NCBI GenBank assembly: GCA_016926155.1
Contig: JAFGPC010000105.1
Location: 1-36,671, forward strand
Origin: Sedimentisphaerales bacterium
GTDB lineage: Bacteria; Planctomycetota; Phycisphaerae; Sedimentisphaerales; Anaerohalosphaeraceae
DNA: 36,671 bases
Direction of reading: 5' to 3'
A model generated the notes under the pieces. That model had not been told where the DNA came from and did no database searches. It worked only from the letters and a program-made list of their open reading frames with translations. Numbering within the stretch: position 1 is the stretch's first letter; each line of letters opens with the position of its first letter. Positions 1 to 36,671 of this stretch are shown piece after piece. A program made the translations under genes and the position numbers.

Positions 1-204
1 ACGCCCCAGGCCGGCATGTCCCCCGACCCGATGGGCAATATAGCGGACCTGGACCATGACGATACCGTGGGGATCGGGGATTTATCCCTGCTTGCCGACG
101 ACTGGCTGCAATGGCAGATCCTGCTCGATACCGATCTGGATCGCAATAACCGGGTAAACCTGTTCGACCTGGCCATCCTCGCCGAAAACTGGCTCCGGCC
201 ATAA
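1..204 (+). CDS. C-terminal end of a dockerin-tailed protein (5' partial)
   Basis: The reading frame is open from the first base, so this is the tail of a gene that starts before the window. The visible 67 residues contain two dockerin-type half repeats: DLDHDDTVGIGDLSLLADDWL, then DLDRNNRVNLFDLAILAENWL. Each has the Ca-binding loop pattern (D at positions 1, 3, 5 and a late D) followed by a helix ending in W-L. The two repeats together make a complete dockerin I-like domain, unlike the single half repeats on the two other tailed proteins in this window. In Planctomycetota such tails sit at the ends of large secreted or surface proteins. The rest of the protein, and so its function, cannot be seen. 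No convincing terminator follows; an A-run and a T-run lie after the stop without a stem. Confidence 0.8.
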   Translation, partial: TPQAGMSPDPMGNIADLDHDDTVGIGDLSLLADDWLQWQILLDTDLDRNNRVNLFDLAILAENWLRP

Positions 205-352
205 AAAAACAACCTTTTTTCTGTACCCACTTTTTAGTAGTTTAGGTATGCTCTTTCGCCGCTGCGGTAATCTGTTACAATGAACATTTCTGTGAAATAC
301 TGCGTATATTGACGTGTCTTTAAAAGATAGAATCTGATTGGAGAAAGTGAAT

Positions 353-1192
353 ATGTGGGGTTTTTGGAACAATTTGAAGACAACGCTGCTGATGTCCGGG
401 CTGATGGGTTTATGCCTCGGTATAGGCTATTTGATTGGCGGTCCGCAGGCGATGCTGCCGGCTTTGATCTTCGGCGGATTCATGAACGTAATCGCCTTCT
501 TTTTCAGCGATAAAATCGCCCTGATGACGGTCCGCGGTCGGGAAATCCAGCGTCAGGATGACCCTGTTCTCTACGATACCGTCGCCCAGCTTGCCGGCCG
601 GGCTAATCTGCCCATGCCTCGCGTCTGCATCTCACCCGCCCAGGCCCCCAATGCCTTCGCCACAGGCCGGAGTCCACACCATAGTGCGGTTTGTGTTACA
701 GCTGGTTTGCGTCAAATGCTGAGCCGTGACGAACTGGCCGGTGTTATTGCCCACGAACTGTCCCATGTCAAACACCGTGATATCCTGATCAGCACGATTG
801 CCGCGGTCTTTGCCGGAACAATCACTTGGATCAGCTATATCCTTATGTTTGGAAGGAACCGTCGCTCGAATCCTCTTGTGGCCATTCTGATCATCATCCT
901 GGCCCCGATTGCCGCCTCCATCATTCAAATGGCAATCAGCCGATCCCGCGAATACGAAGCCGACCGCGAAGGCGCAGAAATCACCGGCACCGGCATGGGA
1001 CTGGCCAATGCCCTGCGAAAGCTGGACGCCGCCAACCGGCAGATCCCCCTGCCCGTCCCCGATTCACAGAGTAATATGTTTATCGTCGCCCCTCTGACCG
1101 GCAGCCACTTTATGAAACTATTCTCGACCCACCCGCCCATCGAAGAACGCATCAATCGCCTTCGTCAGATGGAACCGGGACTGATGGCATAA
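353..1192 (+). CDS. htpX: Membrane zinc protease HtpX (M48 family)
   Basis: HtpX is an inner-membrane metalloprotease that cuts damaged or misfolded membrane proteins on the cytoplasmic side. The 279-residue length is normal for the family. Two hydrophobic segments lie near the N-terminus (about residues 10-30 and 33-52). The zinc motif HELSH is at residues 134-138, followed by KHRD. Two more hydrophobic segments follow (about 145-165 and 178-195), then SRSREYEADREGAEITG, which carries the third zinc ligand glutamate. The C-terminal FSTHPPIEERINRL motif is typical of the family. The ATG at 353 is preferred over the in-frame TTG at 338 because GGAG at 340-343 sits nine bases before it. The gene stands alone, and regulation is not visible. 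Identification is secure. Confidence 0.95.
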   Translation: MWGFWNNLKTTLLMSGLMGLCLGIGYLIGGPQAMLPALIFGGFMNVIAFFFSDKIALMTVRGREIQRQDDPVLYDTVAQLAGRANLPMPRVCISPAQAPNAFATGRSPHHSAVCVTAGLRQMLSRDELAGVIAHELSHVKHRDILISTIAAVFAGTITWISYILMFGRNRRSNPLVAILIIILAPIAASIIQMAISRSREYEADREGAEITGTGMGLANALRKLDAANRQIPLPVPDSQSNMFIVAPLTGSHFMKLFSTHPPIEERINRLRQMEPGLMA

Positions 1193-1417
1193 GGATGTTC
1201 TTCTTTCGGCTGTAAGTACTTTTTTACAAGTACTTTCAGTGGTTTTACGAACTCATAGGCAAAAGGGAATAGAGCAATAAATCAAAGGATTCTTCCTGTC
1301 GAAAATCCCAGGATTTCAATGAAATCCATATCCGCAACTGTCCATCGGTGCTTTCCCTTTTGAAAAATAGTTATATTCTTATGTGGTCCCATAACAATAT
1401 TAGTGTATATTTTACAG

Positions 1418-1626
1418 AGATGGGCGATGAAGCGAAGAAAGGGTAGCAAGAAACGCCGAGGTCTTTTACAAAAGGGGTACAGCAGTGGGAAAGTGCTGAT
1501 AAGATAGGACGGTTGCGGAGGGGATATAAGGACCGTCCCAATATTGAACTGCGTTCGACGGCGAGGTGATGAAATTGGAAATTTCGTTTAACAGGAGGGA
1601 GAAACACTGATCGAACGCAGTTTTTT
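1418..1626 (+). ncRNA. Candidate structured RNA with terminator-like 3' end
   Basis: The 444 bases between htpX and the convergent GGDEF gene have no convincing reading frame but carry an ordered row of stems on the plus strand. They are CAGCA 1480-1484 with TGCTG 1494-1498; GGACGGT 1507-1513 with ACCGTCC 1532-1538; and a perfect 12-bp stem, AACTGCGTTCGA 1547-1558 with TCGAACGCAGTT 1611-1622. The last stem encloses GAAATT/AATTTC (1571-1576 with 1580-1585) and ends in a T-run to 1626. A weak -10-like TATATT lies at 1406-1411. A further inverted repeat, GGATTTC AAT GAAATCC, is at 1311-1327. The 5' end is a guess. It does not match the core motifs I know for RNase P, tmRNA, SRP RNA or common riboswitches. 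A 3' UTR or a mobile-element end is possible. Confidence 0.3.
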
Positions 1627-1636
1627 ATGCGCTATA

Positions 1637-2653
1637 TCAATCGACCCCAACCAACGCAATCCGGTCCTTACCGTTTCGTTTGGCCTCCAAAAGGGCTTTG
1701 TCGGCCTGTTGAAACAGGTTTTCATCATCCGAAGCATCGGCTGGAAATGATGCAAGACCCCCACTGATGGTCAATGAACCTTTGCCCTCCGGTCCCAGAA
1801 CGGACAAATTGGAGCGGCTGATCTGTTCCCGGAATCGTCGGGCCATAAACAAAGCCTGTCGCGGGTGTTCCCCTGCCGAACGCCGTTCTCGTTCCGCTCT
1901 GTCCGAGTCCGATACATGACCCTCCGGCCGATCCCAGAACACTACTGCAAACTCATCTCCCCCGATCCGCGCCACCACGTCATGCTCCCGGCAGCAGTGC
2001 GACATCATCACCGCCACTTGCCGCAGTACCTCATCGCCCACGGTGTGTCCATATGCATCGTTATAATGTTTGAAATCGTCGATATCAAACAGAAGCAACG
2101 TTACTTTTAACTGCTCAGCCTTTGCTAGGGCGACAATCTGACGCAAAAACTCGCGAAGATACCTACGGTTCTTGAGTCGCGTCAGGTCATCCTCGGTTGC
2201 AAGTCGCTCCAATTGACGGATTTGCTCGGCATTAATCATTACAGGACCGGATTCGGAAACCTTTGGCTTAACAGAAGTTGCGCCCAGAACCGTATCCAAT
2301 CCAACCGGAGGAATGAAATAATCGTCGGCTACATTGTTCGGGTGACTCGACGAACGCACCAGCTCCCTTGCCCGAATCTCCTCGGACATCTGAGCCAGCA
2401 GGACAATCCGTGAGCCGTTGCTGATCCGCCGCAGAGTTGTTAATGAAGATTCCAAATGGGCGTCCAGATCGCCCATTACTACCACAATCGTGCCGAACCG
2501 CTGTTGGGCGGCCAGTTGAATCGCCCCCAGCATCCCATCACATTGTCGAATACTACCGCCCGACAAAGGTAAATCCTGCAAACCCGACGGATCACCCACG
2601 ACCAGCACATCCCTGGAATGGTTATCGAACAATGCTATATTCCGACTTTTCAT
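1637..2653 (-). CDS. GGDEF diguanylate cyclase with degenerate receiver-like N-terminus
   Basis: The protein is predicted to make cyclic di-GMP from two GTP. Residues 1-125 look like a receiver-like alpha/beta domain (strands such as DVLVVGD, TIVVVMGD, SRIVLLAQ), but I see no clear phosphoacceptor aspartate. A GGDEF domain occupies about 150-335. It includes DDLTRLKNRRYL, FDIDDFKHYND, the active-site GGDEF at 231-235, and an RxxD inhibitory site (R222 to D225) exactly five residues before it, so product inhibition is likely. No membrane segment is present. The ATG at 2653 has AGGGG eight or nine bases upstream and overlaps the end of the preceding gene by 32 bases, which suggests translational coupling. 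The GGDEF assignment is firm; the input signal is unknown. Confidence 0.92.
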   Translation of the reverse strand: MKSRNIALFDNHSRDVLVVGDPSGLQDLPLSGGSIRQCDGMLGAIQLAAQQRFGTIVVVMGDLDAHLESSLTTLRRISNGSRIVLLAQMSEEIRARELVRSSSHPNNVADDYFIPPVGLDTVLGATSVKPKVSESGPVMINAEQIRQLERLATEDDLTRLKNRRYLREFLRQIVALAKAEQLKVTLLLFDIDDFKHYNDAYGHTVGDEVLRQVAVMMSHCCREHDVVARIGGDEFAVVFWDRPEGHVSDSDRAERERRSAGEHPRQALFMARRFREQISRSNLSVLGPEGKGSLTISGGLASFPADASDDENLFQQADKALLEAKRNGKDRIALVGVD

Positions 2654-3143
2654 CGCGATGTTCCCCTAATAAAGCCTCCAGCTCGGCCTCCGAAAGCACG
2701 TTCATTTCTCCTTCAGGATTTTCCCGGTATCGAAGCTGATTCGCACGCACCCGGCGCTGTAGTTCCTCGGTCCCCCGGCGGATCTCTTTGGCTAACTCGG
2801 TAACAGACGCTGAAATCGTCGCTCCCCACCGTACAACAGCCGCCAGGCCCTCCGCATCCGTAGAACTCCCTGCCAGAATACAGCACCTGACATCTCGACG
2901 GGCCGCTGCAAGGGCAAAAAAACGATACTTTTCTCGCCCCAGTTCCGCCAGTACCCCGGCAATAACCAAGCCCACATTCCGGTCACATTCGATGACCTCG
3001 GCTGCCGCTTCATAGACAGTTTGACAAAACCGCCACCGTAATCCCAACGATTCAACCAGCGCAGGCAATTGCCCTTGCAAAGCGCTGCCGCCTCGCGTAA
3101 CAATCAATACCTCGACTGGATCCCTGGAAATCTCTACACCCAT
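2622..3143 (-). CDS. Receiver-like protein coupled to the GGDEF gene
   Basis: I do not recognise a named family. The 173-residue protein begins with a strand-helix pattern like a response-regulator receiver (VEVLIVTRGG, NVGLVIAGVL, VRCCILAGSS) but lacks an obvious DD pair and phosphoacceptor aspartate. The second half (about 115-150) is charged and helical, and the tail contains LSEAELEALLGEH, a short amphipathic motif that could be a docking peptide. The next gene starts inside this one and has a similar N-terminal fold, so the two may be partners or tandem duplicates feeding cyclic di-GMP control. The ATG at 3143 is chosen over the GTG at 3155 because GGAGGT lies ten bases before it and the predicted transcript would start near 3163. 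The role is inferred only from the neighbour. Confidence 0.7.
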   Translation of the reverse strand: MGVEISRDPVEVLIVTRGGSALQGQLPALVESLGLRWRFCQTVYEAAAEVIECDRNVGLVIAGVLAELGREKYRFFALAAARRDVRCCILAGSSTDAEGLAAVVRWGATISASVTELAKEIRRGTEELQRRVRANQLRYRENPEGEMNVLSEAELEALLGEHRDEKSEYSIVR

Positions 3144-3169
3144 ATTACCTGGCACCTCCGATACTCCCT

Positions 3170-3197
3170 ATTTTACCCAATCCCCCTTTTAAGTCAA
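3170..3197 (-). promoter_or_regulatory. Sigma70-like promoter of the receiver/GGDEF pair
   Basis: On the minus strand, -35 TTGACT (3197-3192) and -10 TAAAAT (3175-3170) are separated by 16 bases. Transcription would begin near 3163, about 20 bases before the ATG at 3143, leaving GGAGGT inside the leader. This also disfavours the GTG start at 3155. Confidence 0.55.
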
Positions 3198-3447
3198 TCC
3201 AAAACGCGAAAACACAAAACTTGTCTGAAATCTCAAACTTATATCCCCCTGCTTTACAAGTCCCCCTAAAACCTGTTTATATTACCATTCATCGGTAGGA
3301 GGTTGAAAATTCGTCTTTATAATGCTAATATGGTCAAGTCTTTCCGGATTGGTTTCCATTATGGTTTTTTTTTACGGCTACGATACATAGAAAATGTAAC
3401 TATCGGAATGGACACGGTTGCATATCAATAAAACAGGAGGCTTTTTT
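3198..3447. other. Intergenic region before the peptidase-GH172 gene
   Basis: This stretch lies between divergent genes. It holds a TATAAT at about 3316-3321 with no matching -35, a T-run at 3364-3373, and AGGAGG at about 3435-3440 that serves the gene starting at 3448. I see no confident plus-strand promoter and no convincing RNA structure. Confidence 0.4.
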
Positions 3448-5970
3448 ATGAGAGAAAAATGTTTGTCTCTAATTTCGTATCGAAAGCTGACTGGCCTGGT
3501 ATTGCCAATCTGCATGATTTTAGGCCAATGTGCCTTTTCCGCCGCACCATTCGATATTTCGCAACAAAATGGTTCGACTGCATTCAATATTAACCTTCGT
3601 CAGACCCTCGAGACATGGGAACTCAAACCACGTTTGCAGGGTGGCCGGGGGACTTGCTCTGTGTTTACCGTTGCCGGCGCCCTGGAATATGCACTGGCCC
3701 ATAAGACAGGCCAGGGAACACCGTTAAGCGTCGAGTTCCTCAATTGGGCTTCGAACCAAACACTGCAGAAAATGGAGGACGGCAGTTTTTTCTCAGATCT
3801 CTGGAATGGATTTACGACTTACGGAGTCTGCCCCGAGCAGGATATGCCCTATCAGAATACGTTTGATCCAAAACGAACTCCAAGCCAGGAGGCCAGAGAA
3901 CACGCACTGGAACTACTTAAAGCAGGATTTCGATTGCAATGGATCAAGCCATGGAATCCGAACACCGGATTGACGGAAGAACAATTAAGCACCATCAAGC
4001 GGGTGTTATATCAAAAGTGGCCGGTCTGTGGTGGATTTCGCTGGCCCAAAAAACCAGTGAAATACAATCATAATATTCTTATCATGCCCCCGCCGGAAGG
4101 AGTCATCGACGGGCACAGTGTCTTGATTGTCGGATATCAAGACGATCCGAACCAACCCGGTGGAGGTTTGTTCCTGTTCCGTAATTCCAACAACGAGGGA
4201 CACTACGGCTATATGACCTATCAATACGCCTGTGCATATATGAACGATGCCGTATGGATTAATTATGAAACAGAGAATGCTCAACAACTCGCTTCTCCAA
4301 CGATTACCGACATACTCGGTCCGTTCGGTTTTTCACCCAAGGGGCGAAATCGTCGTATCTCAAGCAATCAGCAGCCGGACTGGCACAGTGAAAACCTCGA
4401 CATGAACTGGCTTATGCCCGGCGAATCGGTCAATATGCCCATGCTTGAAGGTCCGGGAGTAATCAATCACATCTGGTTTACGAGTCATTCCGGCTGGGTA
4501 TCGGAATTGAATTCTCTGAGCCTGCGTATTTATTATGATGACAACAAGGAGCCTGGCGTTGAAGCCCCTGTGGGCGATTTTTTCGCTGTGGGGCACGGAA
4601 AACCAGCCGTTGTAAACAGTATTCCTGTCCAGGTTTCGCCTACCGGATCATTAACCTGTTACTGGCGGATGCCTTTCCGTAAAAATGCCCGAATCGTGGT
4701 TACTAATGACAATCCGGACCGCTCGACCGGCTTGTATTGGCAAGTCGATTGGCTGCAACTGGAAGACCTTCCGCTCGACACCCCTTACTTCTACGCCCGT
4801 TATCGTCAGGAATACCCGGCCGTCGAAGGATGCGATTATTTGATCGCCGACCTCAAAGGTAGCGGCTTCTTCGTAGGTACCGTAATGTCCATAACGCTGG
4901 GTCAGAACGGCTGGTTCGGAGAGGGCGACGACTTCTTTTATATCGACGGGGAGACAATCCCCAGTTTGCAGGGAACCGGCAGCGAAGACTATTTTAACGA
5001 TGCCTGGGGATTTCGAACCCGAACCAGCGCATGGTTCGGCCAGCCTTACTGGCAGGGCTACACCGCCGGTGATAGCGGTGTATGTTATCGTTGGCATCTA
5101 CTTGATCCGGTGCACTTTACTCGGTCGCTCAAAGTTGAAATCGAACATCGAGGAAACTGTAACCAGGCGGAAAACGGTTTCTATCTCGAGCGCTCCGATT
5201 TTCTCAGCAGCGTGGCATTTTGGTATCAAACCGGAACACCGGAAACCATGTTTTCTCCATTGCCGTCCTGGCACCAGCGCTGCGTTCCCTGGCGGCAATA
5301 CCATCTCGTCAAAACATATCGCCATGCAAAAACAACAGGCCCGGCCAAGCTACAAGTGCAGACCCAGGGATTTTTCGGGGCTCGACCTATCCTGCTCTGG
5401 CCCAATGATGGACCGCGTGCAGCACTCACTTTACCGTTTGAACTATCTCAGGAGGGACGATATGCCATTCGTCTAACCGCCGCTAATGGTCCCGCGTATG
5501 GAATGTACGATGTGGAGATCGATGGCAAAAAAGTTCTTACGGCGGATTTCCGTACTCCGGACGAGGCCGAGGCCGACCTGGTACTGGGAATCCATGAAAT
5601 GAAACAAGGCAACCACACCATCGCCTTTCGCGCAGTGGACGACGCTCAAAAAGTCGGGCCGCTTGGTGTCGAAATCCTGCGCTTATTAAAACTTCCGCCT
5701 GAAGCCGAACGGATCGAAAAAACACACCACGAAGCTCATTTCATCCGTCTGGGAATCGGTCGAGCCGTCTATGCATATCGATTGGCCTTTGATACTCTCC
5801 CCGATACTCTCGAAACTTTAGTCAACAAAGGTTTTATGCCTGACCGGTATTTACGAGATGAAAATAATCTTCCATTGAAGTCATGGCGGCAGAACGATAC
5901 GATCTTTGTAGAAAGCACCGGTAAAGACCACTGGAAACATAGTTGGAAAGGTTTGGATCCTCGGCGGTAA
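3448..5970 (+). CDS. Secreted papain-like cysteine peptidase fused to GH172 (DUF2961) domain
   Basis: This 840-residue exported protein has two enzyme-like parts. A signal peptide covers about residues 1-32 (hydrophobic TGLVLPICMILGQCAF, then SAA). Residues 45-285 look like a C1A papain-type peptidase: Q64 and C70 in QGGRGTC have the oxyanion-Gln to catalytic-Cys spacing, H223 is in DGHSVLIVGY, and N246 is in FRNSNN. Residues about 290-600 match DUF2961/GH172, with GEGDDFFYIDGE (491-502) and GTGSEDYF (509-516). Glu492 and Glu513 are 21 residues apart, the spacing I recall for the catalytic pair Glu270/Glu291 of the GH172 founder. A beta-rich carbohydrate-binding-like region follows (about 660-755), then an 80-residue tail. 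The ATG at 3448 is preferred over the TTG at 3418 because of AGGAGG seven bases before it. The gene is monocistronic. Both domains are well supported; the substrate is unknown. Confidence 0.87.
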   Translation: MREKCLSLISYRKLTGLVLPICMILGQCAFSAAPFDISQQNGSTAFNINLRQTLETWELKPRLQGGRGTCSVFTVAGALEYALAHKTGQGTPLSVEFLNWASNQTLQKMEDGSFFSDLWNGFTTYGVCPEQDMPYQNTFDPKRTPSQEAREHALELLKAGFRLQWIKPWNPNTGLTEEQLSTIKRVLYQKWPVCGGFRWPKKPVKYNHNILIMPPPEGVIDGHSVLIVGYQDDPNQPGGGLFLFRNSNNEGHYGYMTYQYACAYMNDAVWINYETENAQQLASPTITDILGPFGFSPKGRNRRISSNQQPDWHSENLDMNWLMPGESVNMPMLEGPGVINHIWFTSHSGWVSELNSLSLRIYYDDNKEPGVEAPVGDFFAVGHGKPAVVNSIPVQVSPTGSLTCYWRMPFRKNARIVVTNDNPDRSTGLYWQVDWLQLEDLPLDTPYFYARYRQEYPAVEGCDYLIADLKGSGFFVGTVMSITLGQNGWFGEGDDFFYIDGETIPSLQGTGSEDYFNDAWGFRTRTSAWFGQPYWQGYTAGDSGVCYRWHLLDPVHFTRSLKVEIEHRGNCNQAENGFYLERSDFLSSVAFWYQTGTPETMFSPLPSWHQRCVPWRQYHLVKTYRHAKTTGPAKLQVQTQGFFGARPILLWPNDGPRAALTLPFELSQEGRYAIRLTAANGPAYGMYDVEIDGKKVLTADFRTPDEAEADLVLGIHEMKQGNHTIAFRAVDDAQKVGPLGVEILRLLKLPPEAERIEKTHHEAHFIRLGIGRAVYAYRLAFDTLPDTLETLVNKGFMPDRYLRDENNLPLKSWRQNDTIFVESTGKDHWKHSWKGLDPRR

Positions 5971-6060
5971 AACAATAACAGAAAGGCCTGGTATCTTGTC
6001 CTCTTCACGGCAATGCGCAAGATTACATACTCCACAATCGATCCGGGATTGTCGGCTTTT

Positions 6061-6876
6061 TTAATAAACGCGCAACAACCGCTTCAGGGCACAATACAGT
6101 GGTACAATCAGAATCAGACATCCCACAAGCCACGATGGAATACCCAGCCGGTCAATCCCCCCAATCACACCAAACAGCTTTATCGGCTTCAATTCTACAT
6201 ACGTTGACCAACCTTCTTCCTGCCCATGAACGAACGGTCGAAGATAATGATTTGTCCCGACGGAAATTTCATGCCCAATGGAAACCTGTCTATGTCGAAA
6301 CAGAAGACCGTATTCACCCGCGCGATGTACTCGAATGGTCCAGTCTGCCGTCCCTATATGGACTGTTTCATCCTCAGATGGATTCGGATCAATCCGCCGG
6401 ATAGCCCCTTCTACCGTCAAACCATCCTGCGGTACGATATGAATCGCATCGCCGATCGTCGATACCGGCGCATAGACATGCACACGAATCGGCTGATCGA
6501 CCAGCAAAGGAGAATAATTCAGCCGGGCTTGACACCAGATCGCAACCGTGGTTACGGGTATAACAAGAACCAACAGCGGCACAAGCTCAACCTTCAAGAT
6601 CCGTATAGCGATCATCGACCGGGTCTTTCGATAACGCAGTACATCAGCCCGATTGCCCTGAGAACGAGCCAGTTTCGTTAGTGCAAGAAGGCGACGTCGG
6701 TCCCGAGCCACACGACGCAGTAAGTCTTGATTCGTCGTTAAACGCCGCATGAGCACCAGAAGCATAGAGAGGAAAACGGAAAGTACAATAAAACGAATAT
6801 CGGAAGGCAATGGTAACAACCAGCCCAACACTGGATCGAGAAGCCAAACACACCATTGTTCCACGCCTTCAAACAT
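6061..6876 (-). CDS. Three-TM membrane protein resembling DUF106/EMC3 (Oxa1 superfamily)
   Basis: The 271-residue protein has a first membrane segment at about residues 27-44 and a strongly basic helical stretch at about 45-95 (LRRVARDRRRLLALTKLARS). A second membrane segment lies at 97-114, an extracytoplasmic beta-rich domain at about 120-240, and a last membrane segment at about 246-265 with a basic end. A membrane helix, a cytoplasmic basic coiled coil and a membrane helix in that order is the core plan of the Oxa1 superfamily insertases, including archaeal DUF106 and eukaryotic EMC3. The inserted beta domain between TM2 and TM3 is not part of that plan. It is the last gene of a three-gene operon, starting two bases after the upstream stop. 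The family link is an inference from shape, not from a signature motif; an unrelated membrane protein remains possible. Confidence 0.75.
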   Translation of the reverse strand: MFEGVEQWCVWLLDPVLGWLLPLPSDIRFIVLSVFLSMLLVLMRRLTTNQDLLRRVARDRRRLLALTKLARSQGNRADVLRYRKTRSMIAIRILKVELVPLLVLVIPVTTVAIWCQARLNYSPLLVDQPIRVHVYAPVSTIGDAIHIVPQDGLTVEGAIRRIDPNPSEDETVHIGTADWTIRVHRAGEYGLLFRHRQVSIGHEISVGTNHYLRPFVHGQEEGWSTYVELKPIKLFGVIGGIDRLGIPSWLVGCLILIVPLYCALKRLLRVY

Positions 6877-6878
6877 GC

Positions 6879-9242
6879 TTATCCATTCCTATTATCATTC
6901 GTTCCGCCGGCAATCGGTTCCAACTCATTCCATCTCTTTGTATCAATCACATCGGGCAACTCCAGACGCCGAAGGGCGGCACGACGAATACGTCGCTGAC
7001 GGATCTGCTCGACTCGTTCCTCACGCTGTTCGATAAGTCCATTCATCTCTTCCCGTGTCAGATAGTATATGCCTTCTCCCAATTCCCATCGCAAAGCCAG
7101 CTCTTGCAGAACAATTCGAATCAGTTCATATCCCATCATCCAGTAATGCCTGCCTACTTTCTGACAGGGTAACAAAGTCTGGGCTACGGCCAGATCCCGC
7201 TCAATCGATTCCTGAAACATTGTTCCACCCCAACACTGCAGGTGACTGAACAAATCCTCCTGTGCCTGTTGACGCTGATGTCGAAGCTCCCGATAAATGT
7301 CTAATGAAGAATGGGAGTTATTTTGTATTTGAGCAATCCTGCCCATCAAAGAGGAGGGATCTTCGCGCCAACGGGGTGTGGACAATTCCAATTCTCCCTG
7401 CACCCGATGGCCATATTCTTCCAGAAAACTGTTCAGACTTGCTTGTCCGCGAGCAACCGTATGAAGTTTCTGTTCCTGAGCATACCCGATGTCACCGTCC
7501 AGCCCACTGGTCAACATCACGGCATAATCCCGGCCATGCTGCGACCCCATCAATTGAACCAGAATCTTCTGCAGGGAAGCAAACACAGCCTGTCCTACAA
7601 ATCCCGGCAAAAGCACCTCCGGTCCAAATTCTTCCAGCACCGTCCGGCAGCGGCCATCCAGTTCCAATAGTAACTGCTCTTCGCTGAATCCGGACAAATC
7701 CTGCTCGCGTTTCTTATATACCCACGCCAAAAAGACCGGCAACACTTCATGATCAAATCGTTGTTTTGCCACCTTCCGAAATCGCTTCATCGTGCGTGAT
7801 ATACGCCGTCGCGTTAATAGAACACCCGGCAAATGAGATAAAAAAAGCCATCCGATTCGCTCCCGATCCAACCGATCCGGGGCTCGATCCATTACACTTC
7901 GATCTTGAATCACTTTATCGAGGTCATACACGTACGGAAAACACTCTCCAAACAAACCTGCCAGCCGATCCGGTTCGGCATAAATCCGCCCTCCCATCAA
8001 CTCCAGGAAGCTTTTCTCGCAACGTCGCCGGGATGGCCGGTACCCCAGCATCCGAATCATCCGTCTTAATCCGCCATTCCCACTCATAAATCCGCACACA
8101 AGGTCCCATGTCAGCGGCGTTGGATAACGCAGGTCTTCATCTAGGCCGGACAGTACCCAGGTCCGTTCCTCCTCTGTTACCAGTGTATCGATCCGCTCTA
8201 TCTCTTCAAATCGGATCGTTTCCATCTCGTAAGCGCCTTCCAGGCCGTCTATCTTATGCTCCTGAAAAAAGACGAACCGGTCGTCTACATACCCGAATTC
8301 AATCTCAACTGGATGCCCGAAAAGCATTTCCGTCTTCAAAGCCAGTTGTGCCAGTTCCCGAACTTGTTCCTCCGTCAATCCTGGCTTACAAGATTCATCA
8401 CCTTCGGTATTCCCTTTTGATGAAGGAATTTGAACTGAGACTGACAATCGTTCCCGATCCACCAGAAACAGATACGACATCCCATGGCAGGGCTCATATC
8501 CAAACGTACACTCAATTCGCATCTGTTCGGCAAAAGCATCCTTCGGATCCTGCGTAAAGATCTTCCCCGAGACTTTCGGTGAAAGCTCCTGCTGCACATA
8601 GACCACTGCACCGCCGGATGATTCCAAATCCGAAGATTGGAACATGGCGATGATACACTGCTTTAACTGGTCAAACGGCCGAGTGGGAAATTTATGACCG
8701 GTCCGTTTCTTATAGAAGGCAAGGTATTTATCCACCAATTTCCGACCTACTCTTTCCGGCGGATATTTGTCCAATCCCGCTTCAACAAAATCCGTATCCG
8801 TCAATCCCTTAACCAATCCGGCAAAGGCGCGAATAAATTGCAAGGTCGCATGACAGAAGTCCGTTTCATCCTCCATAAGATCCGCCAGATCCGGACCAAG
8901 TCCACAATGAGATAACGTACACTCCTCCTCAGTCATACTACTACTGACAGACAACAAGAGAGGATGATGGCCTTTTCCATATTTCCCCCCTGTTTCTTTC
9001 TCCAAACGGCGCAGATACTTTTGGATTTGCTTGCTCAACTCCGCTGGCCATTTACCCCCTTGCTCCAAAAACGCTCGACGCGCTTCAGAGGTAATAAGAA
9101 AACCGGGTGGTACTGGCAGGTCGGCTTTCGCCAGTTTGCTAAGTGCAGCACCTTTCTCACCAAACTGGCCGCACAGTTGCTCAGGTTCTTCTGTACGTCC
9201 CGCCTCCAAAAAAGAATACACCCATTGGCCGAGCTTTTTCAT
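6879..9242 (-). CDS. PEP-synthase/rifampicin-phosphotransferase-like protein lacking the phosphohistidine domain
   Basis: The first 350 residues follow the ATP-grasp domain of pyruvate phosphate dikinase/PEP synthase: FGEKGAALSKL (Lys30), LPVPPGFLITSEA, YVQQELSPKVSGKIFTQDP, and PVEIEFGYVDDRFVFFQEH as the metal/ATP-binding end. The family's VSVRSG motif, with its phosphate-binding arginine, reads LSVSSS here (serine at about residue 100). Residues 370-770 resemble the helical linker of rifampicin phosphotransferase-type enzymes (YPTPLTWDLV, GRHYWMMGYELIR, GIYYLTREEM). The protein then ends in a basic tail at 787. The C-terminal swivelling domain with the catalytic histidine, which would normally follow, is absent. 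It overlaps the upstream gene by four bases (ATGA) and is probably cytoplasmic. It may bind ATP without classical phosphotransfer. The fold is secure; the function is unknown. Confidence 0.85.
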   Translation of the reverse strand: MKKLGQWVYSFLEAGRTEEPEQLCGQFGEKGAALSKLAKADLPVPPGFLITSEARRAFLEQGGKWPAELSKQIQKYLRRLEKETGGKYGKGHHPLLLSVSSSMTEEECTLSHCGLGPDLADLMEDETDFCHATLQFIRAFAGLVKGLTDTDFVEAGLDKYPPERVGRKLVDKYLAFYKKRTGHKFPTRPFDQLKQCIIAMFQSSDLESSGGAVVYVQQELSPKVSGKIFTQDPKDAFAEQMRIECTFGYEPCHGMSYLFLVDRERLSVSVQIPSSKGNTEGDESCKPGLTEEQVRELAQLALKTEMLFGHPVEIEFGYVDDRFVFFQEHKIDGLEGAYEMETIRFEEIERIDTLVTEEERTWVLSGLDEDLRYPTPLTWDLVCGFMSGNGGLRRMIRMLGYRPSRRRCEKSFLELMGGRIYAEPDRLAGLFGECFPYVYDLDKVIQDRSVMDRAPDRLDRERIGWLFLSHLPGVLLTRRRISRTMKRFRKVAKQRFDHEVLPVFLAWVYKKREQDLSGFSEEQLLLELDGRCRTVLEEFGPEVLLPGFVGQAVFASLQKILVQLMGSQHGRDYAVMLTSGLDGDIGYAQEQKLHTVARGQASLNSFLEEYGHRVQGELELSTPRWREDPSSLMGRIAQIQNNSHSSLDIYRELRHQRQQAQEDLFSHLQCWGGTMFQESIERDLAVAQTLLPCQKVGRHYWMMGYELIRIVLQELALRWELGEGIYYLTREEMNGLIEQREERVEQIRQRRIRRAALRRLELPDVIDTKRWNELEPIAGGTNDNRNG

Positions 9243-10258
9243 GGCTCCGCCCCCAACCCCGCTAGATCATACTGTACCACACCGGCATTGGTCCCGATGT
9301 AAATTTTATTCCCATCACAGGATAATTCCCCCTGTATTTCCTTTGTAATGGATCTCGTTCCCAGCACTCGCCCTGTCAACCGATCCAACACAACCAAAAA
9401 CGACGGCTGCCTGACCGCCGCGATCACCATCGTCCCGGTTACACCTACCGGAACGCTCAATTCTCCCAGCGGCAAAGCCCACTGTTCATGGCCGGCTCTA
9501 TTAAGACTTCGCAGCATCCCGGGTTCATCCTGCACAAACACCTCTCCGGCGGCAGCAGTTGCAAACCCGGTAGAAAAAGGCAGAATCCCCCGTGTCCACT
9601 CGATCCGGCCCTGCTCAAACAGATTCACACAATACAACTTTCGATTCGCCTCTCCCGCAGCGCCATCCACGAAAAACGCCAGGCCGTTCCATACCTGAGC
9701 CGATTCGTACAAACGCAGATCCGTCGGACAGATCCATTTCGGCTCGGGTACCTGCCCTGCAGGAACATCCAGCGGCAGTGCCGTCAGTTGCCCCCCTTGT
9801 CCCTTCACTTGTGAAACCAGAAGCATATCATATGCAACCGTCGGCGCTGCCGTAATCACCGCTTTCTGCTTTGAATCCGTTGAAGCATCTAAGTACGACC
9901 ATAGCGGCGAGGCGCCGCTGCTGCCATGCACTGAATCGCCCGGCACATTTGATCCTCCCGATACAGGGGAAGATTGTATCTTCTTTTTTACCCATTCCGT
10001 TCCGGGGCTTTCTTGTAACCATGACCGCGGCAGAAAGCGGGTGCCCCAGGAAATGAATAGAGCCCCCATAATGATCAAGAACAACAATAAAAACAGAGGC
10101 CGTTTCCAAACACCTATTCCCTGAACTATCCAGGGACAGTATAGCGCTCGCAGCCCTGTGACCAGCACAGGTATGATCATTGGCGTCAGCAAAACCAGTA
10201 CACAGATTCCTGCAGTTACAGCTGAGTCTAAACGCGATGTAATCAAGCGGATTTCCAA
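9239..10258 (-). CDS. Membrane-anchored PQQ-like beta-propeller protein
   Basis: The 339-residue protein starts with two hydrophobic segments (about residues 14-36 and 52-71) and a Ser/Pro-rich linker (about 75-110). The rest, to the end, is a repeat domain of beta-propeller type: TVAYDMLLVSQ, KLYCVNLFEQGRIEWTRGIL, GMLRSLNRAGHEQWALPLG, SFLVVLDRLTGRVLG, KIYIGTNAGVVQYDLAG. These W-x-L and D-x-x-T-G-x units are typical of PQQ/BamB-like blades. The repeats are short, so the propeller may be incomplete. The TTG start at 10258 is well supported by AGGAGG six bases upstream. It is the first gene of a three-gene operon behind tandem promoters. Such propellers usually bind partner proteins; which partner is not visible. 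Confidence 0.8.
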   Translation of the reverse strand: MEIRLITSRLDSAVTAGICVLVLLTPMIIPVLVTGLRALYCPWIVQGIGVWKRPLFLLLFLIIMGALFISWGTRFLPRSWLQESPGTEWVKKKIQSSPVSGGSNVPGDSVHGSSGASPLWSYLDASTDSKQKAVITAAPTVAYDMLLVSQVKGQGGQLTALPLDVPAGQVPEPKWICPTDLRLYESAQVWNGLAFFVDGAAGEANRKLYCVNLFEQGRIEWTRGILPFSTGFATAAAGEVFVQDEPGMLRSLNRAGHEQWALPLGELSVPVGVTGTMVIAAVRQPSFLVVLDRLTGRVLGTRSITKEIQGELSCDGNKIYIGTNAGVVQYDLAGLGAEP

Positions 10259-10298
10259 ACAATGCCTCCTGATGACAGGCTTTATTTACGGAAGGAGT

Positions 10299-10327
10299 AG
10301 TATACCCGATCCGTTACAACAGTTCAA
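10299..10327 (-). promoter_or_regulatory. Proximal promoter of the propeller/kinase-like/EMC3-like operon
   Basis: The minus strand has -35 TTGAAC (10327-10322) and -10 TATACT (10304-10299), separated by 17 bases. Transcription would begin near 10292, leaving a short leader that contains the AGGAGG before the TTG start at 10258. Confidence 0.65.
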
Positions 10328-10394
10328 ATCCCCAACCTCACCTATCACAAATCCGGGAATATCTTTGGTTCTGTAAGAGCCGGGATTGTCTGGT

Positions 10395-10423
10395 ATTATA
10401 CCCTTTTAATCCCACTCGAACAA
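10395..10423 (-). promoter_or_regulatory. Possible distal promoter of the same operon
   Basis: The minus strand has a perfect -10 TATAAT (10400-10395), 17 bases from a weak -35 TTGTTC (10423-10418). The -10 lies in GGTATTATACC, which is itself palindromic, so a repressor site overlapping it is possible. Confidence 0.35.
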
Positions 10424-10428
10424 AATCC

Positions 10429-10522
10429 AAGCCGACACCGTACCAAAAAGGTTCGAATAAGCCCCCTCACCTTGTGGAGCAGACCGACCGGCACCTCACG
10501 TATTTGTTAGTCGGCTTTTTTT
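10429..10522 (+). ncRNA. Candidate small RNA closed by an 8-bp stem before a T-run
   Basis: On the plus strand AAGCCGAC (10429-10436) can pair with GTCGGCTT (10510-10517), and seven T's follow (10516-10522). A competing partner, CCGAC at 10484-10488, could form a shorter terminator stem with GTCGG, so two folds exclude each other. The inner part contains CTCAC CTT GTGGAG (10466-10479). No reading frame with a ribosome site is seen, no plus-strand gene precedes it, and no good plus-strand promoter was found. It may be a small RNA or chance pairing. Confidence 0.25.
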
Positions 10523-10545
10523 GTGGGAATGAACCTCCCTCTCGT

Positions 10546-11586
10546 TTATGGCACCAGAGATCGCAGGTAGTATACCCAGATCGCGACAATTTCCCGCAGA
10601 AGATAGCGAGGCATTCCGGCCAAAATCCGCGTCTGCTCGGCAGGTACCGTATAAACATCCAGCCCTGCCCGTTGATACGTCATTTTAATCCGCGGTAGAT
10701 GATAAAAATGACTCACAACCAGTACGCGCTGCTTTCCTATACCGGCAACCATCTCCACCGTATTATCCACCGTCGCCTTAGTGTTCACACCCCCAGCATC
10801 TAGAAGAATCGCCTCTTGTGGAACGCCCTGCTCTATCGCAAATCGTCGCATGGCTTCGGTTTCATGTACAGCACCATCCCCCGGCCCGCCCGACAAAACC
10901 AGATATTTGGCCAGACCCTCTTTATACAATTCACAGCCGGTCCGTACCCGATCCGAAAGGGCAAGCGACAATCGCCCATCAGAATAGACCCTGGCCCCGA
11001 AAACAACGACCACATCCGCAGGTCGCCGGTAATCGGTCATTCCGAAAAAGAACATCTGTGCTAAGGGAAACAACACAATACACAATGTGGGCACGAATAG
11101 AAAAATCCTACGTTCCTTCGCCCGACTTACCTCGCCCCGGCCGGCCACAATTGCAATCCCGATCACCTCAAACCCCATGCTTACCAGCAGCGAAAACGGA
11201 ACCGGCACGCCCGCCCGAATCTTTCCTTGAGCCAGGAGTACGTAGAAGACTACCACATTCCATATACACACCAGATAAAGCAATAGTACAAATCCGAAGG
11301 TAATCCACTTGCGCCACAAACGCAACTTGGGCCGGATCGAAAACACCAGGAGAAACGACGATGCCAAAAACAAAAAAAAACGCCCCGTTTCCGGCGGTAC
11401 AAATCGCAAATCGATCCACCAAAGATTCGCATCAAAACCTGGATACCGCCATTGGCCCACAAGATTCAACACCGAAAAGCCCCCGACAAACAGGGCCATC
11501 GGTCGCCCCCATAATCCCACCTGCTGAAACATCGACCGCATCGATGGTTCTTCGCTTGTTGTCCTGTTTGTATCCTGCTCAAACAT
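10546..11586 (-). CDS. YdcF/SanA-type DUF218 membrane protein
   Basis: The N-terminal half has about five hydrophobic segments (residues 25-45, 65-85, 95-115, 125-148 and 165-185). The C-terminal half is a DUF218 domain: VVVFGARVYSDGRLS, an SDRVRTG segment, KYLVLSGGPGDG, EAMRRFAIEQGVP, then NTVEMVAGIGKQRVLVVSHFYHLPR. This matches the SanA/YdcF/ElyC family. Those proteins act at the cell envelope, and ElyC influences lipid-II precursor metabolism. The exact reaction is not settled for most members. The length of 346 residues is longer than SanA because of the extra membrane part. The ATG at 11586 is preceded by GGGAAAG at a suitable distance. It stands between two other minus-strand genes with separate spacing, so co-transcription is uncertain. 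The domain assignment is firm. Confidence 0.87.
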   Translation of the reverse strand: MFEQDTNRTTSEEPSMRSMFQQVGLWGRPMALFVGGFSVLNLVGQWRYPGFDANLWWIDLRFVPPETGRFFLFLASSFLLVFSIRPKLRLWRKWITFGFVLLLYLVCIWNVVVFYVLLAQGKIRAGVPVPFSLLVSMGFEVIGIAIVAGRGEVSRAKERRIFLFVPTLCIVLFPLAQMFFFGMTDYRRPADVVVVFGARVYSDGRLSLALSDRVRTGCELYKEGLAKYLVLSGGPGDGAVHETEAMRRFAIEQGVPQEAILLDAGGVNTKATVDNTVEMVAGIGKQRVLVVSHFYHLPRIKMTYQRAGLDVYTVPAEQTRILAGMPRYLLREIVAIWVYYLRSLVP

Positions 11587-11695
11587 TAATCAACTTTCCC
11601 GATTTCAATATAACAGCGATTTGTTTCATGAACAGGAAATGAAAATACCAACGATAGGAGATTTTCCGGTTATTCGTAAAGACTCTCTTATTCCC

Positions 11696-13552
11696 TTACG
11701 GATTCGGCAAACCGCTCAGGATCTCTTTGGCCGGAATCGCATACATACTGTCCGGATAGATTTCCAGAAACTGGGATAATAGTTCCCGAGCCTGGGCCAA
11801 ATGACGTTGTTTAACCTCCTCGGCCGCCTCCGGATCCTTCCACCGGTTTATCTCCAGCAGCCCCAGATCATATAATCCTTGGACCGCTGCATCGCTGCGA
11901 GGAAACTGTTCGATCAGCTCCCGCAGCTTGTCCGACCGAAGCTGTAAGTCGGTGATCAATGAATACTTGGCCAGCAAAAGATTGTCCCGCAATGGATCGT
12001 TCGGTCCGGTTGCCGTCAGCAATTCTTCCAGTCGATCCGCATAGTCCGGCCGGTATGGATTCAGAATGATAAACTGTGACAATCGCCGTTTGGAGTCATC
12101 CGAGGTCATCTGCTCCTGCTGCCGGATCAACGACCTGAGATGACGGACCTTTAACAAGAGCCTTCTCAGCTTGCCGACCGTCATCACCGTCGTCGGTGGC
12201 TCGGTAAACACTTTCCAAAACCGTTCCTGGGAAGAATCGTTCTTGGTCATCTCGAAAAGATGTCGTTGAATTTCCTTTTCGTTGACATCACAAAATTCCA
12301 TCGCCTCGGAAAAACGGCCCCGACCCGCCTGGTGAACGGCAATCCGATACCTTGCCTCGGTTGATTCCGGACTTTGTGGCGCCTGGTCCACGATCCGATG
12401 CCAGATCGGTAGATTTTCATGGTGCGGATAGTCGTTGTAAAAACGCAGCACTTCACGTTGTCCGAACAGCCGAATATCCGGGCTGTATTCATTCAACAAT
12501 GCCTGAAAATACAACGCGATCGGAAGACGCTTGCTGTTGGGCCATTTCTCGATGAAATACGCGTATTGGTCCAGCAGATGTTGTCGTTTTTCCTGATAAC
12601 GCAGTTCCTGTGGCACATCGAACCAGTTCGGCCAGCGGTCATATCCAAGTTGAATTCGGATCTCCTTTTTCAGTTCATCACGCAACAGGATCGGCTCGAG
12701 TGAATAGGCGGATGTGAAATAAGACTTGTTTTGTGGATCTTCAATCGCTCGATTTAGGATGGGACGCATGTCATGGTCGTGAAACTCCCGGACTTCTTCG
12801 GGATTGTTACCGGCAATATAAAGTTGGTAATCCAGTTCGGCAAAGCTGATTTTCGTCATGAACGTCGCCACCGCTCCGGCCAGTGTGATCCCCGTAATAG
12901 TCCATACCAGTCCGGGACGATAGCGCGTAAAATGGCCAATCCCGATCACCACACCGGCGATCGCCAGCCCGATCAGCCAGGCCCCCATCCATGGCGTATA
13001 TGAAAAACCCCATTGAATCGGGTCCGACTCGCCGCCCCCGAAAACCGCCCAATATAAAAGCTGGGGCGCCATACACAGGGCAATCGCAATAAACCGTGAA
13101 CGAAACCGCAGCGGCCGACACGCGGCTCCAACGCAACCAATCACAAGAACCACTGCAAACAAAGGCAGCCGGGCCAGAAATACAGCACAAAAAATAAATG
13201 GAAGACTGTATTTGAAGCTTAATAACTGCGATACGATGACCGGCGCCACTGCTAAAATCCCCATCAGAAACGCTAACACCAGAATCTGCCAAGGATACTG
13301 ATAAATACTCAGTGGATGCGTTACATAAGGATGCAACCAGTTGCTTTGAAATTGAAATAGACCGGTCCAGTTCAGTTCGATGCGGCCGTTTTGTATCCAC
13401 GTCCAGAAAAGACATGTTGCCGCATACATCAACACCGAAACCACCCAGCACCAATGCACATTTGCATGGCTGTAGTGTAGTGTCGGCCCGACTGTCATAA
13501 AGGACTTTTGCGGGCCGGTATTGTTGTCATGGACCTCTTCGGCCATACTCAT
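11696..13552 (-). CDS. Polytopic membrane protein with C-terminal helical-repeat domain
   Basis: I do not recognise a named family. Residues about 34-255 contain six or seven hydrophobic segments (for example WCWVVSVLMYAATCLFWTWI, ILVLAFLMGILAVAPVIVS, WLIGLAIAGVVIGIGHF). Residues about 280-618 are soluble and helical, with tetratricopeptide-like units (SPESTEARYRIAVHQAGRGR, SDAAVQGLYDLGLLEINRWK, ARELLSQFLEIYPDS). FLEIYPDSMYAIPA near the end is typical of tetratricopeptide proteins of the YbgF/BamD kind. The protein therefore looks like a membrane-bound scaffold. No ribosome-binding sequence precedes the ATG at 13552, and an intrinsic terminator ends only 14 bases upstream. Expression may depend on read-through from the ATPase operon. 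The function is unknown. Confidence 0.75.
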   Translation of the reverse strand: MSMAEEVHDNNTGPQKSFMTVGPTLHYSHANVHWCWVVSVLMYAATCLFWTWIQNGRIELNWTGLFQFQSNWLHPYVTHPLSIYQYPWQILVLAFLMGILAVAPVIVSQLLSFKYSLPFIFCAVFLARLPLFAVVLVIGCVGAACRPLRFRSRFIAIALCMAPQLLYWAVFGGGESDPIQWGFSYTPWMGAWLIGLAIAGVVIGIGHFTRYRPGLVWTITGITLAGAVATFMTKISFAELDYQLYIAGNNPEEVREFHDHDMRPILNRAIEDPQNKSYFTSAYSLEPILLRDELKKEIRIQLGYDRWPNWFDVPQELRYQEKRQHLLDQYAYFIEKWPNSKRLPIALYFQALLNEYSPDIRLFGQREVLRFYNDYPHHENLPIWHRIVDQAPQSPESTEARYRIAVHQAGRGRFSEAMEFCDVNEKEIQRHLFEMTKNDSSQERFWKVFTEPPTTVMTVGKLRRLLLKVRHLRSLIRQQEQMTSDDSKRRLSQFIILNPYRPDYADRLEELLTATGPNDPLRDNLLLAKYSLITDLQLRSDKLRELIEQFPRSDAAVQGLYDLGLLEINRWKDPEAAEEVKQRHLAQARELLSQFLEIYPDSMYAIPAKEILSGLPNP

Positions 13553-13557
13553 TCACA

Positions 13558-13594
13558 AACGATTTAAAAAAATCGTTGTGTCCTTAACGATTTT
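13558..13594 (-). terminator. Terminator of the V-ATPase operon with an alternative third arm
   Basis: Read on the minus strand, AAAATCGTT (13594-13586), an 8-base loop and AACGATTTT (13577-13569) form a 9-bp stem followed by a T-run (to 13566). This is a clear intrinsic terminator 44 bases after the subunit D stop. A third arm, AAATCGTT (13565-13558), is perfectly complementary to the second arm, so a competing hairpin could replace the terminator. That hairpin would cover the bases just before the ATG at 13552. Confidence 0.7.
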
Positions 13595-13637
13595 CGGTCG
13601 ATCTCTTTCGACCTGCTCACCGCTCCACCGTCTGACG

Positions 13638-14255
13638 TCATCCCCGGATGATATCGGCAATCTTCATCAGCCGACTAGTGTTGTCTCTCTCCGCTTCGCT
13701 CATCTTGTCGGTGATATATTTGATGGTTTCCTGAATATCCGGAATCACCACATGTTCGAGAACATTCACACGGCGACGCGTGCTCTGTAATTCCGTCGCC
13801 AGAAGCATCGCTTGTTTTTCCTTTTCAGCCAGTTCGATCAGACTGTCAAAGGCCCTTTCCAGCGCCCGCAGCGCCACATCCAGTTCGCCGCTGGTTGTTG
13901 AAAAACCGTAACACATAATTTCGCCGGAGATATCCTTTGTCAAATCGGGCACTTTCACGCTCATGATACTGGCAAACTGAATAGTCAGGGCAAATTGTTT
14001 GGTCGGCATATCGATCGCTGCGGCCATATCTTCCGGCTCCATCGTCGCACGGGCCATCATAAACCGCCGCGTGGTTTCGAGCAGTTCTTTTTCCACCTGC
14101 TGCCGTAACGGCTTGAGCTCACCGGCAATCTTGACAAGCTGCCGGCTGATCTCATCGCGTTTCTGGCTAAGCAACTTATGACCCCGGCTGGCCAGTTCCA
14201 CCCGCCGACGGAGCTGAAGCTGCTCCATTCGAGTTGCGCTTATATTTTCGAGCAT
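13638..14255 (-). CDS. atpD: V-type ATPase subunit D (central rotor shaft)
   Basis: Subunit D forms the long coiled-coil shaft of the V1 rotor that turns inside the A3B3 head. The 205-residue length fits the family. The N-terminal helix (TRMEQLQLRRRVELASRGHKLL then KRDE) and the C-terminal helix (ELQSTRRRVNVLEHVVIPDI) are the paired coils and carry the family hallmark R-R-x-N-x-L-E. It is the last gene of the nine-gene operon, 44 bases after subunit B, and is followed by an intrinsic terminator. Identification is secure. Confidence 0.95.
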   Translation of the reverse strand: MLENISATRMEQLQLRRRVELASRGHKLLSQKRDEISRQLVKIAGELKPLRQQVEKELLETTRRFMMARATMEPEDMAAAIDMPTKQFALTIQFASIMSVKVPDLTKDISGEIMCYGFSTTSGELDVALRALERAFDSLIELAEKEKQAMLLATELQSTRRRVNVLEHVVIPDIQETIKYITDKMSEAERDNTSRLMKIADIIRG

Positions 14256-14299
14256 TCTCTCATCTCGTGATCAATCGTTTCGTAAAGGAGTACACTCTG

Positions 14300-15697
14300 T
14301 CAGGACTCGGCCGTCTGGGTTTGTCGGAACTGGGGCATGTACTTATCGATCAGCTTCGGATCGACTCGCTTGAGTTCACTGTCCTCAAACATGCTCAGCA
14401 ACTTCCATCCCAGATCCAGCGTATCGAACACGCTGCGGTTTTCATAATACCCCTGCGAGATATATTTGGCTTCAAATTCGTTGGCGTACTTCATATACTT
14501 CTGGTCCTCGGCGGATAAGGCCGCTTCACCCAGGATCGTCGCCAGTTCCTGCGCCTCTTTCCCGCGGGCATAGGCCGCATACAATTGGTTATACAGGTCC
14601 GCATGGTCTTCCCGTGTCTTGCCCGAGCCGATTCCCTTGTCCTTCAATCGTGACAGGCTCGGCAGCACATCCACCGGTGGGGCTACCGCTTTACGGTGCA
14701 GCGCCCGGCTCATGATGATCTGCCCCTCGGTAATATACCCGGTCAGGTCCGGCACCGGGTGGGTCTTATCGTCTTCCGGCATGGTCAGCACCGGCACCTG
14801 CGTGATTGATCCCTTGCGGCCCTTTACACGCCCCGCACGTTCATAAATCGTCGCCAAGTCGGTATACAGATATCCTGGATATCCTCGCCGACCGGGCACT
14901 TCCTTACGAGCGGCGCTGATCTGACGCAGTGCTTCGCAATAGTTGGTCATATCGTTGAGAATCACCAGAACGTGCATGTTTTCTTCAAAAGCCAGATACT
15001 CGGCTGCAGTCAGGGCCACACGGGGAGTCGCGATTCGCTCAATCGCCGGATCATTGGCCAGATTGATAAACAACACCGCTCGCTCAATCGCGCCGGTATT
15101 GGTCAGGTCGTTGATAAAGAACTGGGCCGCTTCGAAGGTGATGCCCATCGCCGCGAACACCACGGCAAACGCCTCGCCCTCGCCCAGCACCGTTGCCTGG
15201 CGAGCAAGTTGTGCGGTGATGTCGTCGTGTGGAAGACCCGAACCGGAAAAGATCGGCAGCTTCTGTCCGCGCACCAGGGGGTTTAAGCCGTCAATCGTGC
15301 TGATTCCCGTCTGAATAAACTCGTTCGGATAATCGCGGGCATACGGATTGATTGGATTGCCGTTGATGTTAAGCCGCTTTTGGGGGATGATGGCGGGCCC
15401 ATCGTCCTTGGGACGACCGGTCCCGTCGAACACCCGCCCCAGAATCTCCGGCGACACACCCAGTTCCATCGGCTTACCCAGAAACCGTACGGTGCTGTTG
15501 TCCACATCAATCCCTTCGGTGCCTTCAAAAACCTGTACGAGGACTTTATCCGCCTCGACCTGCAGGATTTGTCCGTGCCGCGTGGAGCCGTCGGCAATTT
15601 CAATATCGACGATCTGCCCGTACTTGGCCCCTTCGACACCCTCTACAAGCATCAGCGGCCCGGCAATCTCCGTCACTGTGCGATACTCTTTCAGCAT
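14300..15697 (-). CDS. atpB: V-type ATPase subunit B (non-catalytic head subunit)
   Basis: Subunit B alternates with subunit A in the V1 hexamer and completes the nucleotide site without turning over ATP itself. The 465-residue length is normal. The N-terminal beta barrel ([20 protein letters not shown]), the region [18 protein letters not shown] in place of a classical P-loop, and [20 protein letters not shown] with the arginine that reaches the neighbouring A site are all visible. The C-terminal helical part ([20 protein letters not shown] and following) fits the family. It lies 49 bases after the subunit A stop in the same operon. Identification is secure. Confidence 0.96.
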
Positions 15698-15746
15698 CTT
15701 ACACTCCCGTATTCACATTCGGTTTTACCCGATTTGGACAGTCACC

Positions 15747-17519
15747 TTATGCGACTGCACTGCATTGTTTCACTTGCTCATCAATCGTTTTGCGAATGTC
15801 TACGACCTGCTGCAGGTCCTTTTCTTCCACAAATTTAGCTCGGGCGATATCGGTTCGCACGGCCAGTTTTGTGATCTCGCCGATCTCCACACCCTGCTCA
15901 ATCGCCTCCAGAGCCTTGTTATGGAAGTGCAGGATCACCTTGAGCATCTCAAACTGCTTGTCGATACTCGTGTGTGTATCCACTTTATGGAAAGCATTCT
16001 GGTGCAGGAAGTCCTCGCGGATGCTCTTGGACGTCTCCAGCGTAATACGGTCTTTCGCCGAGATCGATTCGGCGCCGACCAGACGCACGATCTCGATCAA
16101 CTGCGATTCCTGCTCCAGGAGGTTCATGGCCTCCTGGCTCATCTCGGCCATCTCTTCGCCGCGTTCCTTGTCCTCAAAACATCCGGACAGATACTGCTTA
16201 TAGAACGAATAACTTGTCAACCAGTCAATCGCCGGGAAGTGACGCTGCTGGGCCAGCCGACCCTGCAGGGACCAGAACACCTTCACCACATGCAGCGTCG
16301 CCTGCACTACCGAATCGGACAGATCGCCGCCGGGTGGGCTGACAGCACCGATAATCGACAGTGCCCCCTCGCGGTTCGGACCGCCCTTGCAGATCACCTT
16401 GCCGGCCCGTTCATAGAAGGATGCAATCCGTGCCCCTAGGTAGGCCGGATACCCTTCTTCGGCGGGCATTTCTTCCAGTCGTGTCGAAATCTCGCGCATC
16501 GCCTCGGCCCATCGGCTGGTACTATCGGCCATCATCGCCACCGAATACCCCATGTCACGGAAATATTCGGCCAGCGTGATACCCGTATACACCGACGCTT
16601 CACGGGCCGCCACCGGCATATCCGACGTATTGGCCAGAAGCACTACACGTTTCATCAACGGCTCGCCGCTGTGCGGGTCCACCAGTTCCGGGAACTCCCG
16701 CAGTACATCCGTCATCTCATTACCCCGTTCCCCGCATCCGACATATACTACCACGTCGGCATTAACCCACTTGGCAAGCTGATGTTGTACGACTGTTTTA
16801 CCGGTTCCAAACGGACCGGGCACACAAGCGGTTCCCCCCTTGGCAATCGGGAAGAATGCATCCACTACTCGTTGGCCTGTCGTCAATACTTCATCCGGCG
16901 CCAGACGACGCGTTACGGGGCGTGGGGTTCGCACCGGCCATTTCTGCATGAGCTTCAATTCCGTCCGTTTGCCTTCGTCGTCGGTTACCGTCCCGATCAC
17001 CTCGTCCACGGTATAATCACCTTCGCCGAGTCCGTCCAGCTTACCGCTGACACGCGGGGGAATCATGATCTTATGCAGCATCAGGGTCGTTTCCTGCACT
17101 TCACCGAGAATGTCGCCCGGTCCCACATCCGTCCCATTGTCTATCTTGGGCACGAAATGCCACTTCTTTTCCCGATCCAGGCCGGGAATATCGGCGCCGC
17201 GTTTGATGAAGTCGCCCTGCTGCTCGACCAGTCGGTCCAGGGGACGCTGGATGCCGTCATAAATACTTTCGATCAGTCCCGGCCCCAGTTCCACGCTAAG
17301 GGGCGCACCGGTATTAACCACCTGCTCTCCGGGTCCGATCCCTACAGTGTCTTCGTAGACCTGGATACTGGCCTTGTCGCCGTGTAGTTCAACGATCTCA
17401 CCGATGAGGTTCTCGCTGCCCACACGGACCACATCGTACATGCGGGCGCCGGTCATACCCTCGGCCACAACCACCGGCCCGGCCACCTTGATGATCCTGC
17501 CGTTACTCGTTTCACTCAT
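15747..17519 (-). CDS. atpA: V-type ATPase subunit A (catalytic)
   Basis: This is the ATP-hydrolysing or ATP-forming subunit of V1. The 590-residue length includes the bulge domain (about residues 115-185) that separates V/A-type A subunits from F-type beta subunits. The P-loop GPFGTGKT is at residues 235-242; many relatives have GPFGSGKT, so the Thr is a mild variation. The segment [20 protein letters not shown] with the catalytic glutamate, and [20 protein letters not shown] with the Walker B region, are both intact. The gap of about 108 bases before it, after subunit F, is the largest in the operon and holds no gene. Identification is secure. Confidence 0.97.
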
Positions 17520-17627
17520 CTCTCAAGACCTTCTCAATATTTTGTTTTACGCTTTTTTTCACTACTTCAAGCGGCGATCTTTTGTGTCTTCATCGCAGCA
17601 TCCACATAGACAGAGCCCGTATCTGCG

Positions 17628-17948
17628 CTAACTTTCCAGAATATTAATTCCCGTCGCCAGCTTGAGCGCTTTACCCAACGTCTCGCCGGCATACCCGCTC
17701 GACTCGCTTAAAAACGGAACCACCACCACACACGGCGACGGCTTTCTCTGAATCGGCTCAAACGCCTCTTGCGCCATCGGAGCGATATTTTCGGCGACCA
17801 CAACCAGCGAATAATGGCTGTCTACAATTTCACGAGCGGCCTGATCAACCTGTTCACGCACAGCTTCCACAGGAAACGTATCAAGCCCAAGTGCGGAAAA
17901 GGCCATCGTAAAATCAGCGCCACCAAGTACAGCCACTTTACCCTGCAT
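17628..17948 (-). CDS. atpF: V-type ATPase subunit F (rotor accessory)
   Basis: The 106-residue Rossmann-like subunit binds the shaft subunit D and helps regulate rotation. The pattern VAVLGGADFTMAFSALGL at the N-terminus, YSLVVVAENIA in the middle and CVVVVPFLSESSGYAGETLG near the C-terminus is typical. Its place between subunits C and A matches the operon order I recall for Thermus thermophilus. It starts 24 bases after the subunit C stop. Confidence 0.93.
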   Translation of the reverse strand: MQGKVAVLGGADFTMAFSALGLDTFPVEAVREQVDQAAREIVDSHYSLVVVAENIAPMAQEAFEPIQRKPSPCVVVVPFLSESSGYAGETLGKALKLATGINILES

Positions 17949-17972
17949 TAACTCTCTCCGAATCCCTTGGTC

Positions 17973-19007
17973 TTATTCGCCAAGCCGATCCAGGATCAGC
18001 TTCGCGTCCATCCCGTTGTTCTTGGCCGACAACAACATTCGAACCATTCGTATTTCATTTTCTTTCAGAAGCAGATAGGCAATGATCGGTTGAGGTCCGG
18101 CCGTAATGGATCGTGTCGTCCGCAGAAAACCGAACAGATATTCCTCACACAACCGCTCCAGCCGTAGGAAGGACTGCTCGGTTGTAAAGTACGCTACGCC
18201 TCCTTCCACCACCTCATAATAAGGCGTCGCAAAAAATAACGGCGCCAATCCCTCATAACCCAGGTCCAGCCCATGCACCAGCCGCTCAATTTCCACGAAT
18301 CCGCCCGGTAGGAACAGGTCCCGCTCATCCCGTTCGGCCGCCTTAAGACGAAGCAGCGTGCGGATATTCGTCAAATCAATCCGCACACGGTAAAAACTCA
18401 ATAAAAATACACTGCCCAGTTCCTCGGATGTGCGAATACGATATTTCGCTTCGCAGCGGTCTATCGCATAATCAACGGACCGGATGTCCTTATTCTCATA
18501 ATATGCCAGCACCGCTTCTTCGATGGCTTCCTGCAGATACATCGGAAATCGACTGTAATTTTCCTGCTCAAAGGCCTCTTCAAACTCCTCCGCAGGCACC
18601 GATCCGAAATCGCTGTAGTCCAATCCGATCGGCCGGTCCGTCACGACCCGGCGAATCGCCAAACGCATGTTGGCAAAATCATGCCGTGCCCGTAATAACT
18701 CGACCAATTCCGGATCCTGCATCAGGGCAATAAACAACGTACGCAGCTCATGACGCCGCTGCAGTAACAATTCCTCTATCTGGGCAAAGCTTTCCACCGC
18801 ACCGCCGGCCGAATATTCCGTGCTGCTCAACAGATCCATCGCCGCCGAAAAGCTTTCAGCGTTGGCCAGATCCAACAGCGTCGCCCGCGAAAGCATCGTC
18901 GTCTCCAGACAACGAATCTTGCCCGTCGCAAATCCATAGCGCCAGTCGTCGGTCCCGATGGGCGGATACCGATGGAAATCGATTACAGCCTGTTGCACCG
19001 TGGCCAT
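17973..19007 (-). CDS. atpC: V-type ATPase subunit C (d-type funnel subunit)
   Basis: Subunit C (d in eukaryotes) is the funnel-shaped helical protein linking the V1 shaft to the membrane K ring. The 344 residues are nearly all helical. Motifs such as WRYGFATGKIRCLETTMLSR, YYENKDIRSVDYAIDRC, FLLSFYRVRIDLTNIRTLLR and PIIAYLLLKENEIRMVRMLL are characteristic of the family (vATP-synt_AC39). It starts three bases after the subunit E stop, indicating tight coupling. Confidence 0.95.
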   Translation of the reverse strand: MATVQQAVIDFHRYPPIGTDDWRYGFATGKIRCLETTMLSRATLLDLANAESFSAAMDLLSSTEYSAGGAVESFAQIEELLLQRRHELRTLFIALMQDPELVELLRARHDFANMRLAIRRVVTDRPIGLDYSDFGSVPAEEFEEAFEQENYSRFPMYLQEAIEEAVLAYYENKDIRSVDYAIDRCEAKYRIRTSEELGSVFLLSFYRVRIDLTNIRTLLRLKAAERDERDLFLPGGFVEIERLVHGLDLGYEGLAPLFFATPYYEVVEGGVAYFTTEQSFLRLERLCEEYLFGFLRTTRSITAGPQPIIAYLLLKENEIRMVRMLLSAKNNGMDAKLILDRLGE

Positions 19008-19010
19008 CGT

Positions 19011-19619
19011 TTACTCTTGTCCCTGCTCATCGCCAAACAACATCTGTGCCAGTTCCGTCTCCAATTCCTGACGAATCTGCCCGACCAGCACTTCGGTGCT
19101 GACATTGATTCGGATATTGCCGCGCCGCAGGATGAAACCTCCACGAATGTCGGTACGCTCTGAGGCCAGTTGCAGATTACCCTTGAATCCCGGACCCAAC
19201 TGGCGATTGACCGTCTTGATCACGCGATCATTGATCCGCATCTCTTTCTTACCGACAAGGATCTGTTCATCCCCGGTTTCTACGGCGTTAGCCATCAAAG
19301 CTGCCATCAAGGCCTGATAATCCTCTTCCGGCAGCGAATTGATTCGGTCAATCGCTTTTTCGAATATCTCGTCAAGCAACTCCACCTGAACGAACAGATA
19401 TTGCTTGCGATTGTCCATGCGGGCCGCGGCCAGCATACGGGCTTTTTTGTCCTCGGCCGCCTCTTTGGCCAGACGCAGCGTTTCTTTTTCAAAAGCATCC
19501 AGCTCCGTTTGCAAACGGGAGGCGCCCTCGTCGGCCTTGCCATGGGCTTCGGAGCGAATCGTTTCGGCTTGTCCATTCGCTTCGGCGAGAATCTTGTCTA
19601 CTACCTGTTCGGCATTCAT
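19011..19619 (-). CDS. atpE: V-type ATPase subunit E (peripheral stalk)
   Basis: Subunit E pairs with subunit H (also called G) to form the peripheral stalks that hold the head still. The 202-residue protein has a long N-terminal helix rich in Ala, Glu, Lys and Arg (about residues 1-75) and a C-terminal globular part. The globular part contains DIRGGFILRRGNIRINVSTE, the family's conserved GG-x-x-L segment. GGGAAAG precedes the ATG. The next gene in the operon, subunit C, follows almost immediately. Confidence 0.93.
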   Translation of the reverse strand: MNAEQVVDKILAEANGQAETIRSEAHGKADEGASRLQTELDAFEKETLRLAKEAAEDKKARMLAAARMDNRKQYLFVQVELLDEIFEKAIDRINSLPEEDYQALMAALMANAVETGDEQILVGKKEMRINDRVIKTVNRQLGPGFKGNLQLASERTDIRGGFILRRGNIRINVSTEVLVGQIRQELETELAQMLFGDEQGQE

Positions 19620-19668
19620 ATTACTTTCCCGTTACGACAGGTGAACGTTTCTGATTCGATTCGCTTTG

Positions 19669-20175
<507 letters not shown>

Positions 20176-20205
20176 CTATTGGTGACTTTTTCTTCGAATT
20201 TTCAA

Positions 20206-22155
20206 TCACTCTTCTACTTGTATGTGGTTGTATTGCTTTCGTAGCGGCTCAAAGTCTTTGCCGCCGCCGATCACGAACTTGGTGAAAAACTCCACAAACT
20301 GCAAACGCATGCTGTGCACAAAGGCGCTCAGCATGGAATTGGCGATATTAAACAGGTGTCCCCCGACAAAGATCAATCCACCCAGCAGCCAGCCGACATA
20401 CGGCATTTCTCCAACCTGCTTGCTGATCACGTTAATCGCCATCCCGAAGCCGCCGGTTACCATCCCCAGCGCCATCAGACGGATATAACTGAGTACATCC
20501 CCCACGTAAAACACAGTACTGAACAGATTATAACAGCCCATGCCGACCCGAGCGCCCCAGCCGCCTTCCCGCTCACTGAACAGCAGGATACCGATACCCG
20601 GCACAACCGCAACGAGTCCTGCTACTGTGGCCGTCCAGGACGGCAGCACTCCAGTCTTGCCCAAACCAAACAAAGCCAGCGAATTAAGCCAGACAAACCA
20701 GGTTCCGTGGTCCCAGATTGCCTCCTGCACCCTGCCGGAACGGAATTTATTCCAGAATCCGACTCCGATCCCAAAGATAATCTGCAGATAACCCAACACC
20801 AGTGAAAGCACAAAGAAATGCATGGGTTTGACAAACGGATCGAACCACATGATCGACTCACGGAACGAAGAAAGAGAGGGCACAAAAATCTGGATCGCAT
20901 CGGCACACCAGCCGCCGGTTAATGCTCCGGCAACCACCGTCACAATCGAGCAATAAAGCATCATCTTGATGAATTTGGCATCCCCTTTGATCTTTTTCAG
21001 GAGCCACCACATGATCCCGATCATCACCAGTCCGTAGGCCGCATCGGTCAGGCAAATACCGAAAAACAACGCAAAAAAGGGCGCCAGAAACACCGTCGGG
21101 TCCGCATCCGTCGGATGCGGCATCCCATACAGCCGGGTAATCGACTCGAACGGACGCACGACGCCGGAATTCTCGATCTCTACCGGACGAACCTCCCCCC
21201 GCCCAGCCTCAATTCGTCCCACGTTCGCCGCATCGAATCGACCGACAATCTGTTCCAGCTTCGAAAAATCGTGTTCTTTGACCCAGCCTTCCAGCAGAAT
21301 CACGCTTTCAGTCGCCGGCGAGGTCATCCGTGTCTGTTCCCGGTGGAGAAGATTTCCGTAATGGTCTGACAGGATCTGTAAGGTTAAAAGTTGCTTGGCC
21401 ATCTCTCTGGCCCGGCCTTCTGCCTTGCTCCAGTCACTCCGAGCGTTCTCCAGTCGCGACTGGTACTCCGAGATCAGTTCCGAAACCGTCCCGGTCATCC
21501 CCTCAAAATTGACGCTCTCAAAATCCCCGCTTCGCAGGATCTTCTGTACCTCGCCTGCATTTTCCTTAAGGCATACAATGATGCACGCATGCATTGTGCC
21601 CGTAGCGCCGACTTCCTGGATCGCCGCTCCGAATTCGGATAGCTTTTCACAGATCTCTTTATAATGCTGATAAGGAACCAGACCCACAAGACAACTGGCC
21701 CGCTGCAACTGGCGGATCTCTTCCACTGGTGTCTGCAGAGACTTCCACGGTTTGAGCATCTCCAGTGTGCCGCCAACATTCTCACACTGGTTGCACAGCT
21801 TTTCCATCTCGGACTGGGTCTTCTCGGCGGCTTCCAGCAAATCAATCGCTTCAGCCCCGGAAATTGCCCTGGAATACTCGCTCCGGTTCACAGGTTGCAG
21901 TGGCTCAAAAATGCTTCGTTTGTCCTGCGAATATTGTCCCAGAAATGCCACGGCCTTTTCCAGCCGGTGATTGGTCTCCTCCAGATCCCGCGGACGACGG
22001 CCTTCGATCTGCAATTCCGGCCACTCTTTCGAGATCATAGCCCGCTCGGCATCGAGCAATTCTACGATCCCCGCCGCCTGCAGAGCCTCCAATAACTCCA
22101 CCGCTTGGCTGCGATGAGCGGCAATCATTACCTTTGTCATTTTAGCAATGGCCAT
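20206..22155 (-). CDS. atpI: V-type ATPase subunit I (membrane stator, a-type)
   Basis: Subunit I is the stator that forms the two ion half-channels against the K ring. The 649-residue protein has a soluble N-terminal half (about 1-330) with coiled coils and a membrane half with seven or eight helices. Diagnostic motifs are FFALFFGICLTDAAYG, DVLSYIRLMALGM with the essential channel arginine, and FVHSMRLQFVEFFTKFVIGG near the end. The start at 22155 gives MAIAKMTKVMIAAH, which fits the usual N-terminal strand; the internal ATG five codons later is an alternative. Identification is secure. Confidence 0.96.
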   Translation of the reverse strand: MAIAKMTKVMIAAHRSQAVELLEALQAAGIVELLDAERAMISKEWPELQIEGRRPRDLEETNHRLEKAVAFLGQYSQDKRSIFEPLQPVNRSEYSRAISGAEAIDLLEAAEKTQSEMEKLCNQCENVGGTLEMLKPWKSLQTPVEEIRQLQRASCLVGLVPYQHYKEICEKLSEFGAAIQEVGATGTMHACIIVCLKENAGEVQKILRSGDFESVNFEGMTGTVSELISEYQSRLENARSDWSKAEGRAREMAKQLLTLQILSDHYGNLLHREQTRMTSPATESVILLEGWVKEHDFSKLEQIVGRFDAANVGRIEAGRGEVRPVEIENSGVVRPFESITRLYGMPHPTDADPTVFLAPFFALFFGICLTDAAYGLVMIGIMWWLLKKIKGDAKFIKMMLYCSIVTVVAGALTGGWCADAIQIFVPSLSSFRESIMWFDPFVKPMHFFVLSLVLGYLQIIFGIGVGFWNKFRSGRVQEAIWDHGTWFVWLNSLALFGLGKTGVLPSWTATVAGLVAVVPGIGILLFSEREGGWGARVGMGCYNLFSTVFYVGDVLSYIRLMALGMVTGGFGMAINVISKQVGEMPYVGWLLGGLIFVGGHLFNIANSMLSAFVHSMRLQFVEFFTKFVIGGGKDFEPLRKQYNHIQVEE

Positions 22156-22197
22156 GGCCTGTTCCGTAACCGAATCGTTCGTTCCTTCGAATCCCGA

Positions 22198-22506
22198 TCA
22201 AAGACTTCGCAACCGCTGCACAACCTTGTCCACGCAGACACCCTGCCGGGAAGCGGCCCGACCGCGAAGCTGCTCGATACGGTCGCGTCCCTGCGCGGCA
22301 AGCTGTTCCACTTCCGATTGCGTGTGTTGCTCGGCTTCGGTCACCGCCGCTTGAATCGCTTTACGCCGCTTTTCCTGGGCCTTTTCAAGGGCCTCATTGC
22401 GCTCGGCTCGCGCCTGTTCGGCAATCTTGACCGCCTCAACTTTGGCCTGCTCTACTATCTCTTTGGCCTGCGATTCCGCCTGTTTGATCCGTGTTATCAG
22501 CTCCAT
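22198..22506 (-). CDS. atpH: V-type ATPase subunit H (peripheral stalk, G-type)
   Basis: The protein is a 102-residue charged coiled coil from MELITRIKQAESQAKEI through AEQARAERNEALEKAQEKRR. It matches the stalk subunit that pairs with E, and heads the operon as the G subunit does in Thermus. The frame extends upstream to a GTG at 22560. The ATG at 22506 is preferred because family members begin close to this helix and the extra 18 residues look unrelated. A perfect TATAAT (22527-22522) lies just before it, without a convincing -35, so a very short leader is possible. No strong ribosome-binding sequence is visible at either start. Confidence 0.85.
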   Translation of the reverse strand: MELITRIKQAESQAKEIVEQAKVEAVKIAEQARAERNEALEKAQEKRRKAIQAAVTEAEQHTQSEVEQLAAQGRDRIEQLRGRAASRQGVCVDKVVQRLRSL

Positions 22507-22620
22507 CTTGATCGTCTCGCGATTATAGACCCTGACTGTTATACTTAGCTTTTCGATCACCCCTCAAAACCCATGGAGGTCATGATCATAGCTAAATGTC
22601 CCGGTAAATCCAGTAAAAAT

Positions 22621-22656
22621 CAAAAAAACGACCGGAAAACTAGTACTCTTCCGGTC
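22621..22656 (-). terminator. Intrinsic terminator after the cytidylate-kinase-like gene
   Basis: On the minus strand GACCGGAA (22656-22649) pairs with TTCCGGTC (22637-22630) across an 11-base loop, followed by a run of seven T's (22628-22622). A second perfect hairpin, CCATGCC/GGCATGG (22687-22681 with 22674-22668), lies just before it. The element separates the upstream gene from the V-ATPase operon, so the operon must have its own promoter or be reached by read-through. Confidence 0.8.
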
Positions 22657-22775
22657 TCAATCCGCCTCCATGCCACCCAAGGCATGGTTGAAGTTCCATC
22701 CTCACAAATAAACAGCACAAAACCACTAACCTATCGCTAGATTATGTTCTATTTACCACAAAAAGGGCACTTGTG

Positions 22776-23471
22776 CTACTTTTTCAGGGCCAATCCGCGC
22801 AATTCCATCGTAAACAGGATCAAATCGACAACCTGTTCCGGAGTAAAAACCGAATTGTCAATTAAGAGGTTAAATCCCGGTTCACGCGGGTGTGTCTGCT
22901 CATAAATCTTACGAAGGTGTCGTCGTTGTTTCTCTACTTCTTCAATTCGGGCAAGGGCCGCCTGTCGCGTTAGCTGCTCTCTCGAGCCGACGCGGGCGAT
23001 TCGCCAGTCTTTCGACGCCTCCAGTCGTACGCTCAGGCCATTATCCAGATCCGACGTCGCCGCAGCGCCTCCCTGGCCGATAATAATCGCATATCCCTCA
23101 TAAGCAATAGTGCGAATCATTTGTGTGATCTTGTTACGGATTTCAAAGCCATCCGGGATATTGCTCTTACGAATTCCACGAAGAATGTCTTTGAACAGGC
23201 TGGGACGGGCCATCTGCTCGCGTTCAAGGATCTCTTCGCTCAGGCCGGTATCTTCGGCAAGTTGACGAAGCATCTCCTTCTGATAGACCCGCCAGTGCTG
23301 ATCCGGATCGTTTTCGACGCGGGCATTAAGTTTATCTCGCAGCATATCCCCGATTTCGTACCCGTCACAGCCGTATTGCCGCGAAATCGTAACGAAAGGA
23401 CCCGGCTGCTGCTTTTTTCCGAAATCGTCCAGATGTTCTCGAAGATACGACGATAAAGTAGGCTTTGCCAT
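22776..23471 (-). CDS. Cytidylate-kinase-like family protein
   Basis: The 231-residue protein matches the cytidylate-kinase-like family PF13189. It has FVTISRQYGCDGYEIGDML near the N-terminus, where the family carries its modified nucleotide-binding loop, then helical lid regions, GYAIIIGQGGAAATS, LSVRLEASKDWRIARVGSRE, and FNLLIDNSVFTPEQVVDLIL at the C-terminus. The substrate of these proteins is generally not known, and the true CMP kinase is a different subfamily. It has its own promoter upstream and terminator downstream. It lies next to the V-ATPase operon, but nothing shows a functional link. AGGGG lies seven bases before the ATG. Confidence 0.88.
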   Translation of the reverse strand: MAKPTLSSYLREHLDDFGKKQQPGPFVTISRQYGCDGYEIGDMLRDKLNARVENDPDQHWRVYQKEMLRQLAEDTGLSEEILEREQMARPSLFKDILRGIRKSNIPDGFEIRNKITQMIRTIAYEGYAIIIGQGGAAATSDLDNGLSVRLEASKDWRIARVGSREQLTRQAALARIEEVEKQRRHLRKIYEQTHPREPGFNLLIDNSVFTPEQVVDLILFTMELRGLALKK

Positions 23472-23521
23472 AATGGACCCCTGATCCTTCCTGTCCTAAT
23501 GCTATGTCCTTACAATATAAT

Positions 23522-23550
23522 ACGTTACCCGAATTGTCCCAGACTGTCAA
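23522..23550 (-). promoter_or_regulatory. Promoter of the cytidylate-kinase-like gene
   Basis: The minus strand has a perfect -35 TTGACA (23550-23545) and -10 TAACGT (23527-23522) with 17 bases between them. Transcription would begin near 23515, giving a leader of about 45 bases. Confidence 0.7.
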
Positions 23551-23731
23551 TCCATTCCTGGAAGGAAAATTTCGACGTGTTCATGACAATAATTATAAAT
23601 GGGTTATTTTAGAACCTAAAAGTGTCAGCTTTAAGGGGTTAGAGCGGAGCGACACGGGAGTACATGTCACCAGTTACCTTCATCACCTCTATCCCACGAA
23701 TCATTAAAGTTCAGGCTTGAAAAACACTCTG

Positions 23732-25288
23732 TCAGTTGATATCAAAATCCCTATTAGTATCGTTATCAACTTTCTTAATCCTGTAGTTTTGCCAGGTAAG
23801 ATCTGGGCCACGAAGGTCAAGACACTTGCCGCTGGGGGTGAAGAACAAGCCCGGCAGATACTCATCGAGCCGACCACCATCATCGTCGTAAAACACAATG
23901 CTGTCTACATATAGGTATCCATTCTCCTCGAATACCTTTACATGAAGGTTATTGGCCGTCAATCCCAGGGCCAGCACAATATTGAGAACGGCGTCAAATT
24001 TCCAGCCGCTCATGATATATTGATAAGTGCCGACATACTGATTCCATGCTGGTTTGAATGATGTGGAAGTATTGGGATCGGGAGGTTGCCAGACATGATA
24101 CTCTCCGGATGGGATTTCGAATGATTCGTTTTTTTGTACGAGATTCTCTTTGATCAAATCAGAGAAGAGATCAATCGATTGTGCAAGCTCTTCAGAATTA
24201 GATAAAAACACACAGCCAATCTTATATTCAGGAAGCCAAAACATACCTGACACAAATCCCACCCCTCCACCCATATGTCCTAATGAGTATCTCCCGTTTA
24301 TATAATAAGCATGGACTCCCAATCCATAATCCTTACTACATATGGATGGGGGATACATGCTGCTAATGAGGCTGTCATCAAGTACTATTAGGGTATCCAC
24401 CTTACCTTTGTTGAGAAAAAACTGCACAAATTTGGCCAATCCCTCGGCGCTTGCATACACACTGCCAGCCCCAACCCAAGGCACATCCATCGGCAGTGGC
24501 ACTTGCTTGACATAGCGTTTGTGGCCCACAGCTCGGTTAGGATGGTTTCTGATGAACTCAGGATCGACTGAACAGTTGGACATATTTAAGGGGATAAAAA
24601 CCTTCTCCTCCACGTAATCGGAAAACGGTTGGCCCGATCGCATTTGCAATATGTACGCTATCAGATCATATCCAAAGCCGGAATAGCTGAATCTTTCGCC
24701 GACTTTGTGCCTGAGCCATGTATCTGAAACGCTTAAAACATGATCCTCGAATGAACCATAAGAAGGTTCTCTGGCATTACCGACAGGGGCTTCATGTGTA
24801 ATGCCCGACGTGTGACTCAACAGGTGACGCAGGGTTATCTTTTGATCCGGATTCTCTTCGAATCGGCTATTGACAGTAAACTCTGGCCAGTATTCAATGA
24901 TAGGAATGTCCAGTTCAAGCAGGCCTTCTTGAACTGCAATCATCACCGCTACGGCAGTAATCGTTTTGGATATGGAACAGAGTGCAAACATCGTATCGGT
25001 TGTAACAGGCGTCTTTCGATTATGATTGGTATAGCCAAATCCGGCTGCCCATAAGAGTCCATCACGATCAATCAATGCAAGCGATAGGCCGGGCACTTTG
25101 TCTTCGACCATTATCTTAGGGATGGATTGACGATATTTATCAAATACGTTACGCATACCCTGGCTTAAATCGGGCCTGATGTATTCATCCTGTAATTTCG
25201 GACTGACGCTGTTACAGCCACAGACAAAAGTAACCAACAGAATAACGACAACAAAGATGAACCGTATAATGAGTTTTTTTGCCTTCAT
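23732..25288 (-). CDS. Beta-lactamase-fold serine hydrolase lipoprotein (class C type)
   Basis: The 518-residue protein belongs to the beta-lactamase/esterase family PF00144. A signal peptide with lipobox VCGC predicts lipid attachment at Cys25. The catalytic SISK is at residues 105-108 (Ser105, Lys108), YSG at 202-204 supplies the tyrosine, and LGHMGGGVGF replaces the third motif. A C-terminal region of about 100 residues after the hydrolase domain is beta-rich, as in many peptidase or esterase relatives. The ATG at 25288 is chosen because GGAGG lies about nine bases upstream; the longer frame to 25351 begins inside the intergenic region. The DNA is visibly AT-richer than the ATPase operon. 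Family members include D-aminopeptidases and esterases, so resistance to beta-lactams should not be assumed. Confidence 0.9.
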   Translation of the reverse strand: MKAKKLIIRFIFVVVILLVTFVCGCNSVSPKLQDEYIRPDLSQGMRNVFDKYRQSIPKIMVEDKVPGLSLALIDRDGLLWAAGFGYTNHNRKTPVTTDTMFALCSISKTITAVAVMIAVQEGLLELDIPIIEYWPEFTVNSRFEENPDQKITLRHLLSHTSGITHEAPVGNAREPSYGSFEDHVLSVSDTWLRHKVGERFSYSGFGYDLIAYILQMRSGQPFSDYVEEKVFIPLNMSNCSVDPEFIRNHPNRAVGHKRYVKQVPLPMDVPWVGAGSVYASAEGLAKFVQFFLNKGKVDTLIVLDDSLISSMYPPSICSKDYGLGVHAYYINGRYSLGHMGGGVGFVSGMFWLPEYKIGCVFLSNSEELAQSIDLFSDLIKENLVQKNESFEIPSGEYHVWQPPDPNTSTSFKPAWNQYVGTYQYIMSGWKFDAVLNIVLALGLTANNLHVKVFEENGYLYVDSIVFYDDDGGRLDEYLPGLFFTPSGKCLDLRGPDLTWQNYRIKKVDNDTNRDFDIN

Positions 25289-25463
25289 ATTTTGATTCCT
25301 CCAAATAAGAAAAGCAAATCTGTATATACAGCACCCGCTGGCTCCACACAATAATAAAACCCGGTCAGAACCGATCTATCTGGAGGGTAAAGCGTACACC
25401 TGCCGGATCGCCCGATTCCGCCCGGGCTATATAGACTGATATGTGTTGCTTGATGATTTTGTT

Positions 25464-25838
25464 TTATTTTACTGTTATGGTATCCGATGCCTGGAAGGGA
25501 ATATCACCGTCAATAAGTTTGCCTGTAAGGGTGAGTGTTACCTGACCTGGTGAAACGATTGCCTTTACATCAGCAGTGTCCACCTTTACAACAAGGTCAC
25601 CCAGTGAATCTGCCTTGCACAGATAGGGAGTAATCCCTTCGAGAAAAACCGTATCCGTGTTCACAGAGCCGAAAGGTATATTAGTATGGACCGATACACT
25701 GCCCCCATCGTTGTCCAGGACCAGCGTGTTCGGTGAAATCGTAATGTTGATTCCATCGCCCTGGTTAGATTGGTTGGCTATCACGATTCCAGCGATAACC
25801 AGTACTACGATGCACACTGCTTTCCATGGCTTACTCAT
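25464..25838 (-). CDS. Small exported protein of unknown function
   Basis: The protein has 124 residues with a single N-terminal hydrophobic segment (about residues 6-21, AVCIVVLVIAGIVIAN) that could be a signal anchor. A beta-rich remainder follows: INITISPNTLVLDNDGGSVSVHTNI, then GQVTLTLTGKLIDGDIPFQASDTITVK. The tail alternates like an immunoglobulin-like or adhesion module. I do not recognise a family. The ATG at 25838 is chosen over the longer frame because AAGGAG lies eight bases before it. It lies upstream of the beta-lactamase-fold gene on the same strand with a 175-base gap, so co-transcription is possible but unproven; a weak hairpin CGGT/ACCG at 25362-25373 lies between. Confidence 0.65.
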   Translation of the reverse strand: MSKPWKAVCIVVLVIAGIVIANQSNQGDGINITISPNTLVLDNDGGSVSVHTNIPFGSVNTDTVFLEGITPYLCKADSLGDLVVKVDTADVKAIVSPGQVTLTLTGKLIDGDIPFQASDTITVK

Positions 25839-26081
25839 TCGAAATCTCCTTGTGTTGAATTGCATCCTGTTCCTGTTATTGTTCCAACACAAGACAGTGC
25901 CTTGATATCTTTTGTTTCTAACGTTTTTTTTGATGGATTTTTTAAATAATTGCAGGCGGCCCTACCATAAAATTCGAAATTTCTATGGTGACAACAGAGA
26001 AACATCACACGCTTTCTTGTTCTTGGAAAGCTTACCCAAAAGATTCGCAATTGCGTGGTATCGCTTTACTCCGAAGGTCAA

Positions 26082-27197
26082 TTATGCCAGAAATGCACGG
26101 ATAATCTTCTTGAAGTACTGCTTTCCCTTTTCTAGATCCTGAATTTCGACACACTCATCCGGCTTATGACAGACATGGCTATGACCCGGCCCGAAAATGA
26201 CCAGCGGGGCCCCCAGTTGGGCAAAGTGCGGTCCGTCGGTAGTATATCCAACCGCCACGGTCTTATCGATATCGACCGCCTTGCATACGGTTTGAACAAA
26301 AGAGCTATCCTCTTCCACATGGAGAGCGGGAACCGCACGAATTAACTCGATATCGGCCCTGAAGTCCGAATCTTCGCCGGCAAGCCGGGTACAAAGTCCG
26401 CGAATCTGTTCAATGACATCCTCCGGCTCCAAACCAGGAACCACACGGATATCAACCTGAATCCAGCAGCGGTCCGGAACCACGTTCGGAGCATTTCCTC
26501 CTTCGATACGATTGATGCTCATGGACGGACTACCCAGCAACGGATCCGGTGTATGGATCAGTTGCATTTCTGTCAGGTGCGTAATCAACCGATTCATCTT
26601 CATCACCGCATTGACACCCGTCTGCGGCATGGAACTATGCGCCGTCCTACCGTGCGTGATGATTCGCAGCCAGCATATACCGCGGTGGGCTGTCACGATC
26701 GTAAAATCAGTCGGTTCAGGGACAATAACCCCCACCAGATTTGGTAATTTATTTTTGTAGCGTTCGACAAATCGATAGACACCGCAACTATCCGTCTCCT
26801 CACCCGCTGTCGCTGTCAGAATCAGATCCCCTTGAAGCGGAAATCCTTCTTCGAGAATTTCCACAATTGCCGTTGCCGCTGCCGACAGGCCGCCTTTCAT
26901 GTCCGTCGAGCCGCGTCCATAGATCCGCCCGTCCCGCTCAGCCGGCTCAAACGGCGGACTTTGCCAGGCTTCTTGACCGGCAGGAACCACATCCAGATGG
27001 GCTCCGAACAGCAGCGCGGGCTTTTGACCATCCGATTTTATGTGTGCTGTTATATTCGCTCGCTTGTCGTCCCAGATATCGACAGCAGCCTCAATACCAT
27101 GTTGCTGAAAATACCCGGCCAGCACCTCAGCCGCGGCCCGTTCTCCATGTTCCAATGTGGGTTTTGTCCGGATTAGATCTTTCAAAAGCTGCTTCAT
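26082..27197 (-). CDS. M20 family metallopeptidase/deacylase (ArgE/DapE-like)
   Basis: The protein is a two-zinc hydrolase of 371 residues that removes acyl or aminoacyl groups. It has FGAHLDVVPAG with His67 and Asp69, GRGSTDMKGG with bridging Asp99, TAGEETDSCG with catalytic Glu133 and ligand Glu134, VPEPTDF for the next ligand, and GPGHSHVCHKPDE with the last His. The dimerisation domain lies at about 165-275. It resembles succinyl-diaminopimelate desuccinylase and acetylornithine deacetylase, and the exact substrate cannot be told. The start at 27197 (MKQLLKDLIRT) fits the family better than the ATG at 27215; neither has a strong ribosome site. It lies 31 bases after the upstream glycosidase-like gene, likely in one operon. 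Confidence 0.9.
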   Translation of the reverse strand: MKQLLKDLIRTKPTLEHGERAAAEVLAGYFQQHGIEAAVDIWDDKRANITAHIKSDGQKPALLFGAHLDVVPAGQEAWQSPPFEPAERDGRIYGRGSTDMKGGLSAAATAIVEILEEGFPLQGDLILTATAGEETDSCGVYRFVERYKNKLPNLVGVIVPEPTDFTIVTAHRGICWLRIITHGRTAHSSMPQTGVNAVMKMNRLITHLTEMQLIHTPDPLLGSPSMSINRIEGGNAPNVVPDRCWIQVDIRVVPGLEPEDVIEQIRGLCTRLAGEDSDFRADIELIRAVPALHVEEDSSFVQTVCKAVDIDKTVAVGYTTDGPHFAQLGAPLVIFGPGHSHVCHKPDECVEIQDLEKGKQYFKKIIRAFLA

Positions 27198-27228
27198 ATC
27201 ACCCTGTCTTTCCATGCGTTAAATCTAA

Positions 27229-28782
27229 TTATTTCGACGTATCCATGTGAATAGAGGCAACAGTGTCAGAGTGAGACTCCACAAACTCAAAGGCATACAG
27301 ACTCACATCTCTCAGTTCAAATTCAAGCTTGATTTGTCTGCCTTCGAGTCCGGCTAGTTTCCTCTTTGTTTCCATATCATCTTTCCACAATACCGGCAAT
27401 CTTATACCGTCACCGATGATTTCTATACAATCATTAAAACGTAGTCCTTCGATCACATTATCCTCAATGTCGCGCACCTGCACTCTGAGTTTTCCTCTCA
27501 TTGCATCGGCATTAACCACTAATCCCCGAATTGTTTTCACCAGCAGTGGGATTGTCTGAAGTCTGCCTATTTTCCCTGATAACGGCTTGCAGGCAACGTA
27601 TCGATCCAGGGGTATCTTAACGAGGCCGATCTGGCGTTCACTAAAACGGTTTGCCTTGTGGCCCTGTTTGTAGCCACTGTAATAAAGATAAACTTCCTCT
27701 CCCACAATAAGCTGCTCGTCGATCCACGCATGGGCGCGATCCCAGGTCTGCGGTTTCGGATTACGGTTAAAAAAGACCTCCGGCTCACGATGCCAACATC
27801 TTCCGTCACGGGTCCAGGCCAGGGCTGTAAAGCCTATCCCATATGCATCGGGCTCAATGAGTGGCGGCTTGTCCGCTTTCAGGTCGTCACGCAGAACCTT
27901 GACCATTCCAATCCGCAGGGGCCCACGAGTCAAAAAGCCGGACATGGCGTAAAACTGTGTGATTCCTTCGTCATTTTTCTTATCAGGGCGTACCACATAC
28001 CAAGGCTCTTCCCAGTGTATCAGGTCTTTGCTGAAGCTTTGCTTGGTGACTCTTCGGCGACCTTCCCACTCGGGATCGTTGGTGTGGGTGGAGATAATAG
28101 CCATGTACCGCTTCCTGATGGGATCCCAGGATATATTGTTGATATCATGGTCGTGCCTGAGAACAACCCGATCGACGAGCGGCTTAAAATTCAGGCCGTC
28201 GGGTGAAACAGCGATGCGCAATCCTTCGTTAAAGTAATAACCATACTTATATCTTTGTTCAGGATTGTAATAATCGGGTCCTTCATCGATGACCTCCGAA
28301 CCGAACTGGATGGTTGCAGGATCCTGCAATACGCGATGCGGCCGGATCCAGTGAATGCCATCCGCTGATTCCATATATCCGATGTGCGAGCGGTCTATCT
28401 TTCGCTCATCGTACCGGCATCCGTACCATATTCGAAAGCGCCCCGTTTGTGGATCTTTAAAGATAGAGAAAAACGGCTGAAAACAACAATCCTCTTCACC
28501 GGTAATCAGCGGATTGGGGATAGTCGGATCTCGCTTCGGCTGATTGATCTGCCTGGAAATACTCTCACTATTTTCGATTAAATAGTCGTCCAATAACAAT
28601 TGCACCCCCCGACAGACGTAGGGCATCTTGTCACCGGTCTCTACCCGCGCTGTCGATCGAGTATCAGCGAAAGCGTGCACACTCGGGGAGCCACAACTAA
28701 AAAATAAAAAGACTATCACTTGTAAACGAATCTGAGCGATTTGTATAACCTGACATTTTCCCTTGAAGCGGCAGAAAAGCAT
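27229..28782 (-). CDS. Secreted five-bladed beta-propeller glycosidase-like protein
   Basis: The protein has 517 residues with a basic N-terminus and hydrophobic stretch (about residues 14-30), consistent with export. The body shows the blade pattern of GH43/GH32-type propellers: FSIFKDPQTGRFRIWYGCRY, IGYMESADGIHWIRP, LRIAVSPDGLNFKPL, NNISWDPIRKRYMAIIS, FSKDLIHWEEPW, and FTALAWTRDGRCWHREPE. The repeated W-x-x-P and S-x-D-G-x-x-W units are the hallmark. Which carboxylates are catalytic cannot be assigned with confidence. A beta-sandwich-like domain closes the protein (about 400-510). The ATG at 28782 has GGGAGG nine bases upstream and is preferred to the TTG at 28800. It precedes the M20 gene and is first in that unit. 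Confidence 0.83.
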   Translation of the reverse strand: MLFCRFKGKCQVIQIAQIRLQVIVFLFFSCGSPSVHAFADTRSTARVETGDKMPYVCRGVQLLLDDYLIENSESISRQINQPKRDPTIPNPLITGEEDCCFQPFFSIFKDPQTGRFRIWYGCRYDERKIDRSHIGYMESADGIHWIRPHRVLQDPATIQFGSEVIDEGPDYYNPEQRYKYGYYFNEGLRIAVSPDGLNFKPLVDRVVLRHDHDINNISWDPIRKRYMAIISTHTNDPEWEGRRRVTKQSFSKDLIHWEEPWYVVRPDKKNDEGITQFYAMSGFLTRGPLRIGMVKVLRDDLKADKPPLIEPDAYGIGFTALAWTRDGRCWHREPEVFFNRNPKPQTWDRAHAWIDEQLIVGEEVYLYYSGYKQGHKANRFSERQIGLVKIPLDRYVACKPLSGKIGRLQTIPLLVKTIRGLVVNADAMRGKLRVQVRDIEDNVIEGLRFNDCIEIIGDGIRLPVLWKDDMETKRKLAGLEGRQIKLEFELRDVSLYAFEFVESHSDTVASIHMDTSK

Positions 28783-28802
28783 GATTTTCCTCCCGAACAA
28801 AA

Positions 28803-28837
28803 TTGTTTGAGAAAAGTTTTATTAAACGGTCAAACAA
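28803..28837 (-). promoter_or_regulatory. Inverted repeat in the leader of the glycosidase-like gene
   Basis: TTGTTTGA (28803-28810) and TCAAACAA (28830-28837) are perfect 8-base complements, with an inner GTTT TATT AAAC. The element sits between the promoter and the ribosome site of the gene starting at 28782. It could be a leader hairpin or an operator. Confidence 0.4.
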
Positions 28838-28868
28838 ATCCTGACTCTAATTAGGGAAACACAGAACC

Positions 28869-28896
28869 ATTATAATGTACTTATCCAACTCTGCAA
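28869..28896 (-). promoter_or_regulatory. Promoter of the glycosidase-like/M20 unit
   Basis: The minus strand has -35 TTGCAG (28896-28891) and a perfect -10 TATAAT (28874-28869), separated by 16 bases. Transcription would start near 28862, leaving a leader of about 80 bases that contains the inverted repeat at 28803-28837. Confidence 0.65.
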
Positions 28897-28924
28897 AGAT
28901 CGTTTCCATCTCACACAAGAGCGC

Positions 28925-28960
28925 ATAAAAAAGCAGGGTGAAAACAAGCCACCCTGCTTT
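28925..28960 (-). terminator. Terminator of the large GEVED/dockerin gene
   Basis: On the minus strand AAAGCAGGGTG (28960-28950) pairs with CACCCTGCTTT (28940-28930), an 11-bp perfect stem with a 9-base loop, running into a T-tract. It lies 20 bases after the stop of the 1275-residue protein. The plus strand also has a downstream T-poor A-run, so it acts mainly in the minus direction. Confidence 0.85.
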
Positions 28961-28979
28961 AAAAAAACTTCAGCTTCGA

Positions 28980-31900
28980 CTAGGGAACCTGCTGGAGCCA
29001 CTGTGCGGCAAAGATTGCCAGGTCTTCCAGGTCCACCTTGCCGTCGCAGTTCAAGTCCGCACTGCGGCAGCAGAATGCTTCTGAGGTAATCGCAAAAGCC
29101 ATGTCAATGGAATTGGATCCTACATTATCAATCGCAAACTCCTGTCCGCCAATATAGAATTGATGAATATCTCCATACAGCCGGAGAATTCCGGTTTCAT
29201 TACCGGCGCCACCAGTCACGGAAACCTGTACCCCTCCAATGACCTGTCCATCAATATCCTGGAAGTTGGCAAAGTTACGATGATCTCCATTAATGTTGAT
29301 ATTGCAATTGCCGCCATACTCCCCGAATAACAGTTGCAGGCCTGGTAATACTTCAGGGAACTGGAATTCAAGGTTGACATTATTGACAATCATCTCTTGA
29401 CCGCTACCGCCAGCCAACAGACCATTGCCTACCTGGGTGTAGCCCTGACTCGTCCATGTTCCATTGGAGAATTCAAACGACTGTACCAGAATTGGAACAC
29501 CTGCACTGACAAACATATCACCTACATGATAATACGTACCAAGCGTTAAGTCTTCAAACATCACACCATGATACGGATGCGTGGGTGGGTAACGCAACTC
29601 TTTCCAGAGTCTCGGAAGCTCGCTTCCCATGTCGAAAACAGCATCATCGTTAAAATGTTCCGGCCAGCGTCGAGTCTTCCATCCAAACGTGTAGCCCTCC
29701 GGCACATCAACCTGCACATCCAGCCAGTACACAATGGGTTTCTCTCGGGAACCCTCCTGCAGGAACGGCTCTTTCTCGGGCGGAATCTGGATATCAATCC
29801 GCCAGACCTCCGTGTCTCCGCCGGGAATCAACTCTTCATTCACAATATCCCACCAATATTCGCCACCTTCTACTTTGGCCGCCAACTTCATGTCAAATTC
29901 ACCGGGCAGGAAGTCTCCTTCCCAGAGCAGTTTGGCCGGTTTGGAATAGGTGTTGTCCGGATCCGGCCCTTCCTCTCCCACCGGATCATCACTGTGAATG
30001 CTTAAATGAATCTTTTCAATAACCGGCGGTTCATCGAGGATCTTATCCTTAAACTTGCTGCCCCACAGATGCACGTCAGTAATATGGCCGGTCTCAGTGC
30101 AAAGGAAGTCATCCGCCATCCACCGGAGCCTGCCGTCACTATTGTCGACACGGATGTCAATTCCTCCGGGTGTCAGATCGGGACGCTGAACCCATTTGAT
30201 CCCGCAGTTGTTGCCGATCTTGACACGGTAGTCCTCCACCTCACCGTTAGCCGCATCGCCCGCAAAACCGAGGTTGATGTCGGGATCGCGAATAAATCGG
30301 AATCGTGCAAAAGTCGTACAGTTGGGTTTGGCTGTCATTGGCACGTTGAACACCAGCACGTTCGATCCTGCACCGAGCAACTGGCCGCTGAAGATTTGAT
30401 CACCAACCTCAGCCCATGAACCATCAGCGTTAAAATCAATCCAGGCGAAGAGACTTCCTGCTACTGATGCGGTTACTTCGATCTTGGCAGGTCGTCCGGG
30501 CACCAGCGGCCAGGTATTGAACACCACTCCGTCTTCGTCATCGTTGCCGTCGTTGTCGTCACCGGTTGCAGTAGCATTCGGCTGACCATCCCGTTCGGGA
30601 TCAATTCCGACACCAAGGAAAATATTGGAATCGATCAGGTGACTCGCCCCACTATTGATTTTAAGTGTGGGATAGCCTCCGGCTGCAGTTAAGCCATCAG
30701 GAGCATCACCCCAGTCCCGATCCGGAATTTCCTCGATCTCAACCAGGTAATCCTCCACCTCGCCAAAAGGCCCTGCTCCGTCATAAGACAATCCGGCAGC
30801 CGTACTAAAACGAAAACGGGCATAAGTCGGACCGGCAACAGCGCCGGCAGGCACCGTAAAGGGTAAAATATTTGCCCCGGACGTCACCGGTACATCTGTC
30901 ATCACCTGTTCCCCGGCATCGGCCCAGTCGCCGTCGGCATTGTAATCGATCCAGCACTGCAATAAGCCCTGCACGCTGGCTATTACCGTGACTTGGGCAT
31001 TTGCTCCGGCAATCAAAGGCGTATCAAACGTTACACCATCTTCATCATCGTTACCGTCATTATCGTCACCATCGGCATTGGCGGTCGGCTGTCCATTAGG
31101 TTCGGGATCAACGCTGGCGCCCAAAACTATGTTCGGTGAAAAGAGGTGTCGTGCACCATTGCTGGCCAGCGTTGTCGGATAACTCGGTGGTAATCCGGTC
31201 GGATCTTCCGGCGCATCACCAAAATCCATGTCCGGTCCCGGAGGTGCATCGATAAGATAGTCTTCCGTCTCACCATACCGATATCCTCGCGGTGGCCCCG
31301 AGCCTCCAAAACCGGCTGCTCCGGCAGTCACTTGCCATGGCTGTTCCGCAAGAGTGATCCGCATCCACATATGATCTATAGGCAAATCAACTGGCCCGAG
31401 AGGCCAGGTGGCAGGAAACGAGGATGTTGTCAACGTATACGTACCCGCTCCAGGAATCTGAACCAGATCGTTCTGCACAGCCCATTCCGGAACTGATGTC
31501 CCATCCGGACACGTCAGTGTGTCATCCCAATCGCCGTCCATGTTCCAATCAAACCAAACGTTGACATACATGAGTCGAAGTATCGGATTATTCACTGTCA
31601 CGATATATTGAAAACGATTCGACTGACACCACTGTAGATTCAATGGGAACAGCACACCGTCATCAAACTGGTCCAGGTCAGGCTGATCCTGTGGCGGAAT
31701 GATATTGTTCACTCCATCCTGATCCGGCCCGATATCCGCTTCCATTTCCATACTTACTTGTGGGCCAAGCCAAGCAAGATCACGAGGACGCCAATGGATC
31801 GGGCCGTGAGGCGGCGAACCCATTTGGTACACTGTCGGGAAGTTGGCCAGAACCTGCAAAGGTCCGCCGGGAGGATAGGCCGTCATTGGCGCAATGCCCC

Positions 31901-32807
31901 ATGAATTCGACGTATCCGGAGCATCTCCCAGATCGGCATGATGCCCCTCATGCATATGCCAGATCCAGCGAAACTCCGGCTCACCTGCATTGTTTTCGTT
32001 CTCTACGCCGACACGAGATATGAGCACATCACCGGGATCAATCGGCATGGCCTCGGTTGTATGAAAACCCTGATCGGGTAGTTCGACCTCAACAAAGACG
32101 TCAAAAAAGCTATCAGGGGGAAATTCTTGAGGATTATTGGGACTGACCAAGATGCCCTGGGGATCTTCAACGCCAATCCATTTAAAGCCTTCCTGTTGAC
32201 CTTCACGTCGGAGCATAGCAGCCAGTTCCTGCATACCTCCCATCTGGTCAACCTGTTCCGCTGTAAACTTGGTCAGCTGCAGCTCAGTAATCCGGGCGGG
32301 CGTCTGCATATGCGAATCGTTCCGCACACGGAAAAACTGCGGACGTTCCAATGGAATATCCTCAACTTCAAAACCGGGAATCAACACCGTACCATCATTA
32401 AGACCTCCGCGGATAGGTACACCATCCCTTGTCCACCAGCCGACCAGGTCGATCACCAGATTGCTGCATTCCAGATCGAAGAACAGCCCCAGATGCAGCC
32501 AGTCGCAGTACTTAAACTCCGCGCCCCAGAAATCAATACGGAATATATACCATCGCCCGTCCGGATCGGCCGGATCGGGTTCGAACACCGTAGTGGGATC
32601 GCTATACATCGGAAAGTCCGAGATCACCTGTACCAGTTCGGGTGGGGAGCTTGATTCCACCCTGCCCTCAATATGGAAATCATTAGCCGGCAGGTCTATG
32701 ACCTCCGGAGGGATATCCATGTGGACATCCACATTGAAACCCGCGATCAAAGCCCACGCAGGCGAGCACACAATCGCTATTCCAAACAGAATAAGTGTCT
32801 TTCTCAT
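28980..32807 (-). CDS. Large secreted GEVED-domain protein with dockerin-like tail
   Basis: The 1275-residue protein begins with a signal peptide (MRKTLILFGIAIVCSPAWA). Three related modules each open with D-x-G-D-A-P-D or -E. The first runs from about 287 to 515 and ends in the variant GETEDYLID. The second runs from about 526 to 690 (GEVEDYLVEI) and the third from 696 to 862 (GEVEDYRVKI). Modules two and three share DGNDDEDG acidic loops and WIDYNADGDW/WIDFNADGSW, so they are duplicates and likely bind calcium. A region at about 865-1065 resembles secreted modules common in Phycisphaerae, then a beta-rich stretch, then a single dockerin-like half repeat, DLNCDGKVDLEDLAIFAAQW, at the end. 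GGGAGG precedes the ATG. It is probably a surface or matrix protein; no enzyme motif is visible. Confidence 0.9.
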   Translation of the reverse strand: MRKTLILFGIAIVCSPAWALIAGFNVDVHMDIPPEVIDLPANDFHIEGRVESSSPPELVQVISDFPMYSDPTTVFEPDPADPDGRWYIFRIDFWGAEFKYCDWLHLGLFFDLECSNLVIDLVGWWTRDGVPIRGGLNDGTVLIPGFEVEDIPLERPQFFRVRNDSHMQTPARITELQLTKFTAEQVDQMGGMQELAAMLRREGQQEGFKWIGVEDPQGILVSPNNPQEFPPDSFFDVFVEVELPDQGFHTTEAMPIDPGDVLISRVGVENENNAGEPEFRWIWHMHEGHHADLGDAPDTSNSWGIAPMTAYPPGGPLQVLANFPTVYQMGSPPHGPIHWRPRDLAWLGPQVSMEMEADIGPDQDGVNNIIPPQDQPDLDQFDDGVLFPLNLQWCQSNRFQYIVTVNNPILRLMYVNVWFDWNMDGDWDDTLTCPDGTSVPEWAVQNDLVQIPGAGTYTLTTSSFPATWPLGPVDLPIDHMWMRITLAEQPWQVTAGAAGFGGSGPPRGYRYGETEDYLIDAPPGPDMDFGDAPEDPTGLPPSYPTTLASNGARHLFSPNIVLGASVDPEPNGQPTANADGDDNDGNDDEDGVTFDTPLIAGANAQVTVIASVQGLLQCWIDYNADGDWADAGEQVMTDVPVTSGANILPFTVPAGAVAGPTYARFRFSTAAGLSYDGAGPFGEVEDYLVEIEEIPDRDWGDAPDGLTAAGGYPTLKINSGASHLIDSNIFLGVGIDPERDGQPNATATGDDNDGNDDEDGVVFNTWPLVPGRPAKIEVTASVAGSLFAWIDFNADGSWAEVGDQIFSGQLLGAGSNVLVFNVPMTAKPNCTTFARFRFIRDPDINLGFAGDAANGEVEDYRVKIGNNCGIKWVQRPDLTPGGIDIRVDNSDGRLRWMADDFLCTETGHITDVHLWGSKFKDKILDEPPVIEKIHLSIHSDDPVGEEGPDPDNTYSKPAKLLWEGDFLPGEFDMKLAAKVEGGEYWWDIVNEELIPGGDTEVWRIDIQIPPEKEPFLQEGSREKPIVYWLDVQVDVPEGYTFGWKTRRWPEHFNDDAVFDMGSELPRLWKELRYPPTHPYHGVMFEDLTLGTYYHVGDMFVSAGVPILVQSFEFSNGTWTSQGYTQVGNGLLAGGSGQEMIVNNVNLEFQFPEVLPGLQLLFGEYGGNCNININGDHRNFANFQDIDGQVIGGVQVSVTGGAGNETGILRLYGDIHQFYIGGQEFAIDNVGSNSIDMAFAITSEAFCCRSADLNCDGKVDLEDLAIFAAQWLQQVP

Positions 32808-32882
32808 GATACTTCCTCCCGAATCGATAAAGTTTTAAGATGTGAAAAAGAGCTTCATCAGTCTTATACTGGATTCTGAGCA

Positions 32883-32909
32883 CTATTCCGGGACAAACGT
32901 CCGGAATAG
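32883..32909 (-). promoter_or_regulatory. Strong hairpin in the leader of the GEVED gene
   Basis: CTATTCCGG (32883-32891) pairs perfectly with CCGGAATAG (32901-32909), and AC/GT extends the stem to a tetraloop after one bulged base. It lies about 75 bases before the ATG at 32807 and has no T-run on either side, so it is not an ordinary terminator. It may be a leader element or protein-binding site. No confident promoter was found for this gene. Confidence 0.45.
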
Positions 32910-33292
32910 AAGGACCGCCCGGCAGGGTAAGACTTCCATGAATGATATATCGGCATGCCACGACATTATTTTCATCTTCATCCTCCGAATGCGTAAAAAC
33001 TGCGATGAGGCATGGGGTGATCTCCGGATGTGATATCGGTAAAACACCCGATAAAAAGCTTTGGGCCAACCCTACCCCGTCGCTTTATAATTTTACAATA
33101 CCCGTCAATTCCCTATAAGTCAAGGATTTTTCAGTAATTACAGGCACATATGATTAATAATTGAAAGTTTTGCAGAAATATTCCCATTTAACTGATTCTT
33201 CATGGGTGACACACATTCCTCTAACAAATCAAGTGTATATAAAATAAGAGGATCGTGATCGTTTTCCGGTTCTCGAGGGGAGAAACGTGATG
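32910..33292. other. Long intergenic region without a recognisable gene
   Basis: This AT-rich stretch contains no frame with both a ribosome site and protein-like composition. A minus-strand frame at 32683-33069 overlaps the GEVED gene in another frame and looks like a shadow. The plus strand has a TATATAAAAT box at about 33236-33245 with no good -35. Beyond these I see nothing. Confidence 0.5.
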
Positions 33293-33329
33293 ATCAGGGT
33301 CGCAGTGTTTCGCGACCCTTGATTTTTTT
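33293..33329 (+). terminator. Plus-strand terminator-like hairpin, possible end of a small RNA
   Basis: ATCA-GGGTCGC (33293-33303) pairs with GCGACCC-TTGAT (33312-33323, one bulged T), and T's continue to 33329. A smaller hairpin TTCTC/GAGAA precedes it at about 33270-33285. No plus-strand gene lies upstream, so the hairpin either ends a short unannotated RNA or protects the 3' end of the convergent minus-strand transcript. Confidence 0.5.
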
Positions 33330-33389
33330 CCAGACCAAGGAACATCATGTCTACACCCATGCGGGCGTACTGTTTTTTCACCCCGATCA

Positions 33390-34118
33390 TTAATCTGGGT
33401 AATAGCACCAGCCTTGCTTTGGATTGTACCAGTGCGATGTGCTTTTCGTACCAACATACCATGTCAACTGAAAAGTATCTTCCGACTTATTATAAGAAAA
33501 GAATTTCTCGACAGTCTCATCCTCATACTTATATCCGGACAGATCGGGCGGAAACTGCTGCTCCTTGAGCCGAACTTCGTATGCATACGCTACAATCCGT
33601 CCCGCTTCGGTCTGAAGCCGTCGCAGCCGGTCGCCAAGATACAACTGATATGGGAGGATCAATCCGGCCAGAAGAAATGTCAGAATCGATGCAAATCCAG
33701 GACTTCGAATCGCCACGACCAGAAAGATCAGATTGAGCCATACCGCCATGAAATAGAGGTCGCTGGTTACTTCGCCGAGGGTATGATATGCCAATCGGGC
33801 ACAGAATAACTCTACTGGAACTGCCACCAGGCCGAAAAAAAGATAACACACAAAACCCCCGGCCTCCTTCTTCTTGGTCGGCAACATCAGGCCAATCCGC
33901 ATCGAGAAGACATACAACAGCAGCACTATCAGCAACAGAAGGCCAATCAGAACAGCGATCATCCCTGCCGGTAGGTTCTGTTTTTCGATCTGGCCCGTCT
34001 GCCAATCCACGATCCAGGTCGTTGAAAAAAACACAACCCCAACAAGGACCCCCAGCAACAGGATCGAGACAAAAAGCACGACTCCGTTCAGGTTTGGACT
34101 CATCCATGGCGATTTCAT
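33390..34118 (-). CDS. Integral membrane protein of unknown function
   Basis: The 242-residue protein has five or six hydrophobic segments (starting with GVVLFVSILLLGVLVGVVFF, then AVLIGLLLLIVLLLYVF, FVCYLFFGLVAVPVELF, LYFMAVWLNLIFLVVA and ILTFLLAGLILPYQLYL). A polar C-terminal domain of about 60 residues follows, rich in aromatic residues (YKYEDETVEKFFSYNKSEDT, WYVGTKSTSHWYNPKQGWCY). The tail is probably a small beta domain. I do not recognise a family. The ATG at 34118 is preferred to the GTG at 34139 because AGGA lies eight bases before it. It lies 57 bases downstream of another small membrane protein gene on the same strand, so the two may be co-transcribed. Confidence 0.7.
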   Translation of the reverse strand: MKSPWMSPNLNGVVLFVSILLLGVLVGVVFFSTTWIVDWQTGQIEKQNLPAGMIAVLIGLLLLIVLLLYVFSMRIGLMLPTKKKEAGGFVCYLFFGLVAVPVELFCARLAYHTLGEVTSDLYFMAVWLNLIFLVVAIRSPGFASILTFLLAGLILPYQLYLGDRLRRLQTEAGRIVAYAYEVRLKEQQFPPDLSGYKYEDETVEKFFSYNKSEDTFQLTWYVGTKSTSHWYNPKQGWCYYPD

Positions 34119-34175
34119 AATGGCAATCCTAGCAGTCACGCAGGAAAAAGCAAGCCCGGAATTTCATGCCCCCAA

Positions 34176-34613
34176 TTACACAACTTGCTGAAGATCATGC
34201 TCTTTCCATATGCGATAGGCTGAGACCAGAATCGCCAGCGCCAGGGCATAAAACGCCATCCTAAACTCGGTATACCACTGGAGGAATCCCGCCTCATCCT
34301 TTCCCAAACCAAAGATCTCCCCAACAATGAGAAACACAAAGTCGTATACCAGGATCGCCCCGGCCGTATATTTCAGCCATCCCGGACAATTCTCCAGAAT
34401 CCGCCGGATGGCCTGCCAGTACTCATCGTTCTTTGTTGTTCTCCTGGCCGCGATTATCGTCGGAAGCCAGACGACAAAGATGCTGTAATCCAGAAAGCCA
34501 GGCGAGGGGCCGAAGGGATCTTTTCCCGTTATCAGGAAGCCCACATGGGCAATCATACTGCATACCAGCCCGATAAACGCCATCCCCATAAACGGTAGTA
34601 GAATGACTCGCAT
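34176..34613 (-). CDS. Small integral membrane protein of unknown function
   Basis: The 145-residue protein has four likely membrane helices: VILLPFMGMAFIGLVCSMIA, LDYSIFVVWLPTIIA, YTAGAILVYDFVFLIVGEIF and MAFYALALAILVSAYRIW. A short basic, Trp-containing loop lies in the middle (RRTTKNDEYWQAIRRILENC). I do not recognise the family. GGGAG seven bases before the ATG supports the start. It has its own promoter and is followed by the gene ending at 33390; the pair may form a membrane unit. Confidence 0.7.
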   Translation of the reverse strand: MRVILLPFMGMAFIGLVCSMIAHVGFLITGKDPFGPSPGFLDYSIFVVWLPTIIAARRTTKNDEYWQAIRRILENCPGWLKYTAGAILVYDFVFLIVGEIFGLGKDEAGFLQWYTEFRMAFYALALAILVSAYRIWKEHDLQQVV

Positions 34614-34640
34614 AATCCGCTCCCAACTTCCCTGCCCTTG

Positions 34641-34669
34641 ATTCTATTTCTGACAAACATTGCTTGTAA
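34641..34669 (-). promoter_or_regulatory. Promoter of the two-gene membrane protein unit
   Basis: The minus strand has -35 TTACAA (34669-34664) and -10 TAGAAT (34646-34641) with 17 bases between them. Transcription would begin near 34634, about 20 bases before the ATG at 34613, with GGGAG in the leader. Confidence 0.55.
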
Positions 34670-34711
34670 TGATAAGTTCGTTATCTGGAATCGTGCTGCC
34701 CCAACTCCACA

Positions 34712-35731
34712 TCAATCCGCGCTGGTCGATTCCAGCCAGTGCTCCGAAAGAACCGCCAGATCCTTCACATCCACCCGACAGTCCTTATTCACATCGCCCG
34801 GCTGATCGGCCACACACGGATTCACCTCATCATCGTTGACCAGAAACGAATCATCCCGGTTTGTCGGCTCGCCATAGCCGATTCCATACGGCTCGGACTG
34901 CCGCCCGATACGAATGGCGTCGGCATCTCCCTCGGGCCCGATGATGGTATAGATGTTGTCATGCAGAACTCCCGTATCCGACCGCTGTGCCCAGGCAACA
35001 TGCCCGTCGGCACACAGAACATTCTGCCCGTCGCGCTGATGGGGAACCGCATTGCCCACTTGAAGCTGCCAGTCCCGATCGCCGCGAAGCAGATCGTCGC
35101 ATACGATATATCCCACCCGGCCTTTCCAGTCATAATCCGTCGGCTCGCCCCTGCGAACCAGAGAATCATACCATGGATTCTTATCCGCCATCACAGCAAA
35201 GGTTGCCGAGCGCATCCCGTCGGCGGGATAACGACCGTACGGCATATGAAAAGAATAACTCACACAGTTTCTGGGCCCTGTACCCAGATATTCGAGCGAA
35301 CCGAAATCCCACAGATCATACAGATCCAGGCCATGTATATTCTGTCCTTCATACGGCGTCTGAATGCTGCTGGGGCATACGAAATACTCCGGCAGCACAT
35401 CCACCTCGCACACAAGCAGGTACAAACTGGCCCCGACAGTAACGTTCACCTCACCCGGCCGGCTCCAGTCTTTCTCCGGATCGTCCCAGTCCTCCGTCGT
35501 TTCCGACCAGATCGCATTGCCCCGCCCTCCCTGCCGGACGAAATCGTCCTCCCAGTCATTGGCATAGATCGCATGCGCATTGCCGAGCCCTTTGAGATGA
35601 GTCCCACAGATCACTCGGTTTTCCATCTCGCGCTGAAACAGGCTTGTGGCAAACAGGTTCATGCACAGAAAGACAACACAAACAAGTATCGTCGCGAAAT
35701 CGTATCCGGTCAGTGTGGTATGGTTTTTCAA
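34712..35731 (-). CDS. Pseudopilin-like (H-x9-DG type) protein with dockerin-like tail
   Basis: The 339-residue protein has one N-terminal membrane helix (about residues 12-32, FATILVCVVFLCMNLFATSL). The soluble part follows the secreted pseudopilin-like proteins of Planctomycetota: RVICGTHLKGLGNAHAIYAN, YFVCPSS, AVMADKNPWY, and GQNVLCADGHVAWAQ near the usual H-x9-DG site, then DNIYTIIG. The usual prepilin cleavage sequence (G-F-T-L-I-E) is not present; TGYDFAT takes its place. The end carries GDVNKDCRVDVKDLAVLSEH followed by WL, a dockerin-like half repeat on a protein type that normally lacks it. The TTG start at 35731 has AGGAGG five bases before it. Function is unknown; it may be secreted rather than assembled into a pilus. 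Confidence 0.83.
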   Translation of the reverse strand: MKNHTTLTGYDFATILVCVVFLCMNLFATSLFQREMENRVICGTHLKGLGNAHAIYANDWEDDFVRQGGRGNAIWSETTEDWDDPEKDWSRPGEVNVTVGASLYLLVCEVDVLPEYFVCPSSIQTPYEGQNIHGLDLYDLWDFGSLEYLGTGPRNCVSYSFHMPYGRYPADGMRSATFAVMADKNPWYDSLVRRGEPTDYDWKGRVGYIVCDDLLRGDRDWQLQVGNAVPHQRDGQNVLCADGHVAWAQRSDTGVLHDNIYTIIGPEGDADAIRIGRQSEPYGIGYGEPTNRDDSFLVNDDEVNPCVADQPGDVNKDCRVDVKDLAVLSEHWLESTSAD

Positions 35732-35818
35732 ACTTCCCTCCTTTCAAAATCTGCAGGATGCTCTCGATAATTCCCGTCAATGGTAAAAAAACACGATGCC
35801 CTCCAGGGAGCACAAACA

Positions 35819-35847
35819 ATCCTACCAAAACCACCCGGGACTGTCAA
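35819..35847 (-). promoter_or_regulatory. Promoter of the pseudopilin-like gene
   Basis: The minus strand has a perfect -35 TTGACA (35847-35842) and -10 TAGGAT (35824-35819) with 17 bases between them. Transcription would begin near 35812, giving an 80-base leader. Confidence 0.7.
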
Positions 35848-35968
35848 GAAATCCACTTCCTTAATAAGGATAGATTTTCTATATTAATGGATGCAATGAG
35901 ATCAAATTGAACCGCATGAAACAGTCGTCTTTGAATGATAAATGAAAATCACCAATGGTATAAATTTC

Positions 35969-35997
35969 TTGAATATTTCAATCGAATGTGGTAAAAT
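35969..35997 (+). promoter_or_regulatory. Promoter of the LamG-like gene
   Basis: The plus strand has -35 TTGAAT (35969-35974) and -10 TAAAAT (35992-35997) with 17 bases between them and a TGTGG extension before the -10. Transcription would start near 36004, about 65 bases before the ATG at 36070. It is divergent from the promoter at 35819-35847. Confidence 0.65.
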
Positions 35998-36020
35998 TTG
36001 TAAAGTGTACATTTAATTTG

Positions 36021-36037
36021 ATTGTCAGATTGACAAT
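36021..36037 (+). promoter_or_regulatory. Perfect 17-bp inverted repeat in the leader (operator-like)
   Basis: ATTGTCA GAT TGACAAT is a perfect 7+3+7 palindrome. It lies about 20 bases after the predicted transcription start and 33 bases before the ATG at 36070. It could be a repressor operator or a leader hairpin. No regulator gene is in the window. Confidence 0.5.
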
Positions 36038-36069
36038 GACCAAAATGAGATATTTCGGGGGAAATGAAG

Positions 36070-36671
36070 ATGAAAAAGGCATATCTGATTATTTCTGTAT
36101 TGCTTCTGGGGGCGGCTCTGTCCCTGCCGACATCCGCGGCCACGATACTACATTACAATTTTGAAGACGGCACACCAGAGGCCTTGATGAATCCCAGCGC
36201 CACGGTTACCGGCCAGATCGGTTCGCTGGATATCTCGGGAAACAACTACCACATGTATGCCTGGAATGATTATTATGGACCCATGTTTTCCTCTTTAGGT
36301 GAAACTCCCACCGGTATCGGCCTCAGCAGCGAACATGATGGCCACCGGGACGGCTATTGTTTTGACGCCGGCCTGGTGGAGTGGAGTCCCAGCGTCTGGA
36401 CGATCGAATTTTCCTTCAAACTCGATAATCTGTCCGGCTGGCGCACCCTGATTGGAAGAGACGACTGGGCCCAGTACAACGGTCAGAATATTGATATTGG
36501 CGCTGCCTTGTATATCCAGAAAAATGGAGAAAACAACGCCATACGCCTCGACTTTGCTACGGTCAGCGGGGAGCGGTATCATCTGGATTCGACCCTTTTC
36601 CCGGAAGTGGGACAATGGTACCATTTCGCCATCGTCGCCAACGGCGATCAGATCGATATGTACGCCGATCG
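36070..36671 (+). CDS. Secreted LamG/concanavalin-like protein (3' partial)
   Basis: The frame is open to the window end, giving 200 residues. A signal peptide is clear (MKKAYLIISVLLLGAALSLP then TSAA). The mature part starts ILHYNFEDGTPE and continues WTIEFSFKLDNLSGWRTLIG, then RYHLDSTLFPEVGQWYHFAI and VANGDQIDMYAD. These are strands of the laminin-G/concanavalin A-like sandwich that binds sugars or proteins. The ATG at 36070 is chosen because GGGGGA lies seven bases upstream; the ATG at 36064 is only one base from it. Given the neighbours, a dockerin-like tail beyond the window is plausible but not seen. Confidence 0.85.
   Translation, partial: MKKAYLIISVLLLGAALSLPTSAATILHYNFEDGTPEALMNPSATVTGQIGSLDISGNNYHMYAWNDYYGPMFSSLGETPTGIGLSSEHDGHRDGYCFDAGLVEWSPSVWTIEFSFKLDNLSGWRTLIGRDDWAQYNGQNIDIGAALYIQKNGENNAIRLDFATVSGERYHLDSTLFPEVGQWYHFAIVANGDQIDMYAD

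Follow-up and report, generated by a model that had tools for sequence, protein, structure and literature searches.

In the window analysed here, a stretch of 36,671 nucleotides from the genome of a Sedimentisphaerales bacterium, direct reading of the sequence located an open reading frame (3448-5970, ATG at 3448) whose 840-residue product joins a papain-type cysteine peptidase module to a GH172 (DUF2961) domain (Table 1). The initial annotation had proposed that these two enzymes lie in one exported chain, which is borne out by Pfam, by the structural models and by fused orthologues, and the six residues it had listed as catalytic (Q64, C70, H223, N246, E492, and E513) are found exactly where it had placed them. 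A chimera, a frame error or a sequencing artefact is ruled out, because the same fusion occurs in orthologues from other genera of the order (63-75% identity). The search of NCBIfam with the fusion protein assigned no family, and the Pfam scan of the tail (residues 756-840), which also closes the split GH172 proteins described below, gave no match; for the C-terminus, the Pfam scan returned CBM_35 (E 0.098) and CE2_N, both below threshold. No glycan-utilisation cluster was found around the gene within the window, and the neighbouring genes give no functional hint.

Table 1. Features of the peptidase-GH172 gene, with positions in the window.
Feature	Position	Strand	Evidence
Peptidase-GH172 fusion gene, 840 residues	3448..5970 (stop codon included)	+	Fused orthologues
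Ribosome-binding site AGGAGG, 7 bases 5' of the ATG	3435..3440	+	Direct sequence reading
Predicted Sec signal peptide, residues ~1-32 (KLTGLVLPICMILGQCAFSA)	3448..3543	+	Translation
Papain-fold (C1A) peptidase module, residues 44-275	3577..4272	+	PF00112; model pLDDT 93; xylellain Z 23.0
Gln64, oxyanion-hole residue	3637..3639	+	78/78 modules (partly pattern-selected); 28/28 fusions
Cys70, nucleophile	3655..3657	+	78/78 modules (partly pattern-selected); 28/28 fusions
His223, catalytic base	4114..4116	+	78/78 modules; 28/28 fusions
Asn246, third triad residue	4183..4185	+	Asn in 67/78 and Asp in 11/78 modules; 28/28 fusions
Linker, residues 276-298	4273..4341	+	Alignment of fusions with split genes
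GH172 (DUF2961) double jelly-roll domain, residues ~299-606	4342..5265	+	PF11175; phmmer; Foldseek
Glu492, equivalent of the acid/base Glu270 of alphaFFase1	4921..4923	+	Alignment; 35/35 fused and split members
Glu513, equivalent of the nucleophile Glu291 of alphaFFase1	4984..4986	+	Alignment; 35/35 fused and split members
C-terminal beta-rich region, residues ~636-750, jelly roll of probable carbohydrate-binding type (weak assignment)	5353..5697	+	All-beta in model
Conserved C-terminal tail, residues 756-840, mark of the fusion's GH172 clade	5713..5967	+	Alignment of 28 fusions

The peptidase half matches Peptidase_C1 (PF00112) over residues 62-259 with 25.6 bits against a cut-off of 20.7, and several relatives score just under that cut-off. 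We built a model of the module with 78 relatives (mean pLDDT 93), and in structure searches it retrieved cathepsins and xylellain with E values of ~1e-12 to 1e-11, xylellain being the best structural match (Z 23.0; cathepsin S, Z 21.6; superpositions over ~210 residues). With Z scores of 21-23 against xylellain and the cathepsins, the modelled N-terminal half has the papain-like fold on which the initial annotation had made its reading depend. The papain fold and the catalytic residues are common to the module and to bacterial C1A enzymes such as xylellain (3ois) and Lpg2622 (6a0n), but identity to these is ~22% and their solved chains carry no glycoside hydrolase fusion. All four active-site residues are unchanged in every aligned fusion, and across modules from all contexts the catalytic His is invariant while the third position is held by Asn or Asp (Table 1). 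The presence of Gln and Cys in all 78 modules is partly pre-selected, because both residues were part of one of the two patterns used for searching; they are also kept in the modules recovered by the pattern-free profile search. Only ~12 residues separate the predicted signal peptide from the start of the module. Inhibitory propeptides are not universal among bacterial members of the papain family.

The GH172 half is matched by DUF2961 (PF11175) over residues 355-594 with 243.8 bits (cut-off 27), and phmmer related it to alphaFFase1 of Bifidobacterium dentium (7v1v, 9.4e-50) as well as to 4kq7, 8ah3, and 8ic8. The same four entries led the Foldseek matches of the full-length model (8ah3 with 6.7e-22, 7v1v, 4kq7, and 8ic8; E ~1e-19 to 1e-22), and cathepsins ranked second, after the GH172 entries. 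This model has a pLDDT of 74.5, its least confident part being that around the active site of GH172. In known GH172 members the active site sits between subunits. Glu492 and Glu513, which the initial annotation had named as 21 residues apart, align with the catalytic glutamates E270 and E291 of alphaFFase1, and together with D514 they are unchanged in 28 of 28 aligned fusions. The -1 subsite of alphaFFase1 consists of Tyr187', Trp267, Glu270, Glu291, Asp292, and Trp298 (PMC8605356); the aligned residues here are Y430, W489, E492, E513, D514, and W520, Y430 being the counterpart of Tyr187', which lies at the subunit interface. Calcium is bound in alphaFFase1 by Asn31', Asp33', and Asn272, which correspond to N316, D318, and D494 (Asn272 appearing as Asp), and the -1 subsite and calcium-site residues are kept in all 35 fused and split members. 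The fold, the glutamates 21 apart, and the -1 subsite and calcium-site residues are likewise common to DgGH172c (8ah3) and the exo-alpha-D-arabinofuranosidase 8ic8. Unlike these GH172 enzymes, the present protein carries a peptidase as well as an extra C-terminal jelly-roll region and tail. It also departs from alphaFFase1 in that the stretch bearing the +1-subsite residues Glu85' and Lys147' has no counterpart in the alignment with the GH172 half, for which a role as a difructose dianhydride I enzyme is therefore improbable. The substrates of characterised GH172 members are alpha-D-fructofuranosides and alpha-D-arabinofuranosides (PMC8605356, PMC10115798). Judged by their conserved residues, both halves are likely to be catalytically competent.

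We then considered how widely the two domains are coupled. Scanning genome contigs with the peptidase module yielded 80 named loci, and in 31 of them a GH172 domain lies in the same frame (as it does in one more, L111, across an assembly gap); in 10 further loci the peptidase gene is directly adjoined by a GH172 gene of like orientation. These numbers stand although GH172 accounts for only eleven loci in the organism's own 5-Mb genome. About half of the modules in the contig scan have no GH172 neighbour. Among neighbouring families, GH172 is the sole one to be met widely next to the module, the other recurring families being present in 2-4 loci only. The fusion is carried mostly by Planctomycetota, the remaining carriers being MAGs labelled Verrucomicrobiota, Lentisphaerota, and Omnitrophota (labels that may be wrong). 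An apparent natural split in G023 (UBA7708) was rejected, since an assembly gap of Ns lies inside the gene. As the contig scan had started from the peptidase, a query with GH172 alone was run as a control. Among 161 genomes of the order, the GH172 subfamily of the fusion (at least 67% identity) has 13 members and all 13 are fused; the least certain frame among them was checked, and in another the sole break is a gap in the assembly. Across 392 genomes of the phylum, the subfamily was found only in the organism's own genome, the next matches reaching at most 53% identity. No subfamily member unlinked to the peptidase was found in these searches, which covered the order well and the phylum thinly, and this GH172 clade appears to be tied to the peptidase.

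In a quick GH172 tree, computed without bootstrap, all fusions but one form a single clade (support 100), and a subclade inside it is formed by split pairs from Armatimonadota and Poribacteria, in which the same two halves are encoded by neighbouring genes. The exception, L100, carries a distantly related type of GH172, and the adjacent GH172 genes of L145/L163, L113/L124, and L172 fall in other GH172 clades, such adjacency being seen in Verrucomicrobiota, Planctomycetota, and Bacteroidota. As these couplings lie outside the main GH172 clade, the peptidase has been coupled to GH172 several times. The partnership of peptidase and GH172 proves to be old and conserved across several phyla, with all catalytic residues kept.

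Other enzymes have been joined to the same module. GH127 is a family named after arabinofuranosidase activity. In two planctomycete MAGs the module is fused to GH127 with DUF4986 and DUF6805 (L079 and L080, = L147 and L149), and in both the triad Asn is an Asp. Fusions of the FGE-sulfatase type (L082, L083, and L167) use a shorter form of the module without the RWP segment, which is N-terminal in two and C-terminal in one. The module is also fused to DUF4838 (L088, a long frame whose gene start is taken as read), to an M14 zinc carboxypeptidase of a Bacteroidota MAG (L170:4776-7412), and, in a MAG labelled Akkermansia muciniphila, it follows a C25 (gingipain-type) peptidase in one long frame, the start again as read (L158:3405-5681). 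In L042, L081, L084, and L085 it is accompanied only by a carbohydrate-binding-like tail. A second copy of the module with 62% identity is present in the organism's own genome (L041, G000:C16:368-1054); it has ~120 extra residues before the module, and its locus is cut by the contig end.

The split pairs are informative about the boundary between the two enzymes. In Armatimonadota and Poribacteria the GH172 gene starts exactly at the linker position of the fusion, and the C-terminal part of the linker (ITDILGPFGFSPK) aligns with the N-termini of the split GH172 genes. The peptidase-side half of the linker has no conserved motif in the alignment of fused and split forms, and the length of the linker is variable. 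By hydropathy scan, 29 of the 31 fusion loci scored have a hydrophobic N-terminal stretch, L135 and L150 being weak. Of the six split pairs that belong to this clade, GH172 has no signal peptide in any, and the partner peptidase has none in three (L151, L157, and L164), because of which export cannot be a general part of the model that we propose, nor can joint action outside the cell apply to every pair.

The architecture as such is not new, as the pairing is listed once in a published survey, which names the cysteine peptidase PF00112 as one of the enzymatic domains that accompany DUF2961 (Krupovic et al., 2022; PMC8812541). The fusions of that survey hold the same Pfam pair in one chain as here, but the pair is a single item of a list, given without residues, taxa, linkage or function. 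The view in the initial annotation that GH172 enzymes are not joined to a cysteine peptidase is therefore contradicted, both by this survey and by at least 31 further fusions. In the open-licence literature, we found no paper on the residues, distribution, coupling or function of the fusion beyond that line, and the text of a 2023 study of the papain family does not mention DUF2961 (PMC10380794). What is new here, beyond the published listing, is the apparent tie of a GH172 clade to the peptidase.

Our preferred reading, to which we would give slightly less than an even chance, is that the product is an exported two-enzyme protein whose targets are glycoproteins or glycopeptides decorated with furanose. 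In it, the papain-type domain would cut the polypeptide, and the GH172 domain, probably as a trimer with the active site at the subunit interface, would remove terminal furanosyl residues (arabinofuranose-like) that otherwise shield the chain; glycan binding may be aided by the jelly-roll region. Furanosylated glycoproteins as substrates would best explain why the module repeatedly meets furanosidases and, elsewhere, other peptidases. GH127 includes beta-L-arabinofuranosidases, some of which are active on hydroxyproline-rich glycoproteins (PMC10850190, PMC6085000). In favour of this reading we counted the invariant active sites, the coupling in 13 of 13 subfamily members, the recurrent pairing, and the signal-like N-termini; against it we counted the signal peptides missing from the split pairs, the absent glycan cluster, the modules without a GH172 neighbour (about half), and the fusion of some modules to non-furanosidase domains (FGE-type and DUF4838). 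The idea of a glycoprotein substrate, one of the suggestions of the initial annotation, is strengthened by the independent GH172 couplings and by the GH127, M14, and C25 fusions. The organism itself has a strong furanosidase repertoire, with about ten GH127 loci besides those of GH172; when D-arabinan was considered as a hypothesis, DUF4185/GH183 gave one weak match in this genome against the ~10 GH127 loci.

The alternative that fares best, although we hold it to be unlikely, is that the papain-type domain matures or releases its own protein or surface proteins, while GH172 acts independently on a polysaccharide. The model for such a role is Cwp84 of Clostridioides difficile (4ci7), which the full-length model retrieved as one of its structural matches and which is likewise an exported papain-type peptidase with a carbohydrate-binding-like partner; that partner, however, is a lectin-like domain and not a glycosidase, and Cwp84 processes the S-layer protein (PMC4089489). 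The related modules that bear only a carbohydrate-binding-like tail fit such processing, and the separate chains of the split pairs are what self-cleavage would yield. Nevertheless, the linker varies in length and has no conserved motif on the peptidase side, the module begins soon after the predicted signal peptide with no propeptide apparent, and the repeated pairing with furanosidases is unexplained by self-cleavage. Self-maturation of the sugar enzyme, which the initial annotation had offered as its second option, is accordingly not favoured, given the missing linker motif and the encoding of the split form by two genes, whereas a Cwp84-like processing is possible.

It is more doubtful still that the papain-like domain has ceased to act as a peptidase and instead binds, targets or makes a transpeptidation bond, leaving GH172 as the only catalyst. 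Such a role would suit a module that is shuffled as an N-terminal unit before many unrelated enzymes, in the manner of targeting modules, and the modest Pfam score (25.6 bits) and the Asp for Asn in 11 of 78 modules point the same way; yet Cys, His, and Gln are present in every module, including those found by the pattern-free profile, the papain fold is near-complete (Z 21-23), and a domain that only binds would not retain the triad. Equally doubtful is a coupling through shared regulation only, with both enzymes acting on different molecules of the same biomass: the differing apparent export signals of the split pairs and the varied partners (FGE-type, DUF4838, M14, and C25) would agree with it, but regulation alone does not need a single polypeptide, and the fused state is kept across MAGs of Planctomycetota, Verrucomicrobiota, and Lentisphaerota.

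If, as in the glycoprotein reading that we prefer, both halves act on one substrate, the fusion would be a defined enzyme, amenable to testing, for furanosylated glycoproteins, and would hint at the role of the many uncharacterised planctomycete GH172 paralogues. Tests are feasible, since the fusion is present in a cultured strain, Aquisphaera insulae JC669 (L126). A broader proposal, which we regard as rather unlikely to hold, is that the dedicated GH172 clade descends as the sugar half of a glycoprotein-degrading machine, its protein half being a reusable papain-type module that has been attached repeatedly to furanosidases (GH172 types and GH127) in bacteria of several phyla. Were this true, sediments, soils, and digesters would contain a class of furanose-capped glycoproteins as yet undescribed as a substrate. 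That one peptidase module is paired with both GH172 and GH127 offers a functional lead, which annotation of single domains overlooks.

Elsewhere in the window, on the reverse strand, the genes at 14300-22155 form an A/V-type ATP synthase operon (subunits A, B, C, E, and I) and are not F-type genes. The region 6879-9242 (reverse strand) encodes a protein with N-terminal ATP-grasp pieces of the PPDK/PEP-synthase type and a distant C-terminal PEP-synthase-like stretch, all far below the family cut-offs. At 28980-32807, also on the reverse strand, a protein of 1275 residues with three GEVED domains and DUF7901 is encoded, which is probably a large surface protein.
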